64,000 bases of DNA, from NCBI RefSeq assembly GCF_000703045.1, contig NZ_JNLJ01000001.1, positions 1,021,501 through 1,085,500 of the forward strand. The letters are read 5' to 3'. Of this stretch, positions 1 through 64,000 are shown piece after piece. The stretch is from Persephonella sp. IF05-L8 (GTDB lineage Bacteria > Aquificota > Aquificia > Aquificales > Hydrogenothermaceae). Both the position numbers and the translations under genes were made by a program. Each line of letters opens with the position of its first letter. Position 1 is the stretch's first letter. The notes under the pieces are model-generated. The model worked only from the letters and a program-made list of their open reading frames with translations. It searched no databases and had not been told where the DNA came from.

Positions 1-211
1 ATACTGTAAGGTGTAATAATGCTTCCCATCTGCCATATATATAAAAAAATGGCAGGAAAACAGGGAGGGTATAACTTTTACCAAGTCTAAAAAAGTATTT
101 GTAAAATTTATCTAAGAACTTACTTCTTTTGTTGTTTATCGCCCTGAATAGCTTCACATTCCATTTTATTTTCAGTTCCCAGTCTGGTGGAATTATTCTT
201 TCTTTAGCCAT
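1..211 (-). CDS. PAP2-like phosphatase, partial (N-terminus only)
   Basis: The gene starts with ATG at 211 and runs off the left edge; about 70 residues are visible. It overlaps the stop of the upstream PHP-domain gene by 8 bases, so the two are translationally coupled. The visible part has a short charged start (MAKERIIPPDW), then LFRAINNKRSKFLDKFYKYF and a hydrophobic stretch. That layout resembles the beginning of PAP2-superfamily membrane phosphatases, where an N-terminal segment containing an Asn and an Asp precedes the first membrane helix. The catalytic motifs would lie outside the window, so the call is a family-level inference. The glycan and lipid context that follows agrees with a lipid phosphatase. 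Confidence 0.5.
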   Translation of the reverse strand, partial: MAKERIIPPDWELKIKWNVKLFRAINNKRSKFLDKFYKYFFRLGKSYTLPVFLPFFYIYGRWEALLHLTV

Positions 212-1280
212 TTACAACCTCAAAAGGATTTGTAATCGCAACAGGTCTAAATCCCAGATAAAGATTTCCAATTTTAAAGTCATATTCATAAATTTCAAAA
301 TGATAAAATCCCTTTTCTTTTATTTCATACGAAAAGTCACTTTGATGTGTAATAATAACAGGCTGATTATCTTTTTTTAATATTTTTAATGTTTTTTTAT
401 GATTAAAAATGCAAAACAATCTGGAGTTAGTGGGGAGTTTATCCCCTGGGAAGTATATATTTCCGTCATACTCTCCCCAAAAATCACCGTATTTTTGCTT
501 CAAGGATATATGGAGATTTCCATGTTTTAAAGCTTTTAAAATATCAGATTTTTCTTCCAGAGGTTTCAGGGAATAAACCTGATTTACCAGCCATTTAAAG
601 CCTGAGCGATAAGAAGGAATTAAAATTCCATGGGTATGCTCTTGATAAACAAGCTTAATATGTAAATCCAGACCACCTATCATCTTAAGACCTTTTGCCC
701 GAGCAAAATATAGTCTGCTCCATTTTTCAAGTGGAATTAATGCATTCCATTTGTGCAGAATTTTCCATGTTATAGGGAAAATAATGATATTTTTTAACAG
801 GGAAATAATTGATAATGCTTTGTTCCATACAACTCCATCTTTTATGTTTATTATTTCATACAGGTAATCAGGTCTAAACTCACCTTTCCATTTGTAATGC
901 TCAAACTCAAAGTTATTGGGATGGGATATAACAGGCAGTTCATTTCCCAATAAGAGAAGCCTGCCCTCTGGTGTATTTTTCTCAATACCTGCAAATATTC
1001 TGTTATCCTCAAAATATTTATAGTTATCATTATCGTGGTCTGTTACAAATACAAAATCTATATTGTTCTCTTCCATTGCTTTTCTTATGTCTGATGGTTT
1101 TCCAAGGGAGTCAAAGGAAAACTGAGTATGTATATGGGCAATGACATTGTATTTGTAATATTGAGGTTTTTCCGGATTATTTTTCTCAATTTTGTCTTCC
1201 AATAGGGAAATTCTTTTAAATGGTCTGAATTCCAGATAAAGCAGTATTCCTATAAAAACAACAAGGAATAAATAAAACAA
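204..1280 (-). CDS. Membrane-anchored PHP-domain metal-dependent phosphoesterase
   Basis: The protein has 358 residues. One N-terminal hydrophobic segment (about 1-17) is followed by a PHP-type domain: HIHTQFSFDS near residue 49 supplies the first HxH metal ligands, and FVFVTDHDND near 77 the next Asp/His ligands. PHP proteins are metal-dependent phosphoesterases, including DNA-polymerase-linked and histidinol-phosphatase types. The membrane anchor and the position before a PAP2-like gene in an envelope cluster suggest a surface or lipid-linked phosphate substrate, which is inference. The start is TTG at 1280, preceded by AGGAGG; no ATG nearby fits as well. The stop overlaps the start of the next gene. 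Confidence 0.65.
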   Translation of the reverse strand: MFYLFLVVFIGILLYLEFRPFKRISLLEDKIEKNNPEKPQYYKYNVIAHIHTQFSFDSLGKPSDIRKAMEENNIDFVFVTDHDNDNYKYFEDNRIFAGIEKNTPEGRLLLLGNELPVISHPNNFEFEHYKWKGEFRPDYLYEIINIKDGVVWNKALSIISLLKNIIIFPITWKILHKWNALIPLEKWSRLYFARAKGLKMIGGLDLHIKLVYQEHTHGILIPSYRSGFKWLVNQVYSLKPLEEKSDILKALKHGNLHISLKQKYGDFWGEYDGNIYFPGDKLPTNSRLFCIFNHKKTLKILKKDNQPVIITHQSDFSYEIKEKGFYHFEIYEYDFKIGNLYLGFRPVAITNPFEVVNG

Positions 1281-1325
1281 TCTTCCTCCTTTCAGGAAAA
1301 GTTTCTGGATAATATTCTAACATTA

Positions 1326-3026
1326 TCAGGATGATATAGTTGAGAACCTGTAAAATACACCCTTTTGTTTTAGTAGTTCCTCTTTTGTTCCTTCTTCAAC
1401 AATCTGACCTCCTTCTATTACAATTACTTTATCTGTGATATCCAGAAGCTTGAGCCTGTGGGTTATTATGATTACTGTTCTGTCTTTAAAATGTTTGTCT
1501 ATCTCTTCCATTATGTATTCTTCTGTTTCAACGTCTAAAGCTGAAGTTCCCTCATCTACAATCAGAATATCTGGGTTTTTCAGGAATATACGTGCTATTG
1601 CTATTCGTTGTCTTTCTCCACCAGAAAGCCTGGAACCCTTTTCACCTAAAACAGTATCCAGACCGTTTTCCAGCTTAAATGCAAAATCTGCTCTGGCTTT
1701 TTTCAGAGCTTCAATTAATTCTTCTTCTGTGGCATCAGGTTTGGCAACAAGCAGGTTGTTTCTAAGGGTGTCGTTAAATATTATTACCTCCTGGGAAACC
1801 ATGCCTATTTTATCCCTTAAAGAAGACAGAGAATATTCTCTAAGTTCATGATTATCTATTAAAACCTTTCCTTCATATTCGGTAATCAATGCAGGTAATA
1901 TTTTTACCAGCGTTGATTTACCTGAGCCTGTGGGACCTACAATGCCTATATTTTCACCTTTACATATAGTCAGATTTATATTTTTCAGGATTTGATTTCC
2001 ATCTATGGAAAGGGAAACATTCTGATACTGAATTTTATCTTTTAAGCCTGTAAATTCTATTCCCTTATCTTCCTCTTGAGGTAGATTTAAAACTTCTAAT
2101 AAACGGTCAACAACAGGGCTTAAAGCTTTTATATTGACTGCTCCCCTCTGGAATGCCTGTAAAGAATTTACCAGAATAAGTACACCGCCTAAAAAGGAGA
2201 AAAAGTCCCCTGGAGTAAGGTCTCCATTTATAATTCTAATTCCGCCATAAAATATAATTCCAGCTGTTGCTGTGTAAGCTATTATCTCAACAGTTGAAAG
2301 GTATATAGTTTCATAAAATTTGTTTTTCTTTTGTCTTTCATAAAGTCTTTCATTGATTTTGTTAAAAATATGTAAAAATATATTTTTCTTAAATAATTTT
2401 ACAACCTCAATTCCAGACAGTATTTGATTTAGATGATGTATGTATTCCCCGATACTTTCCTGCACCTTTCTGGAATATCTTTTCCTTTTTTCTCCAAAGT
2501 GGTTCAATGCCCATGCCAGAAAAGGCACAGTTAATACAAAAATCAGGAATAATTTCCAATCTCTGTAAATCAGAACTGCACATATACCAATAATAGTAAA
2601 GGCTTCCGTTATCATATTAGTAGCGATGCGAGATACTATTTCTCCAAATTTTTCTATATCTGAAACAGCCCTTCCGATTAAATCACCAGGTGTGTATCTT
2701 CTGAAAACTGATGGGGAAGCATTTAGAATTTTTTCATATATTCTAAATCTTAAATCCCGGGAAGCTTTGTATATAACGAGAGGCATACCGTAATCTTTCA
2801 CAATAAATCCAACCTGTTTTAAAAGAGCAAGTATAATCAAAACAACTATCACAAATGTTAACTTTTCATAGCTTTTTGCTATAAAAACATCATCAACCAC
2901 ATTTTTTATGATATAGGCAAGTCCTGTTAAGGCTACAGACTCAAAGAGTGACCCACTTATTGCAAGAAATTTTAGTTTTAGATAGGGTTTGTAAACTTGC
3001 AAAATAAATTTAAGATATTTATTCAT
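1326..3026 (-). CDS. ABC exporter, MsbA/lipid A flippase-like half transporter
   Basis: This 566-residue half transporter has an N-terminal six-helix transmembrane domain (about 15-300) fused to a C-terminal ATPase. Walker A GPTGSGKST lies near 364-372, the signature LSGGE near 467 and Walker B ILIVDEGTSALD near 488. Such exporters work as homodimers in the inner membrane. Length and domain order match MsbA and related lipid or polysaccharide exporters. Neighbouring glycosyltransferases and LPS-type genes support lipid A-core or another glycolipid as substrate. The start overlaps the stop of the upstream GT39 gene by one base, so the cluster is probably co-transcribed. MsbA identity is plausible but not proven. 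Confidence 0.8.
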   Translation of the reverse strand: MNKYLKFILQVYKPYLKLKFLAISGSLFESVALTGLAYIIKNVVDDVFIAKSYEKLTFVIVVLIILALLKQVGFIVKDYGMPLVIYKASRDLRFRIYEKILNASPSVFRRYTPGDLIGRAVSDIEKFGEIVSRIATNMITEAFTIIGICAVLIYRDWKLFLIFVLTVPFLAWALNHFGEKRKRYSRKVQESIGEYIHHLNQILSGIEVVKLFKKNIFLHIFNKINERLYERQKKNKFYETIYLSTVEIIAYTATAGIIFYGGIRIINGDLTPGDFFSFLGGVLILVNSLQAFQRGAVNIKALSPVVDRLLEVLNLPQEEDKGIEFTGLKDKIQYQNVSLSIDGNQILKNINLTICKGENIGIVGPTGSGKSTLVKILPALITEYEGKVLIDNHELREYSLSSLRDKIGMVSQEVIIFNDTLRNNLLVAKPDATEEELIEALKKARADFAFKLENGLDTVLGEKGSRLSGGERQRIAIARIFLKNPDILIVDEGTSALDVETEEYIMEEIDKHFKDRTVIIITHRLKLLDITDKVIVIEGGQIVEEGTKEELLKQKGVFYRFSTISS

Positions 3027-4504
3027 CAGTATCCTTTTATCCTATCCTGCTTTAATTTAATAAAATCTTCCAGCACATATATATGTATAGTTCGGTATTT
3101 CCAGCCACGATAAATAATATCATAAGTGTAATGGGCTTTGACCCTTTTAAAAGACTGTCTTACTTTTTTGGGCAATCCCCAGCGGGAAACATAAACACCT
3201 GTATATCCTTTCCCTTCAAACTGCTTTAGACCCGGCCATAAATCAAACTGGTTCATACGTCTATTTATTACTACTGTATATATTCTTGGATGTCCTTCCA
3301 TATAGAACCACAGTTCTGAGGCTATATGATAGCTTTCAGAGAATACAAAATATTTATCAGTTTGGAGATTTTTTGTGATTTGAGAAACTTTTTTACCCAG
3401 ACCCTCCCAGCCTACAAGTCTGTGTAGAGGGTCTATCTTAGGTGGATAAATTTTGCTTAATCCTATTTTGTCTATATAAAATGGATAAAAAAGTGTAAAA
3501 ATCATCCATACAGACAGCACAAATCCTGCTATAAAAGATTTGAACCATTTTTTCGTATAAATAAAATAGGCAGTTAGAATATAAAGAGTTGCATACCCAA
3601 ATGCTGGCCAGTTGGCTTCAACATTCTTTTTCCTGGCTATATAAAGAAAAACAAGAAACACAAAAACAGGGAATATCCATAAATAAAAGATTTTGTAGTC
3701 TTTTCTTAGCTTAAATCCTTTATAAACTGCATAGGCAAAAAATGGAAATAAAAATACAGAGTTTAAACCTATCTGGGAAGCTATATAGTTACCGATATAT
3801 TCTATAGATTTACCAAAGGATACACTCTTTTTAGCACCTTCCAGATTTAAAACATGCTTGAATGTTACAAAATCATGCTGAAAATTCCACCAGATAACAG
3901 GGATTGTAAATGTAGAGGCAATCAAAATGGAGATATAAAACCATTTTTCCCTAAATATTTCCCTTTTATAAAAAAAGAGATAAATCAAGGCAGCAGGAAG
4001 AAACAAAACCACAAGGAATTTAGACAAAAATGCAAAACCGGCAGATATGCCTGTTAGTATCCATAAAACAGGCTTATTTTCCTCTGTAGCTTTAAAAAAT
4101 AGATAAATTGTCAAGAGCCAGAAAAGTGCAAGAGGTGCATCTGTCAGGAATATATAACTACCTATCTGATAAACAGGAATAGCAACTATAAAAACAGATG
4201 AGAAAAATGCCAGATTTTCATCTTTGAATAATTCTTTTGTAAAGAGATAAACAAGAATTCCAATTAAAAATCCAATTAAAATAGCGTTTATCCTAACTCC
4301 AAGCTCTGTGTCCCCCAAAATTGAGGTTGAAATAAAATTCATATAGGCAATCAATGGAGGCTTTGAGTAATAGCATAAATCCAGATTTTTAGACCATACC
4401 CAGTATTGTGCTTCCTCTGTAGCAAGGTCGGTGATATTCAGAATGGTATAAAAAACCTTAAGTATAGCTATAAAAAGATGAACTGCTATAACTCTGTATA
4501 TCAT
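3026..4504 (-). CDS. GT39-family membrane glycosyltransferase (ArnT/PMT-like)
   Basis: The 492-residue protein has many hydrophobic segments. The N-terminal third matches the PMT/ArnT superfamily: TDLATEEAQYWVWSKNLDLC followed by YYSKPPLIAY is the typical first periplasmic loop, with an acidic residue and the YSKPPL motif. These integral membrane enzymes transfer a sugar from a polyprenyl-phosphate donor to lipid A, protein or another acceptor on the periplasmic side. The C-terminal about 130 residues form a soluble periplasmic domain. It overlaps both neighbours by a few bases, one of them a second GT39 gene. The acceptor is unknown; lipid A or core modification is inferred from context. Confidence 0.8.
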   Translation of the reverse strand: MIYRVIAVHLFIAILKVFYTILNITDLATEEAQYWVWSKNLDLCYYSKPPLIAYMNFISTSILGDTELGVRINAILIGFLIGILVYLFTKELFKDENLAFFSSVFIVAIPVYQIGSYIFLTDAPLALFWLLTIYLFFKATEENKPVLWILTGISAGFAFLSKFLVVLFLPAALIYLFFYKREIFREKWFYISILIASTFTIPVIWWNFQHDFVTFKHVLNLEGAKKSVSFGKSIEYIGNYIASQIGLNSVFLFPFFAYAVYKGFKLRKDYKIFYLWIFPVFVFLVFLYIARKKNVEANWPAFGYATLYILTAYFIYTKKWFKSFIAGFVLSVWMIFTLFYPFYIDKIGLSKIYPPKIDPLHRLVGWEGLGKKVSQITKNLQTDKYFVFSESYHIASELWFYMEGHPRIYTVVINRRMNQFDLWPGLKQFEGKGYTGVYVSRWGLPKKVRQSFKRVKAHYTYDIIYRGWKYRTIHIYVLEDFIKLKQDRIKGY

Positions 4505-5928
4505 TTTACCCGTTGATAGAGAATAATTTTTTCATCTTTAATATAAAATTCCCCCAGAATATCCTCCTTCAGTCTTTTTTTACAACTGATAAAATATTTC
4601 CAATCAGGTTTCAATTTTTCAGTAGTTATAAGACTGTGTGTCCAGATATCCAGATAGAAGATTAGACCTTTATGTTTTTCACAGTCCGAAACTATATAAT
4701 TGTAATACCTTTTATCCAGTTTATAGAAAATAGAAGAACTTACTTTATAGTAAAAACCTTTTTTAGAAGTTTCATATGGAAAATAAAATAGTCCTAAAAG
4801 TATCCTGATAGAAAAAGTAAAAAAAGCAATAAACACAATAAGCTTAAAACCCTTTTTAAGACTAAGATTTCTTCTCAGGATATCAACTATATATATAGCA
4901 ACCAGCGGTAGAAGAGGTAATATGTATCTACCTCTGGCACCTGCAGATATCCAGTAAGGAATATAATTTATGAAAAATATTAATACTAAAGGTAGTATAG
5001 GTTTATCAGGTATTAGAAAAGTTCGTATATTCCTAAAGTTCTTCAAAAGAAGTATTATGACGACACCGCTCATAAGTAATGTTTGTTTTATATTCAAAAT
5101 TGGATATGAAATCAGGTGTGTTATAAATTTGAATATATCCTTGGATTTTTCCACTCTTCCAAAACTTTCTGACCATAATGTATGTAAATAAATTTCAGGA
5201 TTAGGAAGATTGTATATCCATATAAATATAGGTATGAAAGAAATTATCAATGAAAAAAGTATTCCTTTTAGAAAAAAAACATCAATTTTTCTGTTTACAA
5301 TAAAGTAATAAAGTAGCAGAGCAATAGAGGTTGCTCCAAAAAAAACATATGACGGGAAACCTTTGAGTAAAAAGGCTAAGGACATAGAAAATCCAGAAAT
5401 TGCAAAAAATACATAACTTCTCTCTCTAAAGGATAGATAAAGAGCAAGGATTTGTAAAAGAACAAAAAATGTTAAGGTCATATCAATTTCTATCAAAAAT
5501 CCATACCAGAACAGAACATCTATAAAAGAAAGAAATACAAGAGAAGATAGTAAAGCAAAAAGATGGGATTTATATATATAAATAAATGAAAATGAATACA
5601 AAAGTATGAGAACCAATATAGTAGAAAAAATAGAAACAAATCTTCCTGTAAATTTACTCCATCCCCACAAATAAGAAGACCCTTCTATCAGCCAGTTAAT
5701 CAAAGGAGGTTTACGATAATAATTTTCCCCAAGATAAGTAGGTTGTGCCCATTTTCCCTGATAAAACATTTCATAGGACATAACTAAACGGGTAGGTTCT
5801 TCTCCTCTAAATCGGTAATCCTTAGCTCCTATAAAAAGAGAAATAATCCCATAAAAAATCAGTAAAACTACTATAATAACTCTTGAACCTTTTCTATCAC
5901 CATCTGCGGTTTTATATCCATCAAGCAT
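4501..5928 (-). CDS. Second GT39-family membrane glycosyltransferase
   Basis: The 475-residue polytopic membrane protein begins with a hydrophobic segment and then a PMT-type loop: FRGEEPTRLVMSYEMFYQGK and YRKPPLINWL, the equivalent of YSKPPL in the adjacent GT39 gene. It should transfer a sugar from a lipid-linked donor on the periplasmic face. The ATG at 5928 lies inside the end of the GT9 gene (58-base overlap) but is preceded by GAGGAG at a good distance, so I keep it. The last codons overlap the next GT39 gene by four bases. Two different GT39 enzymes in a row suggest successive decoration of one acceptor, which is inference. Confidence 0.8.
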   Translation of the reverse strand: MLDGYKTADGDRKGSRVIIVVLLIFYGIISLFIGAKDYRFRGEEPTRLVMSYEMFYQGKWAQPTYLGENYYRKPPLINWLIEGSSYLWGWSKFTGRFVSIFSTILVLILLYSFSFIYIYKSHLFALLSSLVFLSFIDVLFWYGFLIEIDMTLTFFVLLQILALYLSFRERSYVFFAISGFSMSLAFLLKGFPSYVFFGATSIALLLYYFIVNRKIDVFFLKGILFSLIISFIPIFIWIYNLPNPEIYLHTLWSESFGRVEKSKDIFKFITHLISYPILNIKQTLLMSGVVIILLLKNFRNIRTFLIPDKPILPLVLIFFINYIPYWISAGARGRYILPLLPLVAIYIVDILRRNLSLKKGFKLIVFIAFFTFSIRILLGLFYFPYETSKKGFYYKVSSSIFYKLDKRYYNYIVSDCEKHKGLIFYLDIWTHSLITTEKLKPDWKYFISCKKRLKEDILGEFYIKDEKIILYQRVK

Positions 5929-6869
5929 TTATAATCTCCTCTTTTACATTGGTGGGTAGCACAGTATTTGCAATCCATAGGTAAATCTACAAAATTCAAT
6001 TTTGGATAATCAGGAGGTGCCCATATAGGATATCCCCCAATAATCACTGTAGCAGATTTTCTTAATCCAATTGCCAGATGGTAGGGTAAGCTCTCAACAG
6101 AAATTAAATGTCGTGAAAACTTTATCAACCCTCCAAACTTTCTTATGTCAGAAGAAAAATACAGTAAGGCCTTTTTATCCAAACGGTAATTTATATTTTC
6201 TATATATTCTCTATCAGAGGGATGTGCTGTAAGTATAACCTTATATTTAAAATCATTCTGCAATATATTTGTAATTTCTACAACCAGATTTTCAGGGATA
6301 TCTTTTGTTTTCCACAAAGCTTTAGGAGCTATCAAGATATAACTGTTAGCAGCTACGGAATTTTTTTCAAGGAAATCTTTAACTTCTTTTTCAATTTCTT
6401 CCCTTACATGATATATTGGAAGAGCTTTTTGTATATAATTTTCCACAGGGATATCAAGTTTTTTTAACAAAAAAATTCTATCCCAAAAAACATATCCACT
6501 TTTTATAAAATCAACATAATCAGTATAAACAAGAGGTAAAAGATACTCTTCTGATTTTTTTTTCTTAATAAAAATCTTTCTTTCTGCTCTGGCAAATATC
6601 ATTCTGTAATATGCGTTCCCTATAGCCCATGTGTCAAATATGAAATCAAATTTATATTTGCGTAAATTTATAATATCCCGTAATAAATTCCCTGTGTGAA
6701 GAATAAAACTATCAATCCAAGGATTATCCTGTATCATATTAATAACTGAGGAATTTCCATAAAAAGATATATGACAATCCTTTATATTTTCTTTGATTAT
6801 GTCTGCCAAAGCTGAAGTGAAAAAAGCATCTCCCAGAGATACAGGCTGAAACAAGAGAATTTTTTTCAA
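5871..6869 (-). CDS. GT9-family heptosyltransferase-like protein
   Basis: The 332-residue cytoplasmic protein has the GT-B fold signatures of ADP-heptose:LPS heptosyltransferases. The N-terminus ILLFQPVSLGDAFFTSALAD matches the GD[x]ixtsal loop, and a C-terminal SVESLPYHLAIGLRKSATVI resembles the donor-binding region. A Cys-rich segment near the end (MDCKYCATHQCKRGDYKC) is a common C-terminal feature of this family. The heptose kinase gene at about 16 kb would supply precursor. It starts one operon step after hemC (two bases apart) and leads into the GT39 pair. Which core sugar it adds cannot be told. Confidence 0.75.
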   Translation of the reverse strand: MKKILLFQPVSLGDAFFTSALADIIKENIKDCHISFYGNSSVINMIQDNPWIDSFILHTGNLLRDIINLRKYKFDFIFDTWAIGNAYYRMIFARAERKIFIKKKKSEEYLLPLVYTDYVDFIKSGYVFWDRIFLLKKLDIPVENYIQKALPIYHVREEIEKEVKDFLEKNSVAANSYILIAPKALWKTKDIPENLVVEITNILQNDFKYKVILTAHPSDREYIENINYRLDKKALLYFSSDIRKFGGLIKFSRHLISVESLPYHLAIGLRKSATVIIGGYPIWAPPDYPKLNFVDLPMDCKYCATHQCKRGDYKCLMDIKPQMVIEKVQELL

Positions 6870-6871
6870 AA

Positions 6872-7795
6872 TTAAATTCCCCCGTAGATTTCCTCTAAAA
6901 CCTCTTTAGCACCAGCGTTAAGTAGTTTTTCTGCAAGGGTTTTGCCTATTTCTTCCGCATTTTCAGGATTTCCTTCAAGGCTATCTTTGAAAATCCTATT
7001 TCCTTCAAGGTCTGACACAAAGCCTGTTATTTTCAGCTTTCCATTTTTCATCTCGCTATAAGCAGCAAGGGGAACCTGACATCCACCTTCAAGGGTTTTT
7101 AGAAATGCCCTTTCGGCTTTTGCTCTTAGCTCACTTTCCTTATGGTTCAGGACAGAAATAATTCGTTTAGTCTCCTCATCATCTAATCTTGCCTCTATCC
7201 CTAAAAATCCCTGTGCAACGGCAGGTATCATATAGTCAGGCTCAAAAACCTGCTTAACTTTGTTCTCAAGTTCAAGTCTCTTTAATCCTGCATAAGCAAG
7301 GATTATTCCATCATACTGACCTTCTTCAAGTTTTCTTATCCTTGTATCCACATTTCCACGAAGGTCTTTTATAATGAGGTCTTTTCTTTTTTCTAAAATC
7401 TGGGCTTTTCTCCTGAGGGAGCTTGTTCCAAGCACAGCTCCAGAAGGCATTTCATCAAGAGAGCTGTATTTTACCGATAAGAATGCATCTCTTGGGTCTT
7501 CCCTTTCAGTTATTGCAACAAGACCAAGTCCTTCAGGAAAGTACGTAGGAACATCCTTTAGAGAGTGAACAGCAATATCTATCTCATTTCTTAGCATTGC
7601 TTCCTCTATTTCTTTAACAAACAGACCTTTACCTCCAACCTTTGCCAGTGGAACATCAAGTATCTTGTCTCCTTTAGTGGTAATTTTCACCAGCTCTACA
7701 TCAAGGTCAGGAAAATGTTTTTTTAGCTGAGAAGCAACATAATTTGCCTGCCATAGAGCGAGTTTACTTTTTCTGGTGCCAATTCTGATTTTCAA
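6872..7795 (-). CDS. hemC: Porphobilinogen deaminase (hydroxymethylbilane synthase)
   Basis: The enzyme joins four porphobilinogens into hydroxymethylbilane for heme and siroheme synthesis in the cytoplasm. The N-terminus KIRIGTRKSKLALWQANYV is diagnostic. LKDVPTYFPEGL and LRGNVDTRIRKL are conserved substrate and cofactor loops, and EGGCQVPLAAY holds the Cys that carries the dipyrromethane cofactor. The frame is open to an ATG at 7825, but I prefer TTG at 7795: it sits just before the conserved N-terminus, has a GGGGATGG ribosome site, and the best promoter (-10 at 7824-7829) would begin transcription downstream of the ATG. Length from TTG is about 307 residues, normal for the family. Confidence 0.95.
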   Translation of the reverse strand: MKIRIGTRKSKLALWQANYVASQLKKHFPDLDVELVKITTKGDKILDVPLAKVGGKGLFVKEIEEAMLRNEIDIAVHSLKDVPTYFPEGLGLVAITEREDPRDAFLSVKYSSLDEMPSGAVLGTSSLRRKAQILEKRKDLIIKDLRGNVDTRIRKLEEGQYDGIILAYAGLKRLELENKVKQVFEPDYMIPAVAQGFLGIEARLDDEETKRIISVLNHKESELRAKAERAFLKTLEGGCQVPLAAYSEMKNGKLKITGFVSDLEGNRIFKDSLEGNPENAEEIGKTLAEKLLNAGAKEVLEEIYGGI

Positions 7796-7823
7796 TATCC
7801 ATCCCCATAATAAGTTTTTAATC

Positions 7824-7853
7824 ATTATAGCTTTTATGTATAATCTCAGGCAA
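7824..7853 (-). promoter_or_regulatory. Probable sigma-70 promoter of hemC
   Basis: Read on the minus strand, TTGCCT at 7848-7853 and TATAAT at 7824-7829 are separated by 18 bases. A second overlapping pair, TTGATG (7861-7866) and TTATAC (7838-7843), has a 17-base spacer. Transcription from the first would start near 7817, which supports the TTG start at 7795. Confidence 0.55.
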
Positions 7854-7882
7854 ATCTTATCATCAAGTTTTGAAAAGTATAT

Positions 7883-7915
7883 TATTATTAATTTTTAAAA
7901 TGTAAATTAATAATA
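7883..7915. repeat. 12-bp perfect inverted repeat before the InsA-like gene
   Basis: TATTATTAATTT at 7883-7894 is mirrored by AAATTAATAATA at 7904-7915, with a 9-base spacer. It lies between the divergent hemC promoter and the InsA-like gene at 7937 and could be an operator. Related AT-rich half sites (TTAATAATAATTT) recur near 8313, before the pilus operon. Confidence 0.5.
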
Positions 7916-7936
7916 GTCAGAAGTTATAAAGGGGGG

Positions 7937-8221
7937 ATGGGTGCTAATATTATGAGAAATAATATAAAATGCCCTAATTGCAACTCTTCAAACTGTGTAA
8001 AAAACGGTAAAGTAAACGGCAGACAGACTTACTTATGTAAAGAATGTTATTCAAGATTTTTAATTAAAAGAAATAAAAAAAGATATCCTCAAAGTGTAAA
8101 AAAAGAAGCGATTAAGTTGTATAAAGAGGGTAAGACTTTAACAGAGATTGCCAACATATTAAATATTAAAGTTCAGACTATTCATTACTGGATTAAAAAA
8201 TCATCAAATTTGGAAAAATAA
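7937..8221 (+). CDS. InsA-like zinc-ribbon/helix-turn-helix DNA-binding protein
   Basis: This small protein of 94 residues (89 if ATG 7952 is used) has an N-terminal zinc ribbon, CPNCNSSNC followed by CKECYSRF, then a helix-turn-helix, EAIKLYKEGKTLTEIANIL, ending in TIHYWIKK. The arrangement is that of InsA, the DNA-binding half of IS1-type transposases. No InsB transposase frame and no IS1-type terminal repeats are present, so it is not a whole insertion sequence. It stands alone just upstream of the pilus operon in the same direction. It may be a domesticated regulator or an IS remnant. GGGGGG directly abuts the first ATG, leaving the choice between the two starts open. Confidence 0.7.
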   Translation: MGANIMRNNIKCPNCNSSNCVKNGKVNGRQTYLCKECYSRFLIKRNKKRYPQSVKKEAIKLYKEGKTLTEIANILNIKVQTIHYWIKKSSNLEK

Positions 8222-8282
8222 TTGACATTAAATTTAAGGAAAGTTAAATTTTAAAGTGAAGAAATATAATAATTGATTATTA
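8222..8282 (+). promoter_or_regulatory. Probable promoter of the pilus operon with symmetric elements
   Basis: TTGACA at 8222-8227 and TAAATT at 8245-8250 have a 17-base spacer. A 7-bp inverted repeat (AATTTAA...TTAAATT, 8231-8250) overlaps the -10, and TAATAA/TTATTA arms lie at 8267-8282. A CCCCTGGGG element follows near 8308. These could be regulator sites; the adjacent InsA-like protein is one candidate. Confidence 0.5.
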
Positions 8283-8349
8283 ACTTTGAATAAGATTAAA
8301 TAATTCCCCTGGGGGAGTTAATAATAATTTCAAAAGGGAGGTATTAGTC

Positions 8350-8784
8350 ATGAAAAAATTAGTAATTGCAAGTCTTACAGCTGCAGTAATTCCATTTGCT
8401 GCTATGGCGGCTGGAACAGCTACTGATGATTTTACAATCACAGCAGAAGTTAACCCTTATTGTGAAGTAACAACTGGAGCAAGTGATATTTCAGTTACTT
8501 ACAATCCTTATGATGATACTGATGTTACTGCTACAACTACAACACAATTTAATTGTGTAAAAGGAACAGGTTATTCTATAACTGTAACTGCACCAGCAGC
8601 TTTAACAGGTCAAAACAATGGAGACCTTTTACCTATTACTGTTTCTCCTACATCTGGTTCTGGAACCGACGCGGATGGTATGGCGAGTACAGAAAGTTTT
8701 GATATGACAGTAACAATAGGAGCTGGAGTTGATGTATCCGTTGATACATACACAGGAACTGTAACAGTAGATATCAACTACTAA
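8350..8784 (+). CDS. Csu-type pilus subunit (SCPU domain), probable major pilin
   Basis: The 144-residue secreted protein has a signal peptide ending near AMA (about residue 20). It matches the spore coat U (SCPU) domain of archaic chaperone-usher pili such as Acinetobacter CsuA/B. It has the expected Cys pair (PYCEV and FNCVKG), beta-rich Thr/Val/Ser composition and a C-terminal VDINY donor-strand-like end. AAAAGGGAGG gives a strong ribosome site. It is the first gene of the pilus operon, and an intrinsic terminator-like hairpin after it suggests most transcripts end here, fitting a major subunit. Together with the next gene it forms a paralogous pair. Confidence 0.85.
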   Translation: MKKLVIASLTAAVIPFAAMAAGTATDDFTITAEVNPYCEVTTGASDISVTYNPYDDTDVTATTTTQFNCVKGTGYSITVTAPAALTGQNNGDLLPITVSPTSGSGTDADGMASTESFDMTVTIGAGVDVSVDTYTGTVTVDINY

Positions 8785-8798
8785 AAACAAAAAAATTA

Positions 8799-8829
8799 AA
8801 AAAGGGGTGGTATACGTCTGCCCCTTTTT
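8799..8829 (+). terminator. Terminator/attenuator between first and second pilin genes
   Basis: AAAAAGGGG (8799-8807) pairs with CCCCTTTTT (8821-8829) around a 13-base loop, giving a stem that ends in a U-run. It lies inside the operon, 15 bases after the first pilin stop, and leads straight into the ribosome site of the second pilin. Partial termination would make the first pilin the most abundant product. Confidence 0.65.
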
Positions 8830-8846
8830 AATACGAGGTGGGGACA

Positions 8847-9335
8847 ATGAAGAAGAAAATAATAGCTGCAGCTTTAGGGGTAGGGGTTATATGGAATGTA
8901 GCAGTTGCCACCGGAACAGCAACAGATGATTATACAATAACAGCGACAGTTTCGCCTTATTGTGAGATACTCTCTTTATCTGATGTGACATTATCCTATA
9001 ACCCTTATACACCTCCGGTAACATCAGAAACTACAGCATTCTCTTTTAAGTGTGTAAAAGGAACAAACTTTACAATATCAGCTACAAGTGCTAATGGAGG
9101 ATATCTTGTAAAAACAGATGACCCTACAGAAAGAATATCTTATTCGTTGGGAGTTTTAGTTCAATATTCGTCTGTATCTGCATATAGTCCGGATGTATTT
9201 GTTACTGATTTAAGTGCAACTTCACAGACTAAGGAACCACCATCAGTAGCTTTGAGATTTACAAATATAGCATCAGGTCAAAATGTAAGCATAGGTACTT
9301 ATACAGATACTGTGACATTACAAATAAGTTATTAA
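8847..9335 (+). CDS. Second Csu-type SCPU-domain pilus subunit
   Basis: The secreted protein has 162 residues from ATG 8847 (an in-frame codon at 8838 gives 165). A signal peptide ends near VAVA. The mature N-terminus TGTATDDYTITATVSPYCEI is nearly the same as that of the preceding pilin (AGTATDDFTITAEVNPYCEV), and the second Cys sits in FKCVKGTNF, so the two genes are paralogues. The C-terminus ends in VTLQISY, a typical beta strand for donor-strand exchange. GAGGTGGGG precedes ATG 8847. It is probably a minor or adaptor subunit of the same pilus, an inference from its position after the attenuator. Confidence 0.8.
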   Translation: MKKKIIAAALGVGVIWNVAVATGTATDDYTITATVSPYCEILSLSDVTLSYNPYTPPVTSETTAFSFKCVKGTNFTISATSANGGYLVKTDDPTERISYSLGVLVQYSSVSAYSPDVFVTDLSATSQTKEPPSVALRFTNIASGQNVSIGTYTDTVTLQISY

Positions 9336-9367
9336 AAAATAATTAAGGAAAGGAGGGTGTGGATTTA

Positions 9368-10132
9368 ATGAAATATATGGGAAGAAATTTTCTCATCCTC
9401 CTTTCTTTTTTTCTTATTTTTTGGGGAAATTCTTTAGCTGTAGATTTTTCTATTCAACCTATAAGAATATATATGTCTGCCAAAAAAAATACTGCTGTAT
9501 TTAAGATAGAAAACTTAACCGACGAGAAAACAATAACCGTAGAAACAGAGGTTAAAGTTTGGGATCAAGATAAAAATGGAAAGTTTATTCTTAAAGATAC
9601 AGAGGATTTAATTGTTGTCCCTCCATATATAGAGCTCAAACCAAAACAGAAACAGCTGGTTAAACTGGCTTATTTAGGAACTTTTGATGGTCAAGTTCAA
9701 AAGGCATATCGTTTATTAGTAAAACAAATTCCAGAAGAGATAGAGGTAGAAAAAAATCCGAAAAAAATAAAAACTGCTATCCAGATAGTTTTACATATAA
9801 GCGTTCCGGTATTTATTAATCCTCCAGGAGTAGATATTTCTTATGATTTAGAGATAACTCCTGTATATAAAGGTAAGGACAAAATAGTTCTTGATATTAG
9901 AAATAAAGGTAATGGATTTGCGAGGATAATAGGAGTTCAATGTTTTAAAGGAGATAAGGAGATTTATAATAAGGATTACGCCTTTTATATCCTTCCTCTT
10001 AAAGAAGTTAATTTTGAAATAAAAAAGTTTGTTAAAAAGGATGGTAAATATACTCAGATGCAGTTTGAAGAAATACCAGACAAAATAAAAATTCTACTTG
10101 AAGATGGTAAAGAAATTTCTCTTAATCTTTAA
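9368..10132 (+). CDS. Periplasmic pilus chaperone (PapD/CsuC-like)
   Basis: The protein is about 254 residues from ATG 9368, chosen because AGGAGGG ends ten bases upstream; GTG 9359 is too close to it. After a signal peptide (to about SLA) come two immunoglobulin-like domains. The first has the family landmarks: FSIQPIRIYMS with the subunit-anchoring Arg region, then VPPYIELKPKQKQLVKL and a YRLLVKQIP strand, as in PapD/FimC and the archaic CsuC. It would hold pilins in the periplasm and deliver them to the usher. The usher start codon lies inside its last codons (29-base overlap). Confidence 0.85.
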   Translation: MKYMGRNFLILLSFFLIFWGNSLAVDFSIQPIRIYMSAKKNTAVFKIENLTDEKTITVETEVKVWDQDKNGKFILKDTEDLIVVPPYIELKPKQKQLVKLAYLGTFDGQVQKAYRLLVKQIPEEIEVEKNPKKIKTAIQIVLHISVPVFINPPGVDISYDLEITPVYKGKDKIVLDIRNKGNGFARIIGVQCFKGDKEIYNKDYAFYILPLKEVNFEIKKFVKKDGKYTQMQFEEIPDKIKILLEDGKEISLNL

Positions 10133-12448
10133 TTTGATTATTTTTATCCAGTCATATGGGATGTCCAGTGAAAAAGACTTCAGGCTTTATATATTAGGGT
10201 TATATATAAATAACATACATCTTGGAGATACTATCGTATATATTAAAAAAAAAGTCTGTATGTAAAATTATCTGAACTAAAACGTATCGGCCTTACAGAG
10301 ATACCTTCAGATGTAATTATACTCATTAAAAAGCAACCGTATGTGTGTATTACCTGTCTAAAAAAAGTAAAAAGTGATATAAACTATAGTCTTCTTACAG
10401 CTCATATTGAAGTTCCCCCTGAATACTTTTCTCAGAAAAAAGTAGAAATTAAAAGGAAAAAAATAACTCCTGTAAAGAGTAAGGGATGGTTTTTGGAATA
10501 TGATACTTTATATTCTAATTACTCTTCTTATAAAGAATTAAAAACAAAGATAGATTTTAATTATTTTTTTTCAAACGAAACATTTTATACAAATTTTATT
10601 CATTATTACAATCAGAACGAAAATAGACTTATCCGTTTAGATTCGTTCCTTAGAATAGACGATATCTCTAATATAAAAGAAATTTATTTTGGAGATGTAT
10701 ATCTCCAAAATTTCATATGGAATTATTACTTACGAATAGGAGGTTTTAGAGTAGGAACAAATTATAATCTAAGACCTGATATTATTACCTATCCATTACC
10801 TAATTTTGCCGGGAAAATAGCCGTTCCATCGTCGATTGATATTTTTGTGGAAAATGCTAAAGTTTTTTCCCAGAATTTAGAACCTGGTCCTTTTGAAATA
10901 AAAGATATTCCTGTAATAACACCTGAAGGAAATATAAGAGTTGTTATAAGAGATATATTAGGAAGAGAAAAAATTGTTGAAATTCCTTACGCAACAGATA
11001 GGAAGCTGTTAAAAAAAGGACTTAAAGATTATTTTTTTACAGCTGGTTTTCTAAGGAAAGGTTATTTAAGCAAAAGTTTTGAATATTCTAAGTTTGTTAT
11101 TAACAGTGAATATAGAAAAGGGCTTACCAATAATCTAACAGGGGGTGTTAGCTTTTATTTTCAAGGATTAGACGGATTAAATACAGGATTTGGAATTTAT
11201 TACCTGTTAGGAAAGTTCGGTCTATTATCTCCAAACTTTTCCTTTTCTTATGACAAAAGAAAATCATCAACAGGTTTTCAATATGGTGTAGGTTACTCTA
11301 AGAATTTTAAATTTCTAAGACTTAAGCTCTCAGCTATAAAAAGTTCTAATAATTTTTTTATGCCTTCAAACGTTTATGGTCAACCGAAGGACTATTATAA
11401 TGCCTTTATTGGATTAAGCCTACTTAAATTTGGTTTTATTAATTTTTCTTATGTAAAAAGAACTTATTTTAATTATCCAGTTTCTACTAACCTAAATATT
11501 TCATACACCAAGAATTTATTTAAAAGAGTAAATGTATCATTATCCTATAATATATATAAATCAGAAACAAATAATAAATCTTTACGTTTTTCTCTTAATA
11601 TTCCTCTTGGAAAGTCGTATTACTCAAGTTTAAGTTTCCAGAAAAATGAGAGCCAGAGAAAATATTCGCTTACTTTCAATAAGCAATATAATTCCTTTGA
11701 TAAATTCTTTTTTAGAGGTAGGATAGATAAAACGCAGGATTATAACAATTTTTATGGAAATGTTAACTACCATACAAAGTATGCAACACTTTATTCGGAA
11801 ACTTCTTACTCATCATCATTTAGTAATTCCCTATCTTATAGAATTGGATTACAGGGAAGTCTAATTCGTTTAGGGGGTAAATTTTTTCTTAGGAGAGCTG
11901 CTCAGGACAGCTTTGGGATAGTGAAAATAGAACCTCCTCTTGAAAATGTAAAAGTGTTAGTTAATAACAGGGTTGCTGGTGAAACAGATAAAGATGGAAC
12001 TTTATTTATACCTACCCTTTATCCATATTATCCAAATGAAGTGTCTATAGACCCCTCAAGCCTTGATGTTAAAACATATATTGATAAGAATGTTGTTACA
12101 TTTGTGCCTTATAAAAGTCATGGATATCTCATAAAGTTCAAAGCAGTGAAGATGAATTCTGTTAGACTTAGGATAAAATTTCCTGATGGAACATTCCCTG
12201 AACCGGGAATACGTTTTTATGTGGATGGCAAGAAAATAGGAATAGTTGGTTATAAAGGTAAAGCTTTTATTGAGAATATTTCTGTAGGTGAACACACTGC
12301 CACTATTGATTATGGTTATACAGGCTGTAGTTTTAAGATAAAAATAACACCAGATATTATTAAAAAAGTAGTTCCATATATAGGTGAGTATATATGTAAA
12401 CCTGTAGAGGAGGGAAAAAATGAAAATATTAAAAATAGTGCTTATTAG
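10104..12448 (+). CDS. Outer-membrane usher (CsuD/FimD-like) with a -1 frameshift at a nine-A run
   Basis: The usher assembles and secretes the pilus through the outer membrane. The first part starts at ATG 10104 with a signal peptide (MVKKFLLIFNLIIFIQSYG) and the usher N-domain phrase LYILGLYINNIHLGDT. It then meets nine A at 10245-10253 and stops at TAA 10263. In the -1 frame the reading continues without a break as SLYVKLSELKRIGLTEIPSD, another N-domain phrase, to the stop at 12446-12448. The rest includes the beta-barrel, a plug-like region and C-terminal domains; total about 781 residues. The A-run is an ideal slippery site (A AAA AAA) or could give transcriptional slippage. A pseudogene or base-call error is the alternative. 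A GTG at 10343 is not a credible independent start because no signal peptide follows it. Confidence 0.8.
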
Positions 12449-12887
12449 TTTTGTTTTATGGATATATCCCTCTGCTGGAGAAAATAATGGTGGTTGTTAT
12501 GCCGAAGTGGACAATATTGATTTTGGAAATTATAATCCTTTTGAGCCTGTGATTAAAAGAACATATACAACATTACAGGTTATATGTAATACACAAAATA
12601 GAGTGACTTTTACTATAAGATTGATTGGAGGTAACAGTAATAACCCTGGAAGAAGATTTCTGTTTTCTCCTTCTACTGAGGGAAAACTCTATTATAATCT
12701 CTTTTATAGGGGATGTATTTGGGGAGATGGAACTCAGAATACCTGTGTAATTTCAGGAATAACACGGAGTAAAAGAAATCTTTTTAGTAATAAAAGCTTT
12801 ACTATAGTAGGTATCATACCTCCTATGCAAAATGTCCCTGTTGCAAATGATTATCAAGACCATCTTACTGTGATTGTAGAGTATTAA
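12420..12887 (+). CDS. Short SCPU-domain protein, probable pilus tip subunit
   Basis: The secreted protein of 155 residues has a signal peptide (MKILKIVLISFVLWIYPSAG) and an SCPU-like domain: CYAEVDNIDFGNYNPF resembles the Cys-containing first strand of the Csu pilins, then VICNTQNRVTFTI with the partner Cys. CIWGDGTQNTCV supplies another Cys pair. The last position in the operon, after the usher, is where Csu systems encode the two-domain tip adhesin CsuE. This one is only a single domain long, so its adhesin role is inferred. It overlaps the usher by 29 bases and its stop overlaps the convergent dgt-like gene by four bases. Confidence 0.7.
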   Translation: MKILKIVLISFVLWIYPSAGENNGGCYAEVDNIDFGNYNPFEPVIKRTYTTLQVICNTQNRVTFTIRLIGGNSNNPGRRFLFSPSTEGKLYYNLFYRGCIWGDGTQNTCVISGITRSKRNLFSNKSFTIVGIIPPMQNVPVANDYQDHLTVIVEY

Positions 12888-13921
12888 AGGATATGCCAGC
12901 TTTTGGGGATAAATATTCTTTCGTAAGTTTTCAGAGCAAATCTGTCTGTCATCCCTGCAACATAATCAACAGCTGCCTGCTTAGGCTCATATTCCCCCCA
13001 TAGCTCCAGATATTTTTGGTAATACGGGATTTCTTCATAATGCTCCACAAAATATTCATATAAAGCCCTTACTATACCTTTGCCTTTTTCCAGTTCATCA
13101 ACAACAGGTTTTGCAAGATAAACATTATCAAATAACCACTGCCTAAGGTCATACATGGCTTTATAGATTTTTTCATCCATTACAATATGCTGGTAGTTAT
13201 TTTCAATTGTTGAGTAGATTACACTTCTTACTATAGTTGAAATTCTTTGGGATTTTGTTTCACCTAAGATTTTTTTTATGTCAGAAGGAATATCATTTTC
13301 ATCTATCAGACGGGCTCTCATTGCATCCTCAAGGTCGTGGTTTATATAGGCGATTTTGTCTGCAAGTCTTATTATCTCTCCTTCAAGGGTTTTTGGCATA
13401 TTTCCTTCGGCTATAAGTGGAGAATTACCTTTACTATGCTTTAATATTCCATCTCTCACCTCTTCAGTAAGGTTAAGCCCTCTGCCTTCATTTGCTAATT
13501 TTTCCACAACCCTAAGGCTCTGTCTGGCATGATGGTATGAAGCCCCTTCCTTCAAGATAAACTCCCCTGCATGTCCAAAAGGAGTATGCCCAAGGTCATG
13601 TCCAAGGGCTATTGCTTCCACAAGGTCTTCATTAAGGTATAATGCTTTTGCTATTGTTCTACCTATTTGGGCTACTTCTAATGTATGGGTCATTCGTGTT
13701 CTGTAGTGGTCACCCTCAGGGGATAAAAAAACCTGTGTTTTATGTTTTAATCTGCGAAATGCCTTTGAATGAAGAATTCTATCCCTGTCTCTCTGGAATT
13801 TTGTTCTAAGGTCACATTCCTTTTCTTCTTTTTTCCTTTTTGCTTCTCTGCTTTTGGCAGCAGAAGGGTGTAAAAACTGGTATTCTAACTCTTCTAATTG
13901 CTCTCTTATATTCATTTTCAC
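12884..13921 (-). CDS. dgt: dGTP triphosphohydrolase-like HD-domain protein
   Basis: The 345-residue HD-superfamily phosphohydrolase hydrolyses dNTPs to deoxynucleoside plus triphosphate. The N-terminal RTKFQRDRDRILHSKAFRRL and KTQVFLSPEGDHYRTRMTHT are typical of dGTPase family members, and ALGHDLGHTPFGHAGE is the HD metal site. EIIRLADKIAYINHDLEDA supplies the third Asp region. The length fits the shorter, type 2 dGTPase-like group. It is convergent with the pilus operon and divergent from the thioredoxin-like gene. Substrate preference cannot be read from sequence. Confidence 0.85.
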   Translation of the reverse strand: MKMNIREQLEELEYQFLHPSAAKSREAKRKKEEKECDLRTKFQRDRDRILHSKAFRRLKHKTQVFLSPEGDHYRTRMTHTLEVAQIGRTIAKALYLNEDLVEAIALGHDLGHTPFGHAGEFILKEGASYHHARQSLRVVEKLANEGRGLNLTEEVRDGILKHSKGNSPLIAEGNMPKTLEGEIIRLADKIAYINHDLEDAMRARLIDENDIPSDIKKILGETKSQRISTIVRSVIYSTIENNYQHIVMDEKIYKAMYDLRQWLFDNVYLAKPVVDELEKGKGIVRALYEYFVEHYEEIPYYQKYLELWGEYEPKQAAVDYVAGMTDRFALKTYERIFIPKSWHIL

Positions 13922-13973
13922 CTTTTTGGATTATATTTATTTTTGATAATACTTACTTTTTCGGAGGCTTAAA

Positions 13974-14444
13974 GTGAAAAATATAGTATTAGGTTTAATT
14001 TTGGCAATATTTGTAATTACAGGAATATCAACTGCTAAAGATATTGAGAAACTCTATTTCTATGATTTAAATGGTAAAAAGGTTAGTGTAGCAAGTTTCA
14101 AAGGAAAACCTACTGTGCTTGTATTCTGGCAACTACACTGTCGGGGATGTGAAAGGGAACTTCCTGAGGTATCAGAACTGGCAAAAATTTACAAAGACAA
14201 AGTTAGATTTTATGCTGTTGTTATAAATACAAGGGATATACTGACAATTGAAGAGAAAAAAAGAGAGTGGGGATTTAACTTACCGGTACTGATTTCTGAC
14301 TACAAAACAATGGTTGCATTTAATATATTTGGTACGCCAACAACTATTATTCTGGATAAAGACCTTAAAATAAAAGGTAAATTTATAGGTGCAGGTAAGG
14401 TAAATACTCTTAAAAAGATTTTGGATAGGCTTACAAAACAATAA
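13974..14444 (+). CDS. TlpA/ResA-like periplasmic thioredoxin
   Basis: The 156-residue protein has an N-terminal signal or anchor (about 1-21) and a thioredoxin fold of the TlpA/ResA type. KPTVLVFWQLHCRGCERELP carries the active-site CRGC near 56-59, and FNIFGTPTTIILDKD supplies the cis-Pro loop. Such proteins keep periplasmic cysteines reduced, for example in cytochrome c maturation, which would fit the c-type cytochromes of the oxidase operon; the link is inference. The start is GTG 13974 with GGAGG six bases upstream. Confidence 0.8.
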   Translation: MKNIVLGLILAIFVITGISTAKDIEKLYFYDLNGKKVSVASFKGKPTVLVFWQLHCRGCERELPEVSELAKIYKDKVRFYAVVINTRDILTIEEKKREWGFNLPVLISDYKTMVAFNIFGTPTTIILDKDLKIKGKFIGAGKVNTLKKILDRLTKQ

Positions 14445-14469
14445 AGTTCTATAGCTTTGCAAAAATATT

Positions 14470-15153
14470 TTAGGATGACAGAATAGATTTAAGTATATAA
14501 AGTCCGTCTTCGCTGCCTAAAATACTTTCTGATGCCCTTTCAGGGTGAGGCATAAGCCCGAAAACATTTTTGTTTTTATTGCATATACCGGCTATATTTG
14601 AAAGTGAACCGTTTGGATTTGCATCTTCAGTTATATTTCCAAATTCATCACAATACCTAAGGATAATCTGGTCGTTATCTTCCATCTCTTTTAATGTATT
14701 TTCATCAACAAAATAATTTCCATCATGATGGGCTATAGGTATCTTTAATATCTGTCCATCTTCACACTGGTTTGTAAATGGGGTGTTGCTATTTTCAACC
14801 CTGAGATATTGTGGTTTACACACAAATTTTCCATGTATATTTGGCATTAAAGCTCCAGGAAGCAGATGTGCTTCTGTTAAGATTTGAAAGCCATTACATA
14901 TTCCTATAACAAGTCCGCCTTTATCAGCAAACTCTTTAACGGCAGCAGTTAAAGGTGTGTGAGCCGCCAGCGTTCCAGGTCTGAGATAATCCCCAAAAGA
15001 AAATCCACCGGGAAGAATAATACAGTCATAGCCTTCTATATCAGTTTGTCTGTAATCTATAAAAGCAACCTCTTCCTTAAGGACATCTCGGATAACCCTG
15101 TATGTATCATAATCACAGTTTGAACCTGGATAAACAGCAACACCGAATTTCAA
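14470..15153 (-). CDS. purQ: Phosphoribosylformylglycinamidine synthase, glutaminase subunit
   Basis: The 227-residue class I glutamine amidotransferase supplies ammonia to PurL for FGAM formation in purine synthesis. VIGICNGFQILTEA has the nucleophile Cys, and LMPHPERA near the C-terminus gives the catalytic His and following residues. It lies two bases after purS, so the subunits of the small-subunit-type PurLQS complex are encoded together; purL is not in the window. Confidence 0.95.
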   Translation of the reverse strand: MKFGVAVYPGSNCDYDTYRVIRDVLKEEVAFIDYRQTDIEGYDCIILPGGFSFGDYLRPGTLAAHTPLTAAVKEFADKGGLVIGICNGFQILTEAHLLPGALMPNIHGKFVCKPQYLRVENSNTPFTNQCEDGQILKIPIAHHDGNYFVDENTLKEMEDNDQIILRYCDEFGNITEDANPNGSLSNIAGICNKNKNVFGLMPHPERASESILGSEDGLYILKSILSS

Positions 15154-15155
15154 TC

Positions 15156-15401
15156 TCAGTCCTCCACCACTTCAAATTCATAATCTTCTATAATTTCATT
15201 TACAAGGGCTTTTTTGGCCATTTCTCTGGCTTCTTCTATTGCTTTTTCTTTATCAGAATGCTGAACATAAACCTCTATATATTTTCCTACCTTAACATCC
15301 TTTACATCTGAAAAACCAAGGCTTCTGAGGTTTTCCGCAACGGCTCTTCCCTGTGGGTCTAAAACTCCTTTTCTTGGTTTTATAAAGAATTTTATAAGCA
15401 T
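15156..15401 (-). CDS. purS: Phosphoribosylformylglycinamidine synthase subunit PurS
   Basis: The 81-residue protein starts with MLIKFFIKPRKGVLDPQGRA, the usual PurS opening, and ends in an acidic stretch. PurS bridges PurQ and the short PurL in the FGAM synthase of Bacillus-type systems. The ATG at 15401 is preferred over TTG 15404 immediately upstream. It is two bases upstream of purQ in the same operon. Confidence 0.9.
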   Translation of the reverse strand: MLIKFFIKPRKGVLDPQGRAVAENLRSLGFSDVKDVKVGKYIEVYVQHSDKEKAIEEAREMAKKALVNEIIEDYEFEVVED

Positions 15402-15442
15402 CAAACACCCCGTTAGTTTTTTTGCTACAAATATAATAACTT

Positions 15443-16399
15443 TTAGTCAGGTATTAATTCAAGAAGAGTTTCAGGTGGAACAGCAGCCGTTCCAATCTCA
15501 CCAACTACATAACTTGCAGCATAATTTGCCAGTGATGCTGCCTCTTCCCATGTAGCACCGCTGACCTTTGCCAGTGCAAGAACTGCGATAACAGTATCTC
15601 CGGCACCTGTAACATCAAAAACCTTTCTGGCTTTGGCCGGAATTCTGATTACTTTATCTTCTGTAAATAAAGCCATTCCCTCTGCACCAAGGGTTATAAG
15701 CAGGTCTTTTATACTAAGTTCTTTTAGAATTTGTTTTCCAACTTCTTCAACAGGAATATCTTTTTCGGCTTTTACACACTGGTAAGCCTCATTTCTATTA
15801 GGTGTCATTGTGGTTATATGCTTATACAGATAAAAGTTTGATGGTTTAGGGTCAACAAATACAGGTTTTCCTGTGCTTTTGAGATAATCCATAATTTTCT
15901 TGGTAATCACCCCTTTTCCATAGTCAGAAACAATAACAGCATCTATCTGGTTTATTATCTGGCTAATCTTATCTATAAGTTTAGAGGATATATCTTCTGG
16001 AAGTTTATCTTTGCTTTCTTTATCTATCCTAAGTAATTGCTGGCTTACGGCTATTATTCTGGTTTTTTCTGTTGTGGGTCTGTTTTTATCAATGATATTT
16101 ACAGGTTTTATATTTTTTTCTAAAAGGAGCCTTTCAAGGAGTTTTCCATTTTCATCCTGTCCAATAACACCTGAAATATAAGAGGAAGCTCCCAGTGTGG
16201 ATATATTCCATGCAACATTTGATGCTCCACCGGGGTTGTAGGTTTCTTTTTTTACTTCAACTACAGGAACAGGAGCTTCAGGTGAAATTCTTTCAACCTC
16301 ACCCCATACATACTTATCTAAAATCAGGTCTCCAACTATCAGAATAGATTTTTCAGGGAATTTTTGTATTATTTCCTTTGCCCGCTTTTTTGTAATCAA
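15443..16399 (-). CDS. rfaE1: D-glycero-beta-D-manno-heptose-7-phosphate kinase
   Basis: The 318-residue PfkB-family sugar kinase makes heptose 1,7-bisphosphate for ADP-heptose and LPS inner core. GDLILDKYVWGEVERISPEAPVP is split here by motif: the N-terminal GDLILDKYVWG and ISPEAPVPVVEV are diagnostic of the HldE kinase domain. FDVTGAGDTVIAVLA is the PfkB anion-hole motif with the catalytic Asp. Only the kinase domain is present; the adenylyltransferase domain found fused in E. coli HldE must be encoded elsewhere. The start is TTG 16399. It fits with the GT9 gene in the first cluster. Confidence 0.9.
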   Translation of the reverse strand: MITKKRAKEIIQKFPEKSILIVGDLILDKYVWGEVERISPEAPVPVVEVKKETYNPGGASNVAWNISTLGASSYISGVIGQDENGKLLERLLLEKNIKPVNIIDKNRPTTEKTRIIAVSQQLLRIDKESKDKLPEDISSKLIDKISQIINQIDAVIVSDYGKGVITKKIMDYLKSTGKPVFVDPKPSNFYLYKHITTMTPNRNEAYQCVKAEKDIPVEEVGKQILKELSIKDLLITLGAEGMALFTEDKVIRIPAKARKVFDVTGAGDTVIAVLALAKVSGATWEEAASLANYAASYVVGEIGTAAVPPETLLELIPD

Positions 16400-16421
16400 C
16401 TTTCACCTTTAAAGCTGTGTT

Positions 16422-17456
16422 TTATGGAAAAAGTATAGATGTATCAGACAGATTTTTCAAAATATATTCTTCATCTCTGCCTGTCATAAGGTTAAAATTT
16501 TGAACTGCTTGTGTTGATGCCCCTTTTCCAAGATTATCAATTGCAGTTATAACAACTGCCTGTCCTGTTCTTTCATCTTTGTCAATATAAATATCGCAGT
16601 AGTTTGAGCCTATAACATTTTTTATCTGGGGTGGGGTATCACAAAATCTTATAAACGGTTCATATCTATACTCAAGTCTGTATAGTTCTATAAGCTGTTG
16701 TTTTGAAAGATTTGTTTTATAGATAACAGTTGATATCATTCCTCTGGAAACAGGCAAAATATGTGGAGTAAATCTTACAGTTATAAATTCTCCATAAACA
16801 TTTTTTAAAATATCTTCCATCTCAGGTATGTGCCTGTGCTTTATCGGGGAATATGCATAAGCATTTCCAAAAGCTTCAGGGTAATGGAATTGCTGTTTTA
16901 AACTTCTGCCTGCACCTGATATACCTGAAAGGGCATTTACCACAACATTATTTTCTATGATTACTTTTTCTTTTACTGCAGGGTATAATGCAAGTAATGT
17001 TGCTGTAGGATAACAGCCGGGATTTGCAACAATATCTGCTTCTCTTATCTGTTCTCTGTATACTTCAGGTAAACCATAAGCGGCTTTAAGAAGAATATCA
17101 GGATATTTATGCTCAAATCCGTAATATTCAGGATAAGCTGCAGGATTTTTTATTCTGTATGCAGCAGACAGGTCTATTACTTTCTTATTTTTGTCTAAAA
17201 GTTTTTTTACCAGCTCTACAGATGGTTCATGTGGAAGACATAAGAAATAAAAATCTGAGGCTTCAATGTTTATTTCCTCAGAGAATATAAGGTCTTTTAA
17301 TTTTGATGATGAAAAATGGGGAAATACTTCCTGGAGTTTTTTATCTGCGTATTGACGGGAAACAACCTGATTTATTTCTATATCTGGATAAAGTTGCAGA
17401 ATTCTAAGGAGCTCTATACCTGTATATCCAGAGGCACCAATAACGGCAATTTTCAT
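16422..17456 (-). CDS. argC: N-acetyl-gamma-glutamyl-phosphate reductase
   Basis: The 344-residue NADPH-dependent enzyme performs the third step of arginine synthesis. IGASGYTGIELLRIL is the dinucleotide-binding loop, NPGCYPTATLLAL contains the active-site Cys, and PIKHRHIPEMEDIL has conserved substrate-site residues. Length and order match the common bacterial form. It is downstream of rpsI on the same strand, after a terminator-like hairpin. Confidence 0.95.
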   Translation of the reverse strand: MKIAVIGASGYTGIELLRILQLYPDIEINQVVSRQYADKKLQEVFPHFSSSKLKDLIFSEEINIEASDFYFLCLPHEPSVELVKKLLDKNKKVIDLSAAYRIKNPAAYPEYYGFEHKYPDILLKAAYGLPEVYREQIREADIVANPGCYPTATLLALYPAVKEKVIIENNVVVNALSGISGAGRSLKQQFHYPEAFGNAYAYSPIKHRHIPEMEDILKNVYGEFITVRFTPHILPVSRGMISTVIYKTNLSKQQLIELYRLEYRYEPFIRFCDTPPQIKNVIGSNYCDIYIDKDERTGQAVVITAIDNLGKGASTQAVQNFNLMTGRDEEYILKNLSDTSILFP

Positions 17457-17518
17457 AAATTGAAACTCCGAGTTTTATATTAAATATATTCGGTAAAAAA
17501 AATAATTCTAAATAAGAA

Positions 17519-17535
17519 GGGGGAGTATATCCCCC
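17519..17535 (-). terminator. Probable terminator after rpsI
   Basis: On the minus strand GGGGGA and TCCCCC form a 6-bp stem with a 5-base loop, 13 bases after the rpsI stop. A T-rich stretch follows (with eight consecutive T further on). It probably ends the rplM-rpsI message before argC. Confidence 0.55.
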
Positions 17536-17548
17536 ATAAAAGAGTATA

Positions 17549-17977
17549 TTAACGCTTAGACCATCTGTATTTGGCTCTTGCACCCATTTGAGCGTATTCC
17601 TTTCTTTCTTTAATTCTTGCATCCCTTGTAAGAAGTCCTGCAGATTTAAGGGATGGTCTGAATTCTGGATTGTATTCTAAAAGTGCTTTTGCGATACCAT
17701 ACATTACAGCTTCAGCCTGTGCTGGCTTTCCGCTACCTTTTACAGTTGCATAAACATCAAATTTACCAAGTGTTTCTGTAACAACAAAAGGTCTGTTTAT
17801 CTTTTCTATAAGGATATCCCTTTCAAAATACTCTTTTCCTTCCCATTCTTTTCCAGAAGAGCTTTTAACATAAAGCTTTCCTTCACCTGGGAAAATCCAT
17901 ACCCTTGCTACAGCTTCTTTTCTTCTTCCTGTTCCGTATTTGGCAACCTTTGGGTCTATTTTTACTATCTCAGCCAA
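17549..17977 (-). CDS. rpsI: 30S ribosomal protein S9
   Basis: The 142-residue protein shows the S9 signature: YGTGRRKEAVARVWI near the N-terminus, then GSGKPAQAEAVMYGIAKAL in the middle, and the basic C-terminus ending in RAKYRWSKR, the tail that reaches the ribosomal P site. It follows rplM by 18 bases, the universal L13-S9 pair. Confidence 0.97.
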   Translation of the reverse strand: MAEIVKIDPKVAKYGTGRRKEAVARVWIFPGEGKLYVKSSSGKEWEGKEYFERDILIEKINRPFVVTETLGKFDVYATVKGSGKPAQAEAVMYGIAKALLEYNPEFRPSLKSAGLLTRDARIKERKEYAQMGARAKYRWSKR

Positions 17978-17995
17978 GGTTTATACCTCCATCCT

Positions 17996-18448
17996 TTAAA
18001 AGTTTTTCCAGAGAGCTGTAAGCTCTTCAAGATTTTTTGGGTTTTGAGCATGGTGTTTATGCTCGTTTCCTGTGTAAACTTTTAATCTTTTCATATATCT
18101 TTTCTGGAGTTTGTTTTTAGGAAGCATTCTTTCTACAGCCAGCCTAATTACCTCTTCAGGCTTATGTTCAAGCATCCATTGGAGAGTTCTTACTCTAAGA
18201 CCACCTGGTCTGTGGGTGTGGTACTGATAAAGTTTATCTGTGAGCTTTTTACCTGTAACCTGAATTTTGTCTGCATTAAGAACTATAACGAAATCTCCAA
18301 CATCAACGTCTGGCTGAAAGTACGGCTTGTGTTTTCCTCTTAAAACATTTGCAATAAGTGTTGCAAGTCTTCCAAGGTTTTTTCCTGTAGCATCAATTAC
18401 ATACCAATCTCTTTTAACATCCTCTTTGCGAATGCGATATGTTTTCAT
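17996..18448 (-). CDS. rplM: 50S ribosomal protein L13
   Basis: The 150-residue protein has the L13 landmarks WYVIDATGKNLGRLATLIAN, GDFVIVLNADKIQVTGKK and YQYHTHRPGGLR, and MLPKNKLQKRYMKRLKVY near the end. It is the first gene of the L13-S9 operon, with AGGAGG upstream of its ATG and a good promoter between it and hpf. Confidence 0.97.
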   Translation of the reverse strand: MKTYRIRKEDVKRDWYVIDATGKNLGRLATLIANVLRGKHKPYFQPDVDVGDFVIVLNADKIQVTGKKLTDKLYQYHTHRPGGLRVRTLQWMLEHKPEEVIRLAVERMLPKNKLQKRYMKRLKVYTGNEHKHHAQNPKNLEELTALWKNF

Positions 18449-18490
18449 TATCCTCCTCTTTCTTCTGAAGTATTGTCTAACAAGTCAAAA

Positions 18491-18519
18491 ATTATTACAT
18501 ATTAAGGACTTTTTGTCAA
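18491..18519 (-). promoter_or_regulatory. Promoter of rplM-rpsI
   Basis: On the minus strand TTGACA (18514-18519) and AATAAT (18491-18496) are 17 bases apart. The -35 abuts the stop codon of hpf, so the ribosomal operon has its own promoter right behind the hpf gene. Confidence 0.65.
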
Positions 18520-19083
18520 TTATGTCCCAGGAACTATAACCCCGTAGTTTCCTGCTTTTTTTCTGTAAATTACATTAATCTCTCCTGTTTCTGCATTTCT
18601 AAATGGTAGGAAGAATGCTCCAGTTTCCTCAAGAACCATTAGAGCATCCTCAACGGTAAGGGGCTTTTCAAGTGGCATTGGTTCCTGAACAATTAAAGGT
18701 CTTTCTATGCTTTCTTCCTGTGGCATTTGTTGTTTAAGTTTTTCTGCCCTTGCAAGTCTTCTTGCTTCCTCTTTTCTTCTGCTTTTAAGTCGGACAAGCT
18801 GTCTTTCAACTTCGTCTATCACAAAGTCTATAGCTGAATAAAGGTCATTACTTTCTTCCCAGGCATGAATGACACCGCCACCAGGTGTATTGAAATAGAT
18901 ATCTATATCAACCCTGTTCCTGTGTCTGTGTTTTTCAAAAGAATATGTGACCCTAACATTAATAGAGTCATCTGCAACGTCAATGTCTTTAATGTAGGGC
19001 TTTAGCCTTTCAAGTTTGTGCTCTGTGTAACTTTTGATAAATTCAGTAACATCAATATTCTTTCCTACATGTTCTACCTTCAT
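18520..19083 (-). CDS. hpf: Long-form ribosome hibernation promoting factor
   Basis: The 187-residue protein has an N-terminal S30AE domain (about 1-100, [19 protein letters not shown]) that binds the decoding region of resting ribosomes. A charged linker is followed by a C-terminal dimerisation domain (about 125-185, RPLIVQEPMPLEKPLTVEDA and NVIYRKKAGNYGVI). The long form makes 100S ribosome dimers by itself. Its ATG overlaps the rpoN stop, the common rpoN-hpf arrangement, so both are probably expressed together. Confidence 0.92.
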   Translation of the reverse strand: MKVEHVGKNIDVTEFIKSYTEHKLERLKPYIKDIDVADDSINVRVTYSFEKHRHRNRVDIDIYFNTPGGGVIHAWEESNDLYSAIDFVIDEVERQLVRLKSRRKEEARRLARAEKLKQQMPQEESIERPLIVQEPMPLEKPLTVEDALMVLEETGAFFLPFRNAETGEINVIYRKKAGNYGVIVPGT

Positions 19084-20378
19084 CTTCCTATCCTCCTTGT
19101 TCTTGAATCTGGTATATTTAACTGTTCTCTATATTTTGTTACTGTTCTTCTTGCGACATTTATTCCCTGACTTTTTAAAATATTTGCTATTTTCTGGTCG
19201 CTGAGGGGTTTCCTCTTATCCTCTTTTTCTATAAGCTCAGCAATCAAATATTTTACTTTTTCTGCTGATACATCGCCATTGGAAGATGAAAGTTTTGTTG
19301 AGAAAAATGCTTTTAGTGGAACGACACCTGAAGGAAGTTGTGCATATTTACCGGACACTATTCTACTAACTGTAGATTCGTGAAGGCCTACTTCATTGGC
19401 AACATCTTTTAAAATAAGAGGTTTCAGATACTCCTTCCCTTTTCTTACAAAATCTGCCTGATAATTTACAAGGAATTCTGCTATTTTTTTGAGATTTTCT
19501 CTTCTTTGTTCTATTCCTTTTATTATTCCTACTGCCCTTTGTAATTTTTCTTCAAGGAATTTTCTGGTTTCCTCAGGAAGCGTTTTGTCTGATATAAGTT
19601 TTTTGTAATCTGTGGTAAGTTTTAGTTTGGGTATACCTTTTTCATTAATCTGTATTTCAAAACTGTCTCCGTTATCGTATACATAGATATCAGGTTCAAT
19701 ATAGGTTGTTATTTCTTCAGAGAAGGAATAAGTAGGATAGGGTTTTAATGTTTTTATATTGGAGAGTATATAATCTATCTGGTCTTTTGGGTATTTTTGC
19801 TTAAGTTTTTCAGGATAAGGGATTTCTTCAAAATGCTGATAGATAATTTCCTTCGCCAGTTGGTCATTTCCAAATGTCTCAGAGTATTGAGCCCAAAGGC
19901 TCTCTTTGATATCGATGGCGCCTATACCTGTAGGTTCAAGTTTCATAAATTCCTGTCTGGTTTCTTCAACAAGGGAAACCGGAAGGTTGAGTTTGCTTGC
20001 AATTTCTTCAACTGGTATATCTAAAAGACCTTTTTCATTGAGATTTCCTGCTATTTCTTTTGCTATTTCTTTCTTTTCCCCTTCAAATTCAAGCTCAATC
20101 TGAAATTCAAGAAGTTCAAGAAGGTCAGGTTTATGGACTAATCTGTTAGATAGTCTTCTTTCTTCGTCTTCATCATAATATTTTGATAAATCTTTTATTG
20201 GTTCATATTCAGGCTCTAATACCTGCATTTCTTCAAGAAATGGATTTTCTTCAAGCTCCTGTCTAATAGTCTCCTGAAGCTCCAACTTAGGTAAAACTAA
20301 TAAAGCAAGCTGTTGCTTCAGGCTTACTGTTAAAACTAACCTATTTTGAAGCTTTACCTGTATGGTTGTTTTAAGCAT
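19080..20378 (-). CDS. rpoN: RNA polymerase sigma-54 factor
   Basis: The 432-residue protein has region I at the N-terminus ([19 protein letters not shown] and [11 protein letters not shown]), an acidic region II, the core-binding domain, and the C-terminal DNA-binding domain with a helix-turn-helix ([19 protein letters not shown]). The RpoN box [10 protein letters not shown] is present near the end. It directs transcription from -24/-12 promoters with AAA+ activators, none of which is in this window. It overlaps pyrF by eight bases and hpf by four. Confidence 0.95.
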
Positions 20379-21072
20379 TATTTATTCTATTTAAGATTTC
20401 TTCTATAGCTTTTTTTCTGTTTTCAGCCTTTAGGATTGGTCTGCCAACAACCAGTATATCTGCCCCCTGAGATATTGCAAATTCAGGGGTTGCTATTCTG
20501 GTCTGGTCATCTGTTTTAGAAGTTGTAAGTCTTATTCCCGGGGTTACAGCTATAAAATTTCCTATCTCTTCTTTAAGTTTTTTTACTTCAAATGGAGATG
20601 AGACAATACCATCTATTCCTGTATCCACTGCAGTTTTTGCCAGTTTAAGAGCCAGCTCTTCAAGTGTATATTTTGAGCCTATATAGTTGATATATTCTTC
20701 AGAATGGCTGGTGAGAATAGTTACTCCAAGAAGTTTTAGATTTGAACCCTGTTTTGCTTCAGCCGCAGCCTTTAGCATCTCTTCTCCACCAAGGGTATGG
20801 ACTGTGAGATAATCAACATTTAATGAAATGGCAGATTTCACACCATTAAACACTGTATTAGGAATATCATGTAGTTTCAGGTCTAAAAATATTTCAAATC
20901 CCATATCCTTTATTTTCTGGATTAGGGGTTTACCTTCTTTTATAAATAGCTGGTATCCTACTTTTATTATGATGTTATAGCCTTTTATGTCTTCTAATAT
21001 TTTCAGGGCTTCCTGTATCTCAGGAACATCAAGGGCTAAGGCAAGTCTCCCCACAGATATCTCCTTATACAA
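20371..21072 (-). CDS. pyrF: Orotidine-5'-phosphate decarboxylase
   Basis: The 233-residue TIM-barrel enzyme forms UMP in the last step of de novo pyrimidine synthesis. [27 protein letters not shown] with the catalytic Lys-Asp pair, VTPGIR and [11 protein letters not shown] are all conserved. It precedes rpoN with an 8-base overlap. pyrD is in the window at 36.7 kb, not adjacent. Confidence 0.96.
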
Positions 21073-21121
21073 TTTTTATACCAAATTTTAATTTTAATAA
21101 TAGTGTAAGCCTGAGGAAATT

Positions 21122-21772
21122 TCAATCTGTATAGGCAAGTTCTATTGCCTTTTTGATATCCTCAAATAATGTTATTTCGGCATTGGGATTTCTGAGAACA
21201 TAGGCAGGGTGATAGGTTAGATAGAGGAGTTTCCCATTCCAGTTTATTACCGAACCCCTTTCTTTTGTTATTGCGACTTGCCTTCCAAGAAATGCCCTTG
21301 CTGCAGTAGCCCCAAGTAAACATAAAACTTTTGGATTAATAATCTGAAGCTGCCTTTCAAGGTATGGAAAACAAGCTTCCATTTCCCATGGAGTAGGGGT
21401 TCTGTTGTTTGGTGGTCTGCATTTACAGATATTTGTTATATAGAATTCTTCCCTTTTATGACCTGTGGCTTCTATTAGCCTTGTTAGTAGTTTTCCTGCT
21501 CTCCCAACAAAAGGCCTTCCCTGCTTATCTTCGTCTCCTCCTGGAGCTTCTCCTATAAACATTAATTTTGCTTCTGGATTTCCTTCACCTAAAACTGCCT
21601 GTGTTCTGCTCTGGTATAAGTCGCATTTTCTACATTCCTGTATTTCCTTATTTATCTTTTCAAGCTCTTTTATTTTTTCTTTAATACTATTTTTCATTTC
21701 ACTCTCCGTGTATATATATTCGTATCCAAGTTCCTGCAAGATTTTGAGATGTTTTTTTAGTTGCTCATTCAT
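21122..21772 (-). CDS. Family 4 uracil-DNA glycosylase (Fe-S)
   Basis: The 216-residue enzyme removes uracil from DNA, important in hot environments where cytosine deaminates. [19 protein letters not shown] and [20 protein letters not shown] provide four Cys for a [4Fe-4S] cluster. [20 protein letters not shown] is motif A and [11 protein letters not shown] is motif B. The family is typical of thermophiles. It overlaps the radA stop by four bases, placing two DNA repair functions in one operon. Confidence 0.92.
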
Positions 21773-23109
21773 TTCAATGCCTCAACAGCCTGCTGTATAT
21801 TTTTTACTTTAATCAGATTTTTATTGTTCATATCTATATTTGCAGGAACTACTATTTTTGTGAAACCAAATTTTTCTGCCTCTTTAATCCTGTGCTCTGT
21901 GTAGTAAACAGACCTTACCTCTCCGGTCAAACCTAATTCTCCAAAAGCCACAAGATTTTCAGGAACAGGTGTATTCCTTAGGGATGATATTATAGCAAGG
22001 GCTACAGGTAAATCTGCAGCTGGTTCTTTTATGTCTATTCCTCCTACAATGTTTACAAATATATCCCTGTCTTTGAGGAATATCCCCAGTTCTTTTTCCA
22101 GGATGGCTGTTATTATAGAAAGTCTATTTATATCAAATCCCTGTGTTTTTCGCTGGGGAACAGCATAAACTGTTTTTGAGACAAGTGCCTGAATTTCAAC
22201 TAAAACAGGCTTTGAACCTTCTGTAAATGGAAATATTACACTTCCCGGTTTACCCTGAGGTCTTTCTGCAAGGAAAAATGAGGAAGGGTCTGCAACTTCC
22301 TTCAGACCTTTTTCTTCCATTGAAAATACAGATAGCTCTCCTGCAGCTCCAAATCTGTTTTTTATGATTTTCAGAACCCTGTAGGCATGTCCCCTTTCTC
22401 CTTCAAACTGTGCAACAGTATCAACTATATGCTCTAAGACTTTAGGACCTGCTATACTTCCTTCTTTGGTTACCTGACCTACTAAGACAACAGGAATGCT
22501 TTTTTGTTTAGCAATTTCTGTAAGTCTTCCACTGACTTCCCTTACCTGAGATACTGAGCCTGCTATAGATTCCAGCTGTGTGGAGTATATTGTTTGAACA
22601 GAATCTACAATAACAAAATCTGGATTTTCAGTTTCTATGGTGTCTATAATGTTTTCAAGGATATTTTCAGACAGGATAATCAGATTATCCTTTAATGCCT
22701 GAATTCTTTCCCCTCTCAGATAGACCTGATGGGCAGATTCTTCTCCTGTAACGTAAAGAACCTTTGAACTGTCTGCCATATTAGAGGATATCTGGAGTAA
22801 AAGGGTTGATTTTCCTATTCCCGGCTCACCTGATATAAGAATAACCTGCCCTTTGACAATACCACCTCCAAGGGCTTCGTCAAGGGTCTTTATACCTGTT
22901 GAAATCCTTTCATATTTTTCCTTAATTTTTGCTTTTGTAATAGGGACTGGCCTGGAATATTCTTTCTTTTCAGGTCTAAATGATTTATTGGAACTCTTTT
23001 TTTCTTCAACAAGGCTGTTCCAGCTGCCACATACTGAACATCTTCCTGACCATGTGGGAAATGTTGCTCCACATTTATTACATACATAAATAGTTTTCTT
23101 TTTTGCCAT
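21769..23109 (-). CDS. radA: DNA repair protein RadA
   Basis: The 446-residue protein processes recombination intermediates by branch migration. Domains in order: N-terminal zinc finger (CNKCG and CSVCG, about 10-27), RecA-like ATPase with Walker [14 protein letters not shown], the RadA-specific KNRFG motif ([12 protein letters not shown]), and a C-terminal Lon-protease-like domain ([16 protein letters not shown]). The 5' region carries a perfect hairpin that includes its AGGA ribosome site. Confidence 0.96.
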
Positions 23110-23115
23110 CTGCTG

Positions 23116-23139
23116 TCCTGTTAAATGGATTTAACAGGA
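23116..23139 (-). promoter_or_regulatory. Inverted repeat covering the radA ribosome-binding site
   Basis: On the minus strand TCCTGTTAAA and TTTAACAGGA are perfect 10-base arms around TCCA. The end of the second arm, AGGA, is the likely Shine-Dalgarno for radA, whose ATG is seven bases further on. A further TGTTAAA half site lies just upstream. It may be an RNA hairpin hiding the ribosome site or a DNA operator. Confidence 0.6.
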
Positions 23140-23174
23140 ATTTAACATAAATAACTTTTGAAATAAAGCAATAT

Positions 23175-23591
23175 TCAGTATTCAATTAGGTCTTCTTTCA
23201 TATTGAGAATTTTTATTTCAGGTTCAGAAGATATAAATTCTTTAATTGCCCAGTTGAGTTTATGAAGTTCCCTTTCTGGATTTATACGTTTGAAAAAAGA
23301 TAGTATTGTACTTTTGTTAATTAGTTTATATCCTGTAAGGATTTTCCATGCCAGCATGCTTTCTCCTATCTCATATGTATCTTTCCATAGACTGTAAATT
23401 TTGATATAAAGTATGATTTCATTTTTGGGAATATATAATTGCCATGAAAATTCCTTTTTTTCTAACTTTATAGGAAATCCTTTCCTGGATAATCCTATCA
23501 TTAACCAGTTGGCAACACTTTTACCTAATGTACCGTCGGTGGTTTCTTCATCCCAGACATTAAATCTTTTTGATTCAATTATGATTTCCAT
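23175..23591 (-). CDS. Unrecognised protein of 138 residues
   Basis: I do not recognise this family. The protein seems soluble, has no signal peptide, and is rich in Ile, Lys and Trp with alternating hydrophobic strands (SWQLYIPKNEIILYIKIYSL), suggesting an alpha/beta fold. The start MEIIIESKRFNVWDEETTDG follows a GGGAGGG-type ribosome site. It sits between rnhA and radA on the same strand, 46 bases before rnhA and 65 after radA's upstream region, and may be expressed with either. Codon use resembles its neighbours. Confidence 0.7.
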   Translation of the reverse strand: MEIIIESKRFNVWDEETTDGTLGKSVANWLMIGLSRKGFPIKLEKKEFSWQLYIPKNEIILYIKIYSLWKDTYEIGESMLAWKILTGYKLINKSTILSFFKRINPERELHKLNWAIKEFISSEPEIKILNMKEDLIEY

Positions 23592-23637
23592 AGTCCCTCC
23601 CCGCTGAAACCCACTATTAATTTTATATTAGTATAAC

Positions 23638-24084
23638 TTATTTTAAAAATTTTCTGGCTTCTTCTTTTGCTATTTTGTCGCAGAGTTCATTTTCTCTATG
23701 TCCTGCGTGTGCTTTAACCCAGATAGGATTGACTTTGTGCTTTTGTAAAAGATTATAAATCTCTATCCACATATCTTTATGGGCTATTTCTTTTCTGGAA
23801 GCATTTTTCCAGTTATTTTTTTGCCAGTTATAAATCCATTCGGATATGGCTTTGATTACATACTGGGAGTCTGAATATAAATCTACTTCACAGGGTTCTT
23901 TAAGAGCTTTAAGTCCTTCTAAAACAGCTTTTATTTCCATCTCATTATTGGTGGTTTCTGCTTTACCTCCTTTTAATATCTTTTCATGCTGGTTATATCT
24001 TAAGAATGCACACCATCCGCCTGCTCCTGGATTTCCCAGAGAAGAACCGTCAGTAAAAATCTGAACTTTTTTCATCTTTACCAT
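23638..24084 (-). CDS. rnhA: Ribonuclease HI
   Basis: The 148-residue enzyme (145 from the internal ATG 24075) degrades RNA in RNA-DNA hybrids. Metal ligands are visible in order: [25 protein letters not shown], and [12 protein letters not shown], then [20 protein letters not shown] near the end. The upstream ATG overlaps the TonB stop by seven bases. An AGGATGG sequence is better spaced for the second ATG, so MKKVQIF may be the true start. Confidence 0.94.
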
Positions 24085-24992
24085 CCTATTATTTCAAAGG
24101 TTACAGGTAATTCTATAGTTAAATCTCCTTTTGGAGGTTTTTTACCATATTTCTTGGCAAAGAGGGGAACATATTTCTTAACTAATCTGATAGCTCCTTT
24201 ATCAAGGACACTATAATTACTACTTTCTACAATTTCTATTGAGTTTTCATCTACAGAACCATCAGCTTTTATAGTAAATCTTATTACCAAAGAACCTTCT
24301 ATCCTAAGTCTTTTAGCCATAGGAGGATACAAATCTTTTCTTCGGGCAAGGTCATTCAAATATTCCTCTAAAGCCCGAATATATGCCAGTATGTCTTCAT
24401 CTGTTTTTTTCTTCTCTTTATTTATGTCTTCACCATGTTGGTAAATTAATTCTTTCCCTTTAAGAGAAGAAAGATTAAAGTTTGCATTTGGAGGCGTCTT
24501 ATTTTCTTCATTGTTGGAGGATGTAGATTTGGCAATCTCCTGAACAGGCTGTGTAGTTTCTTCTTTAATAGGTTCTGGTTTTGGCTTTTCAACAGGCTTA
24601 GGCTTGGGTTTAGGTTTGGGTTTTTCTACAGGTTTTGGCTTTGGTTTTGGCTTTGGTTTGGGTTTCGGTTTAGGCTTAGGCTTGGGTTTAGGCTTCGGCT
24701 TCGGCTTAGGCTTCGGTTTGGGCTTTGGTTTCGGCTTAGGTTTGGGAGAGGATTTCTGCACTGGATTAATTATTTTTTTCTTTGCCTCTCCTACAGGAAC
24801 TTTTTTCTTGGGTTTAGGAGCAGCATTTTTCTTTTTCTCAGGTTTTACAATGTTTATATAAACGATTTTCTTTTTTTTCGTTGGTTTTTCAGGGGATTTT
24901 ATATTAGCAAGGCCAAGAAATACTAAACCGTGAAAAGTAAGGGAAAGAATGAGCCCTATTAGTAAAATTTTTGTGTCATTGAAATTTTTCAA
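24078..24992 (-). CDS. tonB: TonB-family energy transducer with a long Lys-Pro tract
   Basis: The 304-residue protein transmits proton-motive energy from ExbB/ExbD to outer-membrane transporters. It has an N-terminal membrane anchor (about 8-30), a periplasmic spacer, and a C-terminal TonB domain ([20 protein letters not shown] ... LPVTFEIIG). The spacer holds about 19 consecutive Lys-Pro pairs (about 83-121), then two VEKPKP blocks. The DNA of this tract (about 24605-24745) is a degenerate hexamer repeat. Start overlaps exbD by four bases. No TonB-dependent receptor is in the window. Confidence 0.92.
24600..24750 (-). repeat. Degenerate hexanucleotide tandem repeat coding Lys-Pro
   Basis: Units such as GGTTTA, GGCTTA, GGTTTG and GGCTTC (plus strand) repeat with period six, each coding Pro-Lys on the minus strand. 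Wobble positions vary, so the array is kept at the protein level rather than by recent slippage, though length change remains possible. Confidence 0.8.
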
Positions 24993-25396
24993 TTTAATTT
25001 TGATGTTTCTATAGTATATTTTTCAAGGCCTAACTCCCGACATGTATCAATAACAGATACAATTTTTTGAAATGGAGTATCTTTATCGGCTCTAAGAACA
25101 ATAACAGGTTTCTTTTCTTTGGTTAAATCTAAAAGTTTTTCTTTTAAGTTAGATAGTTCTATTGGTTTATCATTTAGGTAGAGTGTTCCATCTTTCTTTA
25201 TTGTGATAACAATTTTCTTTTCTGTAGGTTCTTTAGCTTCTGATGTTTTTGCCTGGGGAAGATTGAGTGGGATTTTACCTTCCACTATAAATGTTGCTGT
25301 TGCCAGAAAAATAATTAAGACAACTAATATAATATCTACAAAAGGGGTCATATTTATTTCAGCTATCTCTTTGTCATCATCGTCTATTAGCTTCAT
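24989..25396 (-). CDS. exbD: ExbD/TolR-type proton channel subunit
   Basis: The 135-residue protein has the family pattern: a short cytoplasmic start, one membrane helix beginning [20 protein letters not shown] with the essential Asp for proton flow, and a periplasmic domain. It works with ExbB to energise TonB. It overlaps exbB by one base and tonB by four, forming an exbB-exbD-tonB operon. Confidence 0.92.
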
Positions 25397-25860
25397 TACT
25401 CCTCCAGCTCAACAGGTAAATTCTTTTTATATTCATATAAAAGTAATATCTTTTTTATTTTTCTCACAAAGTAGTTATAAGCGATAACAGAAGGTATAGC
25501 TACAAACAAACCCATTGCTGTTGCCACAAGAGCTTCAGATATTCCTTCCATAACAACTCTTACCCCAAATTCAGAAGCACGTCCAAGGTCATGAAAGGCC
25601 TGAATAATACCAAGAACAGTCCCAAACAGACCTATAAAAGGAGCATTATTACCAAATGTAGCCAGAATACCCAATCTTTTTTCAAGGGAAAGCTTAAGAG
25701 AAATTGGGTCATAATCCATCATATTTTTTTCTATTCTGGGAATGACTATAAGTCTTTCAATTACAACAGCAACACCAACTACACTCATAAGGATTAAAAG
25801 ATAGAGGACAGGAGTTTCTCCTATTAGAGCTAATTTAAGGAAAAAATCTGTTATATTCAA
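25396..25860 (-). CDS. exbB: ExbB/TolQ-type proton channel subunit, short form
   Basis: The 154-residue protein has the three membrane segments of ExbB/TolQ/MotA, with LATFGNNAPFIGLFGTVLGI and ALVATAMGLFVAIPSVIAYN, the conserved second and third helices. It lacks the N-terminal extension of enteric ExbB, as is common for short ExbB in hyperthermophilic bacteria. First gene of the operon. Confidence 0.92.
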   Translation of the reverse strand: MNITDFFLKLALIGETPVLYLLILMSVVGVAVVIERLIVIPRIEKNMMDYDPISLKLSLEKRLGILATFGNNAPFIGLFGTVLGIIQAFHDLGRASEFGVRVVMEGISEALVATAMGLFVAIPSVIAYNYFVRKIKKILLLYEYKKNLPVELEE

Positions 25861-25902
25861 TTTATTCTCCCTACAGGGTTTATATAGTTATTTTTACTTT
25901 AA

Positions 25903-27596
<1,694 letters not shown>

Positions 27597-27610
<14 letters not shown>

Positions 27611-28271
27611 AATAATGAACAATCTTGCTTTTAGATGGTCTATACATAATATCTATTAAGAACCAGCCTGTAATAAAGCCTCCTATATGGGCATACCATG
27701 CAACTCCACCCATATTTGGAGGAGTTACAAGGGCAAAAAGAACCTGAATAAAAAACCAGTATCCAATGAAGAACCATGCAGGTAGCACAAAAACAAAGAA
27801 TATAAAAGGAGGAATTACTGTTAAAACCTTTGCTTCAGGATATAGTTTTATGTATGCAGCAAGAACTCCACTTATAGCACCAGAAGCTCCAATCATAGGA
27901 ATAAAGAAATTTCCTGCAGCCAGGCTCACAATAGATTGTGTTAAAGCAGCTCCTATTCCCGACAAAAGATAAAATATTATAAATTTGATTTTACCCAGAG
28001 CATCTTCAACATTATTACCAAATATCCATAAAAAAAGCATATTTCCAAACAGATGAGCAAAACTCCCATGTAAGAACATAGATGTAAAAATCTTGTCAAA
28101 CCTTAAATGAATAATATCTATAGGTAAAAGCCCATATGTATGGATAAAAAGTTTAAACTCTTGAGGTGACAAAGAAACCTCATACAAGAAGATTACGCTG
28201 TTAACAATAATAAGCAATACTGTAATAAGAGGAAAAGAACGAGTAGGAATGTTGTCCTTTATCGGAAACAT
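27597..28271 (-). CDS. Rhomboid-family intramembrane serine protease
   Basis: The 224-residue polytopic protein has the rhomboid catalytic pair: Ser in IGASGAISGVLAAY (about 130) and His in WYAHIGGFITGWFL (about 195), and the HLFGNMLFLWIFGNNVED helix-loop typical of bacterial rhomboids. It cleaves membrane-embedded helices; its substrate is unknown. GAGGAT precedes the ATG. A small-RNA-like terminator lies 33 bases upstream, so its own transcription may depend on read-through from the promoter at 28367-28395. Confidence 0.9.
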
Positions 28272-28303
28272 CTTAATCCTCAGTTTTTTAAAAATAATAC
28301 CAT

Positions 28304-28361
28304 AAAAAAGGAGGCTCCGTTGCAGAGCCTCAGAATTTTGGGGGAGGGAGGGGGGAGGTGT
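28304..28361 (-). ncRNA. Candidate C-rich small RNA or rhomboid leader attenuator
   Basis: A near-ideal promoter on the minus strand (TTGACA 28390-28395, TATATT 28367-28372, 17-base spacer) would start near 28360. The transcript would begin with CACCUCCCCCCUCCCUCCCC, then form a terminator: GAGGCTC and GAGCCTC (28331-28325 and 28317-28311, 7-base loop) followed by six U. That makes about 57 nucleotides with no open frame. The CCUCC-rich 5' end resembles C-rich small RNAs that pair with ribosome sites. Alternatively it is the leader of the rhomboid gene. Confidence 0.5.
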
Positions 28362-28519
28362 TTATTAATATAAATCTTTTATATTAATTTGTCAACTTTT
28401 TTAATAAATTTTTATTTTAAATAGCAGTATAGCTTTTTTAAAAGCAAGTTGGCTATTGTTTTAAATTGTAAATTTATAAATCCAAGTTCTAATTTTATAT
28501 TCAATCTGATTGCAAATAA

Positions 28520-28545
28520 AAAAAGGGGCTTTTAAGCCCCTTTTT
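28520..28545. terminator. Bidirectional terminator after the oxidase operon
   Basis: AAAAAGGGGCTT and AAGCCCCTTTTT form a perfect stem with a two-base loop, flanked by A- and T-runs on both sides. It lies 36 bases beyond the last oxidase gene stop on the minus strand. Confidence 0.85.
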
Positions 28546-28580
28546 AAACTATATAGAAGAGATATCTGGTATGATTATAA

Positions 28581-28805
28581 TTACTCTCTCATTAATTCCC
28601 TGAGCCAGATATACTTATCAGCAGCTTCTGGTCCTTTTCCTATAACATCAAGCCAGCCGAGGAAATCAGGTATCCAGTCAAAAACAATGTAAGCAACTGT
28701 AAATAGAATATAGCCTATCCAGAAAAGCATCCACCATGTTGGAACTGCATCTGTCATATATGTAATTTTATCTACAGCCTTTGTGTTCTCTAAATGTGAT
28801 GCCAT
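28581..28805 (-). CDS. Small membrane protein resembling the CcoP (FixP) N-terminal anchor
   Basis: The 74-residue protein has one membrane helix. MTDAVPTWWMLFWIGYILF followed by TVAYIVFDW matches the FixP_N segment of cbb3 oxidase subunit CcoP (NPLPRWWxxxF...Y). It has no heme motif. The diheme part is encoded separately at the start of this operon, so CcoP appears to be split in two. It overlaps the preceding CcoS-like gene by one base. Confidence 0.7.
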   Translation of the reverse strand: MASHLENTKAVDKITYMTDAVPTWWMLFWIGYILFTVAYIVFDWIPDFLGWLDVIGKGPEAADKYIWLRELMRE

Positions 28806-29101
28806 CAGTATTTACCTCCTTCTTTTTCTGCTTTTACTATTTTTTCTTCTAAATCTAATATTTCATATTTAGGCCCTTCTATATCCTTAAAATCCCCTTT
28901 CATGTAAGAATAGATAAAAAGAGCCAACCATCCAGTTAAAGCTACAATATAGGCAATAACTTCTACAAGGAAGCCCTTTAGTTCTGAACCTGACATCCCT
29001 GCTTCAAGATAAGCTACTGTTCTTGTAGCAATAATGGTTCCAACAACAAATAAGAAAATAAAGAGTATTAAAAGTGCTACTGTCTTTTGACTAATTCTCA
29101 T
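28805..29101 (-). CDS. Two-helix membrane protein with a CcoS-like tail
   Basis: The 98-residue protein has two hydrophobic segments (about 8-30 and 45-67) and then KGDFKDIEGPKYEILDLEE. That tail matches CcoS, the small cbb3 assembly protein (SGQFDDLEGP...IL). An extra N-terminal helix makes it longer than ordinary CcoS. It could combine assembly and subunit roles. It lies between the CcoO gene and the CcoP-anchor gene. Assignment to CcoS is by motif only. Confidence 0.6.
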   Translation of the reverse strand: MRISQKTVALLILFIFLFVVGTIIATRTVAYLEAGMSGSELKGFLVEVIAYIVALTGWLALFIYSYMKGDFKDIEGPKYEILDLEEKIVKAEKEGGKY

Positions 29102-29149
29102 TTTTCAACCTCCATTCTCCATAATGGAGAAAAAAGGGGCAACTGCCCC

Positions 29150-29881
29150 TTATTTTTCAGCAGTTTCAATTCTAAAATCCTTAGGAGGTTTTACTTCCCA
29201 GCTTCCAAGCCACATTATGTAGGTAAGAAGAGCAAAACCTCTTACATTAGGAATAATATTTCCATTCTTATCTTTTTCAAAGAACCATGGATATCCAGGC
29301 ATATTTGTTCCTGGGGAGGTACTTTGTGGGTCATAAAGGTGAGCTACCTGCCATCCTACATTGTGAACAGCAGCTTCTCTAATCAGGTCTGGTCCCACCC
29401 TTTTAGTTCCCCAGAGAACTGGAGCCTGAAGCTCGTTGTTGTATTCAGATGGATAAGATACTGTGTTAGATACACCTGGAATACCAAATCTAAGAGTTTC
29501 GTTAGATACAGGTCTTACCATCTGAGAGTGACAGTTCCAGCAACCTTCAGCCACATACCATCTGTGTCCTATTCTGAGAGCTTTGGCAAGGGTTTTACCG
29601 TTTGGTTTACAGTCTTTAATTACTTCAGTTGCACCACTGAAAGCTTCTGTATATTCACACAGTTTCTTGAATGTCTCAGGATAATATCTTGCAAGTTTAT
29701 TGAAATCTGACCATGCTGTTGTGTTATTTGCTATTGCTTCAGCTGCCAGGTCTTCAACTGACTTTTTAGGAATATCTTTGAGAACAAACATAGGCAGAGC
29801 CCAAGATATAAAGTCAGCAAACAGGAAGAATATAATTCCTGCTACTAACGCTACAAATGAAAAACGTTCCATCTTACCCAT
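29150..29881 (-). CDS. ccoO: cbb3-type cytochrome c oxidase subunit II (monoheme)
   Basis: The 243-residue subunit has an N-terminal membrane anchor and a single heme c site, EGCWNCHSQMVRP, near 113-124, in the typical CcoO context. RVGPDLIREAAVHNVGWQV and MPGYPWFFEK follow, the latter containing the likely Met ligand. It passes electrons from CcoP to CcoN. It is 14 bases after ccoN. Confidence 0.92.
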   Translation of the reverse strand: MGKMERFSFVALVAGIIFFLFADFISWALPMFVLKDIPKKSVEDLAAEAIANNTTAWSDFNKLARYYPETFKKLCEYTEAFSGATEVIKDCKPNGKTLAKALRIGHRWYVAEGCWNCHSQMVRPVSNETLRFGIPGVSNTVSYPSEYNNELQAPVLWGTKRVGPDLIREAAVHNVGWQVAHLYDPQSTSPGTNMPGYPWFFEKDKNGNIIPNVRGFALLTYIMWLGSWEVKPPKDFRIETAEK

Positions 29882-29895
29882 TATACTTTACCTCC

Positions 29896-31290
29896 TTATA
29901 CTTCTCTGAGCTCTGCTGTGAGACCAGCTTTAGCTGTAGCAGTTTTATAGAAGTTCAGAGCATACATGAACAGTCCTGTGAGCATCATTATTCCAGCGAT
30001 AGACCTGAAGTACCAGAATGGCTTAGAGAAGTTTACAGAGTCAATCCATGGGTTAAGTCCAATCCAGTCAAATCCTTGAACAAGACCACCAGCTGTAAGG
30101 TCAAAGAACATTGCCAGAACTCCAATCATAAGGAGCCAGTAAGCACCTTCAGAGAGACCTTTGGAATACATTGTTTCTTTTCCAAATAATCTTGGCCATA
30201 CATACTCAGCCATTCCAAGAACCCATAGACCGAATGTTCCGAACATGATTAGGTGAGCGTGTCCTGTTACCCAGTCTGTAAAGTGGATTACTTTCTGGAA
30301 TGTGAGTGTTACGTGGAATGCACACTGGAAGCAAGTAATCCAGTAGAAGATAGCTCCTGTATACATATATCTTAATGGAACATTGTATTTGAGCTGTTCT
30401 GCAGAACCTCTAAGTGTCATCATGAAGTTAATCAGAACAGATGTAACAGCGAACTCAACTGCAACTGTTGCAAATACTGCAGAATATTGTGCAAACATTG
30501 GTATTGGTGACCACAGGAAGTGGTGAACACCGTTCATTGGATAGAAGAATGCAAGCCCCCAGAAACCAAGAAGTGATAATCCGTGAGACCACATTGGTTT
30601 TTTCATAATAACAGGAACGAAGTAATACATTAATCCCCATGCAACTGGTGTAACATAAAGTCCAACAAGGTCGTGGATAAATGTTGATTGAACAGCACCT
30701 GCTCCAGAACCTACAGCCCAGAACCTTGGAATTAAGTTACCCATGAACACAACAAGTGGTGTCCATACTAACATTGCTGCCATATACCATCCAGAAACGT
30801 AAAGTGGACCTCTTTGTGAGGCTTTATAAAGTGGAGCACCAAACTGCATTAATGCAAGTAAGAGCCAGAATACAATTATTGGGTCTAACCACCAAGGAGT
30901 TTCTCCCCACTCAACGTTGTCAGCCATTCCAAGGAAAAGTATAGCTACAACAGTTATAAGAACAGCTGCTTGAAGTGCAATAAACATAAACCATCCAAGA
31001 GCATCACTTAAAACTCTATAACCTGTAAATCTTGGAATTGCCCAGTAAATTAATCCTGTAAACATATTAACAAGAAATCCGTAAGCAGCACCAGCTGTGT
31101 GTATCATTCTAATTCTTCCAGGAGAGAGAAACTCTATTCCTGGAAATGGATAAATTCCATCAAGCTGGAGAGAGTATAAAAATCCCATTATTCCTACGAT
31201 AATAAAGAAAACCAATCCCATTGCCACATGAGCTTTTACAAGCCCATAGTTGACAAGGTTTTGAAGTTCTTGTGTATTATTAGCTGCCAT
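29896..31290 (-). CDS. ccoN: cbb3-type cytochrome c oxidase catalytic subunit I
   Basis: The 464-residue, 12-helix heme-copper oxidase subunit reduces O2 and pumps protons. His ligands are visible: RMIHTAGAAYGF (low-spin heme), IHDLVGLYVTP (CuB), NGVHHFLWSP (CuB pair) and TGHAHLIMFG (both hemes). GLMYYFVPV contains the Tyr position that cross-links to the CuB His in cbb3 enzymes. This oxidase type has high O2 affinity, so the organism respires at low oxygen. Confidence 0.95.
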   Translation of the reverse strand: MAANNTQELQNLVNYGLVKAHVAMGLVFFIIVGIMGFLYSLQLDGIYPFPGIEFLSPGRIRMIHTAGAAYGFLVNMFTGLIYWAIPRFTGYRVLSDALGWFMFIALQAAVLITVVAILFLGMADNVEWGETPWWLDPIIVFWLLLALMQFGAPLYKASQRGPLYVSGWYMAAMLVWTPLVVFMGNLIPRFWAVGSGAGAVQSTFIHDLVGLYVTPVAWGLMYYFVPVIMKKPMWSHGLSLLGFWGLAFFYPMNGVHHFLWSPIPMFAQYSAVFATVAVEFAVTSVLINFMMTLRGSAEQLKYNVPLRYMYTGAIFYWITCFQCAFHVTLTFQKVIHFTDWVTGHAHLIMFGTFGLWVLGMAEYVWPRLFGKETMYSKGLSEGAYWLLMIGVLAMFFDLTAGGLVQGFDWIGLNPWIDSVNFSKPFWYFRSIAGIMMLTGLFMYALNFYKTATAKAGLTAELREV

Positions 31291-31302
31291 TTCTTACCCT
31301 CC

Positions 31303-32079
31303 TTATTTACCTTTGTTCATTAGATAAGCAATGTAAGAAACAAGTGCCCATCTATCTCTTTCTGAAAGATGTCCGAATGCTGGCATTGGAGAACCTTCAA
31401 GACCCACTGTAAGAACTCTAAATGTATCTTCTGGTTTTGGACCAGCTGCTCTAACTGGATATGTAAGGTCTGTTGGAGGGACTGGCAATGTTGTTGCTAC
31501 AGGACCATCTCCTGCTCCTTGCTCACCGTGACATGCTGTGCAGTTTTGAGCGTAAAGCTCTTTTCCTCTCTGGATTAACTCAGGAGAACCAAAGTCAGCA
31601 GGTCTTTTGATTTCTTTGTAAACTGATTGACATTTTTCTGGGTCAGGTTGCCCTTTTTCCCATTTGTCTCTTGCAAAAGTTTTGATGTAGGCAATAACAG
31701 CTCTTTTTTGAACTTCAGGAACAAGTTTGAATGATGGCATTGGAGTTTGTGGAAGACCCCAGTTCAGAACATGGAGTAAATCTTCATCTGTAGGTAAACA
31801 TCCTTCAGGTGTAGACTTCCATCTGAAAACTGCAGTGTGGAAGTTAGGGGGTTTGTCTTTGAAGAATTTCGCCGCCTGGGTATTACCATCTCCGTTAACG
31901 CCATGACATCCAACACAGAACTTGTTATAGACTTTTCTTCCTGCTTCTTCCTGCGCAGTTAAATCTTTGGTTTTTTTAGCCTGTGCCGGTTTTGATGAAT
32001 AAACATGCAACAGGCCGTAAATGAACAGTGCCGGGAAGAAGAAGAACAAAATCCATTTAACGGCCGTGTTTTCTCCCAT
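31303..32079 (-). CDS. Diheme cytochrome c, CcoP-like, with N-terminal anchor
   Basis: The 258-residue protein has an N-terminal hydrophobic anchor (about 8-27), then two cytochrome c domains: CVGCHG (about 55-60) and CTACHG (about 180-185), with Met ligands in TPMPSFKLVPE and SPMPAFGHLSE. This is the periplasmic part of cbb3 subunit CcoP, but the typical N-terminal FixP_N anchor is missing and found as a separate small gene at the operon end. It is the first gene of the operon, 12 bases before ccoN, instead of last as in N-O-Q-P operons. Confidence 0.85.
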   Translation of the reverse strand: MGENTAVKWILFFFFPALFIYGLLHVYSSKPAQAKKTKDLTAQEEAGRKVYNKFCVGCHGVNGDGNTQAAKFFKDKPPNFHTAVFRWKSTPEGCLPTDEDLLHVLNWGLPQTPMPSFKLVPEVQKRAVIAYIKTFARDKWEKGQPDPEKCQSVYKEIKRPADFGSPELIQRGKELYAQNCTACHGEQGAGDGPVATTLPVPPTDLTYPVRAAGPKPEDTFRVLTVGLEGSPMPAFGHLSERDRWALVSYIAYLMNKGK

Positions 32080-32120
32080 GAGATTACCTCCTAAAATATT
32101 TGAAAAGATATTTTACATCA

Positions 32121-32138
32121 TTTCACAAATTTTTCACA
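32121..32138 (-). promoter_or_regulatory. Direct repeat upstream of the oxidase operon
   Basis: On the minus strand TGTGAAA occurs twice, 11 bases apart (plus-strand TTTCACA at 32121-32127 and 32132-32138). One-turn spacing is common for tandem-binding regulators. It lies about 40-60 bases before the first oxidase gene; no convincing -35/-10 pair was found. Confidence 0.35.
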
Positions 32139-32164
32139 GCTTTTTCCTGCTGGAACCCCTCTCC

Positions 32165-32818
32165 TTAAAATATTGATTTTTCTATTATTTCGGAGAATTT
32201 ATTGAAGCTAAAAACTTTTTTATCTTTTATCCTATTCTCTTTTAGCATTGATTTTAGCTGCCCTGTTGAAAAAATTATATCACTATATTGACATGCGTCA
32301 AGGTCTGTAATTCCATCTCCTGCATATAATTTCAAACTATAGTTTCCGTAGTAATTCTTCATTATATATGGTTTACAAATACCACAGTTTCGTTGGCATT
32401 TCTCCCCACATCTGTATATAAATCTAACATCCATTTTTTCTTTTTTGAAGGAGATTTTATTACAGTATATCTGGCTTATTCTGCTTAAATGGTTTTCAAG
32501 TAATGGATAGATATATAAATCTACTCCTCCACTTAGAACGACAAAAGGGATATTTTTTCGGTTCAAAAACTCTAAAAACTCCGAAAATCCTTCTCTGAGC
32601 TTTATATTTTCCTTAACCCAGTGAACTATTTCTTCCTTTTTATCAGAAGGTATAAGCTGGAACATCTGACGAATTCCAATATCTATATCTATTTTCCCAG
32701 ATAATAGATTTTCTTGGATTTTTTTGTATTCAGGAGGGGCAAATTCAGCCATTATAGCATCAATAACATCCTGTTCTGTTATTGTTCCATCAAAATCGGA
32801 GAAAAATATAGCTGACAT
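32165..32818 (-). CDS. mtnX: MtnX-type HAD phosphatase
   Basis: The 217-residue HAD phosphatase has the nucleophile motif FSDFDGTITEQD (Asp 8 and 10), VVLSGGVDLYIYPLLE (motif II with cap), and YAGDGITDLDAC (motif IV). EFAPPEYKKIQENLL and the Cys cluster YRCGEKCQRNCGICKP match Bacillus MtnX, 2-hydroxy-3-keto-5-methylthiopentenyl-1-phosphate phosphatase of methionine salvage. The upstream gene is a RuBisCO-like protein, the usual MtnW partner. Phosphatase assignment is good; the exact substrate depends on the partner. Confidence 0.85.
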   Translation of the reverse strand: MSAIFFSDFDGTITEQDVIDAIMAEFAPPEYKKIQENLLSGKIDIDIGIRQMFQLIPSDKKEEIVHWVKENIKLREGFSEFLEFLNRKNIPFVVLSGGVDLYIYPLLENHLSRISQIYCNKISFKKEKMDVRFIYRCGEKCQRNCGICKPYIMKNYYGNYSLKLYAGDGITDLDACQYSDIIFSTGQLKSMLKENRIKDKKVFSFNKFSEIIEKSIF

Positions 32819-32819
32819 T

Positions 32820-33974
32820 TTATTTGAACTCTTTCAATTCTTTACTCAGTGATTTACATTCTTCCAAGGAGATACTATTTACTACACAGTTTAAAGTATC
32901 AAAATAGGCTTTTGCTCCTGCTGTAATTCCTGCTTTGTGCTTTTGATAGTTATTTCCAATATCAATTGCAACAAGATTTCCAAAATCCTCAAAGATTTTA
33001 TACAGGTCGTGTGGATAGATGTCTCCATATAATACAGGATAAACAGGTCGTATATTTTCAAAATCTTCTCTGAGACTTTCTGCTATCTCGACAGATTTAA
33101 AATGGGGAATATTTTTGTATCTGTAAGGAGAAGGTATTAAGACCATATCTCCCCCAGAAAGTCTGGTTAATTTTCCAAAGAGTAAGTCTGGTTGAATACC
33201 AAAATCATCATTTTCAAAAAAGAATGATGGATAAGATAGATTAAGTATAAATCCAACTTCAAATTTTTCTGATAAATACCTTACTGTTTCAAACCCCAGT
33301 GGGAAAAGATTTAAAACAAATATTCGTATATGCTTTTGAACGGCAAAGTTTATTTTATTTTCTATTTCTTCTAAATTTCCAGATAGAAATGGGGCATATA
33401 CTATTTTCCTTGAGTGTTTTTCCTGTAGTTTGGCTTTTAGCTGTGAAATATAATCAATTCTGCTCTCAAATAGTGCAAATCCTTCATTAAAAAATAGCTC
33501 ATCTTCTCTGACAATATCTATTCCACCATCAATAAGGCTTTCAAATATCTCTCCTATTTCTTCCTTTTTTAATCCTACAGCTGGGCGAATTGTTGATATT
33601 AACAGAGGTCTGTGATGAATTTCTAAGTAGTCCTGTATACCCTTTATTCCATAATTTGCACCTTTAAAATGGTCAAGAAATGCAGGTGGAAAATCTATAT
33701 CAATCAGTTTTATACGGTAAGGTAAAATCATCTCACCATAAGTAAGGGATAAAATTGAGTATAAATCATGTCTAAACAGGGACACAGGAAACTGAACTTT
33801 GAACAAAACTTTATAAACTTTCAGGTCGGTATCATAAAAATCCTCAACCTCTCCAAGCTTTACAGGGAGAGGTGTCCTGGAAAGAGAAAGAAAATCAATA
33901 ATTTTATCTACTTCCTGCTGAGGCTGAATTTTTTCTTTAGAAGTGAGCAGATAAGTAGCCTCTATATAGTTCAT
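32820..33974 (-). CDS. RuBisCO-like protein (type IV), divergent MtnW-like
   Basis: The 384-residue protein aligns by eye with MtnW, the 2,3-diketo-5-methylthiopentyl-1-phosphate enolase. HRPLLISTIRPAVGL, GGIDIVREDELFF, LLFGKLTRLSGGDMVLIPSP and AGITAGAKAYFDTL match the family blocks. The position of the carbamylated active-site Lys (DxxKDDE) is Arg here (about residue 156, in VREDE), and the TIKP Lys is also Arg (about 130). The His of the AHPA block is not seen. Fold assignment is firm. Enolase activity is doubtful or must use altered chemistry. It lies one base upstream of mtnX. Confidence 0.8.
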   Translation of the reverse strand: MNYIEATYLLTSKEKIQPQQEVDKIIDFLSLSRTPLPVKLGEVEDFYDTDLKVYKVLFKVQFPVSLFRHDLYSILSLTYGEMILPYRIKLIDIDFPPAFLDHFKGANYGIKGIQDYLEIHHRPLLISTIRPAVGLKKEEIGEIFESLIDGGIDIVREDELFFNEGFALFESRIDYISQLKAKLQEKHSRKIVYAPFLSGNLEEIENKINFAVQKHIRIFVLNLFPLGFETVRYLSEKFEVGFILNLSYPSFFFENDDFGIQPDLLFGKLTRLSGGDMVLIPSPYRYKNIPHFKSVEIAESLREDFENIRPVYPVLYGDIYPHDLYKIFEDFGNLVAIDIGNNYQKHKAGITAGAKAYFDTLNCVVNSISLEECKSLSKELKEFK

Positions 33975-33983
33975 TTTTCACCC

Positions 33984-34304
33984 TTATACTTCTTTTATTA
34001 TATTGTAAACCTCAATAACCGGATGTCCTGCAAACCACTCCCTTGGTGGAGGATTTTCATGGGCTTTTCTGAATGCCTCACTTTCTGTATATTTCTTTAA
34101 CGCTTCCATATTTTCCCAGTAAGTTGCAATAATAAATGTGTTATTCTGGTTATTAGGTGGAAAGTTAACAGGCTCAAGAAGGTTCATCTTTATAAATCCT
34201 TCCTGCTCAGTCAATCCTTTTTCTCCAAATCTTTCAAGGGCATATTCCTTAAACTGTTCCCTGTATTCTGGATTAATCGGGAATTTTGTGAATACTACTA
34301 CCAT
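33984..34304 (-). CDS. Antibiotic biosynthesis monooxygenase-fold protein
   Basis: The 106-residue protein has the ABM/dimeric alpha-beta barrel pattern: VVFTKFPINPEYREQFKEYA, an internal GFIKMNLLEPVN strand, then FIIATYWENMEALKKYTESE and EAFRKAHENP. Family members include heme-degrading IsdG/HmoA-like enzymes and cofactor-free oxygenases. No heme-binding residue is certain here. It is nine bases upstream of the RuBisCO-like gene on the same strand and downstream of the peptidase, so it may share a message with both. Function not assigned. Confidence 0.7.
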   Translation of the reverse strand: MVVVFTKFPINPEYREQFKEYALERFGEKGLTEQEGFIKMNLLEPVNFPPNNQNNTFIIATYWENMEALKKYTESEAFRKAHENPPPREWFAGHPVIEVYNIIKEV

Positions 34305-34314
34305 TTCTACCTCC

Positions 34315-36297
34315 TTAGCTATATTTTATTCCGCTTAGTTTCAGCAGTGCATCTGTGTCCGGTTCTCTACCTGCAAAGTTTTTAAACAGTTCCATTGCAG
34401 GTCTGCTACCACCTTTAGTTAAAATTTCTTCATAAAAACTTTCTGCCACATCATCATTGTATATTCCGTTATCCACAAACATAAAGTAAGCATCAGCAGA
34501 TAAAACTTCTGCCCATTTGTAACTGTAATAACCGGCTGCGTATCCGCCGGCAAATATATGGCTAAAGCTCCACTGGAATTTGTTGTATTCTGGTGGTTTT
34601 ATGACTGATACCTCTTCCCTGACTTTGTTAAGTATTTCCTGAACATCTTTTGCAGTATATCTGTCCATATGTATGAGCATATCAAATATTGCAAACTCCA
34701 GCTGACGAACCATTGCCATTGCAGATAAAAAGTTCCTGGCATTTTTTAGCCTGTTTATCATATTTTCTGGGATAGGTTCTCCTGTTTTATAATGAAATGC
34801 AAATGTTTTTAATACAGATGGTTCGTAGGCAAATTGTTCAAGGAACTGGGATGGAAATTCCACAGCATCCCATTCAACACCTGATATTCCGCTTACAAAT
34901 GGTTCTCTTACTTTGCTTACAAGATGGTGAAGTGCATGCCCCATTTCATGAAAAAGTGTTTCCACATCGTAGGGTCTAAGAAGGGATGGTGTATCTTCTG
35001 TGGCAGGTGAAAAGTTGGCAACAATAAATGCAACTGGTTTTATTATATTTCCTTCTTCATCTTCATGGTGTGCCACCCACTCATCCATCCATGCTCCATC
35101 TCTTTTCCCTTCTCTTGCCTCAAGGTCAAGGTAAAGTCTGCCTATTAGTTCGCTGTTTTTGTAAATATGATAAACATTAACAGATGGATGCCATACAGGA
35201 ACGTTCACTTCCTCAAATTCCAGTTTGAATAGTTTGTTAAGAAAATCAAAAAGACCTTTGATTACCCGATTTTTCTCAAAATAGGGTTTGTATTCCTCAT
35301 CATTTACATTGTATTTTTCTTTTTTGAGCTTTTCTGCATAGTATGAAAAATCATAAGCCTGCAGGTTGTCTTTTAGGCCTAACTTTTTAGCGTAGTTGTT
35401 TAGTTCTTCATACTCTTTTTCAGCCTGAGGCTTGCTTTTTCTGGCAAGGTCGTAAAGAAAATCCAAAACCTGAGATGGAGATTGTGCCATTTTTGTGGCA
35501 AGGGAAAGCTCTGCATAATTATTAAAACCAAGAAGTTTTGCCTTTTCGTATCTTAGAGCAAGAATTTCTTCAAGAATTTTATCATTTTCAGGGGCTCTTG
35601 TGACATAAGCCCTGTATAGCTCTTCCCTTTTTTCCCTGTTTGAACCATAGGTCATATATGCTATATAAGATGGCTGGTGCAGGGTAAATCTGTAAACTAT
35701 TTTTCCATCCCTTTCCTGCTGTGCTGCTTTAAGCTCTGTTTCTGGCAGTTCTTTCACATCTTCGTAGTCTTCAATAATCATCTCATAGCTGTCGGTGGCA
35801 TTGAGAAGGTTTTGGGCAAACTGGTTTTGCAGCTGGGAGAGTTTGATGTTTATCTGTTTGACTTTTTCCCTTTTTTCACCTTCCAAATTTACACCGGATA
35901 GCTCAAAATCTCTTATAGCATCTTCAAGAACTTTTCTCTGCTCTTGATTAAGAGTGTTCTTTTCTTTCTCATATATTTCTTTGAAGGCTTTGTAAAGCTC
36001 CTCATTCTGTCCCAGTTCTGTGTAATATTCAGTTATAACAGGCAGTAGCGCTGTATAAACTTCTTGAGTTTTTGGAGAGTTTTTAACATAGTTTAAATGG
36101 GAAATAGGGGAGAATAAAATCCCCAGTTTTACATGCATAAGCTGATATGGTTTTACAAAGTTCTGGTATGTTTTGTTTTCTATTTTTAAAAGCTGCTGCA
36201 GTTTTTCTTTATTCTGTTTTATCTGGTTTAAAACTAATTCTTTCTGCTGGTCTAAATTTTCATCATTTATTGTAAATTCAGGGAATACTATCGACAT
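34315..36297 (-). CDS. M3-family oligopeptidase (PrlC/OpdA-like)
   Basis: The 660-residue zinc metallopeptidase has VETLFHEMGHALHHLVSKV, the HExxH motif with the conserved Gly, and the downstream Glu region GVEWDAVEFPSQFLEQ. Length and layout fit cytoplasmic oligopeptidase A/PrlC, which degrades peptides and cleaved signal peptides. No signal sequence is seen. It starts ten bases after the small unknown gene upstream. Confidence 0.92.
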   Translation of the reverse strand: MSIVFPEFTINDENLDQQKELVLNQIKQNKEKLQQLLKIENKTYQNFVKPYQLMHVKLGILFSPISHLNYVKNSPKTQEVYTALLPVITEYYTELGQNEELYKAFKEIYEKEKNTLNQEQRKVLEDAIRDFELSGVNLEGEKREKVKQINIKLSQLQNQFAQNLLNATDSYEMIIEDYEDVKELPETELKAAQQERDGKIVYRFTLHQPSYIAYMTYGSNREKREELYRAYVTRAPENDKILEEILALRYEKAKLLGFNNYAELSLATKMAQSPSQVLDFLYDLARKSKPQAEKEYEELNNYAKKLGLKDNLQAYDFSYYAEKLKKEKYNVNDEEYKPYFEKNRVIKGLFDFLNKLFKLEFEEVNVPVWHPSVNVYHIYKNSELIGRLYLDLEAREGKRDGAWMDEWVAHHEDEEGNIIKPVAFIVANFSPATEDTPSLLRPYDVETLFHEMGHALHHLVSKVREPFVSGISGVEWDAVEFPSQFLEQFAYEPSVLKTFAFHYKTGEPIPENMINRLKNARNFLSAMAMVRQLEFAIFDMLIHMDRYTAKDVQEILNKVREEVSVIKPPEYNKFQWSFSHIFAGGYAAGYYSYKWAEVLSADAYFMFVDNGIYNDDVAESFYEEILTKGGSRPAMELFKNFAGREPDTDALLKLSGIKYS

Positions 36298-36306
36298 TCA
36301 TACCTC

Positions 36307-36639
36307 CTATTGTTTTTCAATTTCTTCTTTAATGTCCTCATACTGTTTGAATTCTTCGCTCTGGAGAACATCTGTTATGAAACGGTCAATATCTTCTTTT
36401 TCAAGAAATGTTCCTGTTAAAAGTCTGCCTGTATATCGGTTATTCTTGATTTCCCAGAACATATAGAATTCTGGATATTTTTCTTTAATCTTTCTGTAGG
36501 CAACTCCATATTTGCTGTCTTTTAAAGGATTTTGTTCAAGGAAAAAGTGATTATCTGCAACATTAATCTTGTAAAGGAGTGCTCCTGTTTTGGTCTTAAC
36601 CAGTTCCAGCTCAATGTCCCATTGTTTTATTTGTTCCAT
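36307..36639 (-). CDS. Unrecognised protein of 110 residues
   Basis: I do not recognise the family. The soluble protein has an alternating beta pattern in the first half (WDIELELVKTKTGALLYKI), a central IKEKYPEFYMFWEIKNNRYT and a charged helical C-terminus (EEFKQYEDIKEEIEKQ). It has no signal peptide and no Cys. It lies between pyrD and the M3 peptidase, ten bases before the peptidase, so it is likely co-transcribed and may be related to it. Confidence 0.75.
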   Translation of the reverse strand: MEQIKQWDIELELVKTKTGALLYKINVADNHFFLEQNPLKDSKYGVAYRKIKEKYPEFYMFWEIKNNRYTGRLLTGTFLEKEDIDRFITDVLQSEEFKQYEDIKEEIEKQ

Positions 36640-36661
36640 CTCTCATGCCCTCCATTTTTGT

Positions 36662-37618
36662 TTATCTAACTTTTAATTTATGTGCTTTTCCTGTAAGCTC
36701 AAGGATGTGGGAGTATCCTTTTTTATTTAAGTGCTGTTGAAGACCATCAATTACCTTCAATGGTGCATAAGGGTCATAAAAGTTTGCCGTTCCTATCTGG
36801 ACAGCAACAGCACCTGCAAGTATATGCTGGAGGGCATCCTGTGCAGTGGTTATTCCACCTACCCCTATTATAGGGACAGAAGCTCCAAATTTTTCATAAA
36901 CCTGATAAATCATTCTAACTGCCACTGGCAAGATGGCAGGACCTGATAGACCTCCTGTTTTCATTGCTATAATAGGTTCCTCTTTTTCAACATCTATTGC
37001 CATTCCAAGTAGTGTATTTATCAGGACAAGACCATCAGCTTTAGCTTCAATACATGCTTGTGCAGTTTCTGTTATATCTGTGATGTTTGGACTGAGTTTT
37101 ACCATTAATGGTTTTGAGGTGGTATTTTTCAGCTTTTTTACAAGGGAATACAGGGTTTCTGGGTCTGAGCCGAAGGCTATACCACCTTTTTTAACATTAG
37201 GGCATGAAACGTTTAGCTCTAATGCATGAACCCCGTCTGTTTTGTCTAAAAACTGGGCAACTTTAAGGTATTCTTCCTCATCCTCGCCAAACACATTTGC
37301 AATAATAACAGTATCATATTCTCTGAGTTTAGGAAGTATATGTTCTGCAAAATATTTAACTCCCGGATTTTGAAGACCTATAGAGTTAAGCATTCCACAG
37401 GGAGTTTCCACTATACGCTGGGGTGGATTTCCTTCACGGGGTCTGTAAGAAAGCCCTTTAACAACAACTGCCCCTAATTTGCTTATATCATAAAGATTTT
37501 CTGCAACTTCCAGTCCGTAAGAAAAGCATCCTGAAGCAGTCCAGACAGGATTTTTGAACTTTATACCAAAAAGTTCAAAAGAAAGTGGGGTATCAAGAGG
37601 CTTTACTGGACTTTCCAA
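36662..37618 (-). CDS. pyrD: Dihydroorotate dehydrogenase, class 1B-like
   Basis: The FMN enzyme oxidises dihydroorotate to orotate in pyrimidine synthesis. [34 protein letters not shown] with active-site Asn and Cys, [21 protein letters not shown] and [14 protein letters not shown] are class 1 features, and the Cys in the SCPN block points to 1B. I choose TTG 37618, which has AAGGAG six bases upstream; the longer frame starting at 37645 begins inside the apparent -10 box. Length from here is about 318 residues. A partner PyrK is not in the window. Confidence 0.93.
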
Positions 37619-37644
37619 GTTGCACTCCTTTTCTTTTTTTCTCA

Positions 37645-37650
37645 ATTATA
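37645..37650 (-). promoter_or_regulatory. -10 box of pyrD
   Basis: TATAAT on the minus strand at 37650-37645, 27 bases before the preferred TTG start. No clear -35 was seen. Its position argues against translation starting at 37645. Confidence 0.4.
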
Positions 37651-37700
37651 GCTTAATTTTGTTGTTAATGTTGCTGTTAAATTCTTATTGTTTAAGAAGA

Positions 37701-37709
37701 TGTTATAAT
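37701..37709 (+). promoter_or_regulatory. Extended -10 promoter of the sugar epimerase
   Basis: TG-T-TATAAT at 37701-37709 on the plus strand, 37 bases before the ATG at 37746, with AAGGAGAG as ribosome site. The -35 is weak, as is usual for extended -10 promoters. Confidence 0.55.
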
Positions 37710-37745
37710 TTTTAAACTTTTAAATTTTGGATTAAGGAGAGTTTT

Positions 37746-38741
37746 ATGTCTCAGACTATTCTTGTAACAGGTGCAGCTGGATTTATAGGATGGAGAACTG
37801 CAAAGTTTTTACTTGAAGGTGGCTTTAATGTTGTTGGAATAGATAATATGAACAACTACTATGATGTTCGTCTAAAGGAATGGAGAAAAAAAGACCTTGA
37901 AAAGTATGAAAATTTTAGATTTTTTGAGGTTGATATAGAAAATTTAGGAGCTTTAAAGGTTCTGTTTGATAATTTTGATTTTGATGCTGTTTTAAACCTT
38001 GCTGCAAGGGCAGGGGTCAGATATTCAATGGAAAACCCCCATGTATATCTCCAGACAAATGCTCAGGGAACATTAAATCTTCTTGAAATGATGAAAGAAA
38101 AAGGGATTAAAAAGATGGTACTTGCTTCAACTTCCTCCCTTTATGCAGGACAACCTATGCCCTTCAAAGAAACTCTTCCTGTAAACACTCCAATTTCTCC
38201 TTATGCAGCCTCCAAAAAAGCTGCAGAAGTAATGGCTTATACATATCATCATCTTTATGATATGGATATTACAGTAGTCAGGTATTTTACCGTCTATGGT
38301 CCCGCCGGAAGACCGGATATGAGTATCTTTAGATTTATTAAATGGATAGATGAAGGCACCCCTATAAAGCTGTTTGGAGATGGCTCACAGGCAAGGGATT
38401 TTACCTATGTTGATGATATTGCAAAGGGAACTATACTGGCAATGAAGCCTATGGGATATGAAATCATTAATCTTGGTGGTGGTAGAAATCCTATATCCTT
38501 AAAAACAATAATTGAAAAAATAGAAAACCTACTTGGTAAAAAAGCAAAAATAGAGTATAAGCCATTCCATAAAGCTGATATGAAAGAAACCTGGGCAGAT
38601 ATTGAAAAAGCAGAACAGCTCCTTGGCTGGAAACCTGAAATAGATATAGATGAGGGACTTAAAAGAACTGTTGAATGGTATCTGGAAAATAAAAACTGGC
38701 TTAAAGATATAAGACTGGAAGAGGGTGTTCAAAATATTTAA
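37746..38741 (+). CDS. NAD-dependent sugar epimerase (UDP-glucuronate 4-epimerase-like)
   Basis: The 331-residue extended short-chain dehydrogenase has VTGAAGFIGWRTAKFLLEGG (NAD loop), LNLAARAGVRYSMENP, a Ser region LASTSSLYAGQPMPF, the catalytic YAASK near 210 (ISPYAASKKAAEVMAYTYH), and ARDFTYVDDIAKGT. The GVRYSMENPH phrase and length point to UDP-glucuronate 4-epimerase (GAE/CapI-like), which makes UDP-galacturonate for LPS or capsule; UDP-glucose epimerase is an alternative. Single-gene transcript between divergent pyrD and convergent recO. Confidence 0.82.
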   Translation: MSQTILVTGAAGFIGWRTAKFLLEGGFNVVGIDNMNNYYDVRLKEWRKKDLEKYENFRFFEVDIENLGALKVLFDNFDFDAVLNLAARAGVRYSMENPHVYLQTNAQGTLNLLEMMKEKGIKKMVLASTSSLYAGQPMPFKETLPVNTPISPYAASKKAAEVMAYTYHHLYDMDITVVRYFTVYGPAGRPDMSIFRFIKWIDEGTPIKLFGDGSQARDFTYVDDIAKGTILAMKPMGYEIINLGGGRNPISLKTIIEKIENLLGKKAKIEYKPFHKADMKETWADIEKAEQLLGWKPEIDIDEGLKRTVEWYLENKNWLKDIRLEEGVQNI

Positions 38742-38743
38742 AA

Positions 38744-39430
38744 TTATAGATTTTTAGATAAATACTCTTTAAGGAAATTTTCTAATTTTAAGGGGTATAA
38801 GAGTTTTAATTTGTTTAGATTTTTAAATTTTATTTCCTTTAAAAGTCTTAAATTTTGTATATCTGGATAGGTAATATTGCTCCTTTTTTTAGAGCATTTC
38901 TTGCAAACTACCCCACCTTCATTTATAGATAAAAAGCCATAATTATACTGATTTATTTTTGTAGAACATCTAACACACTGATTAAGCTCCGGATAAATAC
39001 CAGACAGATAAATCAGCTTGGCCAGAAAATTTAAACGGAAAAGGTCTGTATCTATATCAGTGGTAAGATAGTATAGACTTTTTTTTAGCAGTATAAAAAC
39101 TTTTTCGTCTGGGAAAATTACATATTTGTTAAAAATATTAAGAATTTCAAATCCAGTTTTCAGTTTGTTTATATTATTAGCTATCTCAAGACCAAGACTT
39201 TTTGAGCGGTCTAACTCCTTTATAAAAAATTTTTCTTTTCTTTTGAAATATACCCCGTAAAACCATGAAAAAGGCTCTGTTGCATGTAAAAAAGGGGATT
39301 TTAAAAGCTGCCCCTTGGGAATATAAATATTTTCCTTTCCATATTTGCGAAAATAAACTGTTATGGATAAATCGTAGTCCCCTGCCAGTGATTTCCTTAA
39401 AACTATTCCTTCATCTTTTACAAATTCCAT
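38744..39430 (-). CDS. recO: DNA repair protein RecO
   Basis: The 228-residue protein starts with an OB-fold (DEGIVLRKSLAGDYDLSITV) and ends in a helical domain containing a zinc site (CVRCSTKI and CKKCSKK). RecO loads RecA on SSB-covered DNA with RecR. Length is normal. It is 58 bases downstream of the metal-efflux operon end, with a G-rich stretch on its coding strand in that gap. Confidence 0.82.
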   Translation of the reverse strand: MEFVKDEGIVLRKSLAGDYDLSITVYFRKYGKENIYIPKGQLLKSPFLHATEPFSWFYGVYFKRKEKFFIKELDRSKSLGLEIANNINKLKTGFEILNIFNKYVIFPDEKVFILLKKSLYYLTTDIDTDLFRLNFLAKLIYLSGIYPELNQCVRCSTKINQYNYGFLSINEGGVVCKKCSKKRSNITYPDIQNLRLLKEIKFKNLNKLKLLYPLKLENFLKEYLSKNL

Positions 39431-39488
39431 AACCTCATAATTTATATATATCTGGTAAAAAAGTCTATACCCCCTCCCCTTTTATCAG

Positions 39489-42400
39489 TTATTTTTTACT
39501 CAGTAGAGCTGTGTATTTGTAAACGACTGGTAATAAAACCAGAGTTAAAAATGTGGAGGTAAAAATTCCCCCTATAACTACTACTGCGATAGGTTTTTGT
39601 ATTTCTGAACCTATATCGTTCATAAATAATATGGGTACCAGACCTAATGACGCGGCTGTGGCTGTTATTAAAATAGGTCTAAGTCTTAAACGGGTTGCCT
39701 TTTCTATTGCTTTATCTATATCAAAACCTTCTTCTAACATCTGCCTTATATAAGATACAAGAACAACTCCGTTCAAGGTTGCTATACCGAAAACAGCTAT
39801 AAATCCTATTGCAGCAGGAACAGAAAGGTTAAATCCAGATATATATAGAGCCACTATTCCCCCAATAGTTGCAAAAGGAACATTTAGCATAATTATAAGA
39901 GAGTCTTTTATAGAGTTGTAATTGATGAAAAGGAGCAAGAATATAAGTAAAATAGCGATAGGCACTACTATAGATAATCTTTTCATAGCTCTTTCTTGAT
40001 TTTCAAATTGTCCTGCAAATCTTACAAAATAACCTTCTGGAAACTTAACTTGTTTATGTATGTTTTCTCTAAGCTCTTTTATAAAGCCACCAAGGTCTCT
40101 TCCTTCTATATTAAGCTGAACAAGAGCATATCTAAGGCCATTTTCATGTCGTATTTTAAAGAAGCCTGGAACTATTTTTACATCTGCTACATCTCCCAGG
40201 CGGAGTAAGACCCCATTATCATCTTTGTAAAATGGAATGTTTTTTATTTTCTCAATATCGTTTAAAGCATTATCAGGAAGCTTTACAAAGATTGGAAAAC
40301 TTATTAGACCTTTTCTCAGTTCGTTAACCTTAACCCCGGCCATATAGTTTCCAACCAGGGAGAGTATATCCTCAATACTGAAACCATATTTATAAAGAAC
40401 ATGATACTTAGGGATTATTTGAAGTTGAAGTTTTCCTGTCTGTGCTTCGGTTTCCACATCTTTTGAACCTTTGGTATTCTTTGCTATCTCCTCAATTTGA
40501 TAAGCCAGTTCATTTATTTTATTTAAATCATCCCCAAATATTTTTACAGCAACAGTTGCTTTGACACCAGAGAGAAGCTCTTCTACTCTCATTGCTATTG
40601 GTTGTGTAAAAATTAGCCCTGCAACAGGTAAGTCTTTTAGCTTTTCACGTAAGGCTTCTTCAAACTCTTTTCTATTTTTAAACTGTTGCCATTCTTTGTA
40701 AGGTTTAAGCAGTATCCATGTTTCTATGTAATTAACATCCTGAACTTCTCCTTTTTCTGCTCTACCGATTGTGGAAAAAGCATTTGTAACTTCAGGGAAT
40801 TGTTTTGCCTCTTTTTCTATAAATTGGGCTATTTTTTCTGCTTCTTCCAAGGAAATGTTAGGGTCCAGATACACCTCTATAAGAACTGCTCCTTCGTCCA
40901 GCTCAGGTGTGAATTCTGTTCCTATCTTTGTAAGCAGGTATAGACTTCCTGCAAATAAAATGACTGTGGTTATTACCAGTGCCCAACCAATTTTCATTGC
41001 TGTATTTAATAGTTTTGTATAGGCTTTCTGTATAATTTCCATGATAAATGTTGTTTCTTTACCTGGTTTTAGCCCAAAGTATGCCAGAACTGGCATAGCT
41101 ACAAGGGCAACGAATAAAGATGATGCAAGGGCAAATATTATTGTTATAGCGAGGGGTTTGAAATATTTTCCTTCTACAGATTCAAAACTGAATATAGGGA
41201 GGAAAACTACCATTATTATTAAAATTGCAAAAACAACAGGTTTTGTGATTTCCTGAACAGATAGTTTTATTATTTCCAGTTTTGAAAGTTTATCTTTGCT
41301 TGAACAGTGACTTAGATGTCTAAAGATATTTTCAATAACAACAACTGTAGCATCAGCAAATAGTCCCAGACCGATGGCAAGTCCGCCAAGTGACATAAGA
41401 TTTGCTGTGATGCCAAAATGTTTCATAAGTATGAATGATATTAGTAATGTGAAAGGAATAGAAAGGATTACAAGAAATGCAGCTCTAATATTTCCTAAGT
41501 AAAAAATCATAGCAATAGAAACAAGTATTATTCCTTCCAGTAATGCTTTTTCAATAGTTGAAAGGGCTTTACTTGTGAGATATGACTGGTCATACAGAAG
41601 TTTGATTTTTACACCTTGAGGTAGAACTTCTTTGTTAATTCTGTCTATTTCCTTTTTTATTTTTTCTACTAATTCCTGGGTATTAGTCCCTATTCTTTTT
41701 AAAATTATATTCCCCTGGATTTCTTTACCATTTAGGGTAAATGCTCCTCTCCTCTGGGGTACTTCTCCTTCTTCTACCCGGGCTACATCTTTTATTTTTA
41801 TAACCTGTCCATCTATTACTTTGACAGGTATATTTTTTATCTGTTCTATTGAGGTTATACTGGATACACTTCTTATAACCAGGTCTCCTTCAGGTGTTTT
41901 GGTATATCCTCCTCCTGCCAGACCTCCATTTTTTTCAACTGCTTCAAATAAATCTCCTAAGGTAATGCTGTATTTAAGGAGCTTATCCATAAGTGGTTTT
42001 ATAAGGAATGCCTTTTCTGGACCCCACTGAACTATATCTTCAACTCCCTGAATAGATTTAATAATTGGTCTAACTGTCCATTCCTGAATGGCTTTTAAAT
42101 CGGTTAATGAGTATTTGCCTGTTTCATCAACAATAGCATACAGGAGGACATTTCCGAGACCTGATGTATTGGGTCCCATTATAGGAACAATTCCTTCAGG
42201 TAGTTGGCTTTGGGCTTCAGGAAGTTTTTCCATAACAAGTCTTCTATCAAAGTATATGTCTGTTCCGTCTTTAAAAAATATAGAAACATAAGATAGACCT
42301 GGAATACTTTCACTTCTTACTTTTTCTACATCTTTAATCCCTGACATTACAGTTTCTATTTTTTTTGTAATGAGAGCTTCTACTTCTTCAGCAGAGTAGC

Positions 42401-42551
42401 CAGGTGCTTCAGTATATATATTCACCTGTAATGGTGTAGGGTCGGGAAAAGTATCTACTGGAATAGTTTTAAAGGCATAATATCCATATCCTAAAAGCCC
42501 TACTATTGCAAAAATAACCAGTATTCTATAATGAAGTATTGTTGATATCAT
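39489..42551 (-). CDS. Heavy-metal RND efflux pump inner-membrane subunit (CzcA/CusA family)
   Basis: The 1020-residue protein has twelve membrane helices and two large periplasmic loops. VDTFPDPTPLQVNIYTEAPG and YSAEEVEALITKKIETVM near the N-terminus, and LGGLAIGLGLFADATVVVIE in helix 4 with an acidic residue for proton flow, mark the HME-RND family. With the adaptor and outer-membrane genes just upstream it forms a tripartite CBA pump expelling metal ions. The metal (Cu/Ag or Zn/Co/Cd) cannot be told. Confidence 0.93.
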   Translation of the reverse strand: MISTILHYRILVIFAIVGLLGYGYYAFKTIPVDTFPDPTPLQVNIYTEAPGYSAEEVEALITKKIETVMSGIKDVEKVRSESIPGLSYVSIFFKDGTDIYFDRRLVMEKLPEAQSQLPEGIVPIMGPNTSGLGNVLLYAIVDETGKYSLTDLKAIQEWTVRPIIKSIQGVEDIVQWGPEKAFLIKPLMDKLLKYSITLGDLFEAVEKNGGLAGGGYTKTPEGDLVIRSVSSITSIEQIKNIPVKVIDGQVIKIKDVARVEEGEVPQRRGAFTLNGKEIQGNIILKRIGTNTQELVEKIKKEIDRINKEVLPQGVKIKLLYDQSYLTSKALSTIEKALLEGIILVSIAMIFYLGNIRAAFLVILSIPFTLLISFILMKHFGITANLMSLGGLAIGLGLFADATVVVIENIFRHLSHCSSKDKLSKLEIIKLSVQEITKPVVFAILIIMVVFLPIFSFESVEGKYFKPLAITIIFALASSLFVALVAMPVLAYFGLKPGKETTFIMEIIQKAYTKLLNTAMKIGWALVITTVILFAGSLYLLTKIGTEFTPELDEGAVLIEVYLDPNISLEEAEKIAQFIEKEAKQFPEVTNAFSTIGRAEKGEVQDVNYIETWILLKPYKEWQQFKNRKEFEEALREKLKDLPVAGLIFTQPIAMRVEELLSGVKATVAVKIFGDDLNKINELAYQIEEIAKNTKGSKDVETEAQTGKLQLQIIPKYHVLYKYGFSIEDILSLVGNYMAGVKVNELRKGLISFPIFVKLPDNALNDIEKIKNIPFYKDDNGVLLRLGDVADVKIVPGFFKIRHENGLRYALVQLNIEGRDLGGFIKELRENIHKQVKFPEGYFVRFAGQFENQERAMKRLSIVVPIAILLIFLLLFINYNSIKDSLIIMLNVPFATIGGIVALYISGFNLSVPAAIGFIAVFGIATLNGVVLVSYIRQMLEEGFDIDKAIEKATRLRLRPILITATAASLGLVPILFMNDIGSEIQKPIAVVVIGGIFTSTFLTLVLLPVVYKYTALLSKK

Positions 42552-42565
42552 TTTTTATCCTCCTT

Positions 42566-43624
42566 TTATTCTTCCTCTGCTTCCCCAAAAAATCTGGATT
42601 TTAAGTGTAAGGTACCTTTGTAAACAACTTCTGTTCCTTCTTTCAGGCCAGCGATAAGGTGATAATAATTTCCAACTCTTTTTCCTATCTGTATTTTTAC
42701 AGGATAAAAATATCCGTTTTCATAAACGAAAGCGTATGTTTCATTTCCGTGGAACACTACAGCTGAAGCAGGTATATAAAGGGAAGGAGGAAGCTTTAAA
42801 GAAAGAAGAACATCAACATACATTTGAGGTTTTAGTATATCGTCCTGATTGTAGGAGATAATCCTAACAGGATTTCTCTTTGTTTTTGGGTCTATATGGT
42901 GTCCTATTATTTTGACTATACCTTCTGTAGTTCCTAATGGGGATTTGACTTTTACTTTAAGACCTTTTTTAAAGAGGGTGATATCTGTTAAGGGTATAAA
43001 AGCAACAACCCATAATTTATCATGTTCATGTAATTTGTAAATCTCTTTATCAGGTCCAACGCTTTCCCCAATAACAACGTTCTGTCGTGCAACAAATCCA
43101 TTTATGTTTGACCTTAAAATTAATTTTCCGTCTTTAACTTCTCCGTATGCTTTCAAACTCTTTTTCAGGGCTTTTACTTTTCCAAGTAAATTTTCATATT
43201 TAATTTTTGCAGAAAAGTATCTGGAATAAGGAATTACCTTTTTTTCGTATAATTCTTTTTCCCTTTCATATAATTTTCTGGCATTCTCTAACTCTACCTT
43301 TGCCATATATAGTTCTGCCTGAAGCTGAGTAATCTGAGGTGATTGTATTTCTGCTAATTTTTGCCCTTTTTTGACAAAATCCCCTTCTATAACAAAGAGT
43401 TTGTATACTATCCCTTCAACAGGAGAGTAAACTTTTTGTGAAAGATTAAGGTCATCTTTAACAATACCAGGGTAGCTTTTATCAATTGTTATTGTTTGCT
43501 TTTTTATAGAAATAGTGGCTATCCCTATATCTTTAATCATTTCAGGTGATAATTTTATTTTTTCCTGGGCATATGTACCGAAAAATAAAAGTAAGAAGAC
43601 TAAAGTTATCACTTTATTTCTCAT
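42566..43624 (-). CDS. RND efflux periplasmic adaptor (CzcB/CusB-like)
   Basis: The 352-residue membrane fusion protein has a signal peptide (MRNKVITLVFLLLFFGTYA), barrel-sandwich halves (VYSPVEGIVYKLFVIEGDFV and LRSNINGFVARQNVVIGESV) around a coiled hairpin (about 95-145), and a beta-barrel/membrane-proximal part. It links the RND pump to the outer-membrane channel. It overlaps the upstream channel gene by four bases. Confidence 0.9.
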   Translation of the reverse strand: MRNKVITLVFLLLFFGTYAQEKIKLSPEMIKDIGIATISIKKQTITIDKSYPGIVKDDLNLSQKVYSPVEGIVYKLFVIEGDFVKKGQKLAEIQSPQITQLQAELYMAKVELENARKLYEREKELYEKKVIPYSRYFSAKIKYENLLGKVKALKKSLKAYGEVKDGKLILRSNINGFVARQNVVIGESVGPDKEIYKLHEHDKLWVVAFIPLTDITLFKKGLKVKVKSPLGTTEGIVKIIGHHIDPKTKRNPVRIISYNQDDILKPQMYVDVLLSLKLPPSLYIPASAVVFHGNETYAFVYENGYFYPVKIQIGKRVGNYYHLIAGLKEGTEVVYKGTLHLKSRFFGEAEEE

Positions 43625-44802
43625 TTTGAACCTCCTATTTTTATAAGGGTTGAAACTTCTAAATGGTACTGTTTGGCAAGGTCTATTTTGTAAAGCAATG
43701 TTTCAAAATACTGCTTTCTGGCATTGGAGTAATCCAGGTATGTAGTTGTCTGTAATTTATAACTTTCTTCTGCAAGTTTGAGTGCTTCCTTTACAGTGGG
43801 TAATATATTCTTTTCAAGTTTAGTTATCTGGGTTTTTAAAAGGTCTAATCTGGAAAGGGTATTTTCTATCTGGGAATTATAAACATTCTTTTCCTGTTTT
43901 AACAGGAAGAGTAATTCTTTTTTGTTGTTTACAAGCTTTATTATTTCTCCCTGTCGTCTATAAATTACAGGAATTTCGGAAGTTATGGATATCCCAGCAT
44001 CATATTTCCCTAAATCAACCTCATCTTCGCTTATAACTAAACCTACTTTTATTTGTGGTTTACTTAAGGCTTTTTGTCTTTTAATTTGAAAATCTATGCT
44101 TTTTATAAGAAATTCTAAATATTTTAATCTGGGGATGTTCTCTTTTTTAAAGGATTTAATATCCTCCAGAGAAAATAAATTTCCTTCTATATCCTCTATT
44201 TTTTTTCCAGATAAAGAGGATAAGGTATTCAGACTGTTTTGGTATTCCTGTTTTAACTGGGCAAGTTGAATTTTAGATAGTTCCAGTTCTTTTTCAACTC
44301 TGAGTAAATTCAGGGAAGTTATTTCACCTGCTTCATAACTTTTTTTCAAAAACTCATACATCTGGGAAAGGTTCTGAATTTCTTGTTCTTTTACTTTTAG
44401 CTTTTCTTTCAGGGCAAGGGTGGTATAAAAGTTTTTATATACTTCAGAGATAACCTTATTTTTTTCTATTTCCAGTATATAAGAGAAAGCTTTCTCTTTT
44501 TGTTTGACAGAGAGAATTTCAAATTTCCTATCTCCCCATAGTCTTAAAGGTTGCGATATTTCAAATGTAGTTATGTTAATTCCGTTGTCTCCTGCCTGGG
44601 AGTACAGTCTGCCAAGCTCAACTGAAATTTCTGGGTTTGGTAAAGCTTTTGCCTTTTTAAGTTCTCCTTTTACTGCGTCTAACTTAAAGCTGGCAGATTT
44701 TATAAAGCCGTTATTTTTCAACGTCAGTTGAATAATATCATCAATTGTTTCTCCTATAGCAAAAGTTGCAAATAATAGGAATACACTAAGTATTCTAAGC
44801 AT
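43621..44802 (-). CDS. TolC-like outer-membrane channel of the metal efflux system
   Basis: The 393-residue secreted protein has a signal peptide (ending near FAIG) and two coiled outer-membrane efflux repeats, for example ALPNPEISVELGRL and ITTFEISQPLRLWGDRKFEI in the first and YDAGISITSEIPV in the second. This is the CzcC/CusC-type channel. Gene order C-B-A matches czcCBA operons. Confidence 0.88.
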   Translation of the reverse strand: MLRILSVFLLFATFAIGETIDDIIQLTLKNNGFIKSASFKLDAVKGELKKAKALPNPEISVELGRLYSQAGDNGINITTFEISQPLRLWGDRKFEILSVKQKEKAFSYILEIEKNKVISEVYKNFYTTLALKEKLKVKEQEIQNLSQMYEFLKKSYEAGEITSLNLLRVEKELELSKIQLAQLKQEYQNSLNTLSSLSGKKIEDIEGNLFSLEDIKSFKKENIPRLKYLEFLIKSIDFQIKRQKALSKPQIKVGLVISEDEVDLGKYDAGISITSEIPVIYRRQGEIIKLVNNKKELLFLLKQEKNVYNSQIENTLSRLDLLKTQITKLEKNILPTVKEALKLAEESYKLQTTTYLDYSNARKQYFETLLYKIDLAKQYHLEVSTLIKIGGSK

Positions 44803-44852
44803 TTTAAACCTCCTATAATTCTTAAAAAAGACAGACTAATCCTTAGGAAAAA

Positions 44853-45155
44853 TTAAGCATGAGATTTTGGTGGTTTGAATATCTTTGATATAAATGGTTT
44901 TAGATGAGGTTTTTGATAAAAGAATTTGTATGAGATTTCTGTAGGAATTTCTGGGATAAAAGGCAGATTAAACTGATTTATATAGGAATGGTGTAACTCG
45001 TTGTGTATGTTGTTAAAGTAATTTTTTTTGAGGGGAGTATCTTTCTTTTCTGAATGTATTTCGTTGAAAAATGTATCCACCTTGAAGAAAACAAAGTCAT
45101 GGAACACATTAAATAAGAAACCTATTACTAAGATATGTAAGATAAATCTTTTCAT
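44853..45155 (-). CDS. Small His-rich secreted or anchored protein heading the metal-efflux operon
   Basis: The 100-residue protein has an N-terminal hydrophobic segment (MKRFILHILVIGFLFNVFHD) and about eight His, including NIHNELHHSY and the C-terminal KPPKSHA. I do not recognise a family, but small His-containing periplasmic proteins such as CzcI occur at the head of proteobacterial czc operons and buffer or sense metal. Position and composition suggest a similar role; this is inference. It is 50 bases before the channel gene. Confidence 0.65.
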   Translation of the reverse strand: MKRFILHILVIGFLFNVFHDFVFFKVDTFFNEIHSEKKDTPLKKNYFNNIHNELHHSYINQFNLPFIPEIPTEISYKFFYQKPHLKPFISKIFKPPKSHA

Positions 45156-45202
45156 TATAAGTTAAATTTTAATTTTGAAGTTTTAAAGGTAATATGTTTT
45201 TT

Positions 45203-45231
45203 ATCATATATTTTACACTGGCTTTATGCAA
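45203..45231 (-). promoter_or_regulatory. Promoter of the metal-efflux operon
   Basis: TTGCAT (45226-45231) and TATGAT (45203-45208) on the minus strand are 17 bases apart, about 40 bases before the start of the His-rich gene. This suggests the small gene and the CBA genes share one message. Confidence 0.55.
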
Positions 45232-45268
45232 GTAAATTATAGATTAGATTATACTCTTCAGGAGAAAG

Positions 45269-45640
45269 ATGAGAAAGTTTATATCTCTACTGATACTGAT
45301 TGTTTTAAGTGCAATCTTTTTTATAGGCTGCAAAAGGATAGACAACTCAAACCCCAATGATATGCTTTTAACAGCAGCCCAGCTTGGAGATATTGACAGA
45401 GTAAGACTGGCAATTGCAAAAGGTGCCAATCTTAATTATCAGGATGAAAATGGAGGAACAGCATTACACTGGGCAGTATTTTACGGATATAAAGATATAG
45501 TCCAGCTATTACTAATGCATGGAGCAGACCCTTTAATCAAAGATAAAGACGGGATAACTCCTATAGATGTTGCCAGAATAAATAATAAAAAGGAAATGCT
45601 AAAATTACTGGAAAAGTATGTAAAGAAGAAAAAAGAATAA
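45269..45640 (+). CDS. Ankyrin-repeat lipoprotein
   Basis: The 123-residue protein has a lipoprotein signal with lipobox Cys (SAIFFIGCKRI, about residue 21), then about three ankyrin repeats: LLTAAQLGDIDRVRLAIAKG, GTALHWAVFYGYKDIVQLLL and ITPIDVARINNKKEMLKLL. It is probably attached to the outer membrane on the periplasmic side as a protein-binding scaffold. AGGAG precedes the ATG. It is convergent with polA; the two stop codons are one base apart. Confidence 0.8.
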   Translation: MRKFISLLILIVLSAIFFIGCKRIDNSNPNDMLLTAAQLGDIDRVRLAIAKGANLNYQDENGGTALHWAVFYGYKDIVQLLLMHGADPLIKDKDGITPIDVARINNKKEMLKLLEKYVKKKKE

Positions 45641-45641
45641 A

Positions 45642-47405
45642 CTACTTTTCAGCCCAGCTTTCCACTACTTCTGCCTCAAACTCAACAGGAACTTTCTTAA
45701 GAAGTATCTTCCCTGAACGGAGCATACTTTCTGACAGAACATCCTTTGCCTTCTGAGCATCTTCCTCTTTTACATCAACCACAATCTCATCATGAACGAG
45801 GTTCACTATATGTGCATCAAGGCCGTCCTTTAGTTTTCCAAAAAATACAACTGCCATTTTTAGCATATCGCTACCTGTAGCCTGTATCGGAAAATTAACC
45901 GCCTCTGTAAATCTATTTACAACCATTCTCCTGCCAAGCAGAGAATAAACAACAATAGTGTGTTTTTTAGAAAGTTCCTCTTTTACCTTTTCATGCCATT
46001 TTTTAAATCCAGAATACACCTCAAAAAATCTTTCGTGGAATTTCTGAGCTTCTCTAAGGGTTATATCTATTCCATAGTTATTTTTTGCATACTCCATAAG
46101 GGATTTTGGAGATATACCATAAATAAGACCAAAATTTATAGCTTTTGCCATCTGTCTTTCTTCCTTGGTTATCTCTTCATATTCCTTTCCAAGAATAAGG
46201 GAGGCTGTAAACCTGTGGAGGTCTTTACCCTCTGAAAAAGCCTTTATCATTGTTTCATCATTAACATACTCGGCGGCTATTCTCAGTTCTATTTGTGAGT
46301 AATCTGCAACTATAAGTTTTCTACCCTTATGTGCTTTAAATAATTTTCTAAGCTCTCTTGTTATATTCTGGAGATTTGGACGGGAAGAAGCCATTCTTCC
46401 TGTAGGTGCCCCAATCTGCTTAAACTCGCTGTAAATTCTGCCATTTCTAAGATGGGAATTAAGCTCTTTTAATTTATCAAGGGTTTTTTTCTCGGAACGT
46501 ATCTCCAGAAGTTCTTTTACCTCAGGTCTGTCAATATACTGTCTTAATGCACTATCCTGCGAGGATAGAGAACCTTTCTGTGTTCTTGGCAGTTTGAGGC
46601 CTACTTTGTTTGTTAGCCATGCTGTTACCTTTTGAGGTGAAAAAGGGTCAACACCATACTTTCTATAAAAGAAAATATACTTTCTCTGGTAATCCTGAGA
46701 TACCTGCTGGAGCATTTTTTTCAGCTCATTTTCATCAACAGGCATACCTGTAAGCTCTATCTGGGCAAGCTGAGGCACAAAAGCCATCTCAACAACTGCA
46801 ACTGCATTATCAAGGGAAAATGTTTTGTGTATTTCTCCTGAGGCTTTATGGGGAGTTTCTATACTGTTAAGCCTATCCCTGAGTATAGGAAAAATCTCAC
46901 GGAGAATATCAACATCCTTTGCTGCATAATCAAGCTGCTCCTGAGATAAATCCCTTAATCCCCATGCTGAAGCCTGCTGGCTTTTGTCTAAATGATTTTC
47001 TGTAAGACGGTAGCTTACAGCCTGTAATGAATGCTTTTCCCCTTCATGCTCAGAAAGAAGCTGGGAAGCAATCATTGTATCAAAAACTATCTGTGGAAAA
47101 ATATCAAAGTTTGTTTTAAGAAACTTTATATCAAATTTAAGGTTGTGTCCTATAATGCCTTTTTGCTCTATTAATGGTTTTAAATATTCAGCAAATTCAG
47201 GAATAAGAAACATATCATAAAGGAAGATATCATTATGGTTTCCCAGCTGAATAAGACGAACCTTATCTGAGAAAAAATCAATATCCTTAAAGGATTTTAC
47301 AGCAACTTCTGTGTCCAGAAATAGATATTTATCTTTCTCAAAAGCTTTTAAGCTTTCTACTGCCTCATCCAAGGAAAATATGTAGCTATATTTCATTCTA
47401 CTCAA
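45642..47405 (-). CDS. polA: Family A DNA polymerase lacking the 5' nuclease domain (Aquificae/phage type)
   Basis: The protein is 587 residues (584 from ATG 47396, TTG 47405 otherwise). A complete 3'-5' exonuclease is visible: LFLDTEVAV, NLKFDIKFL and YAAKDVDIL carry exo I-III acidic residues. The polymerase follows with motif A DYSQIELRIAA, motif B RQMAKAINFGLIYG (the NFG Phe is the ddNTP-sensitive position), and motif C VHDEIVVD. No 5' nuclease domain precedes it. This short architecture is characteristic of Aquificae, thermophilic phages such as PyroPhage 3173, and the apicoplast polymerase. It overlaps the ybjQ-like gene by eight bases. Confidence 0.93.
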   Translation of the reverse strand: MSRMKYSYIFSLDEAVESLKAFEKDKYLFLDTEVAVKSFKDIDFFSDKVRLIQLGNHNDIFLYDMFLIPEFAEYLKPLIEQKGIIGHNLKFDIKFLKTNFDIFPQIVFDTMIASQLLSEHEGEKHSLQAVSYRLTENHLDKSQQASAWGLRDLSQEQLDYAAKDVDILREIFPILRDRLNSIETPHKASGEIHKTFSLDNAVAVVEMAFVPQLAQIELTGMPVDENELKKMLQQVSQDYQRKYIFFYRKYGVDPFSPQKVTAWLTNKVGLKLPRTQKGSLSSQDSALRQYIDRPEVKELLEIRSEKKTLDKLKELNSHLRNGRIYSEFKQIGAPTGRMASSRPNLQNITRELRKLFKAHKGRKLIVADYSQIELRIAAEYVNDETMIKAFSEGKDLHRFTASLILGKEYEEITKEERQMAKAINFGLIYGISPKSLMEYAKNNYGIDITLREAQKFHERFFEVYSGFKKWHEKVKEELSKKHTIVVYSLLGRRMVVNRFTEAVNFPIQATGSDMLKMAVVFFGKLKDGLDAHIVNLVHDEIVVDVKEEDAQKAKDVLSESMLRSGKILLKKVPVEFEAEVVESWAEK

Positions 47406-47709
47406 CTACTACAGCTGTCCCCCATACAGAAATCATAAGCATAGACTCATACATCTCATAGGAAAAATTTATTCCTACAACTGCATTTGCTCCCTTTTCG
47501 GCAGCCTGCTCCTGCAGTTCTTCCAGTAATTTTTGTCTGTATTTGTTTAACTCTTTTTCATAGGAACGGGTTCTGCCACCTAAAAAATCCCTTATACTTG
47601 CAAACAAATCCCTTATTACGTTTACTCCTATAACTGCCTCAGCAGCAACAATATCTTTGTATTCCTTTATTTGTCTGCCTGATATTGTGTCTGTTGTGGT
47701 TAAAATCAT
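47398..47709 (-). CDS. YbjQ/UPF0145-family protein
   Basis: The 103-residue protein matches the YbjQ family: ILTTTDTISGRQIKEYKDIV, EAVIGVNVIRDLF, and GANAVVGINFSYEMY. The family forms pentameric rings of unknown function, sometimes described as heavy-metal-binding-domain-like. It overlaps pncA by four bases and polA by eight. Confidence 0.88.
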   Translation of the reverse strand: MILTTTDTISGRQIKEYKDIVAAEAVIGVNVIRDLFASIRDFLGGRTRSYEKELNKYRQKLLEELQEQAAEKGANAVVGINFSYEMYESMLMISVWGTAVVVE

Positions 47710-48290
47710 CTTACCTCTCCATAACTTATAAATACTGCTCCTTTTTCAAGCATCTGTTTTATAGCCTTTTCTATATCTCCTTTATTCGCCTCTACTCCTT
47801 TTATTGCATCTTCAAGAACAAATACCTGATAACCAAGATTAAGTCCGCCTAAAACAGTGTTTTTAACGCAGTAGTCTGTAGCAACTCCACCGACAAAAAG
47901 CCTTTTTATTCCCCTTTCCTTAAGGAGCTGGTCTAAAATAGTTCCCTGAAAACCTGAATATGCATCAAAATCCCTTGATGTTCCTTTTGAGATAATAAAT
48001 TTGTTGTCCAGTGGTATTTGAAGTTCTGGATGGAATTTTGCCCCTTCTGTATCCTGAACACAATGGGGAGGCCATATACCACCATGTCCTTTAAATGATA
48101 TATGGTCTGACGGATGCCAGTCCCTTGTAAAATAAACAGGATTTCCTCTATCTGCAAAAAGCTTTATATACTGGTTTAAAACAGGAACAATCTTATCTCC
48201 GTCTGGAACAGGCAAAGCTCCTCCTGGCATAAAATCATTTTGCATATCAACAACTATAAGGGCATCAAAATCATTTATTTTTAGCTTCAT
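47706..48290 (-). CDS. pncA: Nicotinamidase
   Basis: The 194-residue cysteine hydrolase converts nicotinamide to nicotinate for NAD recycling. ALIVVDMQNDFMPGGALPV carries the catalytic Asp, FTRDWHPSDHISF the metal-binding Asp and His residues, and GGVATDYCVKNTVLGG the nucleophile Cys with the cis-peptide. Overlaps ybjQ-like gene; 12 bases after the DksA-like gene. Confidence 0.92.
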   Translation of the reverse strand: MKLKINDFDALIVVDMQNDFMPGGALPVPDGDKIVPVLNQYIKLFADRGNPVYFTRDWHPSDHISFKGHGGIWPPHCVQDTEGAKFHPELQIPLDNKFIISKGTSRDFDAYSGFQGTILDQLLKERGIKRLFVGGVATDYCVKNTVLGGLNLGYQVFVLEDAIKGVEANKGDIEKAIKQMLEKGAVFISYGEVR

Positions 48291-48302
48291 GGTCGTTGCC
48301 CT

Positions 48303-48653
48303 CTACTCGTTTTCTTCCTCTACTTCTTTACAATTTATGCAAAGTTTTGCAATTGGTCTTGCCTTTAATCTTTCGTATGGAATTTCTGCACCGCACATCT
48401 CGCATATTCCATAAGTGCCATACTCTATTTTTTGAAGGGTCATCTCTATTCTTTTTAAAACTTTTCTATCTCTATCAAGGTTTCTCAGCATAACAAGTCT
48501 GCCTGCTTCTGCGTCGGCTCTATCAATCTCATCTCCACCTTCATAGGAAAGGGGCTCTCCAACATTTTCCTGAGTTTCACTCAGGAGTTTTTCCCTCCAT
48601 TCTAAAAGTGCCTGCTTTAGCTCTTCAATCTGTTCAGGTGTTAAATGTTTCAT
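48303..48653 (-). CDS. DksA/TraR-family zinc-finger regulator
   Basis: The 116-residue protein has a coiled-coil N-terminal half with the acidic tip EIDRADAEAG, and a C-terminal zinc finger CEMCGAEIPYERL and CINCKEV. DksA binds the RNA polymerase secondary channel and modulates the stringent response. The DxxDxA motif is present. It could also be a shorter TraR/YteA-like member. Two bases downstream of aroD. Confidence 0.88.
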   Translation of the reverse strand: MKHLTPEQIEELKQALLEWREKLLSETQENVGEPLSYEGGDEIDRADAEAGRLVMLRNLDRDRKVLKRIEMTLQKIEYGTYGICEMCGAEIPYERLKARPIAKLCINCKEVEEENE

Positions 48654-48655
48654 CT

Positions 48656-49342
48656 TTAACTCCTTAATCCATAAAATTTAAGCTCTTCAATAAGCTTAGA
48701 GGCCTCAATCTGTCCTGGAGCAAAGGACTTGCCTATGTAGGTATAAGTCAGTATAGACCCAAAGAAAAATCCTGCAACCCTTGTTATTTTCCCTTCTTCT
48801 CCCATTCCTATAGCAACAAGCTTTTTATCTCTATTTTTTGCAGTTATACATAATATACGGCTCACATCCTCGTGGCTATTTATTTTGAAGGCATATTTGA
48901 TAATATCAGGGGATAAAGCAGCTGCTTTATCTATTATTTCCTGAATTTCCTCTTCAGGTGGGGTTTTCTCAAAATCATGGTAAGAAACAAGGGAAAGTTT
49001 ACCTTCATCTTGTGCTATTTCTATCACTTTTTGGTTTATAGAGGTTGATGTAAGTTCTATATCCAGTATGTCAGAGTATTCAACAACTGCCTCAAATATC
49101 TTTATCCTTTCTTCATCAGGTATTGCTGTTCCACCTTCCTGCTCAGACCTGACAGTTGCTATTATCCCAAGGTCGTATTTTTTTACAAATCTGGCCTTTT
49201 CCAGAATGTAATCTATCTCCAGATTAGAAAACTGGTCTATCCGAAGCTCAACCATATCTATCTTTTTATCAACTGCTATAGGAACGATATTCTCAAGATT
49301 TTCATCGCTTACAGGCAAAACAACAAGTGGATAATTTCCCAT
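48656..49342 (-). CDS. aroD: Type I 3-dehydroquinate dehydratase
   Basis: The 228-residue enzyme performs the third shikimate step through a Schiff base. VELRIDQFSNLEIDYILEKA, IATVRSEQEGG, VSYHDFEKTPP with the catalytic His, and DIIKYAFKINSHED with the Schiff-base Lys are conserved. GGAGGG precedes the ATG. It heads a minus-strand group with dksA-like, pncA, ybjQ-like and polA. Confidence 0.93.
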   Translation of the reverse strand: MGNYPLVVLPVSDENLENIVPIAVDKKIDMVELRIDQFSNLEIDYILEKARFVKKYDLGIIATVRSEQEGGTAIPDEERIKIFEAVVEYSDILDIELTSTSINQKVIEIAQDEGKLSLVSYHDFEKTPPEEEIQEIIDKAAALSPDIIKYAFKINSHEDVSRILCITAKNRDKKLVAIGMGEEGKITRVAGFFFGSILTYTYIGKSFAPGQIEASKLIEELKFYGLRS

Positions 49343-49390
49343 TTTTCCCTCCTTTCTCAGAATAGGAAAATTTTAACATGAAGGGAAAAA

Positions 49391-50596
49391 TCATTTAACA
49401 CTGAGGCTGAATATTGGTAAAAGGGTTGCAAATACAAAGAAACCGATTACAACAGAAAGGAGTATCAAAACAGCTGGCTCCAGATAACTGAGGAATATTG
49501 TGATTAATCTGTCTGTCTGTTTTCTGTATATCTGGGATATCAGACCCAGCATCTTTTCCAGCTGTCCCGTTTCTTCCCCTATTTTTATAAGCTGGATGCT
49601 ATTTTCAGGTAGTAGTTTATATTTTTCAAGAAGCTGTGAAAGGGATTTTCCTTTTGTTATTTCCTTTGCAACAGTATCAAAATCCTTTTTTAAAACAGCA
49701 TTGTTTATTGTTTCATTGGCAATCTGTATAGCTCTATCAAGTGTAAGTCCTCCTTTTAGTAAAAGGGACATAGTGTTACTCCATGTGAGATAGATTGTAT
49801 ATAAATGAACCTTTTTGAAAAATGGAATTCTCAGTTTTAGGCTATCTATCATCTCTTTTGTTATAAATTTTTTATAGCCTAAAAATCCAAGAATAATAAG
49901 AACTGGAGAAACCTTCAGAAAAATAGATGTGAGTTTTGATAGATAAACAACAATTTTTGTAAGAGTAGGAAGTTCTTTGCCAAACTGGGCATATATTTTG
50001 GTGATAGTTGGAACAACGAAGTTCATTATTATAATTACGGAAACAAAAGCCACAATAATGACAACAACAGGATAAATCAGGGCGTTTAGAATTTTTCTTT
50101 TGAACTCTTCCTGCTTTTCTATAAATTCTGATGCCGATAGAAATACTTTGTCCAGTGCACCTGAGGTTTCCCCTGCCCTAATCATCTCAACAAGAAATTT
50201 CGGAAAGACACCTGTCTTATCAAAAGCATCTGCAATGCTACTTCCTTCCTGAATATATTCTCTGGCAGAAAGTAAAGTGTCCTTTAAAACAGGGTTTTCC
50301 AGTTGTCTGGACAGTATATCAAATATCTGGGTAATATGGACATTTCTTTCAAGTAGAATTCCTATCTCATATAAAAGGAGTGCCAATTCTTCTTTGCTTA
50401 TCTTATTTTTTGAAAATATCTCAAGCTGGAGAATAGATTTTCTTTTTTTCTTAAGGGAAGAAACTTCTTCTATCTCATAAGGAATTAATCCTTTTTTCTT
50501 TAGAATTTCCTTTAGATGTGATACTGAAATAGCCTCTTCAACTGCTGAAATTTCCTTTCCTTCCTGATTGTATGCTTTATATCTGAAAAATGGCAT
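49391..50596 (-). CDS. gspF: Type II secretion inner-membrane platform protein GspF
   Basis: The 401-residue protein has the GspF/PilC layout: an N-terminal cytoplasmic part, two T2SSF domains (about 70-190 and 270-390) and three membrane helices. EMIRAGETSGALDKVFLSAS and LIKIGEETGQLEKMLGLISQ are the duplicated signature. It connects the ATPase to the pseudopilus. Last gene of the eleven-gene operon, three bases after gspE. Confidence 0.93.
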   Translation of the reverse strand: MPFFRYKAYNQEGKEISAVEEAISVSHLKEILKKKGLIPYEIEEVSSLKKKRKSILQLEIFSKNKISKEELALLLYEIGILLERNVHITQIFDILSRQLENPVLKDTLLSAREYIQEGSSIADAFDKTGVFPKFLVEMIRAGETSGALDKVFLSASEFIEKQEEFKRKILNALIYPVVVIIVAFVSVIIIMNFVVPTITKIYAQFGKELPTLTKIVVYLSKLTSIFLKVSPVLIILGFLGYKKFITKEMIDSLKLRIPFFKKVHLYTIYLTWSNTMSLLLKGGLTLDRAIQIANETINNAVLKKDFDTVAKEITKGKSLSQLLEKYKLLPENSIQLIKIGEETGQLEKMLGLISQIYRKQTDRLITIFLSYLEPAVLILLSVVIGFFVFATLLPIFSLSVK

Positions 50597-50599
50597 CCT

Positions 50600-52030
50600 T
50601 TACACCTGTGCAACCTGTAGAACTTCTTCAAGTGTTGTTCTGCCTTGAAGGACTTTAGAAATACCGTCCTCAATAAGTGTTTTCATTCCTTTATCAATGG
50701 CTTTTTGTTTCAGGATAGTTGTCTCTGGGTTCTTTGATATAGTAGTTCTTAAATCCTCATCAACTTCCATTATTTCATATATGGCCATTCTCCCTTTGTA
50801 GCCTGTTCCAAGGCATTCCTGACAGCCTTCTCCTTTGTACAAATCTTTTATCTCAACAGGTTTTTTGTAATGTTTCCTGATTTCCTCAACTTCTGCATCT
50901 GAAGGTGTATATTCTGTTTTACAGTTTTCACAGATAGTTCTTACAAGCCTTTGTGCTATTACTCCTTCCAGAGATGAAGCAATTAAAAATGGTTCAACTC
51001 CCATATCAACAAGCCTTGCAACAGCTGAAGGAGCATCATTTGTATGAAGTGTAGATAAAACAAGATGTCCTGTCATTGAGGCATGGATTGCTATTTCTGC
51101 TGTTTCCAAATCCCTTATCTCACCAACCATTATAATATCAGGGTCTTGTCTTAGGATACTTCTTAAACCATTTGCAAATGTAAGGTTTATTTTGGGGTTT
51201 ACCTGTATCTGACTGATACCGTCTATCTGGTATTCCACAGGGTCTTCTATGGTGATTATATTTTTACGGGGTGTTTTAAGCTCCAGAAGGGATGCATAAA
51301 GGGTTGTTGATTTACCTGAACCTGTGGGACCTGTGATTAGCACAAGTCCGTATGGTTTTTTTATAATTCTTCTGTATTTTTCAAGGTCTTCAGGTAAAAA
51401 TCCCAGTTCCTCAAGGGTAAGTAATTTGTTGGATTTATCTAAAAGCCTGATAACAATTCTTTCTCCGAAAACAGTAGGTAGGGTAGACACCCTCATATCA
51501 AGCTTTTTATCCCCGATTTTTACCTTTATTCTGCCGTCCTGTGGCAGCCTTTTTTCTGCAACATTTAGTCTGGAAATTATTTTTATACGGGATACAACCT
51601 GTGGATATGTATTTAAGGGAATTGTTGATATTTCGTGCAACACTCCATCCATTCTAAATCTAACCACAACCTTATCTGAAAATGGTTCAAAGTGAATATC
51701 ACTGGCATTTGCTCTGATTGCTTTTAAAAAGAGGGAGTTTATAAGCTGTATTACAGGGGCATCTGAACCTGTTAACAGGTCTTCAAGGAAAGTCTCTTCC
51801 TTTATCTCTTCTTCTTCAATTTCATTTTCAAGGTTTGAGATATATTCTTCTAATTTTTCATTGAATTCTTCTTCAGAAATCAGTATGGTTTCAGGGGTTT
51901 TACCTGTAAGAAATCTGATGTCTTCTATGGCATAAAAAGGTGTATTTTTGGTTATGTATATCCTGTTTTCATCAACAGGTATTATCTGATTTTCCCTTAG
52001 AAAGTCAACTGTTAATTCTTTGAGGGTCAA
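50600..52030 (-). CDS. gspE: Type II secretion ATPase GspE
   Basis: The 476-residue hexameric ATPase has an N-terminal GspL-binding domain, Walker A GPTGSGKSTTLYA (about 234-246), the Asp box ITIEDPVEYQIDG, Walker B DPDIIMVGEIRD, the His box MTGHLVLSTLHTNDAP, and a tetracysteine zinc site (CENCKTEYTP and CQECLGTGYKG). It drives pseudopilus assembly. Three bases upstream of gspF and two after gspD. Confidence 0.95.
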   Translation of the reverse strand: MTLKELTVDFLRENQIIPVDENRIYITKNTPFYAIEDIRFLTGKTPETILISEEEFNEKLEEYISNLENEIEEEEIKEETFLEDLLTGSDAPVIQLINSLFLKAIRANASDIHFEPFSDKVVVRFRMDGVLHEISTIPLNTYPQVVSRIKIISRLNVAEKRLPQDGRIKVKIGDKKLDMRVSTLPTVFGERIVIRLLDKSNKLLTLEELGFLPEDLEKYRRIIKKPYGLVLITGPTGSGKSTTLYASLLELKTPRKNIITIEDPVEYQIDGISQIQVNPKINLTFANGLRSILRQDPDIIMVGEIRDLETAEIAIHASMTGHLVLSTLHTNDAPSAVARLVDMGVEPFLIASSLEGVIAQRLVRTICENCKTEYTPSDAEVEEIRKHYKKPVEIKDLYKGEGCQECLGTGYKGRMAIYEIMEVDEDLRTTISKNPETTILKQKAIDKGMKTLIEDGISKVLQGRTTLEEVLQVAQV

Positions 52031-52032
52031 GC

Positions 52033-54039
52033 TTATCCTCCAAAGTATTTTCTCCTGTAATCCTCAAATGTATCTGTATTTTCCTTTTTATCAATACTTC
52101 TTTCCTTTTTTTCCTGTTTTTGTGTCTTTTTCATTAATTCTTCGCTTAGTTTTCTATGTTCTTCTGTTATTTTTGCTAAATCCTCAGGGGTTTTTATTAT
52201 GTAAGGGGTGAGAAAGATAAATAGATTTGTTTTACTCATATCGTCCGACTTATATTTAAAAGCATTTCCAATTAGAGGTATGGAAGATAATAAAGGCACA
52301 CCTTCCATTGTTTTGATTGTTTTTTTGGATACCAGTCCGCCAAGAACTATTGTTTTTCCATTGGTAACTGTTATAGTTGTATTGAGTTCTCTTTTTGATG
52401 TAATAGGAACTACGTAGCTTAGTTGTCCTATCTGTGGTTTTTCAAAGCCTATTACTTCATTTACTTCCTGATGAATGTCCATAACAATATTATCATCTGA
52501 GATATGGGGAGTAACTTTTAGAATAAGACCCACCTCTTTGTAATCATAATTGATAATAGGATTTCCGTTAATATCAAATTTAACACTCTGGGCGAATGGT
52601 GTTACCTGAGAAACATTTATAGAGGCTTCCATATTGTCCATAGTCAATATCTTAGGTGAAGAAACAATGTTAAATCCTGTCCCTCTTTCAAGAAGAGAAA
52701 ATAAGAATAATAAGTCTGGGAAAAAGAGAGGAGTTCCTGATACCTCTACTGTCTGGCCTGATGTGGAAAGAACACCAGCAACAAAATTTGAAGAACCTAT
52801 TAGGTTATAAAATCCATCTTGTGATATACCTCCTCTGAATGCTGCTCCTCCCTGACTTCCAAAGATTTGCCATCTAACTCCAATTTCTCTTAATGCTTGT
52901 TCTGATACTTCGGTAATAAGAGCAGTTACAAGAACCTGTCTTTTTTGCTTGTCTAATTTGCTTACTATATCTTTTATTGCTGTGATTTCATTTTCGTTTC
53001 CATAGATTATCAATGAGTTTGAAGATTTATCTGCAACAACTTTTGGTTTTTCCTGTGAACTCTGGGAATATCTGTTGATGGGAACTGTTTTTTTCTTCTT
53101 TCCTCCTTGCCCCGATTTATAAGAAATAAGCCGTATATTTTCAAGGAGTTTATTAATAACATTTGCTACTTCTTCTGCCTTTGAGTTTTTAAGATAAATT
53201 ACATCAAATCTTCTGCTGATTACATTTGAGGTTGGTTTATCCAGTTGGGAGATTAGTGAGTTAATCTCATTAAAAATATCTGAGGGGGCTTTTATAACTA
53301 CAGCATTCTGGGATTTTATATTATAGACTTTAACCTGAATTCCTCTTTTTGCATAATCTGAAAATAGGGTGTTCAGTGCAGGAGTTACTTCTGAGGAGTT
53401 TGCAAATTGGAGTTTATAAACTTTTATCTGGGTGTTACCTCCTGATGTGTCAATCATAGATATAACTTTTTTTAGATTTTTTATATTTGCCTGTGTATCT
53501 GTGATTACCACAATATTTGCAGGGTTGTATGTGAATATTAGTCCACGGGGTGATTTTAAGCCTCTAAGTATATTTACAGCCTGGGTCACGTCTGCATGCC
53601 TGAATTTGTAAACATAAGTTATAAGGTCTTCTGAACCGTCAGGTTTTGTTTTTAATGGAGGTATATTGTTTCTGTATAAACCTACAGATATTACTTCATA
53701 AAAGTTTCCTTTATCTATAAGTAAGTAATTTCTTGCTTTTAGAACGGAAGTGTAAATATTCCATGCCTCATCTATTGATACAGGTTCAGGGAAAATAAGG
53801 GAAACTTCACCTTTAACATCACTGCCAAGTATTATATTTCTGCCGGTAAGCCCTGATATAAAGTAGGTAAGTAGTTTTAAATCTATTTTTTCAAAGTTAA
53901 AATAAACTTTTCCTGTTTTCTTAAACTCTTCTGCTTGTTGGAGAATTTTTTGGAGATTGCTCTCTGCTGCGAATATGTTTCCGCTAAATATAAGAAAGAT
54001 TGCTATAAATATAGCTATTATTTTTTTACCTGATTTCAT
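52033..54039 (-). CDS. gspD: Type II secretion outer-membrane secretin GspD
   Basis: The 668-residue protein has a signal peptide (ending near IFA), N0-N3 domains (about 30-330; VISMIDTSGGNTQIKVYKLQ and similar repeats), and a C-terminal secretin (VTALITEVSEQALREIGVRW, VPLLSSIPLIGNAFKY and LFIFLTPYIIKTPE). The last 45 residues are a charged tail. It forms the outer-membrane channel. Overlaps gspC by 14 bases. Confidence 0.95.
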   Translation of the reverse strand: MKSGKKIIAIFIAIFLIFSGNIFAAESNLQKILQQAEEFKKTGKVYFNFEKIDLKLLTYFISGLTGRNIILGSDVKGEVSLIFPEPVSIDEAWNIYTSVLKARNYLLIDKGNFYEVISVGLYRNNIPPLKTKPDGSEDLITYVYKFRHADVTQAVNILRGLKSPRGLIFTYNPANIVVITDTQANIKNLKKVISMIDTSGGNTQIKVYKLQFANSSEVTPALNTLFSDYAKRGIQVKVYNIKSQNAVVIKAPSDIFNEINSLISQLDKPTSNVISRRFDVIYLKNSKAEEVANVINKLLENIRLISYKSGQGGKKKKTVPINRYSQSSQEKPKVVADKSSNSLIIYGNENEITAIKDIVSKLDKQKRQVLVTALITEVSEQALREIGVRWQIFGSQGGAAFRGGISQDGFYNLIGSSNFVAGVLSTSGQTVEVSGTPLFFPDLLFLFSLLERGTGFNIVSSPKILTMDNMEASINVSQVTPFAQSVKFDINGNPIINYDYKEVGLILKVTPHISDDNIVMDIHQEVNEVIGFEKPQIGQLSYVVPITSKRELNTTITVTNGKTIVLGGLVSKKTIKTMEGVPLLSSIPLIGNAFKYKSDDMSKTNLFIFLTPYIIKTPEDLAKITEEHRKLSEELMKKTQKQEKKERSIDKKENTDTFEDYRRKYFGG

Positions 54040-54877
54040 AGTTCAAGACCTTCCTCCGATTATTTCTTTCAACAACCACTTTTATATTGGTTTCATTTCG
54101 TAACATGTTATATAGCTTAAAAGCATCTTCAGCTGTTTTAACAGGCATATCGTTTATACTAATAATAAGGTCTCCTGACCTTAGACCCAGTTTATATAGT
54201 ATGCTGTTAGGTCCTATATACTTAAATCTGTATCCTACTGTTTCATTATTTTTAACTACAGGGACAATCATAACATCCTTTAAAATAGTTCCTATATCTG
54301 CTGTTTTTTCTTCTATAAATCTTTTATCTACCTGAATGGTATCTCCATTGTATCTGATAGGTAAGTTCTTAAATTGCGAAACTGGAGAGGTTTTTCCTGC
54401 TTGGATAGTATTTGTTGTAGAAAAATTACTTTTTTCTGGTTCTATGGAAAGTTTTATATTTCTGCCGTTTTTTTCAAGAATTACCGAAAACTTTCCTATT
54501 TCTTTCAGGGTATATCCTGCTATTTTTTGACCTTCCTTTACGAATAACAGGTCATTTCCACTTTTAAAGAATGCTATTTTTTCTTTATCTGAACTGATTA
54601 TTCCTACCAGTTTTATATTTGATACTCTTGTTTTTGATGATACAGTTTCTTCACCTGTAGTATCAGAAATATGTCTGGCAAATAGATAATCAAGAAATCT
54701 ATAGCTGTTATTTTTAGGTTTTAAATGGTAATAACCTTTAGTTTCTGTCTTTATAGAAGGTAATGTGAAGGTTCTATATTGCAAAATGGCATTAATTATA
54801 ATTGCTGTGGAAACTCCTGCAGAAGCAACTAACACGCCAAAAAGTAGTTTTTCAGGATTTAACTTTAAAGCTACCAT
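54026..54877 (-). CDS. gspC: Type II secretion protein GspC (with PDZ domain)
   Basis: The 283-residue protein has an N-terminal membrane anchor (about 12-32), a homology region (SNIKLVGIISSDKEKIAFFK), and a C-terminal PDZ domain (FKYIGPNSILYKLGLRSGDL and ISINDMPVKTAEDAFKLY). GspC links the inner-membrane platform to the secretin and helps recruit substrates. Overlaps gspD and gspN. Confidence 0.88.
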   Translation of the reverse strand: MVALKLNPEKLLFGVLVASAGVSTAIIINAILQYRTFTLPSIKTETKGYYHLKPKNNSYRFLDYLFARHISDTTGEETVSSKTRVSNIKLVGIISSDKEKIAFFKSGNDLLFVKEGQKIAGYTLKEIGKFSVILEKNGRNIKLSIEPEKSNFSTTNTIQAGKTSPVSQFKNLPIRYNGDTIQVDKRFIEEKTADIGTILKDVMIVPVVKNNETVGYRFKYIGPNSILYKLGLRSGDLIISINDMPVKTAEDAFKLYNMLRNETNIKVVVERNNRRKVLNYEIR

Positions 54878-55521
54878 CTGATATACCTGTCAAATTTTAT
54901 GTAAATATTCTGGTTTAATTTTGAGTTCATGAAACTACCACTAAATTTCCCTTTTATATATCCCTTTTCAATATTCAGGGGTAGATAAATTTTTCCTAAA
55001 AATTTACCATCTAAATTTTTACCTTTTAAAGTGGCATTAATTTCATTCTTGCTAAATTTGTGCCTTATATAGTCTATATCTATAGGCAGAAAAGCTGTCT
55101 TAAACTGCGTTAAATCACCTTCCCCGCTTATCATTATCTCTTTATTTTCTATTTTTAAGTGGTATTTTCCTGAAAGTTTACCATAAACCTGGGGTTTTTT
55201 CTGCATGGAGGAGATATCAAAGTTATTACTGACTATATATGCAGCTTTTGATAAAGGATGAACAGAGATACTTAGATTTTTATCTACTGAAATATCTATT
55301 CTGTAAAACCAGTTTTTTATATTAAGGCTTTTTATATAAAAGTTTCGCTTCTCAAGGTCTTTTATCTTAATATGGAAAATATTTCCTTCAATATAACTGT
55401 AAGAAAATCCGTATTTTGATAGATAATAAGACAGATAGTTTCCAACTGGAAAAGTGAAAGCTAAGGTTAAAATAAAAGCAACAAGGAATATAATTAGATA
55501 CAAAAATATTCTTTTCATCAT
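54871..55521 (-). CDS. GspN-like type II secretion protein
   Basis: The 216-residue protein has one N-terminal membrane helix (about 7-27) and a beta-rich periplasmic region. Its position between gspM and gspC is that of gspN in many operons, and the layout (anchor plus extended beta domain similar to AsmA-like proteins) agrees. No catalytic motif. Sequence similarity to known GspN is only weakly visible, so assignment rests on position and layout. Confidence 0.6.
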   Translation of the reverse strand: MMKRIFLYLIIFLVAFILTLAFTFPVGNYLSYYLSKYGFSYSYIEGNIFHIKIKDLEKRNFYIKSLNIKNWFYRIDISVDKNLSISVHPLSKAAYIVSNNFDISSMQKKPQVYGKLSGKYHLKIENKEIMISGEGDLTQFKTAFLPIDIDYIRHKFSKNEINATLKGKNLDGKFLGKIYLPLNIEKGYIKGKFSGSFMNSKLNQNIYIKFDRYIRW

Positions 55522-55991
55522 TTTGTCCCTAAAATAACCCGCATATTATACTGGCCATTTCCTTTAGGGTCGCTGATATCTATGAACTGGGCAATATATC
55601 CATTTTCTTTAATTTTCCTTAAAAATCTGCTTATCTGGTCAGCTGAAAGTTTCTCAAAGGATATCTCTATAAACTCTCCCTGCTGGTATGGTTTTATAGA
55701 AACTATATTTGATTTTGCTCCAACTTTCATTGCGATTTCTTCTATCTTTGTCAATGATAAGACAGGTTTTACAGTAGGTTTGTACTGCTTGTATTCCTGA
55801 ACTATTTTCTGGAGCTGAACATAGTTATTTATCTCTCTGCTTAGTTTTTTTTCAAGCCTGTCAATCTTTGTTAGCATATATGAGGTTATAAAAAATATCC
55901 CTACTATGATAATAACTGCATAAAGCCCACCTATAAGAACATATCTTTCCCTTTCCTCAAGGGAGTTTATAAAAAGCAGCAGTCTTTTCAC
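55518..55991 (-). CDS. GspM-like type II secretion protein
   Basis: The 157-residue protein has an N-terminal membrane helix (about 20-38), a short coiled coil (KIDRLEKKLSREINNYVQLQ) and a small ferredoxin-like periplasmic domain (ISFEKLSADQISRFLRKIKE). That is the usual GspM/PilO layout. It lies between gspL and gspN with four-base overlaps on both sides. Confidence 0.7.
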   Translation of the reverse strand: MKRLLLFINSLEERERYVLIGGLYAVIIIVGIFFITSYMLTKIDRLEKKLSREINNYVQLQKIVQEYKQYKPTVKPVLSLTKIEEIAMKVGAKSNIVSIKPYQQGEFIEISFEKLSADQISRFLRKIKENGYIAQFIDISDPKGNGQYNMRVILGTK

Positions 55992-57112
55992 TTAACCTCT
56001 CCTGAGATACTAAATCTTATTTTTCCATCAGGGGTGGATACAGTTTCATCAATTGAAGCAGGATATTTCTGGGATAGCTTATTTTTAAAATTTTCTACGC
56101 TTTTTATGTTCTGAGCAGTTCCCTGCAGAATAAATCTGCTTTCTGTGATATTTATTCTGTAAATTTTGATATCTGGAAATGATTTTTTCTCCTTTGCTAT
56201 AAAAGACAGCACATCAACGGCATCTGTTGATATGGAGGAACCTTCTTTTATTGCCTTTAGTTTTCCTTTTGCCTGTTCAAGAGGGTCAAAAATTTCTCCT
56301 GTATAGTTAAAACCTTTTATAAAAATTTCTTTTTCTTTTTCCTTTACGGTCTTAAGCTGTTTTTCAAGGAGGAATAACTTTACAAACAGAGCAATATTTA
56401 TCAACACAACGGCAACAAACAGATATATAGCACCTTTAATTAGTCTTTCTGTATGTTTACCTTCTGTTTTGTGGAGAAAATCCACACCTGTATCATCTAT
56501 ACCCCTTAAAACAGCCCCAAAAGCAACATTTAGACCTGGATTTTCTTCGGGATTTTTCAGAATTTTTACATTTTTCAAATCCTGTGGAATTTTACCTGAT
56601 AGATAGGTTTCACTATCTATTTCTGGCACCGAGGATAGAACCCTTGCCTGCTGGATAAAATCATCTTCTATCTGAAGATAAAGTATATAATCCTCTGAAA
56701 AATGAATAATTTTGCAGCTTTTTATTCCGTAATATCTGGCAACTCTCAGCAAGGAAAATATCTCACTATCTATTATTTCAGCATCCTTTATGGAGGATAA
56801 ATCCTCTTTTCTGACTATTACACAAAAAACCTCGGATTTTCCCTTATTGTGATGGACATAATATCCATATTCCAGCTGGTCAGGTTCTACAGGAATATCC
56901 AGTTGTATCTGGGTTCGGACAGCTTTTTCTATTTTATTTCTATCTTTAAATGGAAATGTATATTTTCTAAAAGTGGATTTTGAGGCAGGAAAGGCATAAA
57001 TATTTTTAAAGTTTTTAGGCTCTTTTTTCAGTAATTTTACTTCTTTTTTTAAAGGATTAACCTCTCCAAAAAGCCATACCTGTAAGCCTAAATCTATACC
57101 TTTTATGACCAA
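55988..57112 (-). CDS. Type II secretion protein GspL
   Basis: The 374-residue protein has an N-terminal actin-like cytoplasmic domain (about 1-225) that binds GspE, one membrane helix (about 231-252, GAIYLFVAVVLINIALFVKL), a coiled segment, and a periplasmic ferredoxin-like domain (SRFILQGTAQNIKSVENFKN). It couples the ATPase to the platform with GspM. Ends four bases into gspM. Confidence 0.8.
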   Translation of the reverse strand: MVIKGIDLGLQVWLFGEVNPLKKEVKLLKKEPKNFKNIYAFPASKSTFRKYTFPFKDRNKIEKAVRTQIQLDIPVEPDQLEYGYYVHHNKGKSEVFCVIVRKEDLSSIKDAEIIDSEIFSLLRVARYYGIKSCKIIHFSEDYILYLQIEDDFIQQARVLSSVPEIDSETYLSGKIPQDLKNVKILKNPEENPGLNVAFGAVLRGIDDTGVDFLHKTEGKHTERLIKGAIYLFVAVVLINIALFVKLFLLEKQLKTVKEKEKEIFIKGFNYTGEIFDPLEQAKGKLKAIKEGSSISTDAVDVLSFIAKEKKSFPDIKIYRINITESRFILQGTAQNIKSVENFKNKLSQKYPASIDETVSTPDGKIRFSISGEVK

Positions 57113-58003
57113 TTAATAAATTTTCTCCCAGATGGTTTTTGTTTTGTTTTTTCTTTCTAATAATACAATAAATTTATATTCCCTATCGCCTATTTTTATG
57201 TTTATATTAGCGAGGAAGTGTTCGCTTTCTACTGTTGTAAAAGGTTTTATTCTGTAGATAATATCCGAATTCATACCATCAACATTTATAAGGTCTTCAA
57301 CCCTTTTAAATGGTCTTTTCTGGCGGTAGGCAATTATAGAGTTTGCAATTGTTTCATCTATATCTCTGTCCAGTGCCATTAAAACCCATTTAGATGCAGT
57401 ATTTATATTTACTTTACCATTGGAATAGGGAGACAAAACTGCTTTTAATCCTGGCCTGAATACACCGTTTATGACCGTTCCATTATAAATTTCTTTGGAA
57501 ACTCCTTTTATTAAATAAAGCTCTTCAAGTGTGTCTAATTTTGCATTTTTTGCAGTGTAATCATGATAATTTTCTTCTCCGCCATTACTTACTTTGTCAG
57601 GGTCTATCCAGTCTATGATGTTAAATAATATCTGGTCGTTTATGCCTAAATTCTCAAATAATCTTTCAAATATCTGCAGGTATTTTTGATTTATAGACCT
57701 GCCGTTTATCAGAAAATTTGGATTTAAATATCTTTCCTGGTCTGCGATTTCTACACGGATAGATATATCTTCAAATGTAAATGGAATAGGCTGCGCCCAG
57801 AATTCTCCCAGATGGTCTATTGTTTTATCATCCTGGTTTAAAAATTGTTCAAGTGCCTGCGATATAGATGAAGAAATGAGAATTAGTTTTTCTGTTTGTA
57901 TATCATTTGCCACATAGTTGTCAAAAACAAATTTGTCCTCTGAAAAATTTAAAACCACCGAGCCAAAAGCTGATATTAGGAGAAAAACTACAATCAGTAT
58001 CAT
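57113..58003 (-). CDS. gspK: Type II secretion minor pseudopilin GspK
   Basis: The 296-residue protein has a hydrophobic start, a large alpha-beta domain, and two helix-hairpin-helix-like units with INTASKWVLMALDRDIDETI and FKRVEDLINVDGMN, as expected of GspK, the pseudopilus tip. FNIIDWIDPD and acidic residues recall its calcium site. ATG 58003 leaves no prepilin leader: the helix begins at residue 1. Upstream in frame a short basic stretch (NRWKSS) is open with no ATG, GTG or TTG, only an ATT. Either an unusual start is used or the leader is absent. Confidence 0.82.
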   Translation of the reverse strand: MILIVVFLLISAFGSVVLNFSEDKFVFDNYVANDIQTEKLILISSSISQALEQFLNQDDKTIDHLGEFWAQPIPFTFEDISIRVEIADQERYLNPNFLINGRSINQKYLQIFERLFENLGINDQILFNIIDWIDPDKVSNGGEENYHDYTAKNAKLDTLEELYLIKGVSKEIYNGTVINGVFRPGLKAVLSPYSNGKVNINTASKWVLMALDRDIDETIANSIIAYRQKRPFKRVEDLINVDGMNSDIIYRIKPFTTVESEHFLANINIKIGDREYKFIVLLERKNKTKTIWEKIY

Positions 58004-58530
58004 TGAACTTTTCCATCTGTTATATAAAATGTTTCATCATTAATTTTTAGTTTTAAAATTTGGGGAAATTTTTTTCCTGAGTAGTTTTCATACTCTTTAC
58101 CGTCATTTATTATTGAAAAACTTACTTTATCAAATGTTCCCAGTGTTATTTTTTTTAGACCTGCTCCCCCTAAATTTCCGTCAATATAAGGAAATTCTTC
58201 ATAAATAAGCCTGTATTTATCCCCTTTTGTTTTTTCTATTTTATACTCTGCCCTGACAGCACCTGTAAAAAAGACAGGATAAAGGGTGTAAAATGAAATT
58301 CCATCACTGCCAAGTTTAAAATTGACACTCCTATTTTCTATTTTTGAAAAAAACTGTTTTGTAAGCTGATTTTTTACTGAAAGATACTGAATATACTGAT
58401 TAATTTTTGCTGTAAGCTGGAGATTTCCTTTCATCTCAGATATAAAAACTGAGCCTACCACAGAAAAGACAACAAGAAGGAGTGTTACAACCAGAAGAAG
58501 CTCAAGTAAGGTAAAACCTTTATTTTTCAT
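58000..58530 (-). CDS. gspJ: Type II secretion minor pseudopilin GspJ
   Basis: The 176-residue prepilin has the leader MKNKG and then FTLLELLLVVTLLLVVFSVV, a classical cleavage site with Glu at +5. A variable beta domain follows (GAVRAEYKIEKTKGDKYRLI). It forms the tip with GspI and GspK. Overlaps gspK by four bases and gspI by eleven. Confidence 0.85.
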   Translation of the reverse strand: MKNKGFTLLELLLVVTLLLVVFSVVGSVFISEMKGNLQLTAKINQYIQYLSVKNQLTKQFFSKIENRSVNFKLGSDGISFYTLYPVFFTGAVRAEYKIEKTKGDKYRLIYEEFPYIDGNLGGAGLKKITLGTFDKVSFSIINDGKEYENYSGKKFPQILKLKINDETFYITDGKVQ

Positions 58531-58828
58531 AGGTTTTTATTTCCAGAATTTTATGATTGTTTTTATCAAATATTGTGTATTTTGTCTGCTTTATGCCAAA
58601 ATCTATGGTGGTTGTTTCTTCTTTTAAACTAAATCTATCTGATAATGTTTCAGCCGGGATTTTATGGGTTTTTATTTTAAAAAATTTCATTGCTTCTAAT
58701 TTTTTAAACTGGGTTTGCAGGTCAGCTATATGCTGAGACTGGATTTTTATTAAAACTGTAAATGCTATTGCAAATATGGTAACTGCAGCAACAACTTCAA
58801 GAAGTGTAAATCCAGAATTAGTTTTCAT
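58520..58828 (-). CDS. gspI: Type II secretion minor pseudopilin GspI
   Basis: From ATG 58828 the protein is 102 residues: leader MKTNSG, then FTLLEVVAAVTIFAIAFTVL. The longer in-frame start at 58867 would put unrelated residues before the leader and lie deep in gspG, so I reject it. A short beta domain follows. Start overlaps the gspG stop. Confidence 0.85.
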   Translation of the reverse strand: MKTNSGFTLLEVVAAVTIFAIAFTVLIKIQSQHIADLQTQFKKLEAMKFFKIKTHKIPAETLSDRFSLKEETTTIDFGIKQTKYTIFDKNNHKILEIKTYEK

Positions 58829-59228
58829 CCCACACGGATATATCATCTTCTGTTCCCAGCTCACCATCTGGGCCTTTGGATTTCAGCTCAAATGGATGCT
58901 TTTCTGCAGGGGATATATAAACAAAATCATTTCCCCAGCCATCCTTTGGAACACTATCAAGATATTTCTTCCATTTTTTAGGCTCAGGGGGGGTTTTAGG
59001 TTTCTCAACAAGTGCTTTCAGTCCCTGTTCTGTGGTTGGATACATACCGTTATCTAACTTATACATCTCAAGGGCTCTTTTTAGTTCTTTTAGCTGGACT
59101 TTTGTTGTTTCTATCTTTGCTTCATCTACTCTCCCTGTTATTCTTGGAATTACCAGAGCAGCAATTAGGGATAAAATTACTATAACTACTAATAATTCCA
59201 GTAAGGTAAATCCTTTTTCCTTTTGCAT
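58818..59228 (-). CDS. gspG: Type II secretion major pseudopilin GspG
   Basis: The 136-residue prepilin has leader MQKEKG and FTLLELLVVIVILSLIAALV, then the GspG hallmarks LDNGMYPTTEQGLKALVEKP and the C-terminal calcium-loop region GPDGELGTEDDISVW. It is the first gene of the operon, as suits the most abundant subunit. The prepilin peptidase GspO and minor pseudopilin GspH are not in the window. Confidence 0.95.
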   Translation of the reverse strand: MQKEKGFTLLELLVVIVILSLIAALVIPRITGRVDEAKIETTKVQLKELKRALEMYKLDNGMYPTTEQGLKALVEKPKTPPEPKKWKKYLDSVPKDGWGNDFVYISPAEKHPFELKSKGPDGELGTEDDISVWDEN

Positions 59229-59255
59229 TGGTTTTTCCTACAAAGTTTTTACTTA

Positions 59256-59264
59256 ATTATAGCA
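59256..59264 (-). promoter_or_regulatory. Extended -10 promoter of the type II secretion operon
   Basis: TG-C-TATAAT on the minus strand (59264-59256), about 30 bases before the gspG ATG. The -35 is poor, typical of extended -10 promoters. Confidence 0.6.
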
Positions 59265-59270
59265 TATTCC

Positions 59271-59298
59271 TTGCATTTTTAATCTGTTATGATATAAT
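59271..59298 (+). promoter_or_regulatory. Plus-strand promoter upstream of the G-rich element
   Basis: TTGCAT (59271-59276) and TATAAT (59293-59298) with a 16-base spacer; TG-A precedes the -10, an extended form. Together with the promoter at 59339 it would transcribe the G-rich element. Confidence 0.45.
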
Positions 59299-59338
59299 TC
59301 CATAAATTAAAGAATTAATAATATACTATTAAAAAAAC

Positions 59339-59367
59339 TTGACAGGTCTAAAAAAAGTTTTTAATAT
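59339..59367 (+). promoter_or_regulatory. Strong sigma-70-like promoter for the G-rich transcript
   Basis: Consensus TTGACA (59339-59344), a 17-base spacer, and TAATAT (59362-59367). Transcription should start near 59374, just before the G-rich structured element and its terminator. Confidence 0.65.
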
Positions 59368-59373
59368 ATAACT

Positions 59374-59452
59374 AATAAAAGTAGATAAAAGCCCGGGTAG
59401 GGGGGAATTTTAATTTAGTTTTAAAATTGAGGGAGGGGGGTACCCTTTTTTT
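59374..59452 (+). ncRNA. Candidate G-rich structured small RNA with terminator
   Basis: From the promoter at 59339 a transcript of about 79 bases would end at seven U (59446-59452). GGGTA (59395-59399) can pair with TACCC (59441-59445), and AATTTTAA (59406-59413) with TTAAAATT (59421-59428). Between these stems lie GGGGGG (59400-59405) and GAGGGAGGGGGG (59429-59440), which could form a G-quadruplex. The 12-mer GAGGGAGGGGGG is complementary to part of the C-rich candidate RNA at 28304-28361. It contains no reading frame. Confidence 0.45.
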
Positions 59453-59460
59453 CCTTTTTC

Positions 59461-59489
59461 TTGAATTTTCTCTATTTCTCATCTATTAT
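59461..59489 (+). promoter_or_regulatory. Promoter of the CopD-like/hemerythrin/Rrf2/cupin operon
   Basis: TTGAAT (59461-59466), 17 bases, TATTAT (59484-59489). The predicted start near 59496 falls inside the 22-bp palindrome that follows, the layout of a repressor-controlled promoter. Confidence 0.6.
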
Positions 59490-59492
59490 TAT

Positions 59493-59514
59493 TTTAAGAC
59501 TAATTAGTCTTAAA
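59493..59514. promoter_or_regulatory. 22-bp perfect palindrome, probable Rrf2 operator
   Basis: The half site TTTAAGACTAA is followed directly by its exact reverse complement. It overlaps the predicted transcription start and ends 20 bases before the first gene of an operon that encodes an Rrf2 regulator. AAGA...TCTT at the outer part recalls NsrR-type Rrf2 sites (AAGATG...CATCTT). Autoregulation is the likely meaning, by inference. Confidence 0.6.
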
Positions 59515-59534
59515 TTCTATGTAAGGTATAGGAA

Positions 59535-59990
59535 ATGAATGTTATTGTAATGACCATTCATCTTCTTGCTGCTTCTTTCTGGATTGGGGGAATGCTGTTT
59601 ATGGTTCTGGCTTTATCTCCTTATGTGAGAAAACTTCCTAAAGAAATCAGCATACAGGCGTACCAATCGGTTGGTAAAAGATATAGTTTCTGGGGAACTA
59701 TAATTGGACTTCCTGTTTTATTTATAACTGGTGTTTATAACATGCATACTATGGGTGTATCTTTTTCTGAACTTATGAATTCCAGTAATCCGTACGCTTC
59801 CACATTACATCTTAAAATTCACCTTTTTATTCTTACGGCGATACTTGCTTCAATTCATGATTTCTATCTGGGTCCCCGTTCTCATATAAATGAGAAATAT
59901 AAAGTAGCAGCAAGAATAATAGGAATTGTGAATTTAATTCTTGGGCTGTCTATTATATTTCTGGCTGCAAAACTAAGATTTGGAGGATAG
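59535..59990 (+). CDS. CopD-like four-helix membrane protein
   Basis: The 151-residue protein has four hydrophobic segments. MTIHLLAASFWIGGMLFMVL near the N-terminus matches the HLLaaxxWiGG opening of CopD-domain membrane proteins, and further His occur in ITGVYNMHTMG and LHLKIHLFIL, and ASIHDFYLG, placed to bind heme or a metal. CopD-like domains are linked to copper uptake or heme. Here it heads an operon with a hemerythrin-like protein and an Rrf2 regulator, so a role in NO or redox handling at the membrane is possible. GTAAGGTATAGG precedes the ATG. Confidence 0.7.
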   Translation: MNVIVMTIHLLAASFWIGGMLFMVLALSPYVRKLPKEISIQAYQSVGKRYSFWGTIIGLPVLFITGVYNMHTMGVSFSELMNSSNPYASTLHLKIHLFILTAILASIHDFYLGPRSHINEKYKVAARIIGIVNLILGLSIIFLAAKLRFGG

Positions 59991-59994
59991 GATT

Positions 59995-60450
59995 ATGTCC
60001 TTTGAAAGGGTTAAGGAAATTCTAACTCAATTAACAAAAGAACACATTATTTTATTAAAAGAGGTTGAGGATTTAGAGAACCAGCTGGAGAAAAACTTTT
60101 CAGAAGAGGTTTTGAATAGGGCTTTGAGTTTTATACAGGAAAAAGTCAGTAAACATGCCCACATAGAAGAAAATGACCTTGATGAGGCTCTTCAGGAAGC
60201 TGGAATAACGGATTTTGATATAGATGCACTTAATTTCGGACACCGAACTCTTGATGAAATTGCAGAGCATTTTGAATTTTTGGTTAACCTTTATAAAAAA
60301 GGAGAAAGGGAGTATAGAGGTAAAGATTTACAGAAGGAAATAGTGAAGACCTTCCACGAATTTGCCCAAACTTTAAAAGACCATTTTACCGAAGAGGAGC
60401 ATTTTTTCTTTCCTGATATTTTGAAATATGACCTGGAGAGGTTTGAATAA
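59995..60450 (+). CDS. Hemerythrin-like di-iron protein
   Basis: The protein has about 151 residues from ATG 59995, which has GGAGG upstream; an earlier in-frame codon at 59980 is rejected. Ligand-like residues occur in the order of a HHE cation-binding four-helix bundle: TKEHIILLKEVEDL, SKHAHIEENDLDEAL, FGHRTLDEIAEHFEFL and LKDHFTEEEHFFFPDIL. Hemerythrin-like proteins bind O2 or NO or repair Fe-S clusters (YtfE/RIC). The next gene is an Rrf2 regulator, a frequent partner in nitrosative stress. Overlaps it by one base. Confidence 0.85.
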   Translation: MSFERVKEILTQLTKEHIILLKEVEDLENQLEKNFSEEVLNRALSFIQEKVSKHAHIEENDLDEALQEAGITDFDIDALNFGHRTLDEIAEHFEFLVNLYKKGEREYRGKDLQKEIVKTFHEFAQTLKDHFTEEEHFFFPDILKYDLERFE

Positions 60451-60890
60451 TGTTATCAGCAGCCTGTAAGGATGCTATTAGAGCTATGATATATATTTCT
60501 AATTTATCCCGAAAAAAAGAATATGCAGATAAATTTATATCAATACATAAAATTGCTAATGATTTGGGGATTTCGTTTTATTTTTTGTCCAAAAATTTAC
60601 AGAAGCTTGTAAAAGCAGGCTTATTAATATCTCATAGGGGACCCAGCGGAGGAGTTAAACTGATAAAAAAACCATCAGAAATAAAGCTGCTGGACATTGT
60701 AGAAATTATTGATGGGATGGATTTCTTTTCTACATGTATTTTAGGGTTTGAAGAGTGCTCAGATGAAAATCCATGCACTGTACATAATTTGTGGGCTGCA
60801 AAACGACAAGAAATATATGAGCTTTTTAAAAATACAACTCTAAAAGATGCAGCAGAGAATATAGAAAAATTTGAAAATATTAAGATTTAA
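60450..60890 (+). CDS. Rrf2-family regulator with three Fe-S ligand Cys
   Basis: The 146-residue protein has a winged helix-turn-helix (SIHKIANDLGISFYFLSKNL, QKLVKAGLLISHRGPSGGVK) and the Rrf2 cluster loop with Cys at about 96, 103 and 109 (TCILGFEECSDENPC). NsrR and IscR sense NO or cluster status through such a loop. The gene lies within a hemerythrin-like operon whose promoter has a palindrome, so it probably controls its own operon. NsrR is a good guess, but IscR/other Rrf2 is not excluded. Confidence 0.85.
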   Translation: MLSAACKDAIRAMIYISNLSRKKEYADKFISIHKIANDLGISFYFLSKNLQKLVKAGLLISHRGPSGGVKLIKKPSEIKLLDIVEIIDGMDFFSTCILGFEECSDENPCTVHNLWAAKRQEIYELFKNTTLKDAAENIEKFENIKI

Positions 60891-60900
60891 GGAGGAAAAA

Positions 60901-61221
60901 ATGGCATTAAAAATCTATCCTGTATCGGAGAATTTTAATCCGGACAAACCTTTATCTGAAAAAATTGTTTCTACAGAAAATATGGTAATTGTTCATTTTT
61001 ATCTCAAAGCTGGTCAGAAAATACCTCTTCATGTGTCCACTTCGGAGGTTTTTGTAACTGTTCTGAGAGGTAAAGGTAAGTTTTACTACAAAGACGAAAA
61101 TACTTACGAAATCTTAGAAGAGGAAGAAAGCCTTTTTTATCCTGCTGAAGAACCACATGGGTTTGAAGCTGAAGAAGATATGATTGTTCAGGCTGTTATT
61201 TCTCCAAATCCTCAAAAATAA
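60901..61221 (+). CDS. Small cupin-domain protein
   Basis: The 106-residue protein starts at ATG 60901 with AAGGAGG upstream; an earlier frame opening at 60871 overlaps the Rrf2 gene and is rejected. It has a single cupin barrel: FYLKAGQKIPLHVSTSEVFV holds the first motif (a His and Glu), GKGKFYYKDE the turn, and LFYPAEEPHGFEAEED the second motif with His. Small cupins bind metal or act with Rrf2/hemerythrin in NO-related operons. Enzyme activity not predictable. Confidence 0.8.
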   Translation: MALKIYPVSENFNPDKPLSEKIVSTENMVIVHFYLKAGQKIPLHVSTSEVFVTVLRGKGKFYYKDENTYEILEEEESLFYPAEEPHGFEAEEDMIVQAVISPNPQK

Positions 61222-61226
61222 ATCTA

Positions 61227-61254
61227 AATACCTGCACACCAAAGTGCAGGTATT
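61227..61254. terminator. Bidirectional terminator between cupin and nitrate reductase
   Basis: AATACCTGCAC (61227-61237) and GTGCAGGTATT (61244-61254) form a perfect 11-bp stem with a 6-base loop between two convergent genes. Confidence 0.75.
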
Positions 61255-61256
61255 CT

Positions 61257-63725
61257 TTATTGATTTAGTTTTTTCTCATATATCTTCATCTCTTTTGTGC
61301 TGATATAATCTGCAAGAAAATCATAAACTTCTTTCCATGCCTCTTTTTCTATATAAGAAACCGGACATATTTCTCGTAGAGCTCTAACAAAGGCTTCTCC
61401 AAAGTACTTATAATGCTTAGGCTGAACTTTCTTTTCAATATGTTTTTCTACTACTTTGTTAATTTCATCCTGTATAACATCAATATTTTCTATATTTTCA
61501 ATATATAAACTGAATAGTCTTGCTTGCTGTTTTGCAAGTTCTTTCATATTTTTGTCAAAAAGTTCCTTAAACTCAGGATGTTTTTTGAATAGATATTCAT
61601 AAAGTCTAAAAAATACGTCATCTAATCTGTACCTTATTTTAGGATAGGACTGCTGAACAATATGAATACTTTCTTCTGAAAGTTTTGTGATTTTACGACT
61701 TTTTGCTTTTACATATATAGCTGAAAATTTAAGGTCAGGTTCTTTAGAGATAGGGTCTATGGCATCGGAAACTACAATGTTTACAGGAAAATGATAAACA
61801 CTACCATAGCCGAAAGGAGCAAATATTACTCCCGGTTTTATATCCCCAATTTTTACCTTTAGATAGGCTTTTCCTCTTTTTGATTGTATATGTATGTAAT
61901 CTCCATCTATTACTCCTAATTCATAAGCATCATTTTCATTTAGTAAAAGGAAAGGTTCTTCTTCTCCTCTGAGAAGTTCATAGGCTTTACCTGTTCTTGT
62001 CATTGTATGCCATTGTTTTTTTGTTCTTCCAGTTGTAAGTATATAGCTATAGGGATATTCTACTTTGTCTCCTGGCTCTTCAAAGATTGCTGCATTAAAT
62101 TTTGCTTTTCCGGAAGGAGTTGGGAATTTTTTATCCTTATATAGCCATTTTCCTCCCCATTGTTTTGGAAGATGTTCATATTCCCAATTAGATATGTCAC
62201 AAAGTCTTCCTTTTGTTGTCTTTTTATATTCATCAAAGATTTCTCTACTGTTTTTGTAAGAAAACCAATCTTTCCATCCTATTTTTTCCGCAACTTCACA
62301 AAATATTTGCCAGTCGTGTTTAGCGTTCTCAGGAGGGGATTTAAAAGGAGTATTATGGGTTATTGTTCTATCTGAAGATGTCATTACACCTTCCTTTTCA
62401 CCCCATTGGGAAGTAGGAAGTATAAGGTTTGCATAATCTGTTGTGTCAGTTAAATATGCATCCTGAACAACAACAAAGGTTTTTTCAAGAGCTTTCCAGA
62501 ATTTATTTAAGTTGGGCATTGTAACAGCAGGATTAGTGCAAACAATCCATAAAAGTTTTATATTTCCATCTATCATTTTATCTATAGCTTCAACTATGGT
62601 TATTCCTGGTTTATCTTTTATACTTCCTTTTGGTATGTTCCAAAACTTTTCCATAAACTCTCTATCTTCTGGGTTTCTCACATCTCGGTATCCTGGAAGT
62701 CCATTTACCAGATAACCAACTTCTCTTCCTCCCATCGCATTAGGCTGACCTGTAAGAGAAAAAGGGCAACCCTTTTCATTTATTCTTCCTGTGGCAAGGT
62801 GAAGATTTATTAGAGCTATATTTTTCATAGTTCCGTTTACGGATTGATTTAATCCCATAGTCCAGAATGAAATAAGCTTTTTGCTATGTCCAAAAAGTTC
62901 AGCCAGTTTGTATATGTATTTTTCATCTATATCACATATTTTTGCTGCAATTTCAGGAGGATATTTTTTTGCTTCTTTGAGGGCTTCATCAAAGTGTTCA
63001 GTGTAATTTAGAACAAATTCATAATCTATCCATTTATATTTGGATAAAAGATTTAATACACTGTTAAATAGAACCGTATCAGTGCCAGGTTTAATGGGTA
63101 TCCATATATCTGATTTTTCTGCTGTTTCTGTTTTTACAGGGTCAATGGTAACTATTACGGTATCCGGATGTTCCCTCTTTCTTTTTAATACTCTTTTAAA
63201 CAGAACAGGATGAGCCCATGCAGCATTTGAACCTGCAAATATAAAAACATCTGCATCATCTATATCCTCATAGCTTCCTGGAGGTCCATCTGAGCCAAAT
63301 GCCATTTTGTACCCCATAACTGCAGATGCCATACATAACCTTGAATTTGCATCTATATTGTTGGTTCGGACAAATCCCTTTACAAATTTGTTTATTACAT
63401 AACTGTCTTCTGTGGTCAGCTGTCCAGAGATATAAAAATAGTTCTCATCAGGTTTGTTTTCTTTTAGCTTCTGTGCAATTATTTTTATGGCTTCTTCCCA
63501 TGTTATTTCCCTGAATTTATCCCTTTTGTTTTCCCTGTATAAAGGTGCAGGAACACGCCCAATATCCATAACTTTTGGAAGAGGAATTGGTTTGAGGCAT
63601 AAATCTCCTTTTGTGGCAGGATGGTCTTTGTCTCCTTTTATTTTTATCCTGCCTTTTTTATCCTCAAATATCTCAAGTCCACAACCTACACCACAGTATG
63701 GACACTGAGCTGTTATTTTTTCCAT
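61257..63725 (-). CDS. NasA/NarB-type nitrate reductase fused to a C-terminal globin domain
   Basis: The 822-residue cytoplasmic protein (no Tat signal) starts at ATG 63725, preceded by AAGGTG; GTG 63734 is an alternative. Residues about 1-680 are a molybdopterin reductase: a [4Fe-4S] site CPYCGVGC (8-15) plus Cys 43, and the Mo ligand Cys about 131 in SRLCMASAVMGYK, then GSDGPPGSYED, as in assimilatory nitrate reductases. Residues about 681-817 are a globin: LYEYLFKKHPEFKELFD (B-helix Tyr about 709), VVEKHIEKKVQPKHYKYFGE with proximal His about 762 and Tyr about 773, and EAWKEVYDFLADYI, all as in flavohemoglobin. The [2Fe-2S] BFD-like tail found in some NasA proteins is absent. It may detoxify NO made from nitrate or sense O2. 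Downstream of the transporter gene. Confidence 0.85.
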   Translation of the reverse strand: MEKITAQCPYCGVGCGLEIFEDKKGRIKIKGDKDHPATKGDLCLKPIPLPKVMDIGRVPAPLYRENKRDKFREITWEEAIKIIAQKLKENKPDENYFYISGQLTTEDSYVINKFVKGFVRTNNIDANSRLCMASAVMGYKMAFGSDGPPGSYEDIDDADVFIFAGSNAAWAHPVLFKRVLKRKREHPDTVIVTIDPVKTETAEKSDIWIPIKPGTDTVLFNSVLNLLSKYKWIDYEFVLNYTEHFDEALKEAKKYPPEIAAKICDIDEKYIYKLAELFGHSKKLISFWTMGLNQSVNGTMKNIALINLHLATGRINEKGCPFSLTGQPNAMGGREVGYLVNGLPGYRDVRNPEDREFMEKFWNIPKGSIKDKPGITIVEAIDKMIDGNIKLLWIVCTNPAVTMPNLNKFWKALEKTFVVVQDAYLTDTTDYANLILPTSQWGEKEGVMTSSDRTITHNTPFKSPPENAKHDWQIFCEVAEKIGWKDWFSYKNSREIFDEYKKTTKGRLCDISNWEYEHLPKQWGGKWLYKDKKFPTPSGKAKFNAAIFEEPGDKVEYPYSYILTTGRTKKQWHTMTRTGKAYELLRGEEEPFLLLNENDAYELGVIDGDYIHIQSKRGKAYLKVKIGDIKPGVIFAPFGYGSVYHFPVNIVVSDAIDPISKEPDLKFSAIYVKAKSRKITKLSEESIHIVQQSYPKIRYRLDDVFFRLYEYLFKKHPEFKELFDKNMKELAKQQARLFSLYIENIENIDVIQDEINKVVEKHIEKKVQPKHYKYFGEAFVRALREICPVSYIEKEAWKEVYDFLADYISTKEMKIYEKKLNQ

Positions 63726-63737
63726 GGCTCTCACCTT

Positions 63738-64000
63738 TTAATCTTCAATCGGTTTATTTATTTCTTTACCGTAAAATTTCCATAAAACAGCTGAGATTAT
63801 AATTGCGAAAACGGCCAGAGCAATATAAACAGTAAAACCTTTGGAATACCCCACAACCCCGTAATTCTGGACGAACAAACCAAGTATAGGAGGAACTACA
63901 AACCCCCCGAAAGCACCCAGTCCACCTACCCATCCGGCAGCTCCACCTGTGGCATGGGGGACATATTTAGGAACCAGTTTAAATACTGCACCGTTTGCAA
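63738..64000 (-). CDS. NarK/NasA-type nitrate/nitrite transporter, partial (C-terminus only)
   Basis: The last 87 residues are visible; the gene continues beyond the right edge. NGAVFKLVPKYVPHATG and GWVGGLGAFGGFVVPPIL are the NarK signature helices of major-facilitator nitrate or nitrite transporters. It ends 12 bases before the nitrate reductase ATG, so the two are one operon and supply the substrate. Confidence 0.88.
   Translation of the reverse strand, partial: ANGAVFKLVPKYVPHATGGAAGWVGGLGAFGGFVVPPILGLFVQNYGVVGYSKGFTVYIALAVFAIIISAVLWKFYGKEINKPIED

Follow-up and report, generated by a model that had tools for sequence, protein, structure and literature searches.

Persephonella encodes a RuBisCO-like protein (RLP) that is best explained as a former MtnW, the enolase of methionine salvage, whose pocket has been repurposed without a metal and which now has another role beside the phosphatase MtnX. 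We put the probability of this reading at about 0.5. The gene (384 aa; 32820..33974, minus strand) lies in the window, a 64,000-nucleotide stretch of the Persephonella sp. IF05-L8 genome, and was recognized by its open reading frame, profile matches, alignment and fold. Its active-site residues make it very probable that the protein does not act as a Mg- and carbamate-dependent DK-MTP-1-P enolase. Among the titles and abstracts listed in a literature search, none was relevant to the RLPs of Persephonella or Hydrogenothermaceae. To our knowledge, an RLP clade with Arg fixed in place of the carbamylated Lys has not been described, although RLPs without some of the RuBisCO residues are familiar (PMC5575542).

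The RLP gene sits in a tight run of four genes on the minus strand, pepF-ABM-RLP-mtnX. An oligopeptidase of family M3 (34315..36297) heads the run and is followed by an ABM-domain protein of an IsdG-like family (106 aa; 33984..34304), which ends 9 bases upstream of the RLP gene. The mtnX gene (217 aa; 32165..32818) starts one base past the RLP stop codon and encodes a HAD-IB phosphatase with intact DFDGT, SGG and GDGITD motifs, in keeping with an earlier sequence-only reading that had placed the RLP beside a good MtnX. Its closest solved structure is B. subtilis MtnX (2fea, E 2.9e-45), with DFDGT, SGG and GD aligned, and its scores are below the NCBIfam equivalog cut-offs (216 of 292 and 199.5 of 303 bits). 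Downstream lie genes of a cbb3-type cytochrome oxidase (cytochrome c subunit, CcoN and CcoO; 29150..32079), a right-hand flank that is conserved next to RLP and mtnX. An independent metagenome-assembled genome of the same Persephonella species carries an RLP that is 99.5% identical, which excludes sequencing error.

Most residues that define MtnW catalysis have been replaced. We used Geobacillus MtnW (2oek) as the reference for numbering and recomputed positions from its alignment to the window RLP. The carbamylated Lys173 aligns with R156, D174 with E157, D175 with D158 and E176 with E159, such that the V-K-D-D-E motif reads V-R-E-D-E (aa 155-159; 33498..33512, minus strand) and the metal-ligand columns Lys173, D175 and E176 hold R156, D158 and E159. 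This alignment places no alternative Lys in the K173 column, and the site cannot be an ordinary MtnW centre with carbamate and Mg. K147, the equivalent of RuBisCO K175, is R130 (codon 33585..33587, minus strand), and N245 stands in the H264 column, where the AHPA His would be. These three replacements had been called from the letters of the window, and the alignment bears them out. It also reveals losses beyond that list: K98, the proton-abstracting base of Geobacillus MtnW, is E81 (codon 33732..33734, minus strand); the phosphate-binding G360 is N341; and the Asn of the NLTG motif is gone. The segment that follows strand beta-5, N-L-S-Y-P-S-F-F-F-E-N-D-D-F-G-I-Q-P (aa 245-262; 33189..33242, minus strand), replaces the AHPA segment. 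Among the residues of carboxylating RuBisCOs (forms I-III), K175, K201, D203, E204 and H294, the window RLP keeps just D203 and E204.

The same replacements recur across the genus. All Persephonella RLPs read YGE, (I/V)RE(D/S/N)E and N at the His column, and in the nine full-length or near-full-length orthologues R156, N245 and Glu81 are each fixed (9/9). Other positions have become loose: the R130 column holds R, K or V, and two orthologues (G090, G091) have Ser or Asn at D175. The K147, D175 and G360 columns thus vary among Persephonella RLPs, whereas they are constant across all other families sampled.

By sequence, fold and tree, the nearest known proteins are those of the MtnW/YkrW clade (Geobacillus 2oek/2oem, B. 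subtilis 2zvi and Alicyclobacillus 4nas). In B. velezensis and Priestia, mtnW is followed directly by mtnX, the same order as in the window. Unlike that clade, the window RLP has K98, K147, K173, D174, H264 and G360 replaced, and its genome has MtnC. Its sole Pfam match is RuBisCO_large (PF00016; 86.2 bits against a cut-off of 30.1), and it scores far below the MtnW equivalog models TIGR03332 (168.6 of 513.6 bits) and NF007095 (215.9 of 409), for which Priestia MtnW scores 721 and 702. Photo-type RLPs (Chlorobium tepidum 1ykw and Rhodopseudomonas RLP2 2qyg) have the RuBisCO fold in common with it and belong to a different clade. Unlike the window RLP, the C. tepidum protein has Lys at both the K175 and K201 positions and keeps DDE, and the RuBisCO of Hyperthermus butylicus (6hun) likewise has Lys at both sites. 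Indeed, all nine non-MtnW relatives sampled keep both.

The enolase step of methionine salvage is covered elsewhere in the genome, by MtnC. This bifunctional enolase-phosphatase (acireductone synthase) is encoded at C1:1183268 and scores 269 bits against a cut-off of 128. MtnC and the MtnW-MtnX pair are alternative routes to one product (PMC6302742, PMC5893883), with MtnC combining the jobs of MtnW and MtnX in a HAD-family protein that has no relation to RuBisCO. The remaining steps are also encoded, including the mtnA, mtnB and mtnD genes whose presence elsewhere in the genome had been put forward as a check: MtnA at C1:775769, MtnB and MtnD side by side at C1:208585-209691, and a probable MtnP at C5:441134. 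The MtnP candidate scores 274.7 bits, just under the TIGR01694 cut-off of 274.85, and lies above the cut-off of a closely related methylthioinosine phosphorylase model; MtnD was called by Pfam ARD (121.7 bits) and has no NCBIfam match. Because MtnC covers the enolase step, the RLP is not needed as a salvage enolase, and the salvage-enzyme reading lacks support as the default. The possibility that the RLP-MtnX pair is the cell's only enolase-phosphatase was rejected since MtnC is present. A complementary distribution of RLP and MtnC was rejected as well: across the 11 RLP-carrying genomes that are at least 90% complete and no more than 5% contaminated, MtnA, MtnC and MtnD occur in all 11, and MtnB exceeds its cut-off in 10.

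The RLP is an inherited feature of one bacterial family. Orthologues occur in 19 of 136 Aquificota genomes, all of them Hydrogenothermaceae, and none of the other genomes in this set yielded a RuBisCO-family gene. Nearly all carriers share the order pepF - ABM - RLP - mtnX - cbb3 oxidase; pepF is absent from this place in G075 and G076 and inverted in G077, and several contigs end inside the run. A second RLP match in G073 was set aside as a contig-edge fragment resembling that genome's own canonical RLP. Several sister genomes lack the RLP-mtnX pair, and in two of them (G078, G099) ABM lies directly beside the oxidase genes; RLP and mtnX are both missing there, which leaves an empty site where the two-gene unit would be. 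The ABM gene was rejected as a functional partner specific to the RLP: 36 of the 41 genomes of the family have it, many of which lack an RLP, and it is therefore not tied to the RLP. The ABM-domain protein of the window distantly resembles IsdI heme oxygenases, and several Hydrogenothermaceae have it conserved next to their cbb3 oxidase genes; that it handles heme is a guess.

Orthologues with canonical residues persist in sister genera. RLPs of genera g3 and g5 (G071-G073, G077) occupy the same chromosomal place, have the same neighbours and are orthologous to the window RLP by position and tree. About 40% identical to it, they retain FGK or YGK, I-K-P/G or L-K-P, VKDDE and mostly AHPS, and they too fall under the MtnW cut-off (368.6 of 409 bits in G077 and 376 in G072). 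A maximum-likelihood tree was built from 28 rows, with a thin outgroup of 12 rows and G080 on a long branch. In it the Hydrogenothermaceae RLPs form one clade (100/99) that joins Bacillales MtnW (96/93), and the Arg-type RLPs form a single clade inside the Lys-bearing ones (100/100). This nesting indicates that the change from Lys to Arg arose once, in the Persephonella lineage and within an orthologous gene. The proposal of a separate RLP subgroup therefore stands in part: the family has its own clade next to MtnW with the Arg type inside it, but since sister genera have the canonical residues, these were lost in a single lineage and the subgroup is not an ancient one.

Other members of the family depart from the canonical set in their own ways. 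The RLPs of G075 and G076 (L127:596-1792 and L130:8215-9411) read FGR, IKENE and ANP: Lys173 is kept, whereas K98 has become Arg, K147 Glu and D175 Asn, as an intermediate or as a separate loss. The RLP of G080 (L131:8105-9286), still beside mtnX, reads VIEDT and has neither the His nor an equivalent of Lys98, which by its residues is a second, different loss of the catalytic set. That G080 and the G075/G076 pair each shed further catalytic residues in their own way suggests a general relaxation among the family's RLPs. MtnX also occurs alone: G065 and G069 encode an orthologue without an RLP at a different genome location (L132:7412-8074 and L133:835-1491), beside a large gene for a thioredoxin-domain (YyaL-like) protein, and in G065 the other flank resembles an archaeal-type S-adenosylmethionine synthetase.

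Purifying selection maintains the RLP gene. Pairwise Nei-Gojobori dN/dS is 0.05-0.09 among G000, G083 and G089 and 0.10-0.18 in more distant pairs with estimable dS, which reaches about 1. MtnX yields similar values (0.09-0.15), and the neighbouring pepF and oxidase genes lower ones (0.02-0.09). These ratios reject a pseudogene and leave it very improbable that the RLP gene is redundant, functionless and decaying, as the redundancy through MtnC, the loss of different catalytic residues in several lineages, the absence of the pair from sister genomes and the clean empty site might otherwise suggest. The reading frame, moreover, is open in all well-assembled Persephonella. In G093 (L134:1-13124), frameshifts or stops interrupt RLP, mtnX, pepF and ccoN alike, and because the neighbouring genes are broken too, these are probably assembly errors and not real decay.

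The altered pocket has its own pattern of conservation. Of 97 columns conserved in canonical relatives, the nine Persephonella proteins keep 31, have switched 9 to a new invariant residue and vary at 57. Four of the nine switched columns (K98, K173, D174 and H264) are among the eight catalytic columns (p 0.002), five of the eight catalytic columns are invariant in Persephonella compared with 84 of 384 columns overall (p 0.014), four of those five with a changed residue, and the new motif at aa 245-262, N-x-x-Y-P-x-F-F-x-E-x-D-x-F-G-I-x-P, is invariant at 11 of 18 positions (p 0.0003); these p values are indicative only, because they ignore shared ancestry and the eight columns were picked with the alignment in view. 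With new residues fixed at catalytic columns, the pocket seems to have been rebuilt and not just to have decayed.

Combining these observations, we propose that the RLP descends vertically from an MtnW-type enolase. In Hydrogenothermaceae the ancestral RLP would have stood with mtnX as a two-gene unit, flanked by an ABM gene on one side and cbb3 oxidase genes on the other; since MtnC already carried out both the enolase and the phosphatase reaction, the active site of MtnW would have been released to change. New fixed residues then took over in the Persephonella lineage (K98 to E, K173 to R, D174 to E and H264 to N), as D175, K147 and the phosphate-binding Gly turned variable. The present pocket would be metal-free, with Glu81 of the partner subunit facing Arg156, Glu157 and Glu159 and a Y-P-x-F-F-x-E-N-D loop, and the repurposed protein would bind or convert some other small molecule, in a role linked to MtnX. 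The replacements and their fixation, the ancestry of the gene, purifying selection, the conserved link to mtnX and the presence of MtnC are observed; we infer that enolase activity has been lost, that no metal is bound, that Glu81 lies close to Arg156 and that there is a new ligand or reaction. Another enolisation, which the sequence-only reading had raised, is possible. In a bolder and somewhat unlikely version, Persephonella RLPs would form a branch of the RuBisCO superfamily that works without metal, a fixed Glu/Arg pair having taken the place of the otherwise conserved carbamate/Mg centre and supporting a new MtnX-coupled reaction outside known methionine salvage.

Structure prediction is consistent with a preserved scaffold, which bears on a different possibility, that the protein is a pseudoenzyme. 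An AlphaFold2 monomer model from a three-row alignment (mean pLDDT 71, pTM 0.73) is of moderate confidence and least certain in the pocket loops, so the placement of Glu81 beside Arg156 is taken from MtnW, not seen in the model. Foldseek places RLPs and RuBisCOs as the best matches of the model (TM 0.73-0.79), with MtnW 4nas and 2oem at the top among PDB entries (0.75-0.79; 0.78-0.79 normalized by query), and the RuBisCO fold is probably intact. A predicted intact fold under strong purifying selection, nearly constant adjacency to mtnX and the loss of nearly all superfamily-invariant catalytic residues would all suit a non-catalytic protein that serves MtnX, or some other protein, as a structural or regulatory partner, and in which a salt bridge between Glu81 and Arg156, for instance, closes the old site. 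The new invariant residues could indeed be structural in this sense, and the variable phosphate-binding positions and beta-1, beta-7 and beta-8 loops fit both a complete loss of catalysis and a new substrate. We nevertheless regard a pseudoenzyme as a serious but less likely account. MtnX persists without the RLP in G065 and G069 and hence does not need it, G071 has an RLP with no MtnX found in a genome that is 83% complete, and a closed pocket does not require its replaced residues to be conserved above average, as they are. An unconventional salvage enolase appears improbable. Such an enzyme would act on DK-MTP-1-P or a 5-deoxy analogue, with Glu81 as the base and Arg156 stabilizing the enolate in place of Mg, and would pass its product to MtnX; the Bacillus-like gene order, the intact MtnX motifs and two fixed, chemically suitable residues favour it, but MtnC already does both steps, and K147 and the phosphate-binding Gly360 region are not conserved.

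The RLPs of Hydrogenothermaceae offer a ready series for studying how metal chemistry is lost or swapped in an enzyme of the RuBisCO fold. Within one bacterial family and at the same chromosomal position, some RLP orthologues have the canonical motif, some have it fully replaced and others fall in between, and the series also bears on whether enolisation in the RuBisCO fold is possible without Mg. For annotation it carries a warning: an RLP adjoining mtnX is not necessarily a salvage enolase.

Searches for more distant relatives turned up a different RLP locus on a plasmid. A one-protein scan of genome contigs matched just two loci, both in Hydrogenothermaceae, and a search for viral or phage relatives of the window RLP found none. 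Among the plasmid relatives sampled, a different, short RLP lies directly after split transketolase genes on Shinella plasmid NZ_OZ000535.1 (L184:500-5924), with relatives in Ensifer (L143) and Ponticoccus (L144). The motif of these RLPs is KDDH or KEDH, with His for the Glu ligand, and in Shinella mtnK and mtnA are present as well. These loci possibly represent another route for MTA-derived sugar phosphates that pairs an RLP with a transketolase-like enzyme.
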